Below, in pieces: positions 1 through 64,000 of a stretch of 64,000 nucleotides of DNA. Below the pieces are notes generated by a model that had not been told where the DNA came from, made no database searches, and saw only the letters and a list, made by a program, of their open reading frames with translations. Position 1 is the first letter of the stretch; each line of letters begins with the position of its first letter. The DNA lies in contig CANIBZ010000003.1 in assembly GCA_947466425.1 (NCBI GenBank), forward strand, positions 1 through 64,000. Direction: 5' to 3'. The DNA comes from Flavobacteriales bacterium. Lineage in GTDB: Bacteria > Bacteroidota > Bacteroidia > Flavobacteriales_D > Sanyastnellaceae. The translations under genes were made by a program, and so were the position numbers.

Positions 1-2927
1 AAATGTGCGTTTCCGAGGTTATTATATAATCCTGCTTTATTACTATCTTTTTGTAAACCTTTATTCTTTGAAAGTGCTTCGTTACAAACTCGGATGGTTT
101 CGTAGAAATAATTCGTTTGGTTGTAATAATAGCCAGATAATCGATAGTAGTATAGGCTTAAATATTTCGAATTTGCAGCTAATGTGTTGTATTCTAAAGC
201 CATGGCATATTTATTATCTTGTTTTTCATAAATCGCTATGCGCGCGGTGTAATAGTATTCATTGAACACAGGGTCTTCGTTTATAGCTCTGTTCACCCAA
301 TACAAAGCATCGGAGTATTGGTAGTTGTCGCGATAACAATTCGATATATTCGTGTATAAGCCAAAATTTCGAGGGACCAGTTTTAAACTCTCTTGGTAAA
401 GGCGAATGGCTTCAGAATAATTCTTGTTGTAGTAATTAGTTGATGCCTTTGAATTTAACAGATCGGATTCGTACTTGTTGAAATCGATGTTGCTGTCGTA
501 AAGTTTAGTTCCGTCTGAAAGCTCGTAAATTAATATGTCTTTGTAGGTGTATCTGCTATAGTCATCTAATCGCGTGTAATTCGAAATGTCTACTCCGAGT
601 TCTTTAGATTTATTGGTTGTTGTATTCAGTAAATAAGAAGTTTTTGAACTTCCTACGTTTGTGTTGTAAACAATTTCGTTATCCGATAAACCGTAAGCCC
701 AAGAGACAGATTCCTGAATGGTTTTATTGTTTGGGTCTACTAGTTTGTAAAGACCTTCTGCATTTTGTTGTAGACCTATTACTTCATTAGTAAAAGGAAC
801 AACATTATAATAATTAGTATAGACCGTTGCCGCGCCAGAAGTGTTATCAATTAGAATAGGGTTTCCAAGTTCGTCTGCGTTGCCGTATTTAGAAACTGAA
901 TAGGGGCGACTTGTTTCGTAACTTCCGCTTATATAGGCCGTCGTTGGTGCTGAGAATTCAGGTTTGAGGTACTCATCGAATTCAGTGGAGGAATACTCCG
1001 AAATTGACATTTCTCCCTCCCCATCATATCCGTCACCTTCGTATTCATCTTCAGAAGAGTGATCTTCGATATTGGTTTTTTTAATTGATTTGCGCGTAGC
1101 TGTTTCAATAATTTCTAGTTCTTTTCCTTTGCGAAGTATCAGATAATTGGGGCTAGACCACGAATTCACACTTTCGTATCCCGAAGACCCAAAATATCTG
1201 CCGGATTTGGCATCATATAAATTAAATGATTCATAGTCACCTACGCGATAAATGCCATTTGAAATATGATAAAGGGCGTTGTAATTCCCACTGCGCAAAA
1301 GTTCATTTCCAGTCGAATCAACAATACTTCTCTGATTGTTGCCTGAGTTAACGACAAACTGGTTAGGCTCGTCTATGGTGATGTATGAATAAATAGGTTG
1401 AACCAATATCTTTCCGGAAGATGAAACAACTCCGCTTTTATTATTTCGTTGAAAAACATAATAACCTTCAAGGTTACAATAAGCCGTTTCAATTTTCCCT
1501 AAGATTAATTTTCCATCTTCCCTTACGAGGTCACAAAGATTTTTTGGCTTTCCTTTGGTGTAAAGCAAGAACCCAGATTTTATCTCTTCGATGTAATCAT
1601 ATTTGACAGGGATAATCTCATTGCCTTCGGAATCGATAATACCACATTTTTTGATGCCATTAACTAAATTCCAAACTATACAGTATTTGTAGTTGTTGTT
1701 GTACAATGTTGAAATGAATTTATAGTTCAGTTCTTTAATGAGTGTTCCACTTGAATTGAATAATTGGTATTTATTGTTCCCAAAAGCAAGAAAGTTGGAT
1801 TTTGTTTTTTCAAATTTCAGAAACTGCGGAGTCAAAATGACTTTGCCTTTTCTGTCAACCATTCCAATTAAATTGTTTTGAAGAACTACGAAATTTCCAT
1901 TGTCTAGGCGACTGACTTGTTTGTACTCATTGGTCTCGTCTATTTTTTTATCTAGAACATAAAAGAATTTAAATGTTCTATTCTTAGTAATGTAGGGTAA
2001 AACAAAGTCTTTTAGTTCGCGTGCTTTTGCATTCGCTAGCAATGCTTCTGGATACTGAGCGTTTTTTACAGCCCATTCTTCAATTGCTTTTACGTCTTCG
2101 CTGGAACTGAGTATACGCCATTCGCCAGTGGCTATTAGTTTTTTACATTCTGTTGAGTAAATGCAATTCGCATGTTCGGAATTGAATTTTCTGAGCATAG
2201 CCAAATCGTTTCCTTCTTTCGTGCTTTTCCATTCGAGGTCTAGAATTTTTTCTTGAGCCTTGGATACAAGAGTGGAATTGGGGTAGAGTTGAATAAAAAC
2301 CTTAAATTCTCCAACGGTGTTTTTAGAGTCGGCAGCAGCATAGGCAAGCTCTTCAAGTTTTTGTTGAGCTTTATTCTTGAACGCTGAAGATGGGTATTTG
2401 GAAATGTACGACTTAAAATCATCCTCGTTGGTAGAGTTCTGAATACTAGAAAACGCAAGTTCATCTCGAAGTTGGATTACTTCGGATTGAAAATCCTGAT
2501 TGGGAAATTCAGTAAGAAATTGTTTTATCTCTTCGAGATTTCTCTCTTTTTGAACGGTGTTCCAATAGAGTTTTAGAACATCCTTTAAACTATTGGCGGA
2601 AGAAGTTTCACAGAATGCTAGTTTTTTACAATAATATTCGCGGTCTTTTTCGTTCAGTGAATTGAACGTTCGAGCACTTTCTTGTAATTGGGAAACACAC
2701 GTTTTTAGTTCCAATTTCTCAAGGGGCTGTGCTATTTTATTTTGAACTAGGAAAAACAAATACGCCGCGTCTTGCCCATTTTCAGCTTTGTATTCATCGA
2801 GCTGTTTTTGTGCTTCGGCATATTTTCCTTGAGCCGTGTTTTTGGAGATCTTAGAAATGTCTTTTTTCTGAGCGATTGCGGTTGTAAAAAAGAAAAGTAG
2901 GGAAAGAATTATAGGTATTTTTTTCAT
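1..2927 (-). CDS. Secreted TPR / WG-repeat protein (C-terminus beyond window)
   Basis: Absent from the ORF track because no stop lies in the window. Reverse complement from ATG at 2927 reads MKKIPIILSLLFFFTTAIAQKKDISKISKNTAQGKYAEAQKQL... in one frame to base 1; WG-like repeats (GMVDRKGKVILTPQF, CGIIDSEGNEIIPVKYDYI, SGVVSSSGKILVQPIYSYI) and TPR-like C-terminal part. Confidence 0.85.
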   Translation of the reverse strand, partial: MKKIPIILSLLFFFTTAIAQKKDISKISKNTAQGKYAEAQKQLDEYKAENGQDAAYLFFLVQNKIAQPLEKLELKTCVSQLQESARTFNSLNEKDREYYCKKLAFCETSSANSLKDVLKLYWNTVQKERNLEEIKQFLTEFPNQDFQSEVIQLRDELAFSSIQNSTNEDDFKSYISKYPSSAFKNKAQQKLEELAYAAADSKNTVGEFKVFIQLYPNSTLVSKAQEKILDLEWKSTKEGNDLAMLRKFNSEHANCIYSTECKKLIATGEWRILSSSEDVKAIEEWAVKNAQYPEALLANAKARELKDFVLPYITKNRTFKFFYVLDKKIDETNEYKQVSRLDNGNFVVLQNNLIGMVDRKGKVILTPQFLKFEKTKSNFLAFGNNKYQLFNSSGTLIKELNYKFISTLYNNNYKYCIVWNLVNGIKKCGIIDSEGNEIIPVKYDYIEEIKSGFLLYTKGKPKNLCDLVREDGKLILGKIETAYCNLEGYYVFQRNNKSGVVSSSGKILVQPIYSYITIDEPNQFVVNSGNNQRSIVDSTGNELLRSGNYNALYHISNGIYRVGDYESFNLYDAKSGRYFGSSGYESVNSWSSPNYLILRKGKELEIIETATRKSIKKTNIEDHSSEDEYEGDGYDGEGEMSISEYSSTEFDEYLKPEFSAPTTAYISGSYETSRPYSVSKYGNADELGNPILIDNTSGAATVYTNYYNVVPFTNEVIGLQQNAEGLYKLVDPNNKTIQESVSWAYGLSDNEIVYNTNVGSSKTSYLLNTTTNKSKELGVDISNYTRLDDYSRYTYKDILIYELSDGTKLYDSNIDFNKYESDLLNSKASTNYYNKNYSEAIRLYQESLKLVPRNFGLYTNISNCYRDNYQYSDALYWVNRAINEDPVFNEYYYTARIAIYEKQDNKYAMALEYNTLAANSKYLSLYYYRLSGYYYNQTNYFYETIRVCNEALSKNKGLQKDSNKAGLYNNLGNAH

Positions 2928-2935
2928 AATAAAAG

Positions 2936-5900
2936 TTAGTCTATGAATTTAAATTCAACACGTCTGTTTTTAGCTCTGTTGTTATCGGTATCGTTCGAAT
3001 GTACGGGTTTAGATTCACCGTATCCTTTAGAAATAAGTAATTCTGAACTGCATCCAATAGATATCAAATAATTCCGAACACTTTCGGCTCTTTTTTCAGA
3101 GAGGACAAGGTTATTAGTATCGTCTCCAACATTGTCGGTATGACCGCTAATCTCAATTTTACGCTGGAAAGTGTTAATGATATTTGCGAATCTATTCAGT
3201 TCAAGAATGGAGGTTGTTAGCAAGTCATATTTCCCGAAATCGAAGAACACGTTGTTAATGGTTACTGATGCGTTCTTCGATTTTAATTCTTCGAAAGACA
3301 CAAGCTTAAATTCTTCAACAATTTGAATTCCTTTGGTTTCTTTTCGCAAATCTACATTGCCTGAAAGTGGATAATAGTCTTCGGTCTCGGCAAAATAGCC
3401 GTAATTTTTTCCAACTGGTAATGCAATGAAGAAAGAACCGTCGGTAGGGTCAGATTTCGATTCGCCAACTTCTTTATTCGTTTCAAGATCTTCCCATTTC
3501 ATTTTAGCCGATACAGGTTGGTCTTTGCTGTCTTTTAACTTTCCTGATATGGTTGCTACCATTCCAGGACGCAGGTAAATCGGTAATTCAATAGAGTAAA
3601 TGTCCCTGTTCGTAGTTTGGGAATTGAAGCTGTAAATTTCTTTGCTGGCCTCAGCGAAGGCCACATTCAATTGAGCTGCTTGTTCAGCATGGAATAATTT
3701 TCCTTTTGAGAAAATGGCTATGGTATTCAGGTCAATATATGCCTGACTGTTCTGAGGCACTTCTAGGGCTATGCATTGTGTTGGATAAATAAGTCCTTTG
3801 CTTTTTGTTTCTTGAAGTTTATTCTGCAAGGGCACGCTTTGGTCTGCAACACCGTCGGTCATCAAAATAATCGATTTCGATTTGGAAGCAGATGATGCGT
3901 AATTGCGCATATATTGACAAGCTTCTGCGTAAGCTTGGTACATGGGTGTTCCCCCTCCAGCGTTCAATCCGTCTATAAACGAGTAGATAACTTTTAAGTC
4001 CTTTGTAAAGGGAAGGTAAAAGTTAATGGGAGTTTGTATAGTTCCATCAAACGCTAAAATTGCAATTTCTGAATTATTTTGAATGGAAAAATCTGCGGTT
4101 TCTTTTGCGGAAGTTTTGAGTGATTCGATTTTGGTTCCCGACATACTTCCCGACACATCGAGCAAAAGAATGACGCTTGACTCGCTTTTTTGACCGGATT
4201 CACTCGAGAAAAAGGCCTTGGTTCCATCAGTAGAAAATTTAAATCCCCAGTCGTTTCGTGGTGTATTGATCTCTTTCCCTAAATTTTCAATTGCTCGCCA
4301 ATGAATGAAATCGCCTTCTGAAATAAGAGTTGTTTTGAACACGTCCATACGTCCCAATCCACCATGACCATCGGAACTGAAATAAAGTGTTTTTCCATCG
4401 GGATGAAAATAGGGGCTTCGTTCAGCGTAAGGTGTATTTATATTGCCGTCTAACGAAACGGGTTCAGACCATTGATTGGTAGGAAGCAAATAGGAATAAT
4501 AAATGTCTGTTGAATAATTATTGTCCCCGTGGAACGTGACAGTGGAATTGGTGGAAGAATAATTAAATCCTCCTTCACGATTAGAAATGAAGAAAATTCC
4601 TTTGCCGTCTGCTGTTAACATAGCGTCAGCTTCATAGGAATATGGTAAATTTATGGGTGATGGAAAGGGCATGGGTGGTGAGTACTCTCCACTTGCTAGT
4701 TTACTCGAAAAGTAAATATCACCACTTCCGTTGGAAGACCAGGTGAGTAAGGTATTTCCATCGGCACTAATAGAAACTGGAGCTTCGTTGTTACTTGTGC
4801 AAATGCTTTTTATTGTTTTCGCGTTGGCGAAGGTTTTACTTTTTCCTATTTGTGAAACAAAAATATCTTCACCGCCAATATTGTCTTTTCGGCTCTTTCC
4901 GCAGAAGAAGAGTGACTTTCCATCAAACGATGGTATGGGGTTCATTTCTTCATTAATACTATTGATGTCCTTTTCTGCAGAAATTGTTATGCTTTGACTT
5001 GAAGCATTCAAAATGCTATCAAGCTCATTGATCCAACTTGAATAAGGAAGCTCTGAAAAGGAGCTGCGATAACTGCTCAGCTTATTTGACGCGATTTGAA
5101 ATTTCTTTTGAGTTAAACTTTCTTCAAGTATCCGCTGAAGGGCTACGAAGCCAAGATCGGTATTTGATCTTTCTTGAATGAATAGATCGTAAGCATATTC
5201 GTTTGCATAATTACACCCAACTTCCATATGTAGGTCCTGCTCTTGCTTAGCAAATTCCGTTTCATCTTGCCCAGAATATATTCGTTGGAAATATTTGCCG
5301 TGGTTTTTTGTTATTTCTTTAATTAAATTGAAGTCGCCAGATTTTCTTGCGGCATCAAGAATGAATTCTTCGCATTCATCGGTGAATTTATTGTGTGGTA
5401 ATTCACTTAAAATAAATTCACAGACGTCATAATCTTGATAATCTTGAAAATAGGAATGTAAAGTGTCTAGCGCTTGAGAATACGAGAATTTGTCTTGGAA
5501 ATTTTTCACGTATTTGAATAAATCCCCTTTTGATCCCGAGCAATTCTCGAAGTAGTGAAGTCGGTTCATTTCAGCAGTAGCCTCATTCAACAAATGAGAA
5601 TTAGGGTTTTGCCTAACATAATCGAATAGTGCGGAAAAGGTTTTTACTTTTAAAACATCTCGAAATATTATTTCGTTATACATTCTATTTATTTCCGTGT
5701 AGTACTTGCTGCTGGGGTAGCTCATGCAATATGCCTTGTAAGCATCGGTAGTTGCAGCTAACTTGGCCTCGCGATAAGCAGACTCAATTCGTAATTCCTT
5801 TGCTTCTTTAAGGTAAATACTTCGAGGGTATTTATCTATAAATTGAGTAAAGGAAAGTTCTGTGTCTATTTTTTTAGCGTCGGCTAGAGCAAGATTGTCC

Positions 5901-6598
5901 CTGAAATTTGTTCCTTCTTCGAGGTAAATACTTCGTGGGTATTTATTCAAATAATCATCAAGTTCTCCAATTGAATTGGTTGCTTTAGCAATATCCAGTG
6001 CTTTTCTATCTCTTAATTTTATGGCGTCGTTAATAAATGTCGATTTCGGATAGGTGGAAATGAAATAGTCGAATGCTTCTACAGTTTGCTTTTCTTTTGC
6101 AATATTTAAAGCCATTTCGTCACGAATAATCTCCGCCTTATTTTTTTCGCTAGTAGTTGCATTTTTAAATTCATCCAAGAAGCGCTGCGCTCTTTTGAAA
6201 TCTTTTTGATTGCACAGTTCGCTTAGCTCCATTGAGCAGATGTGTTGGGAAAGGCTCTGAAGGGTATTAGCAGAGAGCGTATTCTCCTGAATTTTTTTAA
6301 TCGTTTTCTTATCATTTGTATTTTTAAAAGCATAGAGACTTTTTTCGCAATAGGTATAAGCTTTAAAATAGTCATAGCCGCTAAATTCCTTCTGAGAATA
6401 TAAAAATGCAGCGGTATAAAGCAAAAAGGGCTCTGACGGTTTTTTAGTTAAATCTTTGAGTACCTTCTTGTTGATTTTATCGAATTGATTTTTTTCAAAA
6501 AGAGACTCGTATTCGAGCTGACCGAATGCACTGAATTGGCACAATGCGATAAGCGAAATGATTAAAAATTTAAAAAAGTTTTTTTGAGCGCAATACAT
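2936..6598 (-). CDS. Multidomain envelope protein: TPR-like N-term, PD40 propeller repeats, vWA domain, OmpA C-terminal domain
   Basis: 1220 aa; DVSGSMSG MIDAS motif, GGGTPMYQA, MTDGVAD; PD40-type repeats (DGKTLYFSSDGHGGLGRMDVF); OmpA motif ISGHTDNVGDDTNNLVLSEKRAESVRNYL. Confidence 0.9.
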   Translation of the reverse strand: MYCAQKNFFKFLIISLIALCQFSAFGQLEYESLFEKNQFDKINKKVLKDLTKKPSEPFLLYTAAFLYSQKEFSGYDYFKAYTYCEKSLYAFKNTNDKKTIKKIQENTLSANTLQSLSQHICSMELSELCNQKDFKRAQRFLDEFKNATTSEKNKAEIIRDEMALNIAKEKQTVEAFDYFISTYPKSTFINDAIKLRDRKALDIAKATNSIGELDDYLNKYPRSIYLEEGTNFRDNLALADAKKIDTELSFTQFIDKYPRSIYLKEAKELRIESAYREAKLAATTDAYKAYCMSYPSSKYYTEINRMYNEIIFRDVLKVKTFSALFDYVRQNPNSHLLNEATAEMNRLHYFENCSGSKGDLFKYVKNFQDKFSYSQALDTLHSYFQDYQDYDVCEFILSELPHNKFTDECEEFILDAARKSGDFNLIKEITKNHGKYFQRIYSGQDETEFAKQEQDLHMEVGCNYANEYAYDLFIQERSNTDLGFVALQRILEESLTQKKFQIASNKLSSYRSSFSELPYSSWINELDSILNASSQSITISAEKDINSINEEMNPIPSFDGKSLFFCGKSRKDNIGGEDIFVSQIGKSKTFANAKTIKSICTSNNEAPVSISADGNTLLTWSSNGSGDIYFSSKLASGEYSPPMPFPSPINLPYSYEADAMLTADGKGIFFISNREGGFNYSSTNSTVTFHGDNNYSTDIYYSYLLPTNQWSEPVSLDGNINTPYAERSPYFHPDGKTLYFSSDGHGGLGRMDVFKTTLISEGDFIHWRAIENLGKEINTPRNDWGFKFSTDGTKAFFSSESGQKSESSVILLLDVSGSMSGTKIESLKTSAKETADFSIQNNSEIAILAFDGTIQTPINFYLPFTKDLKVIYSFIDGLNAGGGTPMYQAYAEACQYMRNYASSASKSKSIILMTDGVADQSVPLQNKLQETKSKGLIYPTQCIALEVPQNSQAYIDLNTIAIFSKGKLFHAEQAAQLNVAFAEASKEIYSFNSQTTNRDIYSIELPIYLRPGMVATISGKLKDSKDQPVSAKMKWEDLETNKEVGESKSDPTDGSFFIALPVGKNYGYFAETEDYYPLSGNVDLRKETKGIQIVEEFKLVSFEELKSKNASVTINNVFFDFGKYDLLTTSILELNRFANIINTFQRKIEISGHTDNVGDDTNNLVLSEKRAESVRNYLISIGCSSELLISKGYGESKPVHSNDTDNNRAKNRRVEFKFID

Positions 6599-6650
6599 GG
6601 TGCAAATATACGAATGACCATTATTAAATAATTGCCGATTATATAAAGGG

Positions 6651-6700
6651 TAAAAGAAGATAAGAGAGGTTAAGAAAAGGTAAGAGAGGGTAAGAATGGA
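6651..6700 (+). repeat. Decamer array (TAARA-N5)x5
   Basis: TAAAAGAAGA TAAGAGAGGT TAAGAAAAGG TAAGAGAGGG TAAGAATGGA, exact 10-bp register, just upstream of the 6715 CDS. Confidence 0.85.
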
Positions 6701-6714
6701 TTACTTTTATCACG

Positions 6715-7227
6715 ATGAAAAATTTCTTCGCAATAACATTCCTTTTTTGTTTCAGTACGCTTGCCATGGCGCAAACGAAATTGACGCCAACAACTAGCAT
6801 TCGTGTTTTTGGAGAAATAGAAAAAGAAACGACGATTACGCTTGAATCGTTGGGACAAATGAAACAAGAAATCGTGGTTGATCAATTAATCTACAACCAC
6901 AATGGTGAAGTGAAAGATACCCTCAAGAACATGAAGGGGGTGTCGCTGAAAGAGGCGCTGAGTCAAGTGAAATTCAAATACGAAAAGCCCAAAGAACTAA
7001 ACGAATTCTTTTTCGTCTTCACCGCTTCAGACGGATACCGCGTGGTGTTTTCTTGGAACGAAATCTACAACACCGAGGCTGGAAATTTCCTCTACTTCAT
7101 TACTGAAATGAAAGGCAAGAAAATGCAAGACCTCGAGCAACGCATGGTCTTCCTCTCTGCAAAAGATATTAAATCGGGAAGACGCTACATCAAATGCCTT
7201 CAGTCGATAGAAATTCGGAGGCTTTAA
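6715..7227 (+). CDS. Secreted protein, possible oxidoreductase molybdopterin-binding-like fold
   Basis: 170 aa, signal peptide MKNFFAITFLFCFSTLAMAQ; SDGYRVVFSWNEIYN resembles Oxidored_molyb-like domains. Confidence 0.6.
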   Translation: MKNFFAITFLFCFSTLAMAQTKLTPTTSIRVFGEIEKETTITLESLGQMKQEIVVDQLIYNHNGEVKDTLKNMKGVSLKEALSQVKFKYEKPKELNEFFFVFTASDGYRVVFSWNEIYNTEAGNFLYFITEMKGKKMQDLEQRMVFLSAKDIKSGRRYIKCLQSIEIRRL

Positions 7228-7233
7228 TTTATT

Positions 7234-7258
7234 TGTACGGAATTTTGCCGTACATTTG
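7234..7258 (+). promoter_or_regulatory. Inverted-repeat operator overlapping the -7 promoter element of the TA operon
   Basis: TGTACGG-aattttg-CCGTACA (7234-7254) with TACATTTG (-7 consensus TAnnTTTG) at 7251-7258. Confidence 0.65.
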
Positions 7259-7263
7259 TAATT

Positions 7264-7557
7264 ATGAAAACGGAGAAGAATCTTTCGTCACGAATTGAAG
7301 TGCGACTCACATCTGAGCAAAAGGAGCTGTTCGAAAACGCTGCACAACTTGCTGGGCATAGAAGCCTTAGTGATTTTATTGTACAGACCATTCAGGCTAA
7401 GGCTTCCGAAGTGGTAAATCAACAAGCTGCAATAACTTTAAGCAAAAGAGACGCTGTCATGTTTGTCGATTTAATCACCAACGCGCCAAAGCCAAACGCT
7501 AAGCTCAAGAAAGCTTATGCTAACTACCGAAAACTTTCTATGGTAGCTGAGAAGTAA
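7264..7557 (+). CDS. DUF1778/TacA-like antitoxin
   Basis: 97 aa, RIEVRLTSEQKELFENAAQLAGHRSLSDFIVQTI ribbon-helix-helix pattern; overlaps GNAT gene by 1 nt (TAATG). Confidence 0.85.
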   Translation: MKTEKNLSSRIEVRLTSEQKELFENAAQLAGHRSLSDFIVQTIQAKASEVVNQQAAITLSKRDAVMFVDLITNAPKPNAKLKKAYANYRKLSMVAEK

Positions 7558-8051
7558 TGGAGATTCTTGACAAGAAAAAACACGCGATTGAGAAATTCAA
7601 TTGTGGAAATGAAGCGCTGAATCGCTATCTAACTGTTCAAGCTGGACAGGATATGCGAAAGAAATTGTCGGTGTGTTTTGTTTTGAACGATGACTATACG
7701 CGCGATTTAATCGGGTATTACACGCTATCTTCATTCGCAATTAATGCCGATGCAATTCCAAATACAATTAAGGTGAGTGCTCCACGGAATTATTCTAAAA
7801 TTCCTGCTACTCTACTTGGACGTTTGGCTATTGACTTGAAATTTCAGGGAAAGGGGTTAGGTGAATTTGTTTTAATGAATGCACTTGAGCGTGCACATGA
7901 TGCGAGTTTAAATATTGCATCCTTGGCTGTAATTGTTGACCCTATTGACAAGGCGGCTGAAGATTTTTATTCTCAATACGGATTTGTAAAGTGTAAGGAT
8001 GGTAATCAAATGATGTTGGCAATGAAGACTATTGCTACCTTATTAAACTAA
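7557..8051 (+). CDS. GNAT acetyltransferase toxin, TacT-like
   Basis: 164 aa; LLGRLAIDLKFQGKGLGEFVLMNALERA acetyl-CoA site, C-terminal DFYSQYGFV; paired with DUF1778 gene. Confidence 0.85.
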   Translation: MEILDKKKHAIEKFNCGNEALNRYLTVQAGQDMRKKLSVCFVLNDDYTRDLIGYYTLSSFAINADAIPNTIKVSAPRNYSKIPATLLGRLAIDLKFQGKGLGEFVLMNALERAHDASLNIASLAVIVDPIDKAAEDFYSQYGFVKCKDGNQMMLAMKTIATLLN

Positions 8052-8110
8052 TTCCCTTTTTGTTTCATCAACTCGTCTATACCTTTCCTTCCGAATTAAT
8101 TTAAAGGATT

Positions 8111-8416
8111 ATGGTAAAGCGCGGTATGTTGTTTTTCATTGCGACGTTTGTAACGATCACCCAAAGCTTTGCTTTCGGAGTGACGTTCCAAGTAGATATG
8201 TCGAGCCAAACCGTTAGCGGGTTCGTATGAATACAAATTCATTAATGGAAATGTGTGGGACATAACCGAGTTCTTTCCTGCCGATGCACCTTGCGAGAAG
8301 TATTCTGCGAGAGAATCGCTGTTGTTAATCAATTGCTGAACATTGAAAAACTAATTGAAGGATTTTATTTTCTGAAGATGGATGGTCGTGTTATTCGACT
8401 TCACGTTGTGAGATAA
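8111..8416 (+). pseudogene. Remnant of a T9SS-secreted protein (signal peptide + VTFQVDMS module + C-terminal sorting-like tail)
   Basis: Three plus-strand frames: MVKRGMLFFIATFVTITQSFAFGVTFQVDMSSQTVSGFV*, then YEYKFINGNVWDITEFFPADAPCEKYSARESLLL, then LNIEKLIEGFYFLKMDGRVIRLHVVR*. Confidence 0.75.
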
Positions 8417-8428
8417 ATACTGAAAAAC

Positions 8429-9292
8429 CTATGGCCTAGGATTATTATAAGGAATACGCTGGCTATCAACGAAAGGAGCAACATCAATAATTGGATAATA
8501 TTTCCATTTCCCCTCTTCCAATTTGTAACCGTCGTATGTGCCGTCTGGACCGTATTCAGGATAAAACCCTTCGTAAATTGTTTCCCGAGGTGCCAAATGA
8601 TCTACAATAATTATTTGTTCTCTGTCGTAGTATTTCAAGGAACAGGTAACCTGATCGCCGTATTCAAAAACGATTCGCTTAGGATTTTTATCTTTTACAT
8701 TGAAGAAATTCCCCCCGAACTTACAGTTTGAGCCGTTGATGGTTAGAATTTCAATGAGTTTGTAATTTGTTAAATTATCCTTTGAATCGAATCCCAAGAG
8801 TGCGTAGGCAAAGGGGTCTTTCCTTCCATTTTTCATTGGCGCAATTGCATAGTAAAGTCCTCCGATCCATTTTTCATCTGCATAAACCTTTGTTTCCCAT
8901 TTAGAAAGGGTGGAAGGCTTATACTTGAATCTAATTAAAATGGGTGATTCCTTTTTGTTCGGTTTGTGAAAGAGACAGCCAAAATAAAGAGGTGCTCCAT
9001 CATCGATCAAATAGTTCCAAGTAAAAACACGCAAAGATCCATCTGAAGAAACCGGCTTGAAAATGCGAATAGATTCGAAAGGATAGGAGAAAAAATCGGG
9101 GTTGGCAGAGGCCAATTCAAGCTCATCAATAATGTTTTCAGATTGTTCAATAGCATTTGCTTCATTTCCCTGCACTAAGGAAGTGTAAAGTGGGAGAAGT
9201 CTTTGCTCTACTTCGGCACAAGTTTGGCCTTGGCTATTCGAAGCCATGATTAAAAAACAGAAAAAAAGGGGTGCGAGTTTTTTCATTGCCAT
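8429..9292 (-). CDS. Hypothetical secreted protein
   Basis: ORF 8429..9307; likely start at internal MAMKKLAPLFFCFLIMASNSQGQ signal peptide. Confidence 0.65.
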   Translation of the reverse strand: MAMKKLAPLFFCFLIMASNSQGQTCAEVEQRLLPLYTSLVQGNEANAIEQSENIIDELELASANPDFFSYPFESIRIFKPVSSDGSLRVFTWNYLIDDGAPLYFGCLFHKPNKKESPILIRFKYKPSTLSKWETKVYADEKWIGGLYYAIAPMKNGRKDPFAYALLGFDSKDNLTNYKLIEILTINGSNCKFGGNFFNVKDKNPKRIVFEYGDQVTCSLKYYDREQIIIVDHLAPRETIYEGFYPEYGPDGTYDGYKLEEGKWKYYPIIDVAPFVDSQRIPYNNPRP

Positions 9293-9330
9293 AATACAGT
9301 AACGCAAAGAAATGGTTTTTTGTTTTGTCT

Positions 9331-10035
9331 TTATTTTTTCTTGTTGAAAATCCAGGCGAATTCAACCCCGACATAATACGCCTGAGTTAGCGGCGATTTC
9401 GGGAATTTCAAATACACCTCATCTTTGTTTAGAATTTTCGCTGCATCTCGAAAGCGTTGTGTGTAATACCCGGTGAAAGAAGCCCGGGGAGTAATAACCA
9501 AATGCTTTCCGAAAACCAAAGCGCGATAACCAAGTCCGGCTTGAACATAAGGTGCAATGCTTTGAATATTCGAGGAAGATATTTTTGTACTGTCTGTAAA
9601 TTGAACGGTCATTCGACTCGCATTCATACCTGCTTCAACAAATAAAAAGAAGCGTGTGCCTATAGGTCCGGCTGCAACTGGACTGAACCAAGCTTTCGGT
9701 CCTGTAATAAATTGAAGGCCAAATTGAATCTCTTGAAGATCGAGTCGAAGAGAATCTTCGGCCAATAATTCAGATGTTCTTGTCCTATATGTTGCATGCG
9801 GTGCTAAATAGAGTGAACGTTTTTTATTTAATGGAATGCAATATCCCAGGCTTCCGCTATATCCTCGAATGGGATGTTCTAATACGCCGGAATTGTTAGT
9901 GTGTCTGTTATTATAGATGTCAATAGCCGAATTTATATCAGGTGACTCTTGATAGAACGCCCCGCCTTGAAAAAGCAGTTGAGCTTGCAAGTTGAAGGAA
10001 AGTAAAACAAAAATGGAAACAAAAAAGCTTTTCAT
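9331..10035 (-). CDS. Outer-membrane beta-barrel-like protein
   Basis: 234 aa, signal peptide, alternating amphipathic strands, C-terminal aromatic VGVEFAWIFNKKK; ATGA overlap with globin gene. Confidence 0.65.
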   Translation of the reverse strand: MKSFFVSIFVLLSFNLQAQLLFQGGAFYQESPDINSAIDIYNNRHTNNSGVLEHPIRGYSGSLGYCIPLNKKRSLYLAPHATYRTRTSELLAEDSLRLDLQEIQFGLQFITGPKAWFSPVAAGPIGTRFFLFVEAGMNASRMTVQFTDSTKISSSNIQSIAPYVQAGLGYRALVFGKHLVITPRASFTGYYTQRFRDAAKILNKDEVYLKFPKSPLTQAYYVGVEFAWIFNKKK

Positions 10036-10397
10036 GATTGGTTGTTCAGTGCGTCTAATTTAGAACCAAAGGTATAACCTAAAGTGGTTGCGCGAAACTT
10101 AGCTGCTTCGGCTTTTTCACCTTCGAACAATTCATTCACAGTAGCATGAAACAGGGATACCCATTCGTTGAAGTCGGAAGAGTTTGCCTGTAAGTTCGCA
10201 TGTTTGTCGAAGACGTTTGTGGTATAGCCCGGTTCATCCAATAAAACGAAAGACCAGAAGTGAACCATCTTCGGTTTGTGTGTTTCGAAGTCCAAATGCG
10301 CAAAGAAGTGGGCAAGTTTTTCATCTTGAAGAACGCGATTATAAAACACGTCTACAAGCTGTACAATATCTTCTTTGGTTTGAATGTCTTTCTTCAT
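10032..10397 (-). CDS. Group III truncated haemoglobin-like protein
   Basis: MKKDIQTKEDIVQLVDVFYNRVLQDEKLAHFF...HKPKMVHFWSFVLLDEPGY...KHANL; internal ATG at 10397 gives TAATG overlap with upstream gene. Confidence 0.8.
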   Translation of the reverse strand: MKKDIQTKEDIVQLVDVFYNRVLQDEKLAHFFAHLDFETHKPKMVHFWSFVLLDEPGYTTNVFDKHANLQANSSDFNEWVSLFHATVNELFEGEKAEAAKFRATTLGYTFGSKLDALNNQS

Positions 10398-10948
10398 TAC
10401 TTCAAGCTCAACTTCCTTGTGTAACAAATCAAAGCGCCATAATAAGGCTCACGAAAATTCCAATTGCCAACAAACATGAGCGATAGTCCGCCCTTCTTGG
10501 AAAGATATCCCATTTCAATTTGCGCGGGAACACCAATGGTTGCTCCAGCTTTGTAAACAAACTGATCAATGACTTGCATGGCACTGTCTCCATATAGACG
10601 AAGCGTTAATCCCATTCCGGCGCTTGCCGCCAAGAACATGTTTTTCCTTCCCCACACCTGTCCCCACAAGATGCCAACTTCCAACGATCTGTTTTTCCTA
10701 AAAAAAATACTGTCGTCGGTTCCTGAAATAAGTTCTTGAGAATAGGCCGCGCGTAACGTTGTTGAAACCGTTTCTTCGTATTTCGATTTCGAAGCAAACA
10801 ATTGGTAAGACAGATTATCGGAGCTATTAGCGCCAAGGCCGAAGCTCGTCCATGCAGTATTGAGCATAGGATTCGTTGTATACTGCGCTTGAACAGCGAA
10901 AGAAATACAAACTAAAAACAGAAGCGATGTGAGGCGTCTCAATTTCAT
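10397..10948 (-). CDS. Hypothetical envelope/outer-membrane protein
   Basis: ORF 10397..10984; likely start MKLRRLTSLLFLVCISFAVQAQ. Confidence 0.6.
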   Translation of the reverse strand: MKLRRLTSLLFLVCISFAVQAQYTTNPMLNTAWTSFGLGANSSDNLSYQLFASKSKYEETVSTTLRAAYSQELISGTDDSIFFRKNRSLEVGILWGQVWGRKNMFLAASAGMGLTLRLYGDSAMQVIDQFVYKAGATIGVPAQIEMGYLSKKGGLSLMFVGNWNFREPYYGALICYTRKLSLK

Positions 10949-11005
10949 AGCGGAAAGATAAGTGAAAAGTACCGCTCTCCGCATAGGACGATTTATCTTC
11001 GCACT

Positions 11006-13372
11006 ATGAAAAAATGGATATCTTTTTTTATTGGTGTTGCGCTTCTTTCTTCATGCAGCATATTAAACAAGAATAAAAAAGTAGCAGAGCTACCCGGACT
11101 GGCTTCTCCCATTCATCTTCCAACTACCTACACCCGCATTCCCGTTTCGAATTACATCGTTCATCCGGAAGATGTGTTAAGCATCTCCACAAGTCCTTAC
11201 GACAAAACAAATCTGTCTTCATCGCGCGAAGTGGTCTTCCCAGCAGGTAACTACGAGCCCGTTTTCAATTTAAATATTGAAACGAAGACCAATGAATATG
11301 ACATTCCCGTTTTCGCTTCAGCGAAGAAATCAGTAGTCTTTACATACACTCCAACTTTTGAAAAAAATGTGAATTCTGTTTTTATTGCTGGAGCAATGAA
11401 TGGATGGAATAAGAATGCCACTCCTTTGAAACGCAACGATGACGGAACCTACAGCGTTGAGTTGTTTTTAGAGCCAGGATTGTATCCTTATCGCATTTGG
11501 GAAAACGGGACAGACGAACTGCTCGACGCGAACAACAAGAATAAAATGCCGAACGGACTTGGCGGAGAAAACAGTTTCATTGAAATTCCTTCGGCTCCTA
11601 AACCAACCTTGGAGGTCCTTTCTCAAAAAGGAAAGAAAATAATCATCTATTGCAGCAGCGAACCGAAAGGCGCGCAAATCTATTTCGAGAATCAACGCAT
11701 TCCTGTTTCCATTGTGCACGTGCAAGAGCCATACTTGAGCGAATGGGAATTGCATTTCAATATTCCTGCGAAGGCGTGGAAGTTGAAACGCTCGCATATT
11801 CGTGCTTATGCACACGACGGAAATCAACTCTTCAACGATGTGCTCATTCCACTTTCATATGGAAGACCCGTGAAAAAACCCTTCCAACTAAAAAGAAAAG
11901 ACACCCGCGCCACAGTCATGTATTTCGCCATGGTCGATCGTTTCAAAAATGGAAAAAAAGAAAACGATCGTCCAACAAATGACGCGCGCATTAAACCCAT
12001 CGCAAATAATTTAGGGGGTGATTTAGTTGGGATTACGAAAGCCATTCAAGATGGATACTTCAAAAAGTTAGGAACGAATACCATCTGGATTTCACCCATT
12101 ACTAAGAATGCAGAAGGCGCTTGGGGCTTGTGGGACAAAGGTGGAGACACAAGCATGTTCAGCGGATACCACGGCTACTGGCCAACTTCGCTTCGAACCA
12201 TTGACGATCGTTTCGGGACAGAAGAAGAATTCAAAAACTTATTGAAGGTCGCACACAAACACAAGATGAATGTCTATCTCGATTACGTGGCCCATCACGT
12301 GCATCAAGATCATCCGTTAATCAAAGAACACAAAGATTGGGTCACGCCGTTGTATCTTCCAGATGGAAGCATGAACACCGAACGTTGGGACGATCAGCGT
12401 TTGACCACCTGGTTCGATGTCTTCCTTCCAACGTGGGATTTCGCGAAACCTGAAGTGGTAAGTGCATTGACAGACACTGCCATGTTTTGGGTAACGAATT
12501 ACGACCTAGACGGATTCCGTCACGACGCTACGAAGCACATCCGCACAGAATTCTGGACAACACTCACTTCGAAAGTGAAAGCAAGCGGAAAGAATGTTTT
12601 TCAAATTGGAGAAACCTACGGAAGCCCTGAGTTGATTCAATCATACATTGGAAGTGAGCAAATGGATGCGCAGTTCGATTTTAATTTGTACGACGCGGCA
12701 GTAGATGCCTTCGCCAAACCAGAAACGAGCTTTGCGAATTTGGGAAGAGTCATTCAAGAAAGCGCAAAGTATTACGGATCGCACCACATGATGGGAAACA
12801 TCACCGGGAATCAAGACCGCGCGCGATTCATTTCATATGCCGATGGAAGTGTGAAGTTTGAAGAGAACGCAAAGCAAGCCGGATGGTCGCGCAAGATTGA
12901 GCACAAAGACAATGTTGGGTATGTTCGCTTGGAGCAGCTCACCGCTTTCTTAATGTCGGTTCCTGGAATTCCTTGCATTTATTACGGAGATGAGATTGGA
13001 ATGCCGGGTGGAAATGATCCTGACAATCGCCGCATGATGCGCTTCGATCAGTTGAACAGCGAAGAGACGGCGCTTCGCACTTCAACTCAGAAATTAGTAA
13101 AGCTGAGAAGAAAGAATTTGCCTTTGATTTACGGAGAAACTTATGTGTTGCAAGCCGACGAGAAGGCCTTGGTTATTGCAAGAAAATACCTTGACAAAAT
13201 TTCCATTGCAGTCTTCGCGAAAGGCGAAGGCAATGTGAACATTACGCTTCCAGGGTATTGGAAAGGAAAGGTGAGTACAGACGGATTGGAGGTTGTTGGA
13301 ACTGATCTAGGTTCTAATTCTTACACGTTGAAAGTGGGTGGAAAAGGATACGGATTCTTCTTCGTGAAATGA
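11006..13372 (+). CDS. GH13 alpha-amylase family lipoprotein with N-terminal CBM48-like domain
   Basis: 788 aa; lipobox LLSSCS; AGAMNGWNKNATPLKRNDDGTYSVELFLEPGLYPYRI; DGFRHDATKHI, IGETYG, ITGNQDRARF catalytic regions. Confidence 0.9.
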   Translation: MKKWISFFIGVALLSSCSILNKNKKVAELPGLASPIHLPTTYTRIPVSNYIVHPEDVLSISTSPYDKTNLSSSREVVFPAGNYEPVFNLNIETKTNEYDIPVFASAKKSVVFTYTPTFEKNVNSVFIAGAMNGWNKNATPLKRNDDGTYSVELFLEPGLYPYRIWENGTDELLDANNKNKMPNGLGGENSFIEIPSAPKPTLEVLSQKGKKIIIYCSSEPKGAQIYFENQRIPVSIVHVQEPYLSEWELHFNIPAKAWKLKRSHIRAYAHDGNQLFNDVLIPLSYGRPVKKPFQLKRKDTRATVMYFAMVDRFKNGKKENDRPTNDARIKPIANNLGGDLVGITKAIQDGYFKKLGTNTIWISPITKNAEGAWGLWDKGGDTSMFSGYHGYWPTSLRTIDDRFGTEEEFKNLLKVAHKHKMNVYLDYVAHHVHQDHPLIKEHKDWVTPLYLPDGSMNTERWDDQRLTTWFDVFLPTWDFAKPEVVSALTDTAMFWVTNYDLDGFRHDATKHIRTEFWTTLTSKVKASGKNVFQIGETYGSPELIQSYIGSEQMDAQFDFNLYDAAVDAFAKPETSFANLGRVIQESAKYYGSHHMMGNITGNQDRARFISYADGSVKFEENAKQAGWSRKIEHKDNVGYVRLEQLTAFLMSVPGIPCIYYGDEIGMPGGNDPDNRRMMRFDQLNSEETALRTSTQKLVKLRRKNLPLIYGETYVLQADEKALVIARKYLDKISIAVFAKGEGNVNITLPGYWKGKVSTDGLEVVGTDLGSNSYTLKVGGKGYGFFFVK

Positions 13373-14226
13373 ACCACATTCTTCCGAATAACAAAATAAG
13401 CACGCTGAAAGAATTCGCGCTTCAGCGAATAGGAGAGGTTTACGATGCGAGAGAAGCGCGAAATGTCGTGAACGAATTGTTCAGACATTATTTGAATTTC
13501 TCTGCTGCAGACTTGGTGGTGAAAGCGAACGACACCGTCAGCGAATCGCAGATGCTCTTGATTTACAAAGCCGCCAAGCGCATTGCCCAGCACGAACCCT
13601 TGCAATATGTTTTGGGTTCCGCTTATTTCTTCGGAATGGACTTGCACGTGAACAGTTCTGTGCTTATCCCGCGTCCAGAAACCGAAGAGTTGGTGAGATG
13701 GATACTAGAGACCATAAAACCGAATAATCATTCGGTTCTTGACATCGGAACCGGCTCCGGCGCCATAGCCCTCGCTTTGAAAAAAGCACAACCGAATTGG
13801 AACGTATGCGGAGTAGATGTTTCGAAAGACGCCTTGCAAGTGGCTCAAAGAAATTCAACTGAATTACAGTTGGAAGTAGAGTGGAAGGAAGTGGATATTC
13901 TAGCCGAAAATTTTCCTGAAGGAAATTGGAACTGCATCGTCTCTAATCCGCCTTACATAACTGTTTCAGAAGGAAATGAAATGCGCACCTCCGTTGTTCA
14001 ACACGAACCACACCTCGCGCTTTTCGTTCCGGAAAACGACCCTTTACTTTTTTACCGACGCATTCTAGAACTCGCGAACCAATGTGAAAAAGTCAATCAA
14101 GTCTTCTTCGAAATTCACGAGAATTACGCTACCGAAACCTTCGCTCTCGGAGAGTCAATGGGCTGGAAAGGAGAGTTGAAAAAAGATTTACAAGGGAAAT
14201 CCCGCATGCTCCTCTTTACGAAGTAA
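13369..14226 (+). CDS. prmC: Peptide chain release factor N5-glutamine methyltransferase
   Basis: 285 aa; VLDIGTGSGAIALAL and SNPPYI motifs; ATGA overlap with GH13 gene. Confidence 0.9.
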   Translation: MNHILPNNKISTLKEFALQRIGEVYDAREARNVVNELFRHYLNFSAADLVVKANDTVSESQMLLIYKAAKRIAQHEPLQYVLGSAYFFGMDLHVNSSVLIPRPETEELVRWILETIKPNNHSVLDIGTGSGAIALALKKAQPNWNVCGVDVSKDALQVAQRNSTELQLEVEWKEVDILAENFPEGNWNCIVSNPPYITVSEGNEMRTSVVQHEPHLALFVPENDPLLFYRRILELANQCEKVNQVFFEIHENYATETFALGESMGWKGELKKDLQGKSRMLLFTK

Positions 14227-14314
14227 TCTTGCTACGCATCTTGTGAAACATCTTTGGCTCCGCCAATCTTCGGCTCCGCCAATCTTCGGCTCCGCCAATC
14301 TTCGGCTTCGCCAA
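14227..14314. repeat. Array of six mini-hairpins with TCTT spacers
   Basis: TCTT-GCTACGCA-TCTT-GTGAAACA-TCTT-TGGCTCCGCCAA-(TCTT-CGGCTCCGCCAA)x2-TCTT-CGGCTTCGCCAA; fills exactly the gap between prmC stop and the stop of the 14315 CDS. Confidence 0.9.
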
Positions 14315-16924
14315 TCAGCCTTCCATCCCGCCTTCGTTCGACTTCATGTTCTTGCGCTTGAACAACTGCGAATCCATCTTTCCAAATTTCCATGAAATGT
14401 TGAAACGGAACATCTGCCAATCGCGACGCTTGTAGGTAATCTGATCGAAGTAAGGCGAAGTGCTGTGAACAATGTTCACACGTGTGCGTAAAACGTCTTG
14501 AGCGCTAAGAGAAAACACCAAGCTTCTGTTTTCTAAAAATTCTTTTCGAACAGAAAGGTCCAAGCCGTAGGTTGGTTCAATGTATCCTTGAACGGTGTTG
14601 TTGCTTCCGCCCCAGCCACCGCCGCCCATACCCATTCCTCCGCCACCGCCGCCGCCGCCGCCACGTTCACTGCTCCCAACTTCCAACGAACGTTTGCTGC
14701 TGTAATCGAACATGGCTTGAATGGAAATATTCTTCGGTGCCTTGTAGGTGATGTTACTTTTAATCCAATACGAACTGATGTTGTTTTTCAAATTCGGATC
14801 GAGATTCGTTCCGTCAATGGCACTGTTATACACGTTTATGTTCGTACTTATTTCAATGGATTTACTGAGTGAATTTTTTGAGACAAATTCCAATCCCAAG
14901 GCCTGACTGCTGTTCGCGTTTTGGTATGAAGTGACAACAATGGTATCTCCCGGATGAAGCGTGCTTGGTTCACGGTTTTGCTGACGCACCGTAATGTTCG
15001 TCGTATAGCGTCCATACGCCGAAACTAAAATGGTGTTTTTCTTATTGGGAATCCATTGCCAAGATAGTTCACCTGATTGTGTGAACTCGGGTTTCAACCC
15101 CGGATTTCCACGTTGAATATTCAGCGAGTCGCTGTAGTCGGTAAACGGAGAAAGTGTCATAAAACTCGGACGGTTAATCTTTCTATTCAACGCAAATTGA
15201 ACGTCTTGCTTTTCAGTAATGACACGGGTTACGAATAACGAAGGGAAAAGGGCAATTGGATATTTGTACGCGAAATTGCTTCCATTACTCAATAGCTCTG
15301 CTTTGTAATCACTGCTCTCGGCGCGAAGTCCTGCTTTGATTTTCCAAGTAGGTAAATCCAATGCTACCGTTCCATAGGCAGCGTAAACTTGATCGAGATA
15401 ATGGTAGTTCACTTGCAACGAAGTAATGTCTGTCCAAACCCCATTTTGAAATTGTCTGTTTTTGTATTCTGTGGTGAAGTCCCTCACCGAAGCGCGTGTC
15501 CCGGCTTCCACGCGAAAGCGATCGGTTACCTTCGATTCGAAATCTATTTGTGAAGTCACCAAAAACTGAGAGACATCTCCGTGCTGCATTAAGTATGTCG
15601 CATTCGCGTCGTTGTATATGTTGGTGTAATCACCATCGAACACACTTTTAATTCGGTTGTAGTTAATGTCAGCATTCAACTCCGTTCCTTCTTTTGTGAA
15701 TAGGTGTTTATAAAGTGCACTTCCTCCAATGTTCTGAAACGCGCGTTTGGTTTTGCTTTCGCGGTAGTAAGATCCTATTCCACCACCAAGGGTGTCGGTC
15801 TTTACATCCAACGTGTCGAAAGGTGCAAAAGATCCTTTCATAATGTTTGCGGAAAAAGTAAGGGTGTTTCTATTGTCTATCAGCCAATCGAATCCGCCTC
15901 TTCCGTTCAACATAAAACCGTCGTTACGGCTGTATTGATTTTGAAACAATGAATAAGCAGGAAAAATATTTTCGCGTTGAGTCGTACCGATACTAATGCT
16001 TCGGCGTTGGTTGAAATTCGTGTTCGCGAAGAAGTTTATTTTTCCTTGACGGAAATTAAAATCGAACCCTGAATTCACGCGACCGCGCTTGTCTATTCCT
16101 GCGCGAATGCTTCCGTTGTAACCAGCGCTGCGGTTGTGCTTCATGACAATGTTTACAATACCACCACCGCCGCCACTGGCGTCGTACTTCGCAGATGGAT
16201 TGGTAATTAATTCTACTCGTTGAATAGCATCTGCAGGAATCTGATCAATGGTCAGAGTTGTTGGTCTTCCATCTACAAAAATTTGTGGAGCAGCATTTCG
16301 AAGCTGCACGTTTCCATCTGTATCTACTTGAAGTGAAGGAATGTTTCTCAGCACATCTTCCGCTGTTCCTCCCGAGTTCATGGGATTCTTGTCTACGTCG
16401 TAAATACGTTTATCGAATTCCAACCGCGGACCACCACCGTCTATGGTCACGGTATTTAATTGTCCAGTGAAGGTGAGCTTAAGATTGCCTAAATCTTTTT
16501 CAATAAGTCCCATGGGGCCTCCTGAAGGTTTCAAACTGAAGACAAAAAAGGCAGCGTCCACTTCAGCCAGAGAAAAGCGTAGGGTGAGTTTTTCATTCAC
16601 CGGTAAATCTTCGATTGTAAATTCTCCGTTCGATTGCGAGAGGGCGCCGCCCAAAACAAGCGGATTCTTTTCCTTCACCACCAAACTGTCTTCTTTATAA
16701 ACGCGCAAAATCACGAACTCAAGAGGCTTGTTTGTTCGAGCGTCGAACAACTTTCCATAAACGCGTCCTTTCGCCGCAGGTCTTCCAGGCTGTCCTGTTC
16801 CGCCCCCTCCAGGTCTTCCGCCGTTTTGAGGCTGCGCAAATGTCGTGATTGCGAAAATCACAGCACAAACGGTGAGTAGGATAAATTTACCTTTAGGAAA
16901 ATTATTGTTTATTTGAAATGTCAT
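14315..16924 (-). CDS. TonB-dependent receptor-like outer membrane beta-barrel protein
   Basis: 869 aa; carboxypeptidase-regulatory-like N-term (GRVYGKLFDARTNKPLEFVILRVY), plug (DVLRNIPSLQVDTDGNVQLRNAAPQIFVDGRPTTLTIDQIPADAIQRVELITNPSAKYDA), barrel. Confidence 0.9.
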   Translation of the reverse strand: MTFQINNNFPKGKFILLTVCAVIFAITTFAQPQNGGRPGGGGTGQPGRPAAKGRVYGKLFDARTNKPLEFVILRVYKEDSLVVKEKNPLVLGGALSQSNGEFTIEDLPVNEKLTLRFSLAEVDAAFFVFSLKPSGGPMGLIEKDLGNLKLTFTGQLNTVTIDGGGPRLEFDKRIYDVDKNPMNSGGTAEDVLRNIPSLQVDTDGNVQLRNAAPQIFVDGRPTTLTIDQIPADAIQRVELITNPSAKYDASGGGGGIVNIVMKHNRSAGYNGSIRAGIDKRGRVNSGFDFNFRQGKINFFANTNFNQRRSISIGTTQRENIFPAYSLFQNQYSRNDGFMLNGRGGFDWLIDNRNTLTFSANIMKGSFAPFDTLDVKTDTLGGGIGSYYRESKTKRAFQNIGGSALYKHLFTKEGTELNADINYNRIKSVFDGDYTNIYNDANATYLMQHGDVSQFLVTSQIDFESKVTDRFRVEAGTRASVRDFTTEYKNRQFQNGVWTDITSLQVNYHYLDQVYAAYGTVALDLPTWKIKAGLRAESSDYKAELLSNGSNFAYKYPIALFPSLFVTRVITEKQDVQFALNRKINRPSFMTLSPFTDYSDSLNIQRGNPGLKPEFTQSGELSWQWIPNKKNTILVSAYGRYTTNITVRQQNREPSTLHPGDTIVVTSYQNANSSQALGLEFVSKNSLSKSIEISTNINVYNSAIDGTNLDPNLKNNISSYWIKSNITYKAPKNISIQAMFDYSSKRSLEVGSSERGGGGGGGGGMGMGGGGWGGSNNTVQGYIEPTYGLDLSVRKEFLENRSLVFSLSAQDVLRTRVNIVHSTSPYFDQITYKRRDWQMFRFNISWKFGKMDSQLFKRKNMKSNEGGMEG

Positions 16925-17009
16925 GCGATTAGAACAGTAATAAGTGCGAAAAGTTTAATGGGGTAAAGTTAACAAATTGAGGGGGTGTATTCCGTAATTT
17001 CGCGCACAT

Positions 17010-18215
17010 ATGAAACCCATTCCTTTTTCTCCGCCTCGTATCGATGAAAAGACAATTGAAGCGGTAACCGCAGTTTTGCGTTCAGGTTGGATTACAACCG
17101 GTCCGCAGACAAGAGCTTTTGAAAACGACATTCAGCAGTATTGCGAGTCGGGACCTGTCTTGTGTTTGAACTCGTGGACGAATGCCGTGGAGATGGTGTT
17201 GTATTGGTTTGGAATTGGTCCGGGCGATGAAGTAATTGTTCCGGCATACACCTACGCGGCTACAGCGAATGTGGTTGTGCATTTGGGAGCAACCCCTGTT
17301 ATGGTCGATTGCGCGCCGAATTCAGCGCACATGGATATTGAGAAAGTGGCAGCCGCCATGACCGAAAGAACCAAGGCTATCATGCCTGTAGACGTTGGTG
17401 GATTGCCCGTCGATTACGATGCCTACATGGAATTGGCGAAGAGTTATTCTAAGAAATTTGAATGGAAACCGAAAAGCAAGCCGCAAGAAAAATTTGGAAG
17501 ACCCTTGGTTGTTTCAGATGCAGCGCACTCTTTTGGTTCTTTGTATAAAGGGAAAAGAGTAGGGAACCAGACCGATGTTGCTGGATTTTCTTTTCATGCC
17601 GTGAAGAACCTTACCACAGCAGAAGGTGGAGCCATTGCCTTGAATTTTCAGAATGAAATTATTTCTGAAAAAATTCGTCAAGAAATTTATACCAAATCGC
17701 TTCACGGACAATCGAAAGATGCGATTTCAAAAATGCAACCGGGTAACTGGCGTTACGACATTGTTGAAGCTGGATACAAATGCAACATGACCGACATTCA
17801 TGCAGCCATCGGCAGAGTAGAGTTGGAGCGCTTTCAAGAAAGTTTAGACAGAAGAAAAGAGATTTGCGAAATTTACAATCGCATTCTTGCAGTCAATAAG
17901 AAGTGCATTCTTCCAACTTTCAAAACAGCTTGGTCAGATTCAAACCACCACTTGTACATGCTTCGCATTAACAAATTCACAGAAGATCAGCGCGACGCTG
18001 TGATTCGCGAGGTTGCTGAGCAGGGTATTTCTTTAAACGTACATTTCCAACCATTACCCTTGTTCACCTTTTACAAGAGTCAAGGCTTTGATATTCACGA
18101 TTTCCCAAATGCCTTTAATTTCTACAAGAACGAAATTTCGTTACCTGTTTATTATGACTTGTCGAATGAAGACGCAGAGCGCGTGGCCAATGCCATTCTG
18201 AAGGCAATCAAATAA
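17010..18215 (+). CDS. DegT/DnrJ/EryC1/StrS family aminotransferase
   Basis: 401 aa; GPGDEVIVPAYTYAATANVVVHLGATPVMVD, DAAHSFGSLYKGKRVG, FSFHAVKNLTTAEGGAI. Confidence 0.9.
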   Translation: MKPIPFSPPRIDEKTIEAVTAVLRSGWITTGPQTRAFENDIQQYCESGPVLCLNSWTNAVEMVLYWFGIGPGDEVIVPAYTYAATANVVVHLGATPVMVDCAPNSAHMDIEKVAAAMTERTKAIMPVDVGGLPVDYDAYMELAKSYSKKFEWKPKSKPQEKFGRPLVVSDAAHSFGSLYKGKRVGNQTDVAGFSFHAVKNLTTAEGGAIALNFQNEIISEKIRQEIYTKSLHGQSKDAISKMQPGNWRYDIVEAGYKCNMTDIHAAIGRVELERFQESLDRRKEICEIYNRILAVNKKCILPTFKTAWSDSNHHLYMLRINKFTEDQRDAVIREVAEQGISLNVHFQPLPLFTFYKSQGFDIHDFPNAFNFYKNEISLPVYYDLSNEDAERVANAILKAIK

Positions 18216-18220
18216 GCGAA

Positions 18221-18805
18221 ATGAAGAGATTGTTCGACATTTGCTTCTCGCTTGGACTAATCATTGTATTGTTGCCTTTAGCATTTGTTGTGTCTCTTTG
18301 GATTGTCTTTGATGATTTCGGTTCGCCATTTTTTGTTCAACAACGTGTGGGTTTAGGTGGAAAGAATTTCGGATTGTTGAAGTTCCGCTCCATGCGAAAA
18401 AACGCAGAATCAAAAGGACAGCTTACTGTAGGAATGAAAGACAGTCGCATTACGCGCAGTGGTTATTTTATTCGGAAGTACAAGATCGACGAGCTGCCGC
18501 AATTGGTAAATGTTTTTCTGGGTGAAATGAGCGTCGTAGGTCCACGTCCGGAAGTTCCTAAATACGTTTTGTTGTACAACGAAGCACAACAAAACGTCCT
18601 AAGCATCAAACCCGGCATCACCGACTTCGCAAGCATTGAATACGTTCGTGAAAACGAACTCCTCAGTGCCTCTTCAGACCCCGAGAAAACGTACATCGAA
18701 GAAATCATGCCCGCCAAACTTGAACTCAACCTCAAGTACCTCCGCGAGCAAAGCTTTCTTACCGACATGAAGATTATTCTTCAAACAATAAAAGCGATTC
18801 TTTAA
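18221..18805 (+). CDS. Bacterial sugar transferase (PglC-like phosphoglycosyl transferase)
   Basis: 194 aa; MKRLFDICFSLGLIIVLLPL, KFRSMR, YKIDELPQLVNVFLGEMSVVGPRPEVP. Confidence 0.92.
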   Translation: MKRLFDICFSLGLIIVLLPLAFVVSLWIVFDDFGSPFFVQQRVGLGGKNFGLLKFRSMRKNAESKGQLTVGMKDSRITRSGYFIRKYKIDELPQLVNVFLGEMSVVGPRPEVPKYVLLYNEAQQNVLSIKPGITDFASIEYVRENELLSASSDPEKTYIEEIMPAKLELNLKYLREQSFLTDMKIILQTIKAIL

Positions 18806-19996
18806 TTATTTAGCGGCATTCATAGAAGCAAGGATTATCGCAACGCCATCAGCCGCCTCCTCCATGGTAATCGTCAACGGTGGCGCAATACGGAAACTCC
18901 ACGGACAAGACAAGAACCAAAAACTCAAGAGTCCGTTTCTTAAATTTTCTTCAACCACTTGCTGAACCATTTCAGCACTCTCCATGTCAATGGCGAAGAA
19001 CAATCCCTTTCTTCGAATTTCGATAACGTTGGGATGCTGACTTAATTTTTCTTCAATGAATTGTCCAATTTTCTCGGCGTGATTCAATAATTCTTCGTTG
19101 TGTATTTGTTCGAGGAATGCATGCACTGCTGCGCAAGCAACCGGGTGACCAGCAAAGGTGCTAATGTGTCCAAGGAACGGATTGTGTGAAAGCTCGCGCA
19201 TGTTCTCTTGCGAGGAAACCAAGCAGCCTATAGGCATTCCTCCGCCTAAAGCTTTTCCGAGCGTAATAGCGTGAGGAACCACGCCGAAGTGTTCGAATGC
19301 GAACACTTTCCCGGTGCGCCCCATACCGCATTGAATTTCATCGAACACGAGCAGCGCACCCACTTCTTCGCATTTCTTCTTCAACGCATGCAAATACATT
19401 TCATTCGGAATACGCACACCTGCGTCTCCTTGAATGGTTTCAAGAATAACACCCGCAGTTTTTTCTGTAATGAAATCGAGGTCTTCCCAGTTGTTCAATC
19501 GAATGAAGTGTACACCGGGCATGAGCGGACGGAAGTTCTGCTTCTTCACTTCATTCGCACTAATGGCCATTGAGCCCGTCGTACTTCCATGATATGAACC
19601 CACGAACGAAACAATTTCTTTTCTTCCAGTAACGCGCTTCACCAGCTTAATGGCCGCTTCATTTGCTTCCGTTCCGCTGTTCACGAAATAGCAGCAGTTC
19701 AATTCGGAAGGAAGCAATTTCAATAAACTCTGCGCAGCATTGTCCTGCGCCTCTTGAATAAATTCACCATACACCATCGTGTGCAAGTGCTTATCTACCT
19801 GCTTATGAATAGCCTCGCGAATGCGCGCATTTCCATGACCCAGATTACTCACTCCAACACCACTCACAAAATCCATAATCCGCGAACCGTCTTTCTTGTA
19901 CACATACAATCCCTCTGCACGCTCCACCTCAATTCCCAACGGAAACGGCGTCGTCTGCGCTAACCCCTTCTCAAAAAAAATATTCGATTCGCTCAT
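18806..19996 (-). CDS. Class III (acetylornithine-type) PLP aminotransferase
   Basis: 396 aa; VFDEIQCGMGRTGKVFAFEH and ITLGKALGGGMPIG motifs. Confidence 0.88.
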   Translation of the reverse strand: MSESNIFFEKGLAQTTPFPLGIEVERAEGLYVYKKDGSRIMDFVSGVGVSNLGHGNARIREAIHKQVDKHLHTMVYGEFIQEAQDNAAQSLLKLLPSELNCCYFVNSGTEANEAAIKLVKRVTGRKEIVSFVGSYHGSTTGSMAISANEVKKQNFRPLMPGVHFIRLNNWEDLDFITEKTAGVILETIQGDAGVRIPNEMYLHALKKKCEEVGALLVFDEIQCGMGRTGKVFAFEHFGVVPHAITLGKALGGGMPIGCLVSSQENMRELSHNPFLGHISTFAGHPVACAAVHAFLEQIHNEELLNHAEKIGQFIEEKLSQHPNVIEIRRKGLFFAIDMESAEMVQQVVEENLRNGLLSFWFLSCPWSFRIAPPLTITMEEAADGVAIILASMNAAK

Positions 19997-20003
19997 ATTT
20001 TAT

Positions 20004-20086
20004 CTTCCCTTTTCTTACCCTTTCTTAACTTCTCTTACCTTTTTTCAAATCTTCCCTTTTCTTACCCTTTCTTAACTTCTCTTACC
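20004..20086 (-). repeat. Two 36-nt copies of a TCTTA-N5 decamer array (47-bp period)
   Basis: CTTCCCTTTTCTTACCCTTTCTTAACTTCTCTTACC at 20004-20039 and 20051-20086; reverse complement resembles the 6651-6700 array. Confidence 0.9.
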
Positions 20087-20089
20087 CTC

Positions 20090-20152
20090 GTCTTCAGACA
20101 TTCGTGGCTCCGCCACATTCGTCCTTGGGACATTCGTGGCTCCGCCACATTT
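20090..20152. repeat. Mini-hairpin array with ATTC spacers
   Basis: GTCTTCAGAC-ATTC-GTGGCTCCGCCAC-ATTC-GTCCTTGGGAC-ATTC-GTGGCTCCGCCAC-ATTT. Confidence 0.88.
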
Positions 20153-20156
20153 GTTG

Positions 20157-23087
20157 TTATTCAATAATGATTTCATCAAGAAAGACCCACGGCTTCCCGC
20201 CAACACCCAAATGCCATTCAGGAATTTTATCGAACGCCGGAACCGCAATACACTTCACATATTTCACTGCGTTCACATCGCCTTTGTAATTCTTGTCGAA
20301 GGTAGCAGTGTACTCATGCATCTGCGGACCTTCAACCCGTTGCTGTGAAGTGTAGTCTTGCGAATACACTTCGTTGTAAGACTTTCCATCTTTACTTACG
20401 AAGTATTTCACGTTAGACGGAAACCAGATCCACGGACGAATATCTTGATAAGCAGAAAGCGAAATCTTTTTAATGTTGGTTGGATTTTTCAATTCAATCA
20501 CACATTCCATTTTACCATTGTATCCCTGCCACACACCCGTTCTGAAATCGAGTTTACCACGAATTCCATCGATAAGCGCATCATTCCCACCGGCAGTGTA
20601 TTGCGCGTCGTAGTTGCCCACTTCCTTCATCACTAAATTTCCGGAGCGCTTGTAGAACGTTGCTTCAATCCACGGACTGTCAATTTCTTTATCCGAACCG
20701 GCCAATCCTTTTACCAGTATGGTACATGTTTTTGTAATCTTAAACGGCTCGGAATAGAAGAATCCTTTTTTCTTTATTCCTCCTTCTTCCATTATTTCAA
20801 CTTTAATTTTAGAAGCACTATTCAAACAAGAAATGGAAATCATCTGCTCGCCAACAAAAGCTCTGTTTGGCGCGGTAATGATAGGCGCAGGAACAATCTT
20901 TTTCTCATTGTAAATGCCAAGTGGAAATGGCGATGGATAGCCTTGACTCCGCGTGTCAAATTCCGACATGGGTTCATAATCTTGCCACCATCCAGTGTTG
21001 TCGCCTGGACAAATCGGATAAGTGTTCCAAGCACTCACAACATACCATGCCGACATCTGTCCGCAGTCTTCGTTTCCGCAAAGTCCATCTGGAGTAGGAG
21101 AGTAAAGCGTCTTCATAATGCTATCGCGATACATGTGCAGCTTATCACGATTCACATAAGCGTACAAATACGCCATATGATGACTCGGTTCGTTGCCCTG
21201 CGCGTATTGCCCAATGAGTCCTGTAATATCGGCTTGCTCTCTTCCAGTTGTTTGCGTGGGTGCGTTGAAGAGCTTGTCCAATTCCGCTTCGAATTCTTTT
21301 TTTCCACCCATCAATTCCATTAACTCAGGAATGGCGTGTGGCGCGAAAAAACGATACTGCCAAGCGTTCGCTTCGGTGTAATGGAAGTTCACTTGATACG
21401 GATCGAAAGGTGTTGCGAAGCCGCCATTCACACGAGCACGCATGAATTTCGTTTCCGGATCGAAAACGTTTTTCCAGTTCTGAGAACGAACGGCATATTG
21501 TTGCGCAACCGCTTTATCACCTATCATTTCAGCATAGCGTGAAATGCAGAAATCGTCATACGCAAACTCCAATGTCTTACTCACGCTTTCGCTGAACTCA
21601 TCGCCGGGAACATATCCATATTTTACATAGGCTTTCTTTTCATCTTGGGGACCATTGCTTGTCGCAATCATGGCTTCCAACATTTTCAATTCATCCTCAT
21701 GCGTTTTGAAACGAATACCTTGTTGATAGGCTTCTGCAACGACTGGTACACTGTGGTAACCAATCATGCAATACGTTTCATTTCCCGCCAATTCCCAAAC
21801 AGGTAATTCACCACGCTCTTTATACATTTCTAAAAAAGTCTTCATCCAATCTTGTGTGCGTTCAGGTTCGAGTTTGCACATCATGGGATGGTAGGCGCGG
21901 AACGTATCCCAAAGTGAAAACACAGTGTAGCGCGTATATCCTTCTGCCGTATGAATCTTGTTGTCCATGCCTCTGTATCTTCCATCTACATCGCTCCACA
22001 CATTCGGAACGGTGTAACAGTGGTACAAAGAAGTGCGGTAATTTTCAAGACCTTTTCCTTCAGGAAACAAAGTAGGTGCCGGTGCTTTTTCAAAAACTTT
22101 CTGCCACTCTTCTTCAACTTTTTGTTTGTTGTATCTGAAGTCAGCTTTTGGCATTTCAGCATATAAATTTCTTTTGGCGCCTTCTTCATCCACTCCCGAA
22201 ATTCCTACGCGAATAGTCAATTCGTTTTTTTCAGTTGGAAGGAAAAGGAATTGAAAAGCTTGAATCATCTCGTATTCAATGACTGTTTCTCCTTTCTCAT
22301 TGACAGATTTGTTTCGTTGCATCAATTGATCATTCGCAACGAAAGGCTGAGAGAACACGGCGTAGAAATAAGTGTGTTGCTCTGTGGCCCATGCTTCAGA
22401 TACACGGTATCCGCTAATCGCAGTGTCTCCGTAAAAATGCAAATCGTAATACAACAATTTGTCTCTGTGCATGAAGTCTAAAAACAACAAGCAAGAGTCT
22501 CCCGGTTGCATTTTGTATTTGTGCAATCCTGCGTGAGTAGAGGCTGTGAAGCCTGCATCAATGTTGTAATCATCCAGGTGAACTCCGTAGACTCCAGGAC
22601 TTCCGGTCTCTCTTTTATGGGAAAACCTTGAAGCAATCGCATCGCGCCAAAGCGGTTTTTCCTTGGTGTGTCCATTCGTCGGCATGAACAAAATATCACC
22701 GTAATCGGAAACGCCTGTGCCTTGTAAATGCGTGTGCGTAAAGCCATAGATAATGCTGTCGCTGTAATGATATCCACCACAACCGTCCCAACCGTCGAGA
22801 CGGGTATCCGGACTCAATTGCACCATTCCAAACGGAGCCGTTGCTCCAGGAAAAGTATGTCCATGTCCGCCCGTTCCTGTGAACACATTCACATTGAATT
22901 TTTTACTTTGACTATCTTTTACTTCAACATTTGGCACCTGAACCGAATGACTGTTCGGTTTATTCGAAACGGGTGCTGGTTTATAATCCTCCGGACTCTC
23001 ATTGGGTGGAATATGGGCTATGACGCATGATCCAAGGGTTAGGCTGGAAAGAAAAAATGCTGAGAGGTAAAAATGTATTTTTTTCAT
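20157..23087 (-). CDS. GH92 family alpha-mannosidase-like lipoprotein with C-terminal discoidin-like domain
   Basis: FTGTGGHGHTFPGATAPFGMVQLSPDTR, YGFTHTHLQGTGVSDYGDI, GNEDCGQMSAWY; likely start MKKIHFYLSAFFLSSLTLGSC. Confidence 0.92.
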   Translation of the reverse strand: MKKIHFYLSAFFLSSLTLGSCVIAHIPPNESPEDYKPAPVSNKPNSHSVQVPNVEVKDSQSKKFNVNVFTGTGGHGHTFPGATAPFGMVQLSPDTRLDGWDGCGGYHYSDSIIYGFTHTHLQGTGVSDYGDILFMPTNGHTKEKPLWRDAIASRFSHKRETGSPGVYGVHLDDYNIDAGFTASTHAGLHKYKMQPGDSCLLFLDFMHRDKLLYYDLHFYGDTAISGYRVSEAWATEQHTYFYAVFSQPFVANDQLMQRNKSVNEKGETVIEYEMIQAFQFLFLPTEKNELTIRVGISGVDEEGAKRNLYAEMPKADFRYNKQKVEEEWQKVFEKAPAPTLFPEGKGLENYRTSLYHCYTVPNVWSDVDGRYRGMDNKIHTAEGYTRYTVFSLWDTFRAYHPMMCKLEPERTQDWMKTFLEMYKERGELPVWELAGNETYCMIGYHSVPVVAEAYQQGIRFKTHEDELKMLEAMIATSNGPQDEKKAYVKYGYVPGDEFSESVSKTLEFAYDDFCISRYAEMIGDKAVAQQYAVRSQNWKNVFDPETKFMRARVNGGFATPFDPYQVNFHYTEANAWQYRFFAPHAIPELMELMGGKKEFEAELDKLFNAPTQTTGREQADITGLIGQYAQGNEPSHHMAYLYAYVNRDKLHMYRDSIMKTLYSPTPDGLCGNEDCGQMSAWYVVSAWNTYPICPGDNTGWWQDYEPMSEFDTRSQGYPSPFPLGIYNEKKIVPAPIITAPNRAFVGEQMISISCLNSASKIKVEIMEEGGIKKKGFFYSEPFKITKTCTILVKGLAGSDKEIDSPWIEATFYKRSGNLVMKEVGNYDAQYTAGGNDALIDGIRGKLDFRTGVWQGYNGKMECVIELKNPTNIKKISLSAYQDIRPWIWFPSNVKYFVSKDGKSYNEVYSQDYTSQQRVEGPQMHEYTATFDKNYKGDVNAVKYVKCIAVPAFDKIPEWHLGVGGKPWVFLDEIIIE

Positions 23088-23551
23088 GGTGCTGTAGTGG
23101 GTGAAACGCAAACCGGACAGTTCATTCGGTCGTGAACGCCGAAATGAAGCACTTGCGGTTTGGCTATTTTAATTTGAGAAAGATAAATTTCTTTTTGTTC
23201 TGGAGTAAGCGCGAGTTCAATATTCAAGTCACGTTCTTCGCGAAGTTTTTTCACAAATTCAGATCGCATGTTCAAATCTTTCAAACGCTCTTCTTCATTA
23301 ACAGAAGGCTGTTCCGCAACTATGCTCATGATTTTTTTCTGATCTTCAATAAGTCCGTGGTAATGAACGAAGATGGAGGGTATTAAAAGTTGTTGCTGTT
23401 CAGAAAGATTTAATTTCGACTCAATTGATTTAATGCGCGCTTGATCTTGCGCAGACAGCATACTAATGTCTACAGATTCTCTTTGCATGGGTTGTGCCCA
23501 TGAGAAAAGAGAAAGTAAACAAAACGAAAGCGCACAAATGAATCGAATCAT
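23084..23551 (-). CDS. Hypothetical secreted protein with LTxxQ-like region
   Basis: 155 aa, signal peptide, ELALTPEQKEIYLSQIKIA; ATGA overlap with GH92 gene. Confidence 0.6.
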   Translation of the reverse strand: MIRFICALSFCLLSLFSWAQPMQRESVDISMLSAQDQARIKSIESKLNLSEQQQLLIPSIFVHYHGLIEDQKKIMSIVAEQPSVNEEERLKDLNMRSEFVKKLREERDLNIELALTPEQKEIYLSQIKIAKPQVLHFGVHDRMNCPVCVSPTTAP

Positions 23552-23596
23552 ATTTCAAAAATAGGACAGAAGCAAAGATGTACTACATTTGCCTTG

Positions 23597-23780
23597 CATT
23601 TGGTCAATGAAGAAGTTTATTGTGAAAAGGGAATCGCGCGAAAATCGCGAACTGTGCCCGCAGCTGTAAAGCTCTCATTCGAAAGAATGAAAACGATTGC
23701 CACTCAAAGCCACTGTGAAAACGGGAAGGCGAGCAACCGAGAGATAAGTCAGAAGACCTGCCAAGTGTATTAACCCCATC
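23597..23780 (+). promoter_or_regulatory. Cobalamin (B12) riboswitch
   Basis: aaaagggaat...ctgtgcccgcagctgtaa...gccactgtgaaaacgggaaggcg...agtcagaagacctgcc, directly upstream of a BtuB-like receptor; TACATTTG -7 element at 23584-23591. Confidence 0.9.
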
Positions 23781-23809
23781 ATCGCTCGGGGCCAAGCGAG
23801 AACAGGACT

Positions 23810-25708
23810 ATGAATAAAAAACTTTGTGCTGTCTTATTGTTTTTGCCTTTTGTTTTGCATGCGCAAGACTCACTGCCGCATGTTTCCATCATGCCTTTGG
23901 AAATTATTTCAGAGCGCAGCCTGAAAGCAGATGATCTGCATTCGGTCGATTCAATATTACTTCAACGTTCATCTTCTTGCGACATAGCAACAGCACTTCA
24001 ACGTTCGGGTATAGGCATGGTGAATACCTACGGAGCTCCCGGTTCCATTGCTTCCTTTCGTTTAGGTGGAATGAGTTCCAACTACGTGACCGTAGAATTA
24101 AACGGTTCTGTGTTGAATTCGCCTACACTCGGAATGGCAGATCTCTCACTTATACCTTCCTTCTTCATTCAATCAGCATCGCTAGGAGAGCGCAATTTCA
24201 GCGGCTTTCAGCGGAACGTAGGTCTTGCCGCAACGCTTCGTTTGGAGTCGAGCATGGCTACGAAAAATGAAGTCTCCTTCGAAAGCACGGTGACTTCCTT
24301 ACAGAATATTTTTTATGGAATGTCTGTATCAAGGAAACGTGATCAGTGGAAGTGGAACATACGCGCTTTTCAATCGCGGAATGAGAATAAATTCTCTTAC
24401 AGAGATGTTCAGCAATGGGAAGCTCCGCTGGTTCTTCAAACGAACAACAACAACATCTCTCAAGGAGTTCAAAGCAATCTGGTATATCTAGGAAAGAAGA
24501 GAACCCATTACTTCAACACCATGGCAGTTAACCGTTACGCCTTGTTGCCTTCTGTTATGGGTGGGGTAGGTAACTTGAATGCAAATCAACGTGACGATCT
24601 TTTTCAAACGTCATTCTATTGCGAAGGAAAACGAAAAAATGTTTTTTCTTTCTCGCATTTCCAATCGAAGCAAGGCGTTTCGATAATTCTTTCAAATCAA
24701 GAGTATTCAAGCTACGTAGTGTCAAGTCAAATTCAAACGAACCAAGTCAATGCATTTGTAAACGGATCGTTGCAAATGCGCAGAGCATTGTTTCAGTTGA
24801 ACCCTACCGTTGGCTTAACGTCTCTGCAATACCGAGATTGGAACCAAGAAGTAAATTGGAAAGGTGGTTCGTTGTGGGCGTCTTACATTCAAGATTTAGC
24901 CAAAGGGAAATTGAGGTTCGTATCTTGGGTTAAACCCGAATGGCGTTCTGATCGGAAGCCCATTGTTAGTGGTGAGGTAGGAATAGAACTTCCATATAAA
25001 ATGAAAAATGTGAGCTCGCAATTTTCTGTTTCTGGTAGTGTGAAATCGCGCATGCCTTCCGCCAATGACCTGTATTGGATTCAAGGTGGAAATCCCGATT
25101 TGCGCTCGGAACAAGCCAAATGGATTCAGTTTAAATGGGACAACAAGATAAATTTTGAAAGAGGCAAAGCATTGCAATTCCAAATCAATGCAAAGGCAGG
25201 GAACGTTTCAAACTGGATTCAGTGGCAACCACTTCCCGAAGGCATTTGGATCGCGAGTAATTTCAAGTCTGTTTCAATGAAACAAATTGAAGGCGTTGCC
25301 TCATTTAAAATCCCTGTTTCAGCAGGAGAATTATTGTTCACAGAACGAGTAGAACTTACGCATACAACAGCTTCAAATATCGGCAGTCCGGGTGTTTTCG
25401 ATATTGTCTATACTCCTCGCGTGCGCGTTTCTTCTTCCATTCAATATTCAAAGGGAAGTTGGTCTATGTTGTTGACGAACGCCTTTGTTTCAAGTCGATT
25501 TACAGATGAAGGGAACTCTTCTTTTTATGCTTTGCCCGGTTTCAATTTGTTCAATGCTAGCTTGAATAAAGATTGGCAATTCAACAAGAACAATTGGTCG
25601 ACTCAATTCGAAATTCAAAATATCTTAAACACCCAATACCAATGGATACGCGGATACGCCATGCCAGGTAGGGTTTATTCAATAAGTATTAAATTTTTCA
25701 TTCACTAA
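23810..25708 (+). CDS. TonB-dependent receptor, BtuB-like
   Basis: 632 aa; plug SSCDIATALQRSGIGMVNTYGAPGSIASFRLGGMSSNYVTVELNG; barrel; preceded by cobalamin riboswitch. Confidence 0.85.
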   Translation: MNKKLCAVLLFLPFVLHAQDSLPHVSIMPLEIISERSLKADDLHSVDSILLQRSSSCDIATALQRSGIGMVNTYGAPGSIASFRLGGMSSNYVTVELNGSVLNSPTLGMADLSLIPSFFIQSASLGERNFSGFQRNVGLAATLRLESSMATKNEVSFESTVTSLQNIFYGMSVSRKRDQWKWNIRAFQSRNENKFSYRDVQQWEAPLVLQTNNNNISQGVQSNLVYLGKKRTHYFNTMAVNRYALLPSVMGGVGNLNANQRDDLFQTSFYCEGKRKNVFSFSHFQSKQGVSIILSNQEYSSYVVSSQIQTNQVNAFVNGSLQMRRALFQLNPTVGLTSLQYRDWNQEVNWKGGSLWASYIQDLAKGKLRFVSWVKPEWRSDRKPIVSGEVGIELPYKMKNVSSQFSVSGSVKSRMPSANDLYWIQGGNPDLRSEQAKWIQFKWDNKINFERGKALQFQINAKAGNVSNWIQWQPLPEGIWIASNFKSVSMKQIEGVASFKIPVSAGELLFTERVELTHTTASNIGSPGVFDIVYTPRVRVSSSIQYSKGSWSMLLTNAFVSSRFTDEGNSSFYALPGFNLFNASLNKDWQFNKNNWSTQFEIQNILNTQYQWIRGYAMPGRVYSISIKFFIH

Positions 25709-25721
25709 AAAATATGGAATC

Positions 25722-26765
25722 ATGAAATTGAAATTTTTGTCTGTTGTTTTATTTTCACTTGTTCTAGTTTCTTGCGATAAATGCAAAACCGATGAACCAA
25801 CAGTTGCAGATTATACGCACGGAGCTTTCATAGTAAACGAAGGCTCTTTTGGTAATTTGAATGGAAGTATTACGTGGACGCTCAATAGCGTGCTAGTTTC
25901 AAATCCATTTGCAGATGCCAATGGAACAGCCCTGGGCGATGTTATTTCAGATTTCGATGTCGTGAATGGTAAGTTCTATGCCATTTCAAATTCTACCGCG
26001 AAAGTGATTGTTATGAATGCAACGACGTTTAAGATTGAAGCGGAAATAACAGGATTCGCTTACCCACGTTCGTTTCAATATGTTGGAAATGGAATGGCTG
26101 CAGTTACGGATGGTAGTTTAGATGGAAGTGTGAAATGGATTGACCTTTCAACAAACACCATTGTTTCTGCAACACCGGTTGGATTAGGACCTGAAGGTAT
26201 GTGCGTATTTGGAGATAGACTTTATGTTTGTAACAGCGGCGGATGGGACATTGACAATCGCGTTACTGTAATTGATATTCCGTCGCAGTCTGTGTTAACG
26301 AATGTAACTGTTGCTGATCGCCCTGTGGAGATTCAGGCAGATGTTATTGGAAACCTTTGGGTGCTGTGCAGCGGACAAACGCAGTATGATGCTAATTGGA
26401 CGCAGATTATAGGACATACCGCAGCAGCTTTGGCGCGAGTGAATTCGATTGATAATTCAGTTACCACATTTGACGTTGGCGTTATTGGCGATCATCCACT
26501 TCACATGGCGAAAGATGAAACCAATCAGAAGATATACATTTCGAATACCACGCTTTTGGCTTTCAATATGCAAACAAATGCAATGTCAGATTTCTTATCT
26601 GTGCCAACCAATGGAGTTTCTGTAAATCCTGCCACACTTGAAGTTTGGGTGTGTAGTGAAACAAATTATGCAGCTCCATCTTCCATAAAAGTTTATAACT
26701 CTGGTGGAGAGTATCTGAAAGAACTTAACGCGGGTATTGCTGCTTGGAAAGTTGAGTTTAATTAA
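25722..26765 (+). CDS. Surface beta-propeller lipoprotein (YncE/DUF5074-like, possible BtuG-like)
   Basis: 347 aa; lipobox VLVSCDK; FIVNEGSFGNLNGSITW, YVTN-type repeats; 13 nt after the BtuB-like gene. Confidence 0.75.
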   Translation: MKLKFLSVVLFSLVLVSCDKCKTDEPTVADYTHGAFIVNEGSFGNLNGSITWTLNSVLVSNPFADANGTALGDVISDFDVVNGKFYAISNSTAKVIVMNATTFKIEAEITGFAYPRSFQYVGNGMAAVTDGSLDGSVKWIDLSTNTIVSATPVGLGPEGMCVFGDRLYVCNSGGWDIDNRVTVIDIPSQSVLTNVTVADRPVEIQADVIGNLWVLCSGQTQYDANWTQIIGHTAAALARVNSIDNSVTTFDVGVIGDHPLHMAKDETNQKIYISNTTLLAFNMQTNAMSDFLSVPTNGVSVNPATLEVWVCSETNYAAPSSIKVYNSGGEYLKELNAGIAAWKVEFN

Positions 26766-26784
26766 TATTGAAATGATGAACAAC

Positions 26785-26818
26785 AAAAAAGGCCGCTTGA
26801 AAAAGCGGCCTTTTTTTA
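26785..26818. terminator. Bidirectional rho-independent terminator
   Basis: aaaaaaggccgctt-gaaa-aagcggccttttttt between convergent genes. Confidence 0.92.
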
Positions 26819-26832
26819 TTTGAAAAAACTGA

Positions 26833-27177
26833 TTAGTTCTGTTCTACGAATTTTCCGTTTTGCTTCACCAAGTGAATGTGTGCAGCAGAAGCGGTAAGAT
26901 TTACATTGTTGTTCGACTGACAAACCACTGTTCCTCCAGCGGTGGTGCGCACAGAGTAGGCTATGCCAATTAAATTTCTGTTTGAATCGAATTGAGGTGT
27001 GTATTGAAAATCTAGTCCTTGAGCAATCATATCGTTGCGCAATTGGAACAACTGCTCACGGGTGGTAGTTGATGAAAGCGTAAGATTCACTTCATTACTA
27101 GTAATAATGTTTTGAGCCATTACTGAAGTACCTACCATAAGGGCCGCAGCAACTAAAATAGAGCGAAGAGTTTTCAT
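26833..27177 (-). CDS. Small secreted hypothetical protein
   Basis: 114 aa with signal peptide MKTLRSILVAAALMVGTSVMAQ. Confidence 0.7.
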   Translation of the reverse strand: MKTLRSILVAAALMVGTSVMAQNIITSNEVNLTLSSTTTREQLFQLRNDMIAQGLDFQYTPQFDSNRNLIGIAYSVRTTAGGTVVCQSNNNVNLTASAAHIHLVKQNGKFVEQN

Positions 27178-27294
27178 AAGTTTGAATCTTTACACAATTA
27201 TACAAATAGTTTTTATTTATAGGTAAGCGAAATGAAAAATAATCTGTCCATTTTATGAACTATTTTCGCCGCTCATTCTAATCCTAACGAAATA

Positions 27295-27822
27295 GTGAGC
27301 CAAAAATTATCCTCTACAGAAATACGAATTCAATTAATGTCTTCCGACGAGCCAATTGCATTGAACGCAATTGAGCAATTGAAGATAAATGGAAAGGCAT
27401 CTGCCATTTCGCCATTGTTGGAAGTTCTTGCATCTTCGAATCATGAATCAATGAAGAAAGAAGCGCGTGAAATGCTTTCAGCCATGCGTGTTAAAAATGC
27501 TGAAGAAGAACTGGTTCAAGCGCTTTTCGATGAGAGATATAAATCAATTCAGATTGAGATACTTCAGTTCTTGTGGAGTAACGGTTTTTCAGCAGCCGGA
27601 CAGTTGCATGTTTTGGTTGAAGTAGCAGTGAAAAATGGATTTCAAGGCATGCTTGAAATTCTGAGTATTCTAGAAGTAGAAGAAGGTGTTTATTCAGAAG
27701 AAGAACAACTCGGAGCCATGAGTTTCCTGCGAAGCGTGCCTCAAGAAAATTTCACGCGAGAAGAAAAAATCATCTTCAACGACATCCTTCGCTCAATAGA
27801 CACGCTCATCATAAACGAATAG
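27295..27822 (+). CDS. HEAT-repeat-like protein
   Basis: 175 aa, GTG start; helical repeats (KGKASAISPLLEVLASSNHESMKKEAREMLSAM). Confidence 0.65.
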   Translation: MSQKLSSTEIRIQLMSSDEPIALNAIEQLKINGKASAISPLLEVLASSNHESMKKEAREMLSAMRVKNAEEELVQALFDERYKSIQIEILQFLWSNGFSAAGQLHVLVEVAVKNGFQGMLEILSILEVEEGVYSEEEQLGAMSFLRSVPQENFTREEKIIFNDILRSIDTLIINE

Positions 27823-27835
27823 ACCTCGCGAAGCT

Positions 27836-27880
27836 TCATCAATCGCAGATTGTCATCACGCAGTGTCATCCGTGCAACGG
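27836..27880. repeat. Mini-hairpin array with TCATC spacers and GCA loops
   Basis: TCATC-AATCGCAGATTG-TCATC-ACGCAGTG-TCATC-CGTGCAACGG; stems CAATC/GATTG, CAC/GTG, CCGT/ACGG, all with loop GCA. Confidence 0.8.
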
Positions 27881-27885
27881 TTGTG

Positions 27886-30800
27886 TTATCTCACCAAGGT
27901 AATTGCACCTTGGTACTCCTTGGCTTCTCCGTTGAATCCTTTGATTTTTGCCACATAGTTATAGACATCATTTGGGCAATACGTGCTGTTATTGCCTCTG
28001 CGGTCGCCTACCCATGCATCTTCGATATTCGTTGAGTAATACACCTGGTCGCCCCAACGGTCGAAAATTCGAATTTCAAAATTCATGACACTACTTGCTT
28101 CAACCATGAAGACGTCATTCAATCCATCATTATTTGGAGTAAAGGTATTCGGTATGTACATTAACGGCGGGAAGGTGATCGTATAACTGTTGCTTGCAGA
28201 ACAACCAATGGCATTGGTAACGTTGAAATAAACAGTTGATTCGCCAAATCCGTCAAAAGTATAGGAGACATTCGGTGTTGTCATAACTTCTCCGCTTGGG
28301 AAAATCCATTCGTAATTGCAATTAAGACAGGGAGGAGTATCTATATTAATGAAGTCATAAGTGTAGCCCGAAGTGTTTTCCGCGGTGAACTGCGCATCTA
28401 CAGGAATAACATCAACGAAAATATCTTCCGATATAAATTGGCCGCACATATCGCTTGCCGTTACAGTGTATGTTGTTGGAGAAGTTAAGTCGTTATACGT
28501 TGCTGTGTTTCCATTGCTATTGTTGGTCCATGTATAGGTAAATCCACCTCCACCACCTGAAGCTTGAGCGCTCAGCATAGCAGTACCCAATACACAAACG
28601 GCCGTATCAAGAGAAGCCACAAGATTCAAAGGAGGATTCGGAATGAAAATCATTAATGTATCTGAATCTGTCTGATTACAGACATCCGTGATTATTGCAA
28701 TGACTTGTTCGTCAACGGGAGTAACAATAGAGAATGTTGTGGCATTTCCAGCTACAGCATTGTCAACAATCCAGTCGAAACTGTTTCCTCCAGAACCACC
28801 TGAAATGGTTGGAGTAAGTACGCTGTTATCTAAACATCCTGCAGTGATGTCGTTTCCGAGATCAATGAATACAGGAGGATTTGTAATGGTGATAGGCACT
28901 AGTGCATTGGCAGAGGAGCCACAACCATCGGTAACCGTTAGTCCAACTGAAGTTGAAACACCCGGAGTCAATGTATAGTTCACGCTTGTTGATGCAGGAG
29001 TTCCATTGTTTGTCCACGCGTATGACATGGTTCCACCACCGCCTGTCACAGTAGGTTGAATGGTGAACGGAGTGATACAGTTTCCAGCTAAGGAGGCTGG
29101 AAGTGTTACTGCAAGCGGCGGAGCTTCTACAGTAACAACAGTACTCGCAGTTGTGAATTGCCCACATCCATCGCTTACATCAACTTCAATAATCGCTTGA
29201 GAAGTAATTCCGGTATTGTCGTATAGATTATCAAACTCATCCCATTCGTATACGTTGTTGGTATACCAACTGTAAGAATAGAATCCGTCACCACCCGCTA
29301 CCGTAGCAGGAATAGTGAAGAAAGTCAAACAAGGTGCGTTAACAGTGTCTGGAACTGTAATTACAAGAGGCGGAATATTAAGTGATACTTGAATTTGATC
29401 AGTGGCTACAAGTCCACACCCATCGGTAACCTCAACATTTACTGTTCCAGGTCCATTCCAAGAACCGAAGAAAAGTGAATTGCCCCAGCCGAATAAATTC
29501 GCTCCGTTTTCATCGGTCCAGATATAAGCGTAAATACCGTCACCGCCTGTGGTTGTTGCTGTGATGTTCACACTTTCATTACAACCAATAGTAATATCGC
29601 CGTTGTCAATGTTGGTAACCAGTTGGGGAAAGACAAGTATGTTAACAGGAAAATTCGTGTTTCCTCCTGGCCATCCGCAAGTATCTGTTACAGTTAAAAA
29701 ATATGTCGTCGAATTAATCGGAGAAACATCAATGGTTGGAGTAGTCTCATTGGTGCTCCAATTGTAAACATAATTGCCATAACCTCCGGTAATTGTAGGT
29801 TCCAATGTCGCTGTAACGCCTTGACATAAGTCTTGTGGATACCCAGTAACAACGATTGGATCGGGAACATCAGCTACAAAGAAATCGAAGTTACTTACCA
29901 GTCCAGAACCGTTGCAGGCTGCCAAATTCAAAATGTCCATGTGAACGGTTTCAATACCTTCTGTAAGTCCGTCTGCAAAAGCATCAATAACAAAAGACAC
30001 TGAAGCTACTCCCGGAGGAAATATTATTGTGTCAGGCATGAAAGTGAAGTCAACACCATTGACAGCAGTGCCCGTCCATGTGATAATGCACATGTCTTGA
30101 ATGGAAAGGTCACTTACTTCAGGACGGGTGAAGGTTAATGTTGCTTCGCCACAATCTTCAAATAGTGTTTCTTCGTTCGGACCACCAGCATTCAACGTTA
30201 AGTCCACATCAACGACAGCATTACTCGAGAAAGAGCCCTCTTCAAGAATAACCGCAGATTCCAAAGCTGTGTCACTGCCATCAGCAATAGCCAACTTAAT
30301 GTGGTAGGTTTCTCCACATTGAACCAACGACCAGGCTTCCAAGGTCACAGTGTATCCGTTCAGGTAGATCCCAACGTTAGGTTGATTGTCAATGTAGTAT
30401 GAACTATTCAATACGTTGTTTACAGAACTAATGGTGATAGGCAGTGGGGGAGTCGTGTTTGGTAATTGAGCAATGTTTACAGCTCCACCAGGGAATCCAG
30501 CCGGCGCGGCATAAGGACCGGTAAGTCCAGGTCCAGAAAGCAAAAAGGCGAAGATGTCGTTGTAAGAAGAATTCACCCAAGTCAAATATTCATCACTTCC
30601 GAAAATGTAATTGAAACGTAAGGTGTCTCCGGTTGGAACAAAATCGAATTCGAGAATAGCAACATCATTCACACTTCCAACAGAAAAGGTTTGTCCAATT
30701 AATGGAGGGACAGAATTTGCAATTGACAAAAGCGCGGCGTCTCCTGAAACTTCACAAGTACCGTCCAAGAATGCTGTCGATGCCGGATCAACAATAGTGG

Positions 30801-31041
30801 CAACAGCCTCAGAAGAAAGTGCAATTCCTCCGTCTATCGAAAGGCCAATGGAGTTTCCCCCTGTAATATACCCAATTTGCTGAGGGCAGCCGGTATAGGT
30901 AATGTTTGTCGCTGCAACTCCACTTCCCAACAATACATCCTGAACGTATTGTTGAATGGTTAAAGTTTGAAGCTGAAGCTGCGCCTCAACAGCAGTTGCT
31001 GAGCACAAAAGGGAGATTATGAAAAATAACTTTTTAGTCAT
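27886..31041 (-). CDS. T9SS type B-sorted adhesin-like protein, choice-of-anchor L N-term, SprB-like repeats
   Basis: 1051 aa; ITYTGCPQQIGYITGGNSIGLSIDGGIALSSE; repeats PTVTGGGGTMSYAW / PTITGGYGNYVYNW; C-term PNTFTPNNDGLNDVFMV...FDRWGDQVYYS. Confidence 0.88.
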   Translation of the reverse strand: MTKKLFFIISLLCSATAVEAQLQLQTLTIQQYVQDVLLGSGVAATNITYTGCPQQIGYITGGNSIGLSIDGGIALSSEAVATIVDPASTAFLDGTCEVSGDAALLSIANSVPPLIGQTFSVGSVNDVAILEFDFVPTGDTLRFNYIFGSDEYLTWVNSSYNDIFAFLLSGPGLTGPYAAPAGFPGGAVNIAQLPNTTPPLPITISSVNNVLNSSYYIDNQPNVGIYLNGYTVTLEAWSLVQCGETYHIKLAIADGSDTALESAVILEEGSFSSNAVVDVDLTLNAGGPNEETLFEDCGEATLTFTRPEVSDLSIQDMCIITWTGTAVNGVDFTFMPDTIIFPPGVASVSFVIDAFADGLTEGIETVHMDILNLAACNGSGLVSNFDFFVADVPDPIVVTGYPQDLCQGVTATLEPTITGGYGNYVYNWSTNETTPTIDVSPINSTTYFLTVTDTCGWPGGNTNFPVNILVFPQLVTNIDNGDITIGCNESVNITATTTGGDGIYAYIWTDENGANLFGWGNSLFFGSWNGPGTVNVEVTDGCGLVATDQIQVSLNIPPLVITVPDTVNAPCLTFFTIPATVAGGDGFYSYSWYTNNVYEWDEFDNLYDNTGITSQAIIEVDVSDGCGQFTTASTVVTVEAPPLAVTLPASLAGNCITPFTIQPTVTGGGGTMSYAWTNNGTPASTSVNYTLTPGVSTSVGLTVTDGCGSSANALVPITITNPPVFIDLGNDITAGCLDNSVLTPTISGGSGGNSFDWIVDNAVAGNATTFSIVTPVDEQVIAIITDVCNQTDSDTLMIFIPNPPLNLVASLDTAVCVLGTAMLSAQASGGGGGFTYTWTNNSNGNTATYNDLTSPTTYTVTASDMCGQFISEDIFVDVIPVDAQFTAENTSGYTYDFINIDTPPCLNCNYEWIFPSGEVMTTPNVSYTFDGFGESTVYFNVTNAIGCSASNSYTITFPPLMYIPNTFTPNNDGLNDVFMVEASSVMNFEIRIFDRWGDQVYYSTNIEDAWVGDRRGNNSTYCPNDVYNYVAKIKGFNGEAKEYQGAITLVR

Positions 31042-31127
31042 GATAAGGTTTTGACATCTACAAGACTATAAAGTTATGCAATTGGTTGCCGCGGTTTTGA
31101 TTTTTACTTGAGAACTATCTTTGCCTC

Positions 31128-31820
31128 ATGAGAGATGATGTTATGGGGTCCGCAATGGAGAATTATTTTGGGAAAAATGACAACACGCCAATTCGCGTAT
31201 TCATTAACAAAAGTGAAGAACCTGAAATGTATCCTAGCGTGTTTTTCCGCCCCTACAAAAACATGTTGAAATACGAAAAAATCGCTTTAAAAAATTCGAA
31301 GGGGAAGGTCCTTGATCTAGGTTGTGGTGCAGGATGCCATTCACTCTATTTGCAAAATAAAGCTTTCGATGTTACCGCAGTAGAAGTTTCGAAGAAATCA
31401 GCAAACGTTGCACTTTCTCAAGGAGTGAACAAAGTAATAAATGAAGATTGGAGGAATTTGACTTTGAAAAACTTCGATACAGTTTTGGTCCTCATGAACG
31501 GAATGGGACTGGCCGAGTCTCCGGCCGAGTTGAAATTGATGTTTCGTAAGCTGAAAAGTTTCTTGAGCAAAACCGGTTCAATACTCATTGACAGCACCGA
31601 TGTCACCTATGCCAAGGCCGATTGGCCTATGCTCGATTCAGAGTATTTTGGTAAAGTTCAATTCGAGTTGAAATACAAAGGGAAAACGCAATGTTTTCCC
31701 TGGTTGTTTGTAGACTTCGAGACAGCTGTTCAAACCGCGAAGTCAGTCAAGTTGAATGTTGAAGTACTCGAAAGAGCCCGAAACGGACACTTCCTTTTGC
31801 GTTTAAGCAAAATGAGCTAA
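31128..31820 (+). CDS. Class I SAM-dependent methyltransferase
   Basis: 230 aa; KVLDLGCGAGCHSLYLQNKAFDVTAVEVS. Confidence 0.85.
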   Translation: MRDDVMGSAMENYFGKNDNTPIRVFINKSEEPEMYPSVFFRPYKNMLKYEKIALKNSKGKVLDLGCGAGCHSLYLQNKAFDVTAVEVSKKSANVALSQGVNKVINEDWRNLTLKNFDTVLVLMNGMGLAESPAELKLMFRKLKSFLSKTGSILIDSTDVTYAKADWPMLDSEYFGKVQFELKYKGKTQCFPWLFVDFETAVQTAKSVKLNVEVLERARNGHFLLRLSKMS

Positions 31821-32303
31821 CTCTTCGCTTAATTTTTTACGTGCGTGAAATATTCTCGATTTCACTGTTCCCATTGGAATGCCCATTGAATCTGCAATTT
31901 CATCGTAGTGATATCCATCTACAAACAATTGGAAAGGAGTTCTGAATTCGTAAGGCAATTGCGTAATGGCCTTGTTAATGTCTTTTTCGTTTATTCGTGA
32001 AGAGACAGTGTCCTCAGAAATTTTACCGTAGTTCAAGTAGAACTGATTGTCTGTAGAGTCGTTGATTGTCTTTTGAAGTTTCTTGCGCTTGTAGTTGTTA
32101 ATGAAGATATTTCGCATGATGGTAAACAACCACCCTTTAAAATTCGTTCCGTCTTGAAAATTATCTTTGTAGCGAATTGCTTTTACAAGTGTATCTTGAA
32201 GAAGATCTTCTGCATCTTCTACGTTTTTTGTGAAATTATAGGCAAAGCTCTTTAAAGATCCAGAATGGTTACCAATTAGGTAGTTGAATTCGAGTGTGCT
32301 CAT
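31803..32303 (-). CDS. ECF-type sigma-70 family RNA polymerase sigma factor
   Basis: 166 aa; KNVEDAEDLLQDTLVKAIRY, GWLFTIMRNIFINNYKR, DEIADSMGIPMGTVKSRIFHARKKL. Confidence 0.9.
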   Translation of the reverse strand: MSTLEFNYLIGNHSGSLKSFAYNFTKNVEDAEDLLQDTLVKAIRYKDNFQDGTNFKGWLFTIMRNIFINNYKRKKLQKTINDSTDNQFYLNYGKISEDTVSSRINEKDINKAITQLPYEFRTPFQLFVDGYHYDEIADSMGIPMGTVKSRIFHARKKLSEELAHFA

Positions 32304-32311
32304 GTTTTGCG

Positions 32312-32401
32312 TTTTGTTTAATGAATTCGGTGCAAATATTAAACAGAACCATCTTCATTCCAAACTTTTGTTTAATTATTTTGAAAAAATTTTAAACAAA
32401 A
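32312..32401. promoter_or_regulatory. Cluster of TTTTGTTTAA operator-like sites upstream of the sigma factor
   Basis: TTTTGTTTAAT at 32312 and 32366, TTAAACAAAA at 32392-32401 (perfect 10-bp inverted arm to the 32366 copy), partial ATTAAACAG at 32338. Confidence 0.65.
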
Positions 32402-32419
32402 TAACTAATGAGCTGAGGC

Positions 32420-33310
32420 TTAGTTTTTTAGTCCGTCAAGTAACTCGTCGATGTTCGAATAGAGCGTAATGTAAAGCGTGTCAGGAGACTTAATTCCCTT
32501 CAAATTGTATCCAGTAAAGTGGAAATGACAGTCGGTATCCATAAACATGCGAGTGAGTCGTTTCAAATAGTCTGGAACCATAACTGTTGAAGGATGAGTG
32601 GTGAAAATTGAAACAAAATCAACATCGCCTAAGCGTTGAGCCACTTGCTTCAGATCATCTGCAGGAACAGATTGACTCAAAAGAATACTTCTTCTACCAC
32701 GAAGCTTCAAAATATAATGAAGCATTAACAACGAAAGTTCGTGAATTTCTAAGTCTGGAAGGAAAAGAACAACTGGACGCATGTTTTGCTCCAGAGGAAT
32801 CTTGACTGATTCAACATGAAACAACAATTTCTGACGTATCAGTGCACTTATGAAATGCTCTTGAGCTGGGCAAATAGAGTCCGATTGCCAAAGCAAACCT
32901 ATCTGCATAAGGAAGGGCATAATGATTACGCGGAAAGTTTTTTCCAATCCATGCTCTGCCGTATGCGGGTCAATAACATTTGAAAAAAGCTCTTCGTCGT
33001 AATTCAACATGGAAATTTTAAGCATGTGTAAAAAGTGCTCTTCCGTGTTGTTGCTATGGGCATGCTTGTTTATGATCTCTCTAATCTGATCATCAGAAAG
33101 CTTCGCTATGTTCGATATTTTGTGGCCTAGACTATTAAGCAGACTAATGTTCAAAAGCGATTTTAAATCCTTGTCGTTGTATTTACGAATGTTCGTGTCT
33201 GTGCGGTCTGGAGAAAGAATCCCATAGCGCTGCTCCCAAATACGAATGGTGTGAGCTTTGATTCCCGAGAAATTCTCCAGGTCCTTAATGGTGAACTCTT
33301 GAGGGCGCAT
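32420..33310 (-). CDS. MerR-family regulator with B12-binding-like C-terminus (CarH/LitR-like)
   Basis: ORF 32420..33364; start probably MRPQEFTIKDLENFSGI; HTIRIWEQRYGILSPDRT; Wx9EH motif WQSDSICPAQEH; DLEIHELSLLML. Confidence 0.85.
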   Translation of the reverse strand: MRPQEFTIKDLENFSGIKAHTIRIWEQRYGILSPDRTDTNIRKYNDKDLKSLLNISLLNSLGHKISNIAKLSDDQIREIINKHAHSNNTEEHFLHMLKISMLNYDEELFSNVIDPHTAEHGLEKTFRVIIMPFLMQIGLLWQSDSICPAQEHFISALIRQKLLFHVESVKIPLEQNMRPVVLFLPDLEIHELSLLMLHYILKLRGRRSILLSQSVPADDLKQVAQRLGDVDFVSIFTTHPSTVMVPDYLKRLTRMFMDTDCHFHFTGYNLKGIKSPDTLYITLYSNIDELLDGLKN

Positions 33311-33469
33311 AGTTGTTGATTTTGCTGATAAAACATTACCTAATCGAAAAGGTTCATTTTTCAATAAATCTTTTACCTTTCTTTATTTTTTATTCCCCGC
33401 TGGGCTTTCCCCTTTCAATTAATTGGTAGTCCCTTCATTTTTCAATAACTTCGATGCCAAACCTTAATC

Positions 33470-34480
33470 ATGATACGAATTGCGCAAATAGGCTACGGAT
33501 ATTGGGGACCTAATCTTCTTCGTAACTTCATGTCACTCGGAAACGCTAATGTAGATGTATTAATCGATTCTCAAACCGAGCGTCTCGATCAAGCTTCGAA
33601 GTTATTTCCAACATTAGTCACTTCGACTTCGGCAGATGATGCTTTCAACAACAATTCAATTGATGCTATTGTCATTGCAACACCCGTTTTTACGCATTAC
33701 GATTTAGCGAAACGAGCTTTACTTGCTGGTAAGCATGTGTTGTTGGAAAAGCCAATGACAGCTACCGTTGCGCAAGCAAAGGAATTAATTGATTTGGCCG
33801 CCCAAAAAGGAAAGCTGCTCATGGTCGATCATACGTTCTTGTACACGGGTGCAGTTGAGAAAATGAAGGCGTTGAAAGATGAAGGCGCCTTGGGTGATTT
33901 GAAATACTTCGATTCTACACGAATTAACCTCGGACTCATTCAACAAGATGTGAATGTGCTTTGGGACCTTGCTCCACACGATATTTCTGTTCTCGATTAC
34001 TTGTCAGACGAACTTCCAATTAGCGTCAACGCAACAGGAGTTAGCCATATTCACAACGGTATTGAAAACGTCGCCTACCTTACGGTAAACTATCAAAATA
34101 ATTTTATCGCTCACTTCAATTGCTCGTGGTCTTCGCCAGTGAAAATTAGATTGATGTTGTTGGGTGGAAGTGAGAAGATGGTCGTATTCAATGACATGGA
34201 ACCGACTGAAAAAATAAAAGTCTACGATACTGCTCACAACGTTAGCACGCTTGAAGAAAAACAGAAAGTCATGATCGACTATCGTGTTGGAGATGTCTAT
34301 GTTCCGAAAATTGAATTGGCCGAGCCACTCAAAAAGTTGGCGCAAGATTTTATTTCTTCCATCGAAAACAATTCTGAGCCTCGCGCTTCAGCATTGGGCG
34401 GATTAAACACCATTCGAATTCTGGAAGCAGCTCAGCACAGCATAAAGCAAAACGGAAAAGAAGTTAAAATTGAAATTTAA
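33470..34480 (+). CDS. Gfo/Idh/MocA family oxidoreductase
   Basis: 336 aa; IAQIGYGYWGPNLLRNF, LLAGKHVLLEKPMTATVAQAKELI. Confidence 0.9.
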   Translation: MIRIAQIGYGYWGPNLLRNFMSLGNANVDVLIDSQTERLDQASKLFPTLVTSTSADDAFNNNSIDAIVIATPVFTHYDLAKRALLAGKHVLLEKPMTATVAQAKELIDLAAQKGKLLMVDHTFLYTGAVEKMKALKDEGALGDLKYFDSTRINLGLIQQDVNVLWDLAPHDISVLDYLSDELPISVNATGVSHIHNGIENVAYLTVNYQNNFIAHFNCSWSSPVKIRLMLLGGSEKMVVFNDMEPTEKIKVYDTAHNVSTLEEKQKVMIDYRVGDVYVPKIELAEPLKKLAQDFISSIENNSEPRASALGGLNTIRILEAAQHSIKQNGKEVKIEI

Positions 34481-35507
34481 GTTGAAAGAAAAACTTCAAC
34501 ATATCATTCAAGACTTAAACATTCAGTTGCAAAATGAATGTGTGCTTACTGAAGCCGCTTCGGGTGCCTATTCCTGCACGCCAATATTGGCAGCGCTTGC
34601 AGGAGCAGATGTTCACGCGTTCGCGCGCGATTCGAAATATGGATCTGCACGCGAATCCATAAACGAAGTTCAAGCGTTAGCCGAACAATGCGGAGTTTCA
34701 AATAGCATTCACTTCCACATAGAAAAAAATGAAATGCCTTGGGAAAGAGCAACCGTTGTTACAAACAGCGGTGCACTTCGTCCATTGGATAGTACTATTC
34801 TTGAGCGTATTTCTTCTTCGTGTCGAATCCCACTCATGTTCGAAGCATGGGAGTTTCGTTCACAAGATCTCGATTTAGATTTTTGTAAGTCGAAGGGAAT
34901 AAGTGTTGCGGGTACAAACGAAAGACATCCGCAAGTCGATGTATTCGGCTATCTCGGAGACATGGTTGTTCGACTCATTCAAGACGCCAAGCAAACCCCT
35001 TATCGAAATAAATTCATCGTTGTCTCGAACAACGACTTCACGCCCTACCTGTGCAAACCTCTGGTGAACATGTCAGCAGCCGTGGGCGTGTATTGTCCGC
35101 TGGAATACAAAAGTGAAATTGAAAATTTAGGAGCAACCTTTCTCGGCGATTGGAATTCCACGGAAATTCCAAATGAATGGAAATCGGCTTCAGCCGTGAT
35201 TTACACGGGTTCTCCTTTTTCTGAAAATCTTTGGGGAACTTTTCCTTTGTTGAATTTCAATATCTGGAAGACGCTAAGTTCCCCACTTCTCCTGCGCTTC
35301 GCAGGTGACGTTCGCGAAGCCGATTTATTTCAATATGAAATAAATTTCCATCCGGAAAATGTCCCGGCCGGACACATGGGCATTCTTCCTTCCGCCATCG
35401 GTTGGGACCCTATCATTCGTCTGCAAGCCGGAAGTTTAAAGGTGGCCGAGCTCATGAAAACGAATGAAGCACTTTACAATAATTTCGAACTTGCCCAATA
35501 CCTTTAA
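34470..35507 (+). CDS. Uncharacterised protein, possible Rossmann-like
   Basis: 345 aa; overlaps previous gene; no clear family signature recognised. Confidence 0.5.
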   Translation: MKFKLKEKLQHIIQDLNIQLQNECVLTEAASGAYSCTPILAALAGADVHAFARDSKYGSARESINEVQALAEQCGVSNSIHFHIEKNEMPWERATVVTNSGALRPLDSTILERISSSCRIPLMFEAWEFRSQDLDLDFCKSKGISVAGTNERHPQVDVFGYLGDMVVRLIQDAKQTPYRNKFIVVSNNDFTPYLCKPLVNMSAAVGVYCPLEYKSEIENLGATFLGDWNSTEIPNEWKSASAVIYTGSPFSENLWGTFPLLNFNIWKTLSSPLLLRFAGDVREADLFQYEINFHPENVPAGHMGILPSAIGWDPIIRLQAGSLKVAELMKTNEALYNNFELAQYL

Positions 35508-35510
35508 AAC

Positions 35511-36275
35511 ATGAGCGAAGAGAACAAGATCGAAAAACTCTCCGATTTGGATTTCAATAAATTCAAAACTTTGGCGAACGACGAAAGTCTTTCGCGCTAT
35601 GAGAAAATCGGATTCTTCAATCACTTTCGTGAAGGAAAAGAGGCGCAGATTTGGGACGATATTCAATCGAAAGTTTCAACACTGTCTTTGGAGAATGCGC
35701 GTGTCCTAGACATTGGTCCAGGGTGCAGCGATTTGCCTTTTATGTTGTTGAAGAATGCAGAGGAAAAATGGCAAAAGGTGGTGCTCATTGATTCACAAGA
35801 AATGCTGAACCAACTTCCCGATTTTTCATTTTGCGAAAAGTTCTCGGCTATGTTTCCCAACGAAACGAAACAATGGTCGAAGGAAAACAAGAATGCCTTT
35901 CAAGCCATCATCTGCTACAGCGTTTTGCATTACATAGCCGTAGAGTCAAGCGTTGAATTGTTTGTTGAATCCATCTGCGAACTGCTTGCCCCAGGCGGAA
36001 TGGCGCTCATTGGCGATATTCCTAATGTGTCGAAACGAAATCGTTTTTTCTCCTCAGAAGAAGGCATTCAATTCCATCAAAACAACCACGGTTCGAATTC
36101 ATTTCCAGAAATAAATTGGAATGAGAAAAAGCCAGGCGAGTTCAACGACGATGATGTTTTTTCCATATTGAAAATGGCAAGAGTGAAAGGAATAGAAGCT
36201 TTCGTGCTTCCGCAAAACAGCGCCTTGCCTATGTCGAATCGAAGAGAGGATATCTTATTTGTAAAACACAAATAG
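35511..36275 (+). CDS. SAM-dependent methyltransferase
   Basis: 254 aa; ARVLDIGPGCSDLPFMLL, LLAPGGMALIGDIPN. Confidence 0.8.
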   Translation: MSEENKIEKLSDLDFNKFKTLANDESLSRYEKIGFFNHFREGKEAQIWDDIQSKVSTLSLENARVLDIGPGCSDLPFMLLKNAEEKWQKVVLIDSQEMLNQLPDFSFCEKFSAMFPNETKQWSKENKNAFQAIICYSVLHYIAVESSVELFVESICELLAPGGMALIGDIPNVSKRNRFFSSEEGIQFHQNNHGSNSFPEINWNEKKPGEFNDDDVFSILKMARVKGIEAFVLPQNSALPMSNRREDILFVKHK

Positions 36276-36276
36276 C

Positions 36277-36945
36277 ATGAAGAATAAATTAGTCATTTTT
36301 GGAAATACAGAGTTCGCTGAAATAGCTTACGAATACTTCACGCATGACAGCGATTACGAAGTGGTAGCGTTTTGTGTTCACCGTGAATACATCAACAAGG
36401 AAGAAATTTTCGGATTGCCTTTAGTAGCTTTCGAAGATTTGACTTCGCTCTACAACCCCAGCGATCACGCGTTCTTCGGAGCATGTGTCTACACCAAGCT
36501 AAACAGAATTCGTACTCAAGTTTATTTGGAAGCAAAAGCCTTAGGGTATGAAATCGCTTCTTACGTGAGCTCATACGCCTTCGTTTGGAGAAACGTAAAA
36601 TTGGGAGAACACGTTTTCATTTTTGAAGACAATACCCTTCAACCGTTTACGGAAATTGGAAACAACGTTGTGCTTTGGAGTGGCAACCACATTGGACACC
36701 ATTCGAAAGTAGACGACAACTGTTTCATCTCTTCGCATGTCGTGATTAGCGGTGGAGTAACCATCGGGAAGAATTGTTTCCTTGGCGTGAACAGCACCGT
36801 GAACAATGCTGTGAGCATTGGCGACGATTGCTTGCTTTCTTCCGCAGCGTTAGTGGTGAAGAACATTCCAGAAGATTCCATTGTAAAAGGAAAAGACATC
36901 TCTCCGATCTCGTGTCGCGCTTATCATAAACTTACGCCGCGATGA
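36277..36945 (+). CDS. Hexapeptide-repeat acyltransferase (PglD-like)
   Basis: 222 aa; KLVIFGNTEFAEIAYEYF N-term; left-handed beta-helix repeats IGNNVVLWSGNHIGHHSKVDDNCFISSHVVISGGVTIGKNCFLGVNS. Confidence 0.88.
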   Translation: MKNKLVIFGNTEFAEIAYEYFTHDSDYEVVAFCVHREYINKEEIFGLPLVAFEDLTSLYNPSDHAFFGACVYTKLNRIRTQVYLEAKALGYEIASYVSSYAFVWRNVKLGEHVFIFEDNTLQPFTEIGNNVVLWSGNHIGHHSKVDDNCFISSHVVISGGVTIGKNCFLGVNSTVNNAVSIGDDCLLSSAALVVKNIPEDSIVKGKDISPISCRAYHKLTPR

Positions 36946-37859
36946 ATTGGAAGCGACTCGGTAGAATAGTCGAAGCCAATCCAAATTTGGAGTGGTCGCA
37001 GCAATACGCTGCAATACCTACCGTGCGCATTTTGAACGAAGATGTTCTTCGTGTTTATTATTATTCCATGGATGAAGACTTCAATGGAAGAATCAGTTAC
37101 GTAGATGTTTCAGCACACCATCCTTCTGAAATTATTTTTCGAAGTGAAGACGTGCTTCTTGATATTGGAACCGAAGGCTCATTCGACGACGGTGGCGTTT
37201 GTCCGCTGCAATTCCTTCAATGCAAGAATGAAAATTGGTTGTACTACTTGGGAGTGCAGCGCAAAACAGACGTGCCGTATAGATATTTTGCTGGAGTAGC
37301 GAAAGAGCAAGCCGATGGTTCGTTTCAGCGCTTTCAAGCCGATCCGGTTTTACTTCCAACAAAATCAGAACCCGATATCCGAAGCGCGGTTTCTATTCTT
37401 CAAGATGGAGAAAAAATGCGCATGTGGTATGTCGGTGCATTCGCATGGATAGACGTGAACGGAAAGGAAGTTCCAACGTATCGTATTCATCATGCGGTTT
37501 CAACAGACGGATTAAATTGGGAAGTCGATCAACACGATTGCATTCAATTTCAAAACGAAGATGAGTTTGGTTTTGGAAGACCTTGGGTAGTGAAAAAGGA
37601 AAACGGATTCGAAATGTACTACAGCGTGCGAACGAAGTCAATGGGCTATCGCCTAGGCTACGCAACGTCTGTAGACGGACATACATGGGAGAGAAAGGAC
37701 ATAGAACTCAATTTTTCTGTTGGAAGTGAAGATTGGGAAAACGAATCGGTTTGCTATCCGTGTGTGGTCGATGTGAATGGAAAGCGTTTTCTGTTTTACA
37801 ACGGAAATCAAAATGGAAAAACAGGTTTCGGCGTTGCCGTATTGGAGGATAATCCATGA
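36942..37859 (+). CDS. Five-bladed beta-propeller glycosidase-like protein (GH43/GH130-like), no signal peptide
   Basis: 305 aa; repeated blades IRSAVSILQDGEKMRMWYVGAF, FGRPWVVKKENGFEMYYSVRT; ATGA overlap. Confidence 0.7.
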   Translation: MNWKRLGRIVEANPNLEWSQQYAAIPTVRILNEDVLRVYYYSMDEDFNGRISYVDVSAHHPSEIIFRSEDVLLDIGTEGSFDDGGVCPLQFLQCKNENWLYYLGVQRKTDVPYRYFAGVAKEQADGSFQRFQADPVLLPTKSEPDIRSAVSILQDGEKMRMWYVGAFAWIDVNGKEVPTYRIHHAVSTDGLNWEVDQHDCIQFQNEDEFGFGRPWVVKKENGFEMYYSVRTKSMGYRLGYATSVDGHTWERKDIELNFSVGSEDWENESVCYPCVVDVNGKRFLFYNGNQNGKTGFGVAVLEDNP

Positions 37860-38824
37860 AAATAATTCGATACACAGAAGACCATCGTCAGCAATGGGAA
37901 GAGTTTGTTTCCAACAGTAAAAATGGAACCTTTCATCTCTCGCGAAATTTTATCGAGTATCACGGAACGAAGTTCAACGATCATTCGCTACTTGCTTTCG
38001 ATGAAGACGAATTGGTGGGTGTGTTGCCTATGAATGAAAGTGGAAGCGAAGCCTTCGCGCACCAAGGGTTAACCTATGGCGGTTGGGTGCTTTCGCATAA
38101 CATTCGTCTCGACGATTTTCATAGATTGTTTGTGTCTTTTATTCAATATCTGGAAGGGAAAGGAATAGAGCAATTGCATTACAAAACCATTCCGTTCATG
38201 TACCATCAGGTGCCTGCGCAGGAAGACGTTCATATGCTTTTTCTCGCCGGTGCGAAATGCTCGGGGCAACATGTTAATCCGGTAATCATTCCATCTAACG
38301 TTCCAAAATTTCAAGAGCGCAGAGTGCGCGGAATGAAGAAGGCGGTGAAAGAAGGAATAGTTATTCGCGTATCGGAAGACTTCGATTCGTATTACACCAT
38401 TGTGGAAGATTTGCTCGCGGCTTATTCTTCAACACCGGCGCATTCCAGAAGTGAGATACTCGATTTGCAAAAAAGATTTCCAAATGAAATTGAATTGCAT
38501 GCTGCCTTCAATGGAGAGGAAATGTGTGCGGGAATTTTGTGTTTCAACACCCCGAATTGCGTTAGGTTCCAATACATCGCTTCCACCTTGGAAGGGAAGG
38601 AGAAAGGCGCGTTGGATTTGCTTTTCGCAACACTTATTCAAGAGACGTTTTCTAAAAAGAATTACATAGATTTTGGAACGAGTACCAACAATCAAGGCGC
38701 CTCTCTAGCCTTGGGTATTTCACAGCAAAAAGAAGGATTCGGCGCGCGCACTAGCGTTCAGCCCATTTATACATTAGCGCTAAATTCCGTAAATTGGGAT
38801 GCTTTAAATGCATTTGTTTCATGA
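37856..38824 (+). CDS. GNAT/FemAB-like acyltransferase
   Basis: 322 aa; HLSRNFIEYHG...LLAFDEDELVGVLPM...YIDFGTSTNNQGASLALGISQQKEGFGA; ATGA overlap. Confidence 0.75.
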   Translation: MKIIRYTEDHRQQWEEFVSNSKNGTFHLSRNFIEYHGTKFNDHSLLAFDEDELVGVLPMNESGSEAFAHQGLTYGGWVLSHNIRLDDFHRLFVSFIQYLEGKGIEQLHYKTIPFMYHQVPAQEDVHMLFLAGAKCSGQHVNPVIIPSNVPKFQERRVRGMKKAVKEGIVIRVSEDFDSYYTIVEDLLAAYSSTPAHSRSEILDLQKRFPNEIELHAAFNGEEMCAGILCFNTPNCVRFQYIASTLEGKEKGALDLLFATLIQETFSKKNYIDFGTSTNNQGASLALGISQQKEGFGARTSVQPIYTLALNSVNWDALNAFVS

Positions 38825-39756
38825 AGAAAGTATCTGTAGTCATTCCGTGTTTTCATGTTGAAGAATTTATTCTTCCGCTCTTTCATAACATGCAAGAGGT
38901 AGAGAAACAATTGAACAGCATGAACCTTGCGCTGGAAATGGTGTGTGTTGACGATGGGAGTAAAGACGGGACTTGGGATGAATTGTTGAAGCATCGTCAT
39001 TTGATTCAAGACACACATGTCGTTCGTCTAACGCGCAACTTTGGTGCTATTTGCGCGAGCAATGCTGGATTGAAATTGGTAACCGGAGATGCATGCACCA
39101 TTTACGCAGCAGACCTTCAAGATCCATTGGAGCTTATTCCTGAAATGGCGCAGCTCTGGTTGAATGGAGAAAAATACATCACTGCGGTACGCGCGAAGAA
39201 AAGAAAGGATCCTTTGCTAACGCGCATTTACGCGAAGCTGTATTACGTTTTGGTGAAGTTATTCGTGATGAAAGATTTTCCAGAAAGTGGTTTCGATATC
39301 GCGTTCTGGGATGGAAGTATTCTTCAGTATTTGAAGAACACGTCGAAGAACATCAATCGCTCGCTGTTCTCGCATTGGCTTGGATTCAAACCGTATGTTA
39401 TCGAGTACGAAAGAAGAGAGCGTTCAAGCGGAAAGAGCGGTTGGACATTTTCAAAAAAATGGAAGTTGTTCCTCGATTCGTTTTTAGGATTTTCTGTCGT
39501 TCCCATTCGATTTATTTCATTCATAGGTATGTGTGTTTCGTTCTTCAGTTTTGGATACGGAATACTCATGTTAATTGGCGGGATAACAGGAAAAATATCA
39601 GAGCCCGGTTTCGCAACGGTGACCTCTTTAATCACGTTCCTTTTGGGATTGGTGATTGTAATGCTGGGTGTCATTGGTGAATACTTGTGGCGCATTTTCG
39701 ATGAAGTAAACAAACGTCCCGAATCCGTTATTGAAGAAATATTAAGAAATGAGTAA
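38821..39756 (+). CDS. Family 2 glycosyltransferase (polyprenyl-phosphate sugar transferase, ArnC/GtrB-like)
   Basis: MKKVSVVIPCFHVEEFILPLF, VDDGSKDGTWDEL, ADLQDPLELIPEM; two C-terminal TM helices; internal ATG at 38821 gives ATGA overlap. Confidence 0.88.
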   Translation: MKKVSVVIPCFHVEEFILPLFHNMQEVEKQLNSMNLALEMVCVDDGSKDGTWDELLKHRHLIQDTHVVRLTRNFGAICASNAGLKLVTGDACTIYAADLQDPLELIPEMAQLWLNGEKYITAVRAKKRKDPLLTRIYAKLYYVLVKLFVMKDFPESGFDIAFWDGSILQYLKNTSKNINRSLFSHWLGFKPYVIEYERRERSSGKSGWTFSKKWKLFLDSFLGFSVVPIRFISFIGMCVSFFSFGYGILMLIGGITGKISEPGFATVTSLITFLLGLVIVMLGVIGEYLWRIFDEVNKRPESVIEEILRNE

Positions 39757-40129
39757 GATTGTAATTTTCGGACTTTCGGCTTTGTACGCAACGCTATCTG
39801 TGGTTGGCGCATCGCTGATTAAATTAACCTTGAACAGTTGGGGCGCAGAACAACGCGGACTGGTTTCAGTAAAAGACTATTTTTCTTTCTTGTTTGAACC
39901 GAAAGTGTTTTTCGGAATGGGAATCATTTTCGTTTCAGCATTGGTCTTATTCAAGGCTTTGTCGCTTAGCGATTTCAGTTATGTTATTCCTGTTAGCGCT
40001 GCTGTGAATTTCATTCTCACTGCTTCAGTAGCCGCAGTGTTTTTCGGAGAGAAATTAGCGTGGAACAACATTGTTGGAATTGCTCTAATCATTGCAGGAG
40101 TTTTCGTGATTAATCTGAAAAGAGCATGA
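39749..40129 (+). CDS. Small EamA-like membrane protein (ArnE/F-like half-transporter)
   Basis: 126 aa, four predicted TM helices, LSLSDFSYVIPVSAAVNFILTASVAAVFFGEKL...IGIALIIAGVFVINLKRA pattern. Confidence 0.75.
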   Translation: MSKIVIFGLSALYATLSVVGASLIKLTLNSWGAEQRGLVSVKDYFSFLFEPKVFFGMGIIFVSALVLFKALSLSDFSYVIPVSAAVNFILTASVAAVFFGEKLAWNNIVGIALIIAGVFVINLKRA

Positions 40130-41118
40130 GTAAAATTCTTGTTACAGGCGCAGCCGGATTCATTGGTTCGCATCTCACCGATGCCTTGCTTGAAGCGGGA
40201 CATGAAGTTGTCGGATTCGATAATTTGTCGAACGGTAAATTACGGAACCTAGAATCCGCATTGGAGAGTAATGCTTTTCAATTCGCAGAAGGAGACATTT
40301 GTGACGAAGCTCAAGTGAATGAAATCATGAAAGGAATAGACGTGGTCTATCACTTAGCGTGCTTGGGTGTTCGACATTCCATTCACAGTCCTTTTGAAAA
40401 CCACCGGGTAAATGCGGAAGGTTCTTTGCGTGTTTTGGAAGCAGCACGTCAGAATAATGTTTCCAAGTTTTTTTACATCTCTACTTCAGAGATTTACGGA
40501 GACATTCAAACGTTTCCGATCGATGAGTTGGGAGTACCTGCTCCGAAAACGGTTTACGGAAGTAGCAAGTTAGCGGGAGAGAACTACGCCTATTCATACA
40601 ACGTGTGTTATGGACTTCCAACCGTAATCACTCGGATCTTCAATAACTACGGACCTCGTGCGCACTACGAAGGCGATGCAGGAGAGATTATTCCGCGTAG
40701 CATTGTTCGCATGTTAAACGGAGAAGCTCCTGTTGTTTTTGGAAAAGGGGATGTTACGCGTGATTTCTTTTTTGTGAAGGACACCGCAAGAGCGCTTGTT
40801 GGATTAATGCAGAATGAAAAAGCAGTTGGAGAAATCATAAACATTGGAACAGGCGTTGAAATTTCCATGAAAGAACTCATGGAAGTGCTCATAGAGGAAA
40901 TGGGATTGAAAGACCGAATGAACATTCGGTTTGAAGAAGATCGTCCTGCAGATGTTCCCCGCTTGTGGGTGAATCCATCGAAGTTTAAAGAGCTAACAGG
41001 ATTTGACAATGAAATGGATTTTCGTGAAGGGCTGAAAGAGACCATTGCATATTACAAGACATTGAATCAGACCAACGATTTAATGAATGAAATAGAACTT
41101 CAAAATTGGAAGAAATGA
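40126..41118 (+). CDS. NAD-dependent sugar epimerase/dehydratase (SDR)
   Basis: 330 aa; ILVTGAAGFIGSHLTDALLEAGHEVVGFDNLSNG, YGSSKLAGE, RIFNNYGPR. Confidence 0.9.
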   Translation: MSKILVTGAAGFIGSHLTDALLEAGHEVVGFDNLSNGKLRNLESALESNAFQFAEGDICDEAQVNEIMKGIDVVYHLACLGVRHSIHSPFENHRVNAEGSLRVLEAARQNNVSKFFYISTSEIYGDIQTFPIDELGVPAPKTVYGSSKLAGENYAYSYNVCYGLPTVITRIFNNYGPRAHYEGDAGEIIPRSIVRMLNGEAPVVFGKGDVTRDFFFVKDTARALVGLMQNEKAVGEIINIGTGVEISMKELMEVLIEEMGLKDRMNIRFEEDRPADVPRLWVNPSKFKELTGFDNEMDFREGLKETIAYYKTLNQTNDLMNEIELQNWKK

Positions 41119-42251
41119 AAATCCCAGTAGCAAAGCCATATCTAGGAGTTGAAGAAGCGCAATTGGCGTACGACACCATTTTAACGAATTGGGTAACTCA
41201 AGGTCCGCGCGTGGCAGAGTTTGAAGAGAAGTTTGCGCAATACGTGGGAAGTGAATACGCCGTTGCGGTAAGCAATTGCACAACAGCTTTGCACTTGTCT
41301 CTCATTGTTGCGGGCATTGGTCCGGGCGACGAAGTCATTTGTCCGAGCATGAGTTACATCGCTACCGCAAACGCAATTGTATATGTGGGAGCAACTCCTG
41401 TTTTTGTTGAAGTGAAATCGGAAACCTACAACATAGATCCGGCAGATGTTGAACGAAAGATTACTTCGAAAACGAAGGCCATTATTGGTGTTCATCAGAT
41501 TGGACTTCCGTTCGAGATAGACGAAATAAAAACGTTGTGCGCGAAGCACAGCCTAATCTTAATTGAGGACGCAGCTTGTGCCGCGGGTTCTTCCTACAAA
41601 GGAAAAAAGATTGGTTCGCATTCAGACTTGGTTTGCTTTTCATTCCATCCGAGAAAAGTAATTACAACCGGAGACGGCGGCATGATTGCCACTTCAAACC
41701 CAGAATACGCAGATCGTTTGAAACGTCTACGTCAACACGGGATGAGTGTGAACGATCGCGTGCGTCACTTGAGCGACAAGGTGATTGTGGAAGATCATTT
41801 GGAAGTTGGTTACAACTACCGAATGACCGATATTCAGGCAGCGGTGGGAATTCGTCAATTGGAAAAACTAGATTCCATTGTAGAACGAAGAAGAGAAATT
41901 GCGAATTTTTATTTGAATGAATTGAAGGACATCGATTGCATTCGGTTGCCCTTCGAAAGTGAAAATGATTTCACCAATTGGCAGTCTTTTTCAGTTTACA
42001 TAAAATCTTCTTGTCCAATTTCTAGAAACGACATTATGCAGAAAATGCTCGACTTGGGCATTTCAACGCGAAGAGGAATTATGACTTCACATCGCGAGAC
42101 TGCATACAAGAACAGGGGAGTGGACATCTCGCTTCCGGTCTCTGAAGATGCCGCCGATCGCAGCATTGTGCTTCCATTGTATGTGCCCATGTCGCAGGAA
42201 GAGATGGATTATGTCATCAAACATTTCAAAGCATGTTTGAATCAAGATTAA
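41115..42251 (+). CDS. DegT/DnrJ/EryC1/StrS family aminotransferase
   Basis: MKIPVAKPYLGVEEAQLAYDTI...GPGDEVICPSMSYIATANAIVYVGATPVFVEV...EDAACAAGSSYKGKKIGS; ATG at 41115 overlaps previous stop. Confidence 0.92.
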   Translation: MKIPVAKPYLGVEEAQLAYDTILTNWVTQGPRVAEFEEKFAQYVGSEYAVAVSNCTTALHLSLIVAGIGPGDEVICPSMSYIATANAIVYVGATPVFVEVKSETYNIDPADVERKITSKTKAIIGVHQIGLPFEIDEIKTLCAKHSLILIEDAACAAGSSYKGKKIGSHSDLVCFSFHPRKVITTGDGGMIATSNPEYADRLKRLRQHGMSVNDRVRHLSDKVIVEDHLEVGYNYRMTDIQAAVGIRQLEKLDSIVERRREIANFYLNELKDIDCIRLPFESENDFTNWQSFSVYIKSSCPISRNDIMQKMLDLGISTRRGIMTSHRETAYKNRGVDISLPVSEDAADRSIVLPLYVPMSQEEMDYVIKHFKACLNQD

Positions 42252-43648
42252 GCATTCCTCTTTCCAACCGAGAAGAAGGGAAATTCATTTTCGCGTTGGT
42301 TGTTTTTAAGTGCTTACTCTTTGCATATCTCTTTTTTCAGTATTCATCTTATTGGCAATCGGGACCCGTTGAAGGTCTTGCCGTTCATGCCGGAGATACT
42401 TCAGGATATTTCAATCCAGCAGAGTCTTTGGCTCAAGGCGCAGGTTATTCAAGCGTTTGTCGCATGCCCGCATTAGTCCCGATCTATTCAGGAGTAAGCG
42501 CGGTCTTTAATCCGTTTGTTGCTTATCAGTTTGTCATCCTTCTTCAACTCATACTCGGAATACTCAGTGTGGTTTGGGTTGCGCGATTAGCCGGACACCT
42601 CGCTCAGAATAAGAAGGCGTATTATTTAGCTGGAAGTATCTACGCTGCGTCTTTGCTTATCGCGGTTTGGGATCCGATGCTACTTTCCGATAGTCTTGGA
42701 AATTCATTTTTAATTCTCGCGTTTTATTTAGCCATTCGCTTCAAAAATGAATTGAATTGGAAACTCATTTTTTTGTCGTCGTTGTTTTTAACATGGTCTA
42801 TTTTCTTCCGACAGATTCACGTGCTATTCATTCCTGTTCTCTATTTTGTTTTGTTGAAGCGAACACACTTCTTCAAATCTTCAATCCTCTTCGGAATGCC
42901 GTTGCTGTTGGCTTTTGGAAGTTGGACGGCCTACAATTATTCTAAGACGAATCGATTCATTCCAATGGTAGATTCATTTTCTTCCTGTTATGGATACATG
43001 CCGGAAGAGTTGGTCGCGATTCGCGATTTAGTGATTGCATGGGGAGAAGATTGTCAGCCGTGGGTTCCGAACTCCGCTTCGAATTATTTAATCGCGAAAG
43101 ACGGTTGCACGACTTCGCCTTTGAATGAACGTCATTACACAACCGCCTACAGTGCTGAAGAAATGAAGCGTTTGAAAGAAGACTACCATCGCTTTTATTA
43201 CGAATTACAAGGAACATCGAAAGACAGTTTGGGGAATGAAATCGTCTCGCGTGCTCGGATGTATAAGTCGGCTTACATGCACGAACACCCTTCCGATTAT
43301 TATCTGTTGAACCGTTTTTGTTTGATGAAGCAGTTTCTTTTTCCAGCCAGAATCGATAACATTCCAGGTCCGGCGTTCGCACAAATGAACATCGTTCAAA
43401 AAGGAATGAAAGTAGGCTCTTACGCCTTGTTGCTCTTGGTGAATGTGCTTGCGCTCATCCTGTTCATCCCAGTCATTCTGAAGGATTGGAAAGGTCGCTG
43501 GTGGCTAGTTTCCTCTTGGGTGTTGTTTGCGGTTTTAGGTGGAGTGCTCGGATTCATTGAGCAGCGCTATTTGGTTCCGTGTTATTTCTTCTTTACGATT
43601 ATTGTTGCGGTTGGAATTTCAAGTTGGAAATTGAGACGCAGCGCGTAA
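42233..43648 (+). CDS. Polytopic membrane protein, GT-C glycosyltransferase-like (ArnT/GT39-like)
   Basis: 471 aa, many TM helices; GDTSGYFNPAESLAQGAGYSSVCRMPALVPIYSG luminal-loop pattern. Confidence 0.7.
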   Translation: MFESRLSIPLSNREEGKFIFALVVFKCLLFAYLFFQYSSYWQSGPVEGLAVHAGDTSGYFNPAESLAQGAGYSSVCRMPALVPIYSGVSAVFNPFVAYQFVILLQLILGILSVVWVARLAGHLAQNKKAYYLAGSIYAASLLIAVWDPMLLSDSLGNSFLILAFYLAIRFKNELNWKLIFLSSLFLTWSIFFRQIHVLFIPVLYFVLLKRTHFFKSSILFGMPLLLAFGSWTAYNYSKTNRFIPMVDSFSSCYGYMPEELVAIRDLVIAWGEDCQPWVPNSASNYLIAKDGCTTSPLNERHYTTAYSAEEMKRLKEDYHRFYYELQGTSKDSLGNEIVSRARMYKSAYMHEHPSDYYLLNRFCLMKQFLFPARIDNIPGPAFAQMNIVQKGMKVGSYALLLLVNVLALILFIPVILKDWKGRWWLVSSWVLFAVLGGVLGFIEQRYLVPCYFFFTIIVAVGISSWKLRRSA

Positions 43649-43659
43649 ATTTGAAGAAT

Positions 43660-44817
43660 ATGCAAATCGTACTTTTTGAAGACCACTTGGTCAATTCATT
43701 TTTACCGCTATCCCACACGCGAGCCATTGCCGACCTTTTTGCCGGAATGTATTCCGTTCAAGATCGTTGGAAATTGTTTTTCGAAAATGATTCTCTTTTC
43801 ATTCAAACAAGAAATTCACTTCAAGATCTTTATGTTGCACTTCCAGAAGGAGAGAAGGTATATATCAATGCACGTGTCATTCCGAACCACGAAGCGGTTG
43901 CGGCCATTCAAAGTTTGAAATCCAATGAAGCCTTCTTCATTCACGATGTATGCGTTGCCGCGAAAGGTTTGCACATGAATTGGGATTCCTTCGAGCATCG
44001 CGCTTGGACAGCAGAGACCATGTGGTTAAACGGAATTACCGATTTGTTTTCAGTAAACGATTATTTACTTCGTGCAGATTTCGCTTTAGCGAATAAAAAA
44101 AACAGTGCAACACCAAGTCAATATTGCCGAGTAATTGGTGAGGGACACAACTTATATATTCACCCTTCCGCAAAGGTTTTCGATGCAGTATTGAATGTTG
44201 AAAGCGGCCCCATCTTTATCGATGAAGGTGCTGAAGTAATGGAAGGAAGTATGTTGCGCGGACCTTTGTATGTTGGAAAGCATGCAGTGTTGAAGATGGG
44301 AACGAAGTGTTATGGGCCTTCTTCTTTTGGTGAAGAATGCAGAATAGGAGGAGAGACATCGAATGTTGTTTTCCATCCGTTCAGCAACAAAGGTCACGAT
44401 GGGTTTTTAGGAAATGCAGTCATTGGTTCTTGGGTGAATTTCGGAGCCGATTCGAATTGCAGTAACCTGAAAAACAACTACAGCACGATTTCAATTTCTA
44501 ACGATGTAGATCGAAATGAAATAAACACAGGCCTTACTTTTTGCGGAGCCCTTGTAGGCGATCATGCGAAATTCGGAATCAACACCATGCTCAATACCGG
44601 CACCTACATTGGTGTCGCAGCGAATGTGTTTGCAGGTGACTTCCCGCCGAAATGCGTCCCTTCATTTACTTGGGGAACAGGTATAGTGGAGCACAATTTA
44701 GACAAGGCCATTCAAACAGCGGAACGCATGATGCACCGCCGCGGTAAGGAAATGTCAGTAGCTGAAAAGGCTGTATTGACGTATGTATTTAAAATAACTG
44801 CTGCTTCTCGGTCATAA
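43660..44817 (+). CDS. GlmU-like putative sugar nucleotidyltransferase
   Basis: MQIVLFEDHLVNSFLPLSHTRAIADLFAGMYSVQDRWK; C-terminal LbH repeats (GDHAKFGINTMLNTGTYIGVAANVFAGDFPPK). Confidence 0.82.
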   Translation: MQIVLFEDHLVNSFLPLSHTRAIADLFAGMYSVQDRWKLFFENDSLFIQTRNSLQDLYVALPEGEKVYINARVIPNHEAVAAIQSLKSNEAFFIHDVCVAAKGLHMNWDSFEHRAWTAETMWLNGITDLFSVNDYLLRADFALANKKNSATPSQYCRVIGEGHNLYIHPSAKVFDAVLNVESGPIFIDEGAEVMEGSMLRGPLYVGKHAVLKMGTKCYGPSSFGEECRIGGETSNVVFHPFSNKGHDGFLGNAVIGSWVNFGADSNCSNLKNNYSTISISNDVDRNEINTGLTFCGALVGDHAKFGINTMLNTGTYIGVAANVFAGDFPPKCVPSFTWGTGIVEHNLDKAIQTAERMMHRRGKEMSVAEKAVLTYVFKITAASRS

Positions 44818-44861
44818 CGGCAGAGAGAGATAAGTGGCATTGACATTGAAAATAGAGGAGT

Positions 44862-47282
44862 ATGAATAAAGAAGTAGAGCACTATTTTTTTTCTGACGAA
44901 GAAAACAATCAAGAATATATTCCCCTCATTTCAGCAGAGGACGAAGACAATATGGCAAATGAGGAAACACCTGAAGTGTTACCCATTTTGCCTTTGAGAA
45001 ACACAGTTCTTTTTCCGGGCGTAGTTATTCCAATCACTGTTGGAAGAGACCGCAGCATTCGCCTCATTCAAGACGCAAACACTGGAACGAAGACCATTGG
45101 CGTAGTTGCACAGCGCAACGCCGATATGGAAGATCCGTCGTTTGAAGATCTTCACCACATTGGAACGCAAGCCACCATTCTTCGCATGTTACGCATGCCC
45201 GATGGAAGTACAACGGTTATTCTTCAAGGAAAGAAGCGCTTCTCAATTCAGGGGTTGGTAAACACAGATCCATACTTTGTTGCTCAAGTTTCTGCCTTTG
45301 AAGAAATCAATAACAAGGCAGATAGTAAAAAGCAACAGGCCTTATTCGAATCGCTTCGCGATCATGCATTGAACATCATTAACCTTTCTCCGGATATCCC
45401 TAGCGAAGCCGCATTAGCCATCAAGAACATCAACGGATTGTCTTTCCTTACCAACTTCATTTCTTCGAATATGAAGGCAGATGTAGAGAAGAAGCAAGAG
45501 CTTTTGGAAATAGCCGACTTAGATGAGCGCGCAAGAAAGGTGTTCGAACAATTGCACAACGATTTGCAAATGCTCGAAATGAAGAAGGAGATTCAGAAGA
45601 AGGTTCACATTGATATTTCGAAACAACAACGCGAGTATTTCTTAACCCAACAGATTAAGCAAATTCAAGATGAACTAGGCGCCAATCCTCAAAAAGAGGA
45701 GATTGATGCGAAGCGTGAAAAGGGTAAGTTGAAGTTGTGGCCTGAAAATGTTCAGCTGGCCTTTGAAAAAGAATTAGCTAAGCTGGAGCGAATGAATCCG
45801 CAAGCTGCTGAATACAGTGTTCAATCGAACTATGTTGAATTGTTACTTGACTTGCCGTGGAGCGAAACCAGTCAAGATAATTTCGATTTGCATCACGCGA
45901 AAGAAATACTCGATCGCGATCACTTCGGATTGGAAAAAGTGAAGGAAAGAATTTTGGAGCAGCTCGCAGTATTGAAAATAAAAGGCGATATGAAATCGCC
46001 AATCATCTGTTTATACGGTCCTCCGGGTGTTGGAAAAACATCCTTGGGAAAGAGCGTAGCAGAAGCATTGGGAAGAAAGTACGTTCGCATGTCGTTGGGC
46101 GGATTGCACGATGAAGCGGAAATACGTGGACATCGCAAGACTTACATAGGCGCAATGCCAGGACGTATTATTCAGAATTTGAAAAAAGTTGGGACATCGA
46201 ATCCGCTTTTTGTTTTAGATGAGATAGATAAGATGGGGCAGGGGGTTCACGGAGATCCGAGTTCCGCTATGTTGGAAGTCTTAGATCCGGAGCAGAACCA
46301 TGCCTTCTACGATAATTTCGTTGAGTTGGAATACGACCTTTCGAAAGTCATGTTCGTCGCAACCTGCAACTCACTTTCAACATTGCAACCTGCGCTTCGC
46401 GATCGATTGGAGATCATTGAAGTGAACGGATATACCCTTGAAGAAAAGTTAGAAATTGCGAAGCGCCATTTGGTGCCGAAGCAATTAACCGAAAACGGAT
46501 TAACGGAAAAGAACATTTCTTTCAATGATGAAGTCCTTTCATTCTTGATTGAATCATATACGAATGAAAGCGGTGTTCGTTCGCTCGAAAAACGCATTGG
46601 CAAGATGGTTCGTCACCGTGCGAAGCAGATGGCCTTCAAAGAAAAATATAAAGCTGCGTTAACGAAAGAAGATGTTTCGAAGGCCTTAGGCGTGAGCTAT
46701 GAGAAAGATAGATATGTCGACAACGACGTTGCCGGAGTGGTTACAGGATTGGCCTGGACACCAACAGGTGGCGATATTTTATTTATTGAATCGAGTTTAA
46801 CTCAAGGAAAAGGAAAGCTTACATTGACGGGAAATTTGGGTGATGTCATGAAGGAAAGCGCAACACTTGCGTTGGAATACTTGAAGGCACATTCGAGTCT
46901 GCTCGAAATGGAAGCGAAAGTCTTCGATGAAACGAATGTGCATATTCACGTCCCTCAAGGCGCCGTTCCAAAAGACGGCCCAAGCGCAGGTATTACCATG
47001 TTAACGGCGCTTGCGTCTGCCTTCACCAAACGAAAAGTGAAGAAGTTTCTCGCCATGTCAGGAGAGATCACACTCCGAGGGAAAGTCCTTCCCGTAGGCG
47101 GTGTGCGCGAGAAAATTCTCGCCGCGAAACGCGCAGGAATCAAAGAAATTATTCTCTGCGAGAAAAACCGCAGAGACATCGACGAAATCGATGAGCGCTA
47201 CCTGAAAGGTTTGAAGTTTCACTTCGTGACAGATATGTACGAAGTCATAGACAAAGCTCTTCTGAAAGAAAAAGCAAAGTAA
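44862..47282 (+). CDS. lon: ATP-dependent Lon protease
   Basis: 806 aa; [48 protein letters not shown]. Confidence 0.98.
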
Positions 47283-47329
47283 GCTGTGAAATATATTCAG
47301 AACTATTTCGTTACTTGCATGCCTGAATC

Positions 47330-48352
47330 ATGAAAAAGCAACTGGTAACCCTTCTCTTATGCGCAGCTACTTTGTATAGCTTCGCACAAGCGGGCACCAC
47401 TGTTTTTTCAGGAATTAACATCTTCGGTTCAGCCCGCGTTGCGGCAATTGGCGGCAATGCCATAGCGCTCTGTGCAAGTGATATCAATACTGCCGCCATT
47501 AATCCCGCACTCATCGATTCACTCATGGATCGAAAACTAGCCATGAGCTACGTGCGCTATTTCGGTCAATCGAATTTCGGATATACCTCTTTCGGATACC
47601 ATCCCACAAAGAGCAAATTCGCTTTCGCAGGGACACTCCAATACTTCGGTTACGGGACGAGCGAAAGATTAGACGGACTTGGTAATAACCTAGGCTCTTT
47701 CACTTCAAACGAATACGCTTTAACACTCGGAGCTTCCTACAAAGTAGATTCTCTGTGGCGGGTAGGTCTCAACTTAAAAAATCTCTATTCTGTTTTCGAC
47801 ACCTATTATTCATACGGAATCGCCATAGATGCAGCGGCGACTTATTTCCAACCTAGAAAGAATTTTTCGGCGAGTTTCGTTTTAAAAAATGTAGGCATGC
47901 AACTCGTGACCTACCGCGAAAGCTCTCGCGAAAAACTTCCATTGGAATTTCAAATCGGTATTAGCAAACGTCCGAAGAACGCTCCATTCCTGTTTCATAT
48001 CGCCTACGAAAACGTGCAGAAATGGAACGTGAAATACACCGATCCGAATGCAACAGTTATCGTTGATCCATTAACCGGATTGCCGGTTGAAGACCGCACC
48101 TGGGAGTTCGGAGATTTACTTATGCGCCACCTAGTCATAGGCACTGAAATCATTCTCGGAAGCAATGTACGCGTTGGTCTTGGATACAATTATCGCCAAA
48201 GAAAAGAATTGTCAATTCCGAATAGACCAGCTACAGCAGGGCTTTCCTTCGGCACAACCGTTAACTTCAAAAAATTCCAATTGAGCTACGCACGAAGCAT
48301 TTATCACGTGGCGGGTGGTTCCAATCACATTACTTTTACAACTTCAATATAA
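47330..48352 (+). CDS. porQ: Type IX secretion system protein PorQ
   Basis: 340 aa; AQAGTTVFSGINIFGSARVAAIGGNAIALCASDINTAAINPALID, YGTSERLDGLGNNLGSFTSNEYALTLGASYK. Confidence 0.85.
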   Translation: MKKQLVTLLLCAATLYSFAQAGTTVFSGINIFGSARVAAIGGNAIALCASDINTAAINPALIDSLMDRKLAMSYVRYFGQSNFGYTSFGYHPTKSKFAFAGTLQYFGYGTSERLDGLGNNLGSFTSNEYALTLGASYKVDSLWRVGLNLKNLYSVFDTYYSYGIAIDAAATYFQPRKNFSASFVLKNVGMQLVTYRESSREKLPLEFQIGISKRPKNAPFLFHIAYENVQKWNVKYTDPNATVIVDPLTGLPVEDRTWEFGDLLMRHLVIGTEIILGSNVRVGLGYNYRQRKELSIPNRPATAGLSFGTTVNFKKFQLSYARSIYHVAGGSNHITFTTSI

Positions 48353-48356
48353 AATC

Positions 48357-49421
48357 ATGAAATTTAAAGCAGGGGTATTATCCGGTGACGAAGTTACCGA
48401 GGTGTTGAACGATGCAAAGGCACACGGTTATGCATTGCCAGCAGTAAATGTTATTTCAACCAACAGCGTGAATGCTGTTTTGGAAACTGCACGCGATTTG
48501 AATTCGCCTGTCGTAGTTCAATTCAGCAACGGTGGCGGAGCTTTCTATGCTGGCAAAGGACTTGACAATAAAAATCAAGAAGCTGCCGTGTTAGGCTCTG
48601 TGAGCGGTGCACATCACGTGCATTTAATGGCGAAGGCTTATGGCGTTCCGGTAATTATGCACACAGACCATTGCGCGAAGAATTTACTTCCTTGGATGGA
48701 CGGAATGCTAGAGCACGGAATGGCACATTTCGAAAGAACAGGTCGTTCGTTGTTCAGCTCGCACATGCTCGATTTCTCTGAAGAGCCACTTCACGAAAAC
48801 ATAGAATTGAGTGTGGAATATTTCAAGAAGATGACTCAAATGGGAGTAACTCTTGAGATTGAATTGGGTGTTACTGGTGGAGAGGAAGATGGCGTTGACA
48901 ACAGCCACATCGATAGCAGCAAACTATACACGCAACCGGAAGAAGTGGCTTATGCTTACGAAAACATGAATGCGGTTTCAAATCGCTTCACTGTAGCAGC
49001 TGCCTTCGGAAACGTTCACGGGGTGTACAAGCCAGGAAACGTAAAGCTTTCTCCAATTATTTTAAACAACTCACAAGAGTTCATTCAGAATAAATTCAAC
49101 ACAGGATCGAAACCAGTAAACTTCGTTTTCCACGGTGGAAGCGGTTCTTCTCGTGAAGAAATTCGCGAAGCCATTTCATACGGTGCCGTTAAAATGAATA
49201 TCGATACAGATATGCAATACGCATACATGGTTGGAATTCGCAACTACATGTCCAGCAAAGCAGCGTATCTACAAAATCAAATTGGAAATCCAGACGGAGA
49301 CGACAAGCCAAACAAGAAGTTCTACGATCCACGTGTTTGGTTACGCGAAGGAGAGAAAGAATTCGTTGCTCGCTTGAAGCAAGCATTCGAAGATTTAAAT
49401 GCAGTTGGACGTAACGCGTAA
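48357..49421 (+). CDS. fbaA: Class II fructose-bisphosphate aldolase
   Basis: MKFKAGVLSGDEVTEVLNDAKAHGYALPAVNVISTNSVNAVLETA, HTDHCAKNLLPWMDG, VFHGGSGSS. Confidence 0.93.
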   Translation: MKFKAGVLSGDEVTEVLNDAKAHGYALPAVNVISTNSVNAVLETARDLNSPVVVQFSNGGGAFYAGKGLDNKNQEAAVLGSVSGAHHVHLMAKAYGVPVIMHTDHCAKNLLPWMDGMLEHGMAHFERTGRSLFSSHMLDFSEEPLHENIELSVEYFKKMTQMGVTLEIELGVTGGEEDGVDNSHIDSSKLYTQPEEVAYAYENMNAVSNRFTVAAAFGNVHGVYKPGNVKLSPIILNNSQEFIQNKFNTGSKPVNFVFHGGSGSSREEIREAISYGAVKMNIDTDMQYAYMVGIRNYMSSKAAYLQNQIGNPDGDDKPNKKFYDPRVWLREGEKEFVARLKQAFEDLNAVGRNA

Positions 49422-52310
49422 TTAGCGCGTTACTGCTATTGCTTTCACTATTACGGCGTTTTCATTGCTCAATCGCAATTGGTAAACGCCGTTTTCGTAT
49501 CCGCTCAAATCTAGGATGTGCAACGTTTGATTGTTGAGTTTCTGCGTTGTAATTAATTTACCCGTGTTATCGAAAATCGATAAATAAGTATTTTCATTCA
49601 TGAAATCCCATTGAATGTTCACCAGATCTCGCGTTGGATTTGGGAATATGCGCAAGTTCGATGCGAATATTTCATGAACAGAAACATCTACGTTCACAGT
49701 ATACTGCTGTGTGCTCTCACAACCGTAGGCATTTGTCCAGGTCAATTGAACTTCGCCTACACCTGTAATAAACTGATCCCAAACAACCTCAATCACATTT
49801 GTTCCTTGTCCTGAAATAATGGTTCCGCCTGTGACCACCCAATTGTACGTGTAGTCTGGAAGTAAAGCAACGGCATAAGAATAAGTGTTGTTGTATACAG
49901 CGTTCGGCTCGCCCGAAATGAGTGGAATCTGCGGCTCTGGATATTGTTGAACAGTAACTTGAGAAAAAGAAGAACAGCCATGCACATCGGTGTGAGTCAC
50001 ACCATAGATGCCCGAGTCAACAATATAAATAGTGTCAGAAACTTCTGTTGTATTCCATAAATTTCCACCTACATAATTCGACCAAAGGGGTGAAGGTGCG
50101 TTTTTACAAATGAACAATTCACCACCAATTACAGGAGCGGCCGGAGCATCGTATGAGTTTACATAGACTGTATCTCCTGTCGCGCAGAGGTCTTGGAAGG
50201 TATAAACGTAGGCGTAGCTTCCTGAAAGAATAGGAATAACTGTTCCTTCAGCGGTTACACCAAAGCCACTCCAAAACCCTCCAACAGGTGAAGCATTTGC
50301 AGCTAAATCAATCATGTCGCTAGGCATACACACATCCACATCAGGACCTGCTGTCATTTGCAGAGGAATAGCTATGGTGAAATAAGTTGAATCTATATTG
50401 GTGCATCCATTTCCATCGGTAAATGAATATTGAAAACCGAACGTTCCTTCGGTCGTTGGTGCAAATGTGTTGTTAGAAACATTCAACCCTGTCCAAGTTC
50501 CTAAATCGGGTGTAGCATTCAATGCAAACGGTCCGTTAGAAATACAAACCGAAGTATCCGCTGCAGCTGTAACAATCGGAAGTTCAAAGACTGTAATTCC
50601 CAGCGAGTCTGTATCCGTGCAACCAAATTCATTTGTAACAAGCAATTGAATCATTTCAGTTTGAATTACAGTAATGGTCGTGTCGCTTGAACCGGTTGAC
50701 CAAGATGGAATTCCGATTGTAGAAGTCAGCTGAACTTCATTTCCTAAACAAAATGAAGTTGGACCATTCGCAACAATTGTCGCAACCGGATTAGGATTCA
50801 CAACAACGGTAACAGGCGCTGAAGTGGCAGAACAATTGAAAATATTGGTCAGAGTTACCGTGTAATCTCCAGAGGAATGAACAACGATGGTATTATCCAT
50901 TGAGTTAGTATCCCATAGGTACAAAGAGTCAATGCTACTTGCTAAAAGCACACTATCTCCTTCACAAAAAGTAGTTGCGGACAAAGCAGTAATAATAGGA
51001 TTCGGAAGAGGGTCAACGGTAATTGAAGTGCTAGCTGAAGTGGCAACACAGTTGTCAGCATTGGTAACAGCTACTGAATATGTCCCTGTTGAATCAACAA
51101 CAATAGAAGGAGAAGTTTCGCCAGTACTCCACAAATAAGCTGTTCCTGAATTCGCCGTTAACGTTGCCGTGGTATCTGCACAGAAGGTTAATGGGTTTAA
51201 CGAAGATATGGTTGCCGTTGGATTCGATACAGTTATAGTTATTGTTCCTGTAGAATTTGAAGTTCCCGCAGTAGCTGTGCACGTGTATGTAGTTGAAGCA
51301 GCTGTTGGCGAAACCACAAGGGTGTTTCCAATAGTACCGCCGTTCCAAACGTAACCAATAACAAAAGAGTTGGTAACCGCAGCAGGTAAGGTAGTACCAG
51401 CGAATGTTCCGATTTGTGGAATGGCTGCCGAAGGAAATGTTACACCAGCAGTCCCACCTGACGCAGCAATGGTTATAGCCGGACTAGAAGTAATAGTGCT
51501 GAAGTTGGCTTGTGTTCCCATGTCGAAAGGCATGTGAACTATCACGTTCTGCATATTCGCAGAAATTAATTTGCGGTTGTAAATCGCGCTGACATCCGCA
51601 GCTGTCAAAGCAATTTTCCAAACACGAAATTCATCAAGTTGTCCAAGGTAACCATCATTCGGGTCAGCATCAATGCCACCCAAGGCAGGATAAAAATTCC
51701 CAAGATTAGGACGGAACGCCACGGTTAAAGGAACCCCGGAATTAGCAGGCGTATTGGCATAGTTGGACCCATTTGCTCGTGTTCCAACTGAAACCCCGTC
51801 AATGAATAGTTCGAAATTGTTGGAAGTATATACAACGGCACAATGGTGCCATCCAATCAAATTCGCGGCGTATGTTAAGCGCGAAGCTGAAAATTGATGG
51901 CTTTGCTCCATCACTGAAATGCCATTTTTTCCAACTGAAATTCCTGAAGATCTTCTTTGTATACCACTATAAATACTCTGTGGGTATACGGCGTAATTCT
52001 GGCCAGACTCTCCATCATAGATTCCAATACCATCGACATGCTCAGTAAGAAGTGCAATAGAATCAGGTGTATTGAACCAAAACTCATAGGAAAAAGTTCC
52101 TACGGTTTGCTGTTGCACATTGCTCAGGATAATGGCCTGATTGGCTGCGCGAGGAAAATTCAATACTCGATTGGGGAGGTCGGCTGTGGCCGTTAGTGTC
52201 GCGCTTTCTCCAGGACATAAAACCATGTCGTTGGAGGTAATACTTAGCGTTTGCGCATTCGCAATAACTGAAATGACCAAAATGAATGAAAGGAATAAAT
52301 ACTTTTTCAT
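49422..52310 (-). CDS. T9SS type A-sorted protein with LamG-like domain and Ig-like repeats
   Basis: 962 aa; VGTFSYEFWFNTPDSIALLTEHVDGIG...YLGQLDEFRVWKIALTAADV; C-term NLRIFPNPTRDLVNIQW...GYENGVYQLRLSNENAVIVKAIAVTR. Confidence 0.88.
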   Translation of the reverse strand: MKKYLFLSFILVISVIANAQTLSITSNDMVLCPGESATLTATADLPNRVLNFPRAANQAIILSNVQQQTVGTFSYEFWFNTPDSIALLTEHVDGIGIYDGESGQNYAVYPQSIYSGIQRRSSGISVGKNGISVMEQSHQFSASRLTYAANLIGWHHCAVVYTSNNFELFIDGVSVGTRANGSNYANTPANSGVPLTVAFRPNLGNFYPALGGIDADPNDGYLGQLDEFRVWKIALTAADVSAIYNRKLISANMQNVIVHMPFDMGTQANFSTITSSPAITIAASGGTAGVTFPSAAIPQIGTFAGTTLPAAVTNSFVIGYVWNGGTIGNTLVVSPTAASTTYTCTATAGTSNSTGTITITVSNPTATISSLNPLTFCADTTATLTANSGTAYLWSTGETSPSIVVDSTGTYSVAVTNADNCVATSASTSITVDPLPNPIITALSATTFCEGDSVLLASSIDSLYLWDTNSMDNTIVVHSSGDYTVTLTNIFNCSATSAPVTVVVNPNPVATIVANGPTSFCLGNEVQLTSTIGIPSWSTGSSDTTITVIQTEMIQLLVTNEFGCTDTDSLGITVFELPIVTAAADTSVCISNGPFALNATPDLGTWTGLNVSNNTFAPTTEGTFGFQYSFTDGNGCTNIDSTYFTIAIPLQMTAGPDVDVCMPSDMIDLAANASPVGGFWSGFGVTAEGTVIPILSGSYAYVYTFQDLCATGDTVYVNSYDAPAAPVIGGELFICKNAPSPLWSNYVGGNLWNTTEVSDTIYIVDSGIYGVTHTDVHGCSSFSQVTVQQYPEPQIPLISGEPNAVYNNTYSYAVALLPDYTYNWVVTGGTIISGQGTNVIEVVWDQFITGVGEVQLTWTNAYGCESTQQYTVNVDVSVHEIFASNLRIFPNPTRDLVNIQWDFMNENTYLSIFDNTGKLITTQKLNNQTLHILDLSGYENGVYQLRLSNENAVIVKAIAVTR

Positions 52311-52407
52311 AATTCTTAAGGATGCTCAAATATAAGAAGGGATAAATTCTAATCAGTGATAATTAGTGTATTAAGTCTGTGTAAATAAAATGAGATTATT
52401 GGATTTT

Positions 52408-53304
52408 TCAATTTTTCCCGTAGCGGGGGTGAAACAATTGAATCTCTTCTTTCAATCGTGATCGGTCAATGTGGGTGTATATTTCAGTAGTCGTAATGCT
52501 TGCATGTCCTAGCATTTCTTGAACAGCCCTAAGATCGGCACCTGCTTCTACCAAATGCGTGGCGAAAGAATGACGGAAAGTATGCGGACTCACTTGCTTC
52601 GGAATTCCAAGGGCAACGCAGTTTTCACGAATGATGGTGAAGATATACATGCGGCTTAATTTCTTTCCTCTTCGATTGAGGAATACAAAATCTTCGTGAC
52701 CCGGCGCCAACTTCATGTGATTGCGCATGTGTTCGAAATAATACTGAATCCACTTCGTGGCTTCTTCTCCAATGGGTACAAAACGTTCCTTGTTTCCTTT
52801 TCCGATTATGCGCAAAAGCTGGTCGCTTGTCCGAATTTGTGAGATTTTTAATTCTGTTAGTTCACTAACACGAAGCCCACAGCTATAAAGCGTTTCAAGT
52901 ATGGCTCTATTTCTAGTGCCCTCGGGTTTACTCAAATCACAATGTTCAATAATTGAAACCACCTCCTCAATACTTAATACATCTGGAAGCTTTCTAGAAG
53001 TTCTTGGCATTTCAATAAACTCCATTGGATCTAAAGAAATAATTTTCTCAAGTATTAAATAGGAGAAGAAGCCTTTTAATCCGGAAATTATACGAGACTG
53101 ACTAGTTGCTTCAAGACCTAATTCATGAAGAAATTTAAGGAAGGAAGTTATGGTTTCATGATTTATCGAAGACACGGCTTGACTTTCAGTGAACTTTTCG
53201 AGTTTTGAAACGTCTTTGAAATAAGCCGAGCGGGTGGCTTCCGACAAAGATTTCTCTAAGCGCAAGTATATATCAAATCCCTTTTTTAATCCAGCCCAAC
53301 TCAT
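52408..53304 (-). CDS. xerD: Tyrosine recombinase XerD-like
   Basis: 298 aa; ALYSCGLRVSELT-type box (LETLYSCGLRVSELTELK), HTFRHSFATHLVEAGADLRAVQEMLGHASITTTEIYTHI. Confidence 0.93.
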   Translation of the reverse strand: MSWAGLKKGFDIYLRLEKSLSEATRSAYFKDVSKLEKFTESQAVSSINHETITSFLKFLHELGLEATSQSRIISGLKGFFSYLILEKIISLDPMEFIEMPRTSRKLPDVLSIEEVVSIIEHCDLSKPEGTRNRAILETLYSCGLRVSELTELKISQIRTSDQLLRIIGKGNKERFVPIGEEATKWIQYYFEHMRNHMKLAPGHEDFVFLNRRGKKLSRMYIFTIIRENCVALGIPKQVSPHTFRHSFATHLVEAGADLRAVQEMLGHASITTTEIYTHIDRSRLKEEIQLFHPRYGKN

Positions 53305-53324
53305 GTTACGAAGATAGACAAAAC

Positions 53325-53350
53325 GAAAAACCCTCGCGAACGAGGGTTTT
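53325..53350 (-). terminator. Rho-independent terminator between the divergent xerD and rpmE2 genes
   Basis: aaaaaccctcg-cgaa-cgagggttttt. Confidence 0.85.
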
Positions 53351-53477
53351 TCAGACTAATTACCTAAACAAATTCTAATTAACCAAAACTACTGGTAACC
53401 GTTGTTACTCGGCAGTATACTTAAATATTGTAATGTGCATTTGCACGTGATTTCACAATCTCTAAGCGTTCTTAGAC
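53325..53477 (-). ncRNA. Candidate small RNA / xerD leader
   Basis: Minus-strand TATGTTTG (-7 type) at 53482-53489, 5' hairpin TCTAAG-AACG-CTTAGA (53461-53476), further hairpins, terminator at the end, no ORF. Confidence 0.5.
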
Positions 53478-53554
53478 AGGACAAACATATAACTACAAAT
53501 GAGGTCTTTTATCTGAGGTTTTTCGACTTATAAACACAGGAATGTGAAACGGGA

Positions 53555-53588
53555 CTTGTATTTTTAGAAATTTCATGTATATTTGCAC
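53555..53588 (+). promoter_or_regulatory. Promoter of rpmE2 (Bacteroidota -33/-7 type)
   Basis: TTG...TATATTTGC upstream of the 53613 ATG. Confidence 0.6.
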
Positions 53589-53612
53589 TCGTTTTAATAA
53601 AGAATACAGATT

Positions 53613-53870
53613 ATGAAAGCAGGAATACACCCGGATACATACCGTTTGGTAGTTTTTAAAGATATGTCTAACGAGTATGCGTTCTTAGGAAAGAGCACAT
53701 GTAACTCTAAAGAGACCATCACGTGGGAAGATGGAAACGAATACCCTGTAATTAAATTAGAGATTACTCAAGCTTCTCACCCGTTTTACACAGGTAAGAT
53801 GCAATTAGTAGATACAGCAGGTCGTATTGACAAGTTCAAGACGCGCTATGCAAAATTCGAGAAAAAATAA
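53613..53870 (+). CDS. rpmE2: Type B 50S ribosomal protein L31
   Basis: [62 protein letters not shown]. Confidence 0.95.
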
Positions 53871-53891
53871 TAATCATCACCGCTTACAAGG

Positions 53892-53922
53892 AAAAGCCAC
53901 TCAAGCGAGTGGCTTTTTTTTT
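53892..53922 (+). terminator. Rho-independent terminator after rpmE2
   Basis: aaaagccactc-aagc-gagtggctttttttttt. Confidence 0.92.
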
Positions 53923-53960
53923 ACTCAGTCGTCTAAAAACCATGTACTTTTGTACTTCGT

Positions 53961-55754
53961 ATGAAAAACGTCGAAACCGCCTATCAATTGCTTCATTCAG
54001 CATTGAAGAATGTCTTTCTAAATAACTTCCAAATGGAAGTTTCTGACAGTGAAATCCAAATTCAAAAAACACGCAAAGAATTCGAAGGAGATTTAACCGT
54101 TGTTACATTTCCGTGGGTGAAGAAATTGGGAAAGTCGCCAGAGGCAGTTGGACAAGCAATAGGCGAGGGTCTTCAAAAAGAAATTCCTGCAATTGAACGT
54201 TTTAATGTGGTAAAAGGATTTTTAAATCTTCATTTCAATGATTCATTTTGGGGAAATCAATTTCAAAATGTCATGCATCTTGAAAATTTCGGTCTTGCCC
54301 CTGCGAATTCAAAGCCAAGAGTCATGGTGGAATATGCTTCACCAAACACCAACAAGCCCCTGCACTTAGGTCACCTTCGAAATATTTTCTTAGGATATTC
54401 TGTTTCTGAAATTTTCAAGGCGAACGGTCATTCGGTTACGAAAGTGCAGGTGATCAACGATCGTGGAATTCACATCTGCAAAAGCATGATTGCTTGGTTG
54501 GAATCAGGGGCCAATGAAACTCCTGAATCTTCTGGTTTGAAGGGTGATAAGTTGGTTGGAAAATACTATGTTCAATACGATAAGAAATTCAAAGCGCAAG
54601 TCGCCGAATTAATAGCATCTGGTTTAACGAAAGAAGAGGCAGAGGTGCAAGCGCCTATTGCTGTTGGCGCGCGTGAGATGTTGTTGAAGTGGGAAGACAA
54701 AGATTCCGAGACGTTAGCGCTTTGGTCGAAAATGAATGGATGGGTGTATGATGGTTTTGATGTAACCTACAAGACCATGGGCGTCGATTTCGACAAGTTA
54801 TATTATGAAAGTGACACGTATATTTTGGGAAGAGACGAAGTGATGAAGGGATTGGAAAGTGGTGTGTTTTTCAAGAAAGAAGACGGGAGTATTTGGATTG
54901 ATTTAACGGGTGAAGGATTAGATGAGAAAGTAGTTTTAAGAAAAGACGGTACAGCAATGTACATTACACAAGACATTGGAACAGCCATGTTGCGTTTCCG
55001 TGATTATCCAGATGCGTCTTCATTGGTTTATACCGTTGGAAACGAACAAGACTATCACTTCAAAGTCCTATTCAAAATATTGAAAAAATTAGGGTTGGAA
55101 CAAGCGGAGAAGTGCTTCCATTTGAGCTACGGCATGGTTGAACTTCCTGAAGGGAAAATGAAAAGCCGTGAAGGGACTGTCGTAGACGCCGACGATATCA
55201 TGGCTGAGATGAAGCAAGTGGCGAAAGAAGTGGCCGAGGAGCAGGGTAAGCTTGAGGGAATGTCAGATGACGAGAAGGACCACTTGCATCACATCATTGG
55301 TATGAGTGCATTGAAGTATTTCTTGCTTCGCGTAGACCCGAAGAAGAACATGTTATTCGATCCGAAAGAAAGTATCGACTTCAATGGAAATACAGGACCA
55401 TTTATTCAATACGGATACGTGCGCACGCAAGCGATTCTTAGAAAAGTTGAAGGTGAGTTAAGTGAACTGAATAACACCGGTGAACTGCACGGAACAGAAA
55501 GACAATTGATTAAACATTTGCTCGATCTTCCTGCTGCCTTCGACGATGCTACGAATACGTATAATCCTGCTGTATTAGCGGCATACACTTATGAGTTGGT
55601 TCGCGAATTCAATAGTTTTTATCAGCAATGTGCCATTCTACGCGAACCTAACAACGAAATAAGAGTTTTCCGTTTAGCACTCACCAAGCAAGTTGGCGAG
55701 GTAGTGAAGAAAACGATGAATGTATTGGGAATTGAAATGCCCGAAAGAATGTAA
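53961..55754 (+). CDS. argS: Arginyl-tRNA synthetase
   Basis: 597 aa; VEYASPNTNKPLHLGHLRNIFLG, GMVELPEGKMKSREGTVVDADD. Confidence 0.97.
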   Translation: MKNVETAYQLLHSALKNVFLNNFQMEVSDSEIQIQKTRKEFEGDLTVVTFPWVKKLGKSPEAVGQAIGEGLQKEIPAIERFNVVKGFLNLHFNDSFWGNQFQNVMHLENFGLAPANSKPRVMVEYASPNTNKPLHLGHLRNIFLGYSVSEIFKANGHSVTKVQVINDRGIHICKSMIAWLESGANETPESSGLKGDKLVGKYYVQYDKKFKAQVAELIASGLTKEEAEVQAPIAVGAREMLLKWEDKDSETLALWSKMNGWVYDGFDVTYKTMGVDFDKLYYESDTYILGRDEVMKGLESGVFFKKEDGSIWIDLTGEGLDEKVVLRKDGTAMYITQDIGTAMLRFRDYPDASSLVYTVGNEQDYHFKVLFKILKKLGLEQAEKCFHLSYGMVELPEGKMKSREGTVVDADDIMAEMKQVAKEVAEEQGKLEGMSDDEKDHLHHIIGMSALKYFLLRVDPKKNMLFDPKESIDFNGNTGPFIQYGYVRTQAILRKVEGELSELNNTGELHGTERQLIKHLLDLPAAFDDATNTYNPAVLAAYTYELVREFNSFYQQCAILREPNNEIRVFRLALTKQVGEVVKKTMNVLGIEMPERM

Positions 55755-55756
55755 TT

Positions 55757-56809
55757 ATGTCAACAGTCGAAGTGAAATTGAACAGTATTGAAGAGGCCAT
55801 TGCCGATTTTAAAATCGGTAAAGTGGTTATTGTTGTTGACGATGAGAATCGCGAGAACGAGGGAGATTTCATTGCACCTGCTGAAATTGTTACCCCTGAG
55901 GTTATCAATTTCATGACGAAATTTGGAAGAGGCCTCATCTGCGTTGCCCTTACCCAAGACCGTTGCGAAGAATTGAATCTAGACCTCATGGTCTCCAACA
56001 ATACCGATCCGCACAAAACAGCTTTCACCGTTTCTGTAGATTTAATTGGAAATGGCTGCACGACTGGAATAAGCGCGCAGGATAGATCGAAAACAATTCA
56101 GGCGTTAATTGACCCGAGCACACGCCCTGAAGATTTAGGAAGACCGGGACATATTTTTCCGCTTATTGCAAAAGAAGGAGGAGTGCTAAGGAGAACTGGA
56201 CACACAGAGGCGACAGTTGATTTAGCTCGCTTGTGTGGAATGAAACCTGCCGGTGCGTTGGTTGAAATTATGAACGACGACGGCACTATGGCGCGTCTTC
56301 CGCAATTGCTAGAGATTGCGAAAGAATTGGATTTGAAAATTATTTCGATTGAATCCCTTGTGGCTTATCGCCTTCAACGCGAAACGCTCATTGAAGAAAC
56401 CAGAAGAGAGAATAGAAATTGGTTGGGAATGGATGTGGAAGTGATTCACTTCGCAAGTGAATCGCACCAAAGAAATCATGCCGCTTTGAAATTCGGCAAT
56501 TGGAGTGAAGATGAAGCTGTTCCCGTTCGCGTGCAAGCGGTTTCGTCTTACGGAGATTTCATAGATGTGCTTCTTCAACAACACAACTCGCTCAACAGTG
56601 CGCTTCAAACCATTCAAACAGAAGGAAAAGGGTTGCTTGTTTTGTTGGAAAATGAAAAGCGAAACAACGACGATCGCGATTATGGAATTGGCGCACAAAT
56701 TATTCGTGCTTTGAACGTTTCGAAGATGAAATTAATTTCATCGGCTCAGATCAAGCGAAGCGCGCTTGAAGGATATGGTTTAGAAATTTCAGAATACATT
56801 ACGCTTTAA
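55757..56809 (+). CDS. ribB: 3,4-dihydroxy-2-butanone 4-phosphate synthase with degenerate GTP cyclohydrolase II-like C-terminal domain
   Basis: 350 aa; DDENRENEGDFIAPAE, GHTEATVDLARLCG; C-terminal half has no cysteine. Confidence 0.88.
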   Translation: MSTVEVKLNSIEEAIADFKIGKVVIVVDDENRENEGDFIAPAEIVTPEVINFMTKFGRGLICVALTQDRCEELNLDLMVSNNTDPHKTAFTVSVDLIGNGCTTGISAQDRSKTIQALIDPSTRPEDLGRPGHIFPLIAKEGGVLRRTGHTEATVDLARLCGMKPAGALVEIMNDDGTMARLPQLLEIAKELDLKIISIESLVAYRLQRETLIEETRRENRNWLGMDVEVIHFASESHQRNHAALKFGNWSEDEAVPVRVQAVSSYGDFIDVLLQQHNSLNSALQTIQTEGKGLLVLLENEKRNNDDRDYGIGAQIIRALNVSKMKLISSAQIKRSALEGYGLEISEYITL

Positions 56810-56819
56810 TAATAAAGTT

Positions 56820-57386
56820 ATGATTTTGCCAGTAATTGCATACGGAGATCCCGTGTTGAAAAAGAAAGCTGATGAGATTGATGAGAATTATCCGAACCTC
56901 AAAGAGCTTATTGAGAATATGTTTGAAACTATGTATGCATCTAGCGGTGTGGGCATAGCAGCGCCTCAAATTGGACGTTCCATTCGACTGTTTGTAATCG
57001 ATGCCTCAGCAGTGGCAGAAGGTGAAGACGGAGATCCTTCATGTGAAGATTTTAAGCGTGTATTTATTAATCCAATAATTTTTGAAGAGTCCGGACCGGA
57101 ATGGACTTGCGAAGAAGGCTGCCTATCAATTCCTAAAATTCGTGAAGACGTGAAGCGAAAGCCAAATCTGAAAATCGAATACTACGACGAGAATTGGGAG
57201 TTGTATGAAGAAGAACTAGAAGGATTTGCTGCGCGCGTGGTTCAGCACGAGTACGATCACATTGAAGGAATTCTTTTCACGGATCGCATTAATCCCCTAA
57301 GGAAACAACTCTTGAAAGGAAAGCTTCGCGATATTCAAAAAGGAAATATTTCCACAGATTACAGAATGAAATTTTACAAAGGATGA
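56820..57386 (+). CDS. def: Peptide deformylase
   Basis: 188 aa; GVGIAAPQIG, EEGCLSIP, QHEYDHIEGILF. Confidence 0.96.
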   Translation: MILPVIAYGDPVLKKKADEIDENYPNLKELIENMFETMYASSGVGIAAPQIGRSIRLFVIDASAVAEGEDGDPSCEDFKRVFINPIIFEESGPEWTCEEGCLSIPKIREDVKRKPNLKIEYYDENWELYEEELEGFAARVVQHEYDHIEGILFTDRINPLRKQLLKGKLRDIQKGNISTDYRMKFYKG

Positions 57387-57934
57387 GAACATTATTTTTT
57401 ATCGCAATAACTGCAATTCTATTTGCCTCTTGCGGCGAAAACAAGACTGCTGACGTTTCAAAGGAAAAGAAAATCAATGGAGACTCTTTACTAAAGGTGG
57501 TTAACGATTTCGACGCCAATGTGAAAGCAGGAAATCCGATCGTTAAAATGTCCCGGGAACAACTGAAAGGTATTGTTGGCGCATACAAGGAACTTGCTTT
57601 GATCACAACCGATAGAAACACGCAAGTCATGTATTTTGAAAAGGCAGGAAGTATAAGCGGAGAAGCGCACTTCAACGAAGAAGTTAAAAGCTGCTTCGAA
57701 AGTGCATTCGCATTGGAAAGCGATAAAGAAAAACTAGCTGAACTTCACTACACGTATGCCTTCATCAACGATGCGAAGTTGAAGCAGTTCGATATTGCGA
57801 GAACTGAATATCAGTTACTCATTACCGATTTCTCAACTTCTTTTTGGGCAGAGCAAGCGAAAATGGCGCTTGAAGTTTTAGGTAAAACAGATGAGGAAAT
57901 ATTGGAATCGTTTAAAGCGAAGAACCCGAGCTAG
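57383..57934 (+). CDS. TPR-like lipoprotein
   Basis: 183 aa; lipobox ILFASCGE; ATGA overlap with def. Confidence 0.7.
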   Translation: MRTLFFIAITAILFASCGENKTADVSKEKKINGDSLLKVVNDFDANVKAGNPIVKMSREQLKGIVGAYKELALITTDRNTQVMYFEKAGSISGEAHFNEEVKSCFESAFALESDKEKLAELHYTYAFINDAKLKQFDIARTEYQLLITDFSTSFWAEQAKMALEVLGKTDEEILESFKAKNPS

Positions 57935-58064
57935 TTAGCTTGTTTTCAACGCAGTGATTTTTCAAAAGAAGCATTTATTGGAAATAAGGAAGAAAATGAA
58001 AAAAAAGTCTTGTTGAATAGCAAGTTCTTTTTATTTTTGCAATCCAAAAGTTCTTTATAGTTAA

Positions 58065-58137
58065 GCGAGAGTAGCTCAGTTGGTAGAGCATAACCTTGCC
58101 AAGGTTAGGGTCGCGAGTTCGAGTCTCGTCTCTCGCT
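58065..58137 (+). tRNA. tRNA-Gly(GCC)
   Basis: GCGAGAG...CTCTCGC acceptor stem, anticodon loop TTGCCAA, TTCGAGT T-loop. Confidence 0.97.
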
Positions 58138-58144
58138 CAAGTTT

Positions 58145-58178
58145 TAAAAAGCCTGATTGATTGTCAGGTTTTTTTTTA
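58145..58178 (+). terminator. Terminator-like hairpin between the two tRNAs
   Basis: aaaaagCCTGAttgattgTCAGGttttttttt. Confidence 0.75.
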
Positions 58179-58190
58179 TCTGAGTGTTTT

Positions 58191-58275
58191 GCCCGGATGG
58201 TGGAATCGGTAGACACGCAGGACTTAAAATCCTGTGACCATTGCGGTCGTGTGGGTTCAAGTCCCACTCCGGGTA
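58191..58275 (+). tRNA. tRNA-Leu(TAA)
   Basis: GCCCGGA...TCCGGGT acceptor stem, anticodon loop CTTAAAA, long variable arm, GGTTCAAGTCC. Confidence 0.97.
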
Positions 58276-58298
58276 CAAAAGCGAGAAATCGCACAAAT

Positions 58299-58329
58299 TA
58301 AATCCTTGAAGAAATTCAAGGATTTTTTT
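58299..58329 (+). terminator. Rho-independent terminator after tRNA-Leu
   Basis: aaatccttgaa-gaaa-ttcaaggattttttt. Confidence 0.88.
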
Positions 58330-58337
58330 ATTTAACA

Positions 58338-59348
58338 ATGGAAGCAACAACCAATCCGATAGGACTCCTAAATGCCCTGCGAGGTATAGCCGCATGGATG
58401 GTCTGTATGTTTCATTCCGCATTCATCATTAAACCATTTTACCCAGAACTGCTTCCTCTTTTAGATTGGGGACAAGAAGGAGTCTATGTTTTTTTTGTAA
58501 TTAGTGGTGTTGTTCTTCCTTGGTCCATGGAGCAAGGAAAATACAGTTTCAAGAATCTAGATAAATTTTTGTTGAAACGGATCGTGAGGTTATATCCACC
58601 GTTTATCATCTCGGTACTCGTTTTTATTTTAGGTATCTGGATCATGAAAGACAATCGTTCGTTCTACGATGTAGAAATCATAGAACGCTTCATGGACAGT
58701 GTTACTTTTTTAGTTCCATTCAAGGAATCGAAATGGGTGATAGAAGTTTACTGGACGTTATTTGTTGAATTCCAATATTACATATACCTAGCCTTGGTCT
58801 TTCCGTTTTTGGCGAGCAATAAGCTTTATGTTCGGTTAATGGCCTATTACGGAACCTTAGCATTGACCTTCATCTCGCATTTTTTCGTGCCTGTTCATAC
58901 CAAGGAGAATTTGTTTTTCCATCTACCGGTTTTCGCCTTAGGGTTTTCACTGTTTCTCTATTATAAAAAGAATATTTCGAAATTGGAATTTTGGAGTGGC
59001 GTAATCGCGGCGCTATGCGTTGGACTATTCAATATATACGATCAACTGGTCTTAGGCACGCACATTACCATTGTGGCGGGATGTACTTTCTTGGCTATCT
59101 ACTTCATCAAACGCGGCCCGAAGTGGTTGAATTTCATCGGCGATGTTTCCTATTCTTACTATTTGTTCCATTTGTTTTTCGTGTCGTTTATCTACGGGTA
59201 CTTTTATCACGAATCCCAAGACGGTAAGTTAGTCTGGGTAGTATTCGCAGCCATTCAAGTTTATGCAGTTCTAGGTGCTTGGATAATGTATGAACTCATT
59301 GAAAAGCCGTCTTTAGCCTGGACGAAAAAGATTCGTTACCGGGTGTAA
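58338..59348 (+). CDS. Acyltransferase family 3 membrane protein
   Basis: 336 aa; LLNALRGIAAWMVCMFHSAF, YVFFVISGVVLPWSM, VEVYWTLFVEFQYY; multi-TM. Confidence 0.88.
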   Translation: MEATTNPIGLLNALRGIAAWMVCMFHSAFIIKPFYPELLPLLDWGQEGVYVFFVISGVVLPWSMEQGKYSFKNLDKFLLKRIVRLYPPFIISVLVFILGIWIMKDNRSFYDVEIIERFMDSVTFLVPFKESKWVIEVYWTLFVEFQYYIYLALVFPFLASNKLYVRLMAYYGTLALTFISHFFVPVHTKENLFFHLPVFALGFSLFLYYKKNISKLEFWSGVIAALCVGLFNIYDQLVLGTHITIVAGCTFLAIYFIKRGPKWLNFIGDVSYSYYLFHLFFVSFIYGYFYHESQDGKLVWVVFAAIQVYAVLGAWIMYELIEKPSLAWTKKIRYRV

Positions 59349-59381
59349 AAACATTTCAACGAATCTGTTGTTGTTCCATTT

Positions 59382-59840
59382 ATGAAAGTTTACCGTTTAT
59401 CTACCGAAACATTTATTCCAGCATCTCTCGACACTGTTTGGAATTATTTCGCGACGCCTATCAATCTGAATGAAATGACTCCACCAGATATGAGTTTTGA
59501 AATTCTTACTGATGTGGAAGGAGTGAAGATGTATGCGGGAATGATTATCCAATACAAAGTTCGTCCGTTGTTGAATATCCCAATGGGATGGACAACTGAA
59601 ATTACGCATTGTGAAGAAGGGAAGTACTTTGTAGACGAGCAGCGCTTCGGTCCTTACGCTTTGTGGCATCACCAACATCATTTTGAAGCGGTTGCAGGTG
59701 GGGTGAAAATGACAGACACCATTCACTATGCAATAGGCATGGGAATCTTAGGGAAAATCGCTTACGCCGTTTATGTCAAGAAAAGATTAGAAGGAATTTT
59801 TTCCTACCGAGAAAAACGCGTGAAGGAAATTTTCGGTTAG
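59382..59840 (+). CDS. SRPBCC-fold ligand-binding protein
   Basis: 152 aa; TFIPASLDTVWNYFATPINLNEMTPPDMSFEIL...YKVRPLLNIPMGWTTEITHCEEGKYFVDEQRFGPYALWHHQHHFE. Confidence 0.85.
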   Translation: MKVYRLSTETFIPASLDTVWNYFATPINLNEMTPPDMSFEILTDVEGVKMYAGMIIQYKVRPLLNIPMGWTTEITHCEEGKYFVDEQRFGPYALWHHQHHFEAVAGGVKMTDTIHYAIGMGILGKIAYAVYVKKRLEGIFSYREKRVKEIFG

Positions 59841-62800
59841 TGAGAAACAATTAGCTTTTTCACTTCGGTCTTTTCTTCCGTTTGAATTTCAACATGAAAT
59901 ATTCCATTTGAATAATTGGAAGTGTTGAGTTCATACCGAACGTTTCCGTTCACAAAAATGTCCTCTACCTTCCTACTGCTTAAATCATACACACGAATGC
60001 GCTGAATACCTTTATTTGAAGAAATAGAGCAGTTCATTTGAGCGGGGTTCGGAAAAATGGTTGTGCCGGTTTCTTCTGTAATTGATTCGGTAACATTTCG
60101 GTTGTTGTTTTCAGATGTGAATCCAAATTGAGGTGCAATGCAAAGGGTGTAAGGTGTGCCATAGTTTCCTGTTCCAAAAGAATACACAGGAGCACAATCA
60201 ACCGCATAGCTCGTGGCGTATTCCAAAAGCGAAACATTTCCGAGATTCAAATAGTTGGTGGCATTCAAGACATTGTGCTGAATGGCGCTTCCAACGGGTG
60301 TTCCAGATGCATCTAATTTTTGAAAACGCCAAGTCCAAGCTGTAGCTCCGAAAGCAAACGGCGTGGCTCCAATGTATGAAACACGCGGCTTGGTAGTCAC
60401 AATGCAGCGGTCTACAAAACGCAAAATCGAAAGCGGTTGCGCGTTGATGTGAATGTTGCAAGTTCCGGAAGATGGGAGTGTTATGATTTCGTTCTGACCA
60501 CTTCCGTTGGGAAGGGAATACACATTGCTCACCGTTATTTCGTAATCAGTGTCGTGGTGAAGATTTGGAAATACACTGCTCAAAATAAGCTGCGGAGTGG
60601 TTTGATTCTTTACCGCGTTTTGACCAGCACCGTTTCCCAATACTCCAAAAAACTGAAATCGATAGGTCGCTCCAGTTGCGGGTTGCGCTTTGAAGAATTG
60701 TCCCATACTGAAGTTTACACTCGGATTGTTTCCGCATGCTCCTCTTTTCAGTTGGCGAACACAAAGGGTATAGGCTCCATTTCCAACTAAGTCATTCGTT
60801 GAAACAATTCCAACATAATAAGTTTGTCCAGCAACAAGGCTAGATGTATTTAAAATTTCATTTCCAGTTGAAGTCAAATCTTCCGAATCAATCAATTCGT
60901 AATTCGCATTTCGAAGCTCAATGCGAATGTTCTCCGTGCTGTTTGCTGAAATACTTGCGCCCGTTGTAAATGCAGTGAAGCGCCCCCATTTGTCGTGGCG
61001 ATTCGAATTTCCCGCACCGAAAGCCGCAGTTGGCGAACTGTTCAGAAGACTTCCGTTTACCGTATTGCAAACCGGATAATAGGTAGAGTTAACGAATAGC
61101 GCATTGCCGGGATCTTCACCAATGCTCGGACAAATCCAAGTAGCAGTAGTGTTGAAAGCATTGCTCGTTAGCGCGTCTATCCAAATGGAGTATGAATTTC
61201 CACCAACTAAATACATGTAGAAATTCCCGAAATTACTTTCGAGACAAGTAGCGTTCGAGTAGTTGCAAACCCCGTCGTTTTCTTTGAATGAAACAGCAAG
61301 GTTCAACGAGTTGGAAGAAAAGTTCAACGCGTACGTTCCGGTGTAACTCGGTGTGAAATTGAAAACGAATTCGCGTCCAGATGCATTGTTACAATTTGTT
61401 TCAGCTAAGGAACCATTTCCTCCAAAGGAAAAAGAATAAGTGCTTGCACATTCCAACGCAGCCGCTGTTGAGCAAGTTGGAACATTCCAATTCGTGGTGA
61501 AGGAAATACCATCGCTCCATAAGCTATGATCTACTTGTCCGCAATCTTGACGAACATACACGTAATACGTGGTATTCTCCTGAAGGTTTGACAGGGGAGC
61601 GGCTGTGAAAGGCACTCCGTATATCGTGGCATTTGTAATGTTAAGCGTATTAATGTCTGTTCCTAAATTTGTAACGCTCACCAGCACGTCAAAGGCTCCT
61701 GTGGCATTCAATGAAGTCCATTGCATAAGCGCTCCGGAAGACGTTATGTTGGAAATGTTTGCTGCAAGCGGTGTTGAACAGGTAGGATTGCTCAAGCAAA
61801 AAGTAAAATCGCCCGATGCGTTTTGCAAACTGAAAAACTGAAGGTAATAGGTTGTCCCTGCAGTAAGCCCTTCAATCACCGTTCCTCCGAGGCTTGAAGC
61901 ATTCGGATTACAGAAAACAGAAGTTAAATTCCCACATGAACCTACGAAGGCAGCAACACCAATATCTGCTGTTGATGCAGCGTTCAGGACTAATTCAATG
62001 TCTCCGTCTACAGGCACAAAGGTGTACCACACATCATTGAGTGTGTTGAATGAAGAAATGCAATTGGGTTGAATGTTTGATGGCGTTGCGCAAGAAGTGG
62101 AAGTCATTTGCATGCCTGTACATATTGCGCTGCTTACAGTTCCGAGCGCAAATGCCTGTGAGCAGTTGTCATTAACAGGGGCGTTACATAAAGCAGAACA
62201 ACTGCAATTCAATGTGAAATTGTAGCTCATGTTAGGTTGTGTGTTTGCGTGCACACGAATAAAATAATTCGTTCCCGCTATGGCGTTGAACGAGAGGTAG
62301 GAAGAAGATCCGTTCGATTCGCACAACGGGTTATCGTCATTTGCAACAACACAATTAAGACTTGAACAATCTCCCGAATAGACAGAAATCTGCGTGTCGA
62401 ATTGTGTTTGTCCGCCGCATGTTGAAAGGGCCACATAGGAATTGTTTCCAGTGAATAAATACCAAACGCCATCTTCGCCATTTCCTTGTGAAAGGCAATT
62501 GGGTACATTGTCTGAAGTAGCGCCAATCAAGGTGCCTGAAAGACTGCTTCCGCAAGAAATGTTTTGCGCGCTTGCACAATTGTCATTGGAAGGCTCGGGT
62601 GCTGGACAGCTAATTGAAATTGAACCGCCGAGACTTGCAGAACTCAATTGAAGGTCAACACAAAACACATACACATGACCCACAGACAAATTAATGAAAT
62701 CGGTTGAAGAGCTTCCTGAGTATATTCCTAAACAATTCCAATTAGTGCCTAGACACTCGCCGTAGCGCATTTCGTAAGTAGAGGAAGTGCCACCAAACTC

Positions 62801-63040
62801 TTCAATGGAAACAAAATAATTTCCAGATACTGTAGGCTCGAAAACATAATAGGTTTCATTTCCTTCGTTTTGAAATCCGCAATAACTCGTGTTGTCGTTT
62901 CCTGGGCCCGCGTTAATCAGCATGCTCCAAGGACTTCCACACTGCAAAGTATTCGCTACAGAACAATCAATTTGCCCTTTCATTCCAAATGAAAAAGACA
63001 ACAGAATTGTTAAGGTCAAGAATGAAATAATCTTTTGCAT
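59837..63040 (-). CDS. T9SS type A-sorted protein with repeated PPC-like and FnIII-like domains
   Basis: 1067 aa; NDNCASAQNISCGSSLSGTLIGATSDN / NDNCSQAFALGTV repeats; C-term TTIFPNPAQMNCSISS...NYSNGIFHVEIQTEEKTEVKKLIVSH. Confidence 0.88.
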   Translation of the reverse strand: MQKIISFLTLTILLSFSFGMKGQIDCSVANTLQCGSPWSMLINAGPGNDNTSYCGFQNEGNETYYVFEPTVSGNYFVSIEEFGGTSSTYEMRYGECLGTNWNCLGIYSGSSSTDFINLSVGHVYVFCVDLQLSSASLGGSISISCPAPEPSNDNCASAQNISCGSSLSGTLIGATSDNVPNCLSQGNGEDGVWYLFTGNNSYVALSTCGGQTQFDTQISVYSGDCSSLNCVVANDDNPLCESNGSSSYLSFNAIAGTNYFIRVHANTQPNMSYNFTLNCSCSALCNAPVNDNCSQAFALGTVSSAICTGMQMTSTSCATPSNIQPNCISSFNTLNDVWYTFVPVDGDIELVLNAASTADIGVAAFVGSCGNLTSVFCNPNASSLGGTVIEGLTAGTTYYLQFFSLQNASGDFTFCLSNPTCSTPLAANISNITSSGALMQWTSLNATGAFDVLVSVTNLGTDINTLNITNATIYGVPFTAAPLSNLQENTTYYVYVRQDCGQVDHSLWSDGISFTTNWNVPTCSTAAALECASTYSFSFGGNGSLAETNCNNASGREFVFNFTPSYTGTYALNFSSNSLNLAVSFKENDGVCNYSNATCLESNFGNFYMYLVGGNSYSIWIDALTSNAFNTTATWICPSIGEDPGNALFVNSTYYPVCNTVNGSLLNSSPTAAFGAGNSNRHDKWGRFTAFTTGASISANSTENIRIELRNANYELIDSEDLTSTGNEILNTSSLVAGQTYYVGIVSTNDLVGNGAYTLCVRQLKRGACGNNPSVNFSMGQFFKAQPATGATYRFQFFGVLGNGAGQNAVKNQTTPQLILSSVFPNLHHDTDYEITVSNVYSLPNGSGQNEIITLPSSGTCNIHINAQPLSILRFVDRCIVTTKPRVSYIGATPFAFGATAWTWRFQKLDASGTPVGSAIQHNVLNATNYLNLGNVSLLEYATSYAVDCAPVYSFGTGNYGTPYTLCIAPQFGFTSENNNRNVTESITEETGTTIFPNPAQMNCSISSNKGIQRIRVYDLSSRKVEDIFVNGNVRYELNTSNYSNGIFHVEIQTEEKTEVKKLIVSH

Positions 63041-63112
63041 AAGCGCGCGTTTTGGCTAATCTAAACTAACGGATTTGGAGTGGAAAAGTTACTCCGAAGT
63101 GGATTCTTTTAC

Positions 63113-63150
63113 ACGCTAAAAAGTGAATAGCGCCTTTCGAGCGCTATTCA
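63113..63150 (-). terminator. Rho-independent terminator downstream of ettA
   Basis: TGAATAGCGC-ctttcga-GCGCTATTCA (63124-63150), followed by CTTTTTAG on the minus strand. Confidence 0.8.
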
Positions 63151-63164
63151 GATGATTTTTTTAA

Positions 63165-64000
63165 CTATCGGGTTAGTTTTTTGTATTTGATACGAGTAGG
63201 TCCGGTGTCTCCCAATCGTTTCTTTTTATTCTCTTCATATTCCGAATAAGATCCTTCGAAATAATAAACTTGTGAATCGCCTTCGAAAGCAAGTATGTGT
63301 GTGCAAATGCGGTCCAAGAACCAACGGTCGTGACTAATCACAACGGCGCATCCCGCAAAGTTCTGAATTCCTTCCTCCAACGCGCGAAGCGTGTTAATGT
63401 CAATGTCGTTCGTAGGCTCATCCAGCAAAAGCACATTCGCCTCTGTTTTCAAAGTCATAGCCAAGTGCAAGCGATTGCGCTCTCCACCGGATAAAACGCC
63501 ACATTTCTTTTGTTGATCACCTCCAGCAAAGTTGAACTTGCTGCAGTAGGCACGCGAGTTAATGGTTTGTCCGCCTAGGTCAATGACTTCGTTTCCACCA
63601 CTGATCACTTCGTAGACGCTTTTATTCGGGTCAATCTCTCCGTGACGTTGATCCACGTATCCAATCTTCACAGTATCTCCAACCTTGAATTCACCGCTAT
63701 CTGGTGTTTCTTCACCCATAATCATGCGGAACATGGTTGTTTTACCGGCACCATTCGGCCCAATAACACCAACGATTCCAGCAGGAGGAAGTTTGAAAGA
63801 AAGGTTTTCTATTAGCAGACGATCTCCAAACGATTTCGAAATTTCAATTGCATCAATCACGTCATTTCCCAAACGTGGACCATTCGGAATCGGAAGTTCA
63901 AGCTTCGCGTCTTTTTCACGCTCGCCTTCCGACATCATTTTATCGTAGTTCTGAATGCGCGCTTTGTTCTTCGCCTGACGTCCTTTCGGATTCATTCGAA
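63165..64000 (-). CDS. ettA: Energy-dependent translational throttle protein EttA (ABC-F), N-terminus beyond window
   Basis: GPNGAGKTTMFRMIMGEETPDSGEFKVGDTVKIGYVDQ, LSGGERNRLHLAMTLKTEANVLLLDEPTNDIDINTLRALEE; frame open to window end. Confidence 0.93.
   Translation of the reverse strand, partial: RMNPKGRQAKNKARIQNYDKMMSEGEREKDAKLELPIPNGPRLGNDVIDAIEISKSFGDRLLIENLSFKLPPAGIVGVIGPNGAGKTTMFRMIMGEETPDSGEFKVGDTVKIGYVDQRHGEIDPNKSVYEVISGGNEVIDLGGQTINSRAYCSKFNFAGGDQQKKCGVLSGGERNRLHLAMTLKTEANVLLLDEPTNDIDINTLRALEEGIQNFAGCAVVISHDRWFLDRICTHILAFEGDSQVYYFEGSYSEYEENKKKRLGDTGPTRIKYKKLTR

Follow-up and report, generated by a model that had tools for sequence, protein, structure and literature searches.

Among described repeats, REP/BIME elements are the closest known kind, in their way of life, to the arrays reported here: they carry a four-nucleotide tag at the 5' base of a hairpin, are extragenic, lie at gene 3' ends and in convergent gaps, sometimes supply a stop codon, form inverted pairs and occur in many lineage-specific copies (PMC3733652). 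Their tags are GTAG or CGTC, and their palindromes, of conserved sequence and 20-40 bp in length, have stems of 5-13 bp (mostly 6-9 bp) in which G.T pairing is common (PMC3733652). The IS200/IS605-type TnpA-Y1 transposases of subclass 1.2 occur in Bacteroidetes and Cyanobacteria, are marked by the motifs DH[IV]H, WQ and YIKNQKEHH, and have no described REP (PMC6006769). Small hairpins with loops of 3-5 nt also flood non-coding DNA as the Volvox-type organelle short palindromic repeats, which are thought to be selfish (excerpted text of PMC2670323). DNA mini-hairpins of the d(GCGAAGC) type, in which a C-G-closed GNA triloop sits on a short GC stem, are known from synthetic DNA, and such mini-hairpins are extraordinarily stable when a GNA loop is combined with two or more G-C pairs (PMC4686876).

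The window examined here, meaning the whole 64,000-nt stretch of DNA that was analysed, comes from a 2.586-Mb draft genome. An initial annotation had parsed an 88-bp gap between two of its stop codons as six TCTT-spaced mini-hairpins and had named two further loci, 20090-20152 and 27836-27880, of the same design with other spacers. The features concerned are the following.

13369-14226, plus strand: prmC-like protein-glutamine methyltransferase gene (PrmC_N PF17827, MTS PF05175), upstream convergent neighbour of array 1
14227-14314, no strand assigned: array 1, six TCTT-tagged mini-hairpin units (12, 12, 16, 16, 16 and 16 nt) in the gap between the prmC and outer membrane beta-barrel genes, read directly
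14227-14250, plus strand: units 1-2 of array 1, TCTT+TGC-TAC-GCA type, 12 nt each
14251-14314, plus strand: units 3-6 of array 1, TTGGC-TCC-GCCAA and three of the TCGGC-TYC-GCCAA type, 16 nt each with a 16-nt period
14315-16924, minus strand: outer membrane beta-barrel (OMP_b-brl_3) gene, convergent neighbour of array 1
20090-20152, minus strand: array 2, tag GAAT (ATTC on the plus strand), directly after the stop of a minus-strand GH92 gene and in the sense of that gene
27836-27886, plus strand: array 3, tag TCAT, between convergent genes

On direct reading, the parse of array 1 is exact. The stop codon TAA of prmC is followed by TCTT-GCTACGCA, TCTT-GTGAAACA, TCTT-TGGCTCCGCCAA, two copies of TCTT-CGGCTCCGCCAA and TCTT-CGGCTTCGCCAA, and then by TCA, the reverse stop of the convergent outer membrane gene, such that 6 x 4 + 8 + 8 + 4 x 12 = 88 bases are accounted for with a remainder of zero. 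The hairpins proposed for these units are likewise present, but the stems of the last three (CGGC...GCCAA) are imperfect, with one C.A mismatch each in the extended stem. The motif GGCTYCGCC occurs six times in the window, compared to 0.41 expected. When the 88 nt were folded as single-stranded DNA with a nearest-neighbour model, the result was unexceptional (z -0.56 and -2.0), so the signal lies in the modular design and not in total stability. Arrays 2 and 3 are real as well: array 2 consists of GTGGC-GGA-GCCAC, GTCC-CAA-GGAC, GTGGC-GGA-GCCAC and a cap, GTC-TGAA-GAC, and array 3 of CAATC-GCA-GATTG, CAC-GCA-GTG and CCGT-GCA-ACGG. An Rfam scan of the window yielded only a cobalamin riboswitch and two tRNAs above the gathering score, and the arrays were without a match; the riboswitch (23584-23779) lies upstream of a TonB-dependent receptor-like gene.

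The abundance of the design was assessed in two ways. A detector demanding an exact 4-nt spacer with a hairpin (stem of at least 3 bp) between copies returned about 20 arrays from 464 kb of sequence, whereas five dinucleotide-shuffled versions gave none. In a census of gaps of at least 30 bp, based on simple gene calls over 1.22 Mb of the source genome and one congener, arrays occupied 36 of 536 intergenic gaps; five shuffles contained none, and of 925 coding fragments one held an array. Statistics throughout draw on 1.22-1.51 Mb taken as stretches; because the extra 0.29 Mb, used for the palindrome, loop, cap, T-run and orthologue counts, was chosen around known matches, unbiased densities come from the census alone. 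The GCTA/GCAA arrays at 63114-64521 of G000 contig C5 proved to be coding tandem repeats and were excluded from the gap arrays. The tags are mostly GAAT/ATTC, then TCAA/TTGA, GAGG, TCAT and CTTA, with TCTT in array 1. One tag is kept per array, the outer base pair of the hairpin is constant within a tag family (CGAATG, ATCAAT, GTCATC, CGAGGG), and the tag and closing pair are the only letters constant within an array.

Arrays are extragenic and sit at gene ends, as REP/BIME elements do. They follow stop codons, often immediately, and in the gap census they were present in 18% of convergent gaps, 5.7% of co-directional gaps and 3.9% of divergent gaps; the larger set includes 11 array gaps between divergent genes. 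Within co-directional gaps, arrays less than 40 bp from the stop have the canonical sense (GAAT/TCAA) by 10:1 and distal arrays are antisense by 9:2, such that many loci are pairs of inverted arms around an A+T-rich centre and, again like REP/BIME elements, able to fold together. The initial annotation had proposed comparing such arrays with shuffled intergenic sequence and placing them relative to gene 3' ends, and both comparisons returned strong enrichment.

Other repeats share some of these gaps. Purine-rich 10-bp tandem repeats (GGTTAAGAGAAGGG-like) adjoin hairpin arrays at 6645-6696 and 20003-20088 of the window and in gaps of G000 and congeners, and persist at one locus without an array (G004). 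Many array gaps are also filled by a further hairpin system of greater complexity, which has CCAAT/GGAAT joints (TACGAAGTA, AACGAAGTT, AAAACCGAAGGTTTT) and lies, among other loci, at G000 C1 48519-49486, C9 31460-31914 and C4 5557-6004; nearly all matches to its motifs are intergenic, and reversed controls gave zero.

To describe unit shape, units were delimited by the extended tag alone, a hairpin not being demanded. Of 251 such units, 230 (92%) are perfect Watson-Crick palindromes, and these 230 comprise 125 distinct sequences of 7-17 nt with stems mostly of 2-6 bp; structure is therefore conserved over sequence, as the initial annotation had held. Among 728 inner pairs read on the canonical strand, 702 are Watson-Crick, 4 are G.T and 12 are A.C. 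The turn preference is DNA-like: the loop-closing pair is 5'C-G3' in 179 of 199 triloop units, and 125 of the 199 have a GNA loop on one strand or the other, compared to a column-shuffle mean of 66.8 and a maximum of 86 in 2000 shuffles. The GNA strand is mostly opposite the canonical one (48:28 in GAAT arrays, 23:1 in TCAA arrays). The commonest unit core is that of the d(GCGAAGC)-type mini-hairpins, which we did not find described as a genomic repeat class in the literature searched.

Orthologous gaps were compared in 39 pairs holding 86 homologous units. Changed sites number 41 of 267 in loops and 22 of 696 at stem positions, loops thus changing about five times faster. Thirteen stem pairs had changed, of which nine were altered on both sides; all nine are Watson-Crick again, and no G.T intermediate was seen. 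For some of these double changes, those in array 1 above all, the cause may be the exchange of entire units instead of substitution within a unit; clean paired changes outside array 1 number about three. Whole units are gained and lost, and congeners have empty sites in orthologous gaps. The prmC gap holds arrays of 3 to 11 units in five congeners, with stems such as TTGGC/GCCAA, TTCAC/GTGAA, TTGAC/GTCAA and TTGAT/ATCAA, and congeners carry GCGAAGCA and GTGCAACA at the position of units 1-2. (Contigs of G003, G005 and G006 break inside prmC.) Array 2 has counterparts in G005 and G003, whereas in G006 and G002 the gap is 11 bp long and array-free; the stem of the second unit reads GTCC/GGAC in one species but GCC/GGC in another. 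In array 3 the number of units varies among species, with 0, 1, 3, 5 and about 6 recorded (none in G001, one in G006 and G008, five in G005 and G003, about six in G004). The gain and loss of units and the compensatory stem changes that the initial annotation had thought orthologous gaps might reveal are thus both seen.

At an aminotransferase locus of G003 (L224 14500-14640), two convergent genes are separated by an array, whereas in three congeners they abut. The final codons and stop of the aminotransferase gene have given way to the array, which supplies new C-terminal residues and a stop. Of the features of MITEs, terminal inverted repeats plus a target-site duplication, inverted arms are present at some loci, and no such duplication was seen at the one clean new site (G003).

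For the tags scanned (CATTCG and ATCAAT widely), the arrays are confined to the genus of the window. CATTCG triples number 92 in G000, 78 in G004, 70 in G003, 55 in G005, 51 in G001, 15 in G006, 7 in G002 and none in G007 and G008, the reversed pattern giving none in any of G000-G008; ATCAAT triples number 120 in G000, 60 in G003, 57 in G005, 47 in G001, 39 in G004, 16 in G006, 7 in G002, 4 in G008 and 1 in G007. Totals per genome therefore fall from about 212 (G000) to 1-4 (G007, G008). In other genomes of the family the CATTCG scan matched only non-hairpin repeats, and genus g9 and others were rejected as carriers since what matched there proved to be hairpin-free tandem repeats, of 7 bp or other kinds; 7-bp tandem repeats (CCACTCG/TCACTAG) are abundant in g9 (G056, G061 and others). 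ATCAAT triples elsewhere among 399 genomes of the order were set aside as AT-rich background, and no arrays were seen in a thin sample of twenty 3-20-kb stretches of other genera. Two congener genomes (L116, L123) are deposited as Chryseobacterium gleum and are apparently misnamed. As one design recurs at scores of gene ends in the source genome and its closest relatives and is unseen in the other sampled genera, it seems to represent a new and rapidly evolving type of repeat in which shape is retained rather than sequence.

No described repeat class of tag plus mini-palindrome design was found in the literature searched. Compared to REP/BIME elements, the arrays have the tags GAAT, TCAA, TCAT, GAGG and TCTT in place of GTAG or CGTC, and stems of 2-6 bp in unit palindromes that are not conserved; because these two defining features differ, we do not file the arrays as REP. 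They differ further in being tandem runs of different hairpins, in having several co-existing tags and in the near absence of G.T pairs. The Volvox-type repeats, unlike the arrays, share more than 50% sequence identity, average 50 nt and are nested in each other, and the excerpted text does not describe a constant tag or gene-end polarity for them (PMC2670323). Our preferred explanation, to which we give about an even chance, is that the arrays are an extragenic DNA repeat specific to this lineage, akin to REP/BIME elements but new in architecture. Each unit joins a 4-nt tag to a tiny perfect palindrome with a C-G-closed triloop; palindromy would be kept at the DNA level by arm copying, and a Y1 transposase possibly spreads the arrays.

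A different reading, which we consider rather improbable, is that the arrays are RNA structures of 3' untranslated regions, serving transcription termination or the protection or processing of mRNA 3' ends, with stems kept by selection on RNA folding. The position right after stop codons, the sense polarity, the excess in convergent gaps and the paired stem changes all agree with it, as does the cap: the last unit of GAAT arrays is GTC-N3-GAC in 43 of 79 cases, compared to 21 of 293 internal units, and T-rich bases follow this hairpin. T-runs on the transcript strand are fewer in array gaps (13 of 58) than in other gene-end gaps (107 of 255; p=0.007), which could reflect either a function where transcripts end or a tendency of arrays to settle at such sites. 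Like intrinsic terminators, the arrays place hairpins after stop codons, often between convergent genes, but they are many tiny hairpins in place of one strong stem, and no G+C-rich stem followed by a U-tract was found around array 1 (13900-14700 examined). Because G.T pairs are nearly absent, and indeed rarer than A.C, selection on RNA structure is demoted as the main cause; orthologous gene ends without arrays in several congeners, the arrays between divergent genes and the unremarkable folding energy of array 1 also speak against it. The RNA-level roles suggested by the initial annotation (termination, 3' protection, a platform for RNA-binding proteins) are accordingly not supported as they were put, given the 4 G.T pairs in 728, the array-free orthologous ends and the missing U-tract at array 1; a role at transcript ends is possible.

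It is also unlikely, in our estimate, that the arrays are a true REP-like system in which tag and hairpin together form the recognition site of a Y1 transposase from the Bacteroidota/Cyanobacteria subclass 1.2, with clade-specific tags (TCAA for type A enzymes, GAAT for type B). IS200-like Y1 genes occur once or twice each in four array-rich genomes (G000, G005, G001 and G004), and their motifs DHVH, WQ and YIQNQKxHH or YIKNQKNHH match those tabulated for subclass 1.2. Arrays lie just upstream at four of five distinct Y1 loci, TCAA beside both of type A and GAAT beside both of type B, compared to 8.7% of genes with comparable gaps (p of about 3e-4, post hoc test). However, most of these arrays go with the end of the gene that comes before, and the Y1 genes (L124, L125, L128, L129) bear flanking repeats of their own that are possible REPs of the subclass, one of which, GAGCTCGCTTTGCGAGxGGCATGGGTATTGCCCCCAGTGAAGCTGGGGG, stands on both flanks of the Y1 gene of G005 C1. 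No Y1 match was found in the remaining genomes of the genus, including G003, which is array-rich and 96% complete, no arrays flank 26 Y1 relatives in other Flavobacteriales genera, and no enzyme was found for the TCAT, GAGG or TCTT tags. Y1/RAYT as a proven driver was demoted on account of G003 and the 26 array-free relatives, and the link is kept as a lead.

That the tag is a binding site for a protein, whether a DNA- or RNA-binding regulator or a nucleoid protein, with hairpins as spacing or presentation devices, is very unlikely: the constancy of tag and closing pair within an array would suit such a site, but several unrelated tags share one design in one genome, and copy number differs greatly among congeners, which also have empty orthologous sites. 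Ordinary neutral tandem duplication of a chance palindromic unit, to which the plain duplicated blocks of some arrays (the G001 locus; units 4-5 of array 1) might point, can be dismissed almost entirely, as the initial annotation had also judged, since it is contradicted by the palindromy of tag-delimited units, most of which differ in stem within an array, by stems that change more slowly than loops and mostly in pairs, and by the sharing of one design among several unrelated tags.

Under the preferred explanation, an extragenic repeat maintained as DNA, units would be gained and lost via slippage or recombination between identical tags. A single strand would fold into a mini-hairpin during replication or repair, and one arm would then be copied from the other, a quasi-palindrome correction that we infer from the patterns of change. 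Because the folded strand would let arm template arm, palindromes could stay perfect, and both arms would change together. Turns would persist only if they fold well as DNA (cGNAg), and whole arrays would be copied into new gene ends, where they would do least harm, possibly by a Y1 (IS200/TnpA-REP-like) single-strand transposase. Of the roles listed by the initial annotation, a hairpin-templated slippage element comes nearest to this evidence. A bolder version, which we put forward tentatively and think doubtful, is that the inherited unit is a shape, namely a 4-nt tag followed by a single-stranded DNA mini-hairpin that has an arbitrary stem and a cGNAg turn. One arm would be rewritten from the other by templated copying, and Y1 transposases of subclass 1.2, every one with a tag of its own, would spread the units to gene ends and have the arrays as their substrates.

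These observations carry a caution for comparative searches for RNA structure, which would score array loci as RNA families because of their paired stem changes, changes that may arise in DNA. The arrays are also candidate substrates for a Y1 transposase group without described ones. Whereas the extragenic palindromic repeats described so far are identified by a sequence that they conserve, the arrays keep perfect palindromy, loop type and tag even as their letters are replaced inside one genus. The upkeep of small inverted repeats is usually studied with reporter constructs, as quasi-palindrome mutation, and the genomes of this genus are a natural record of how such repeats stay perfect.
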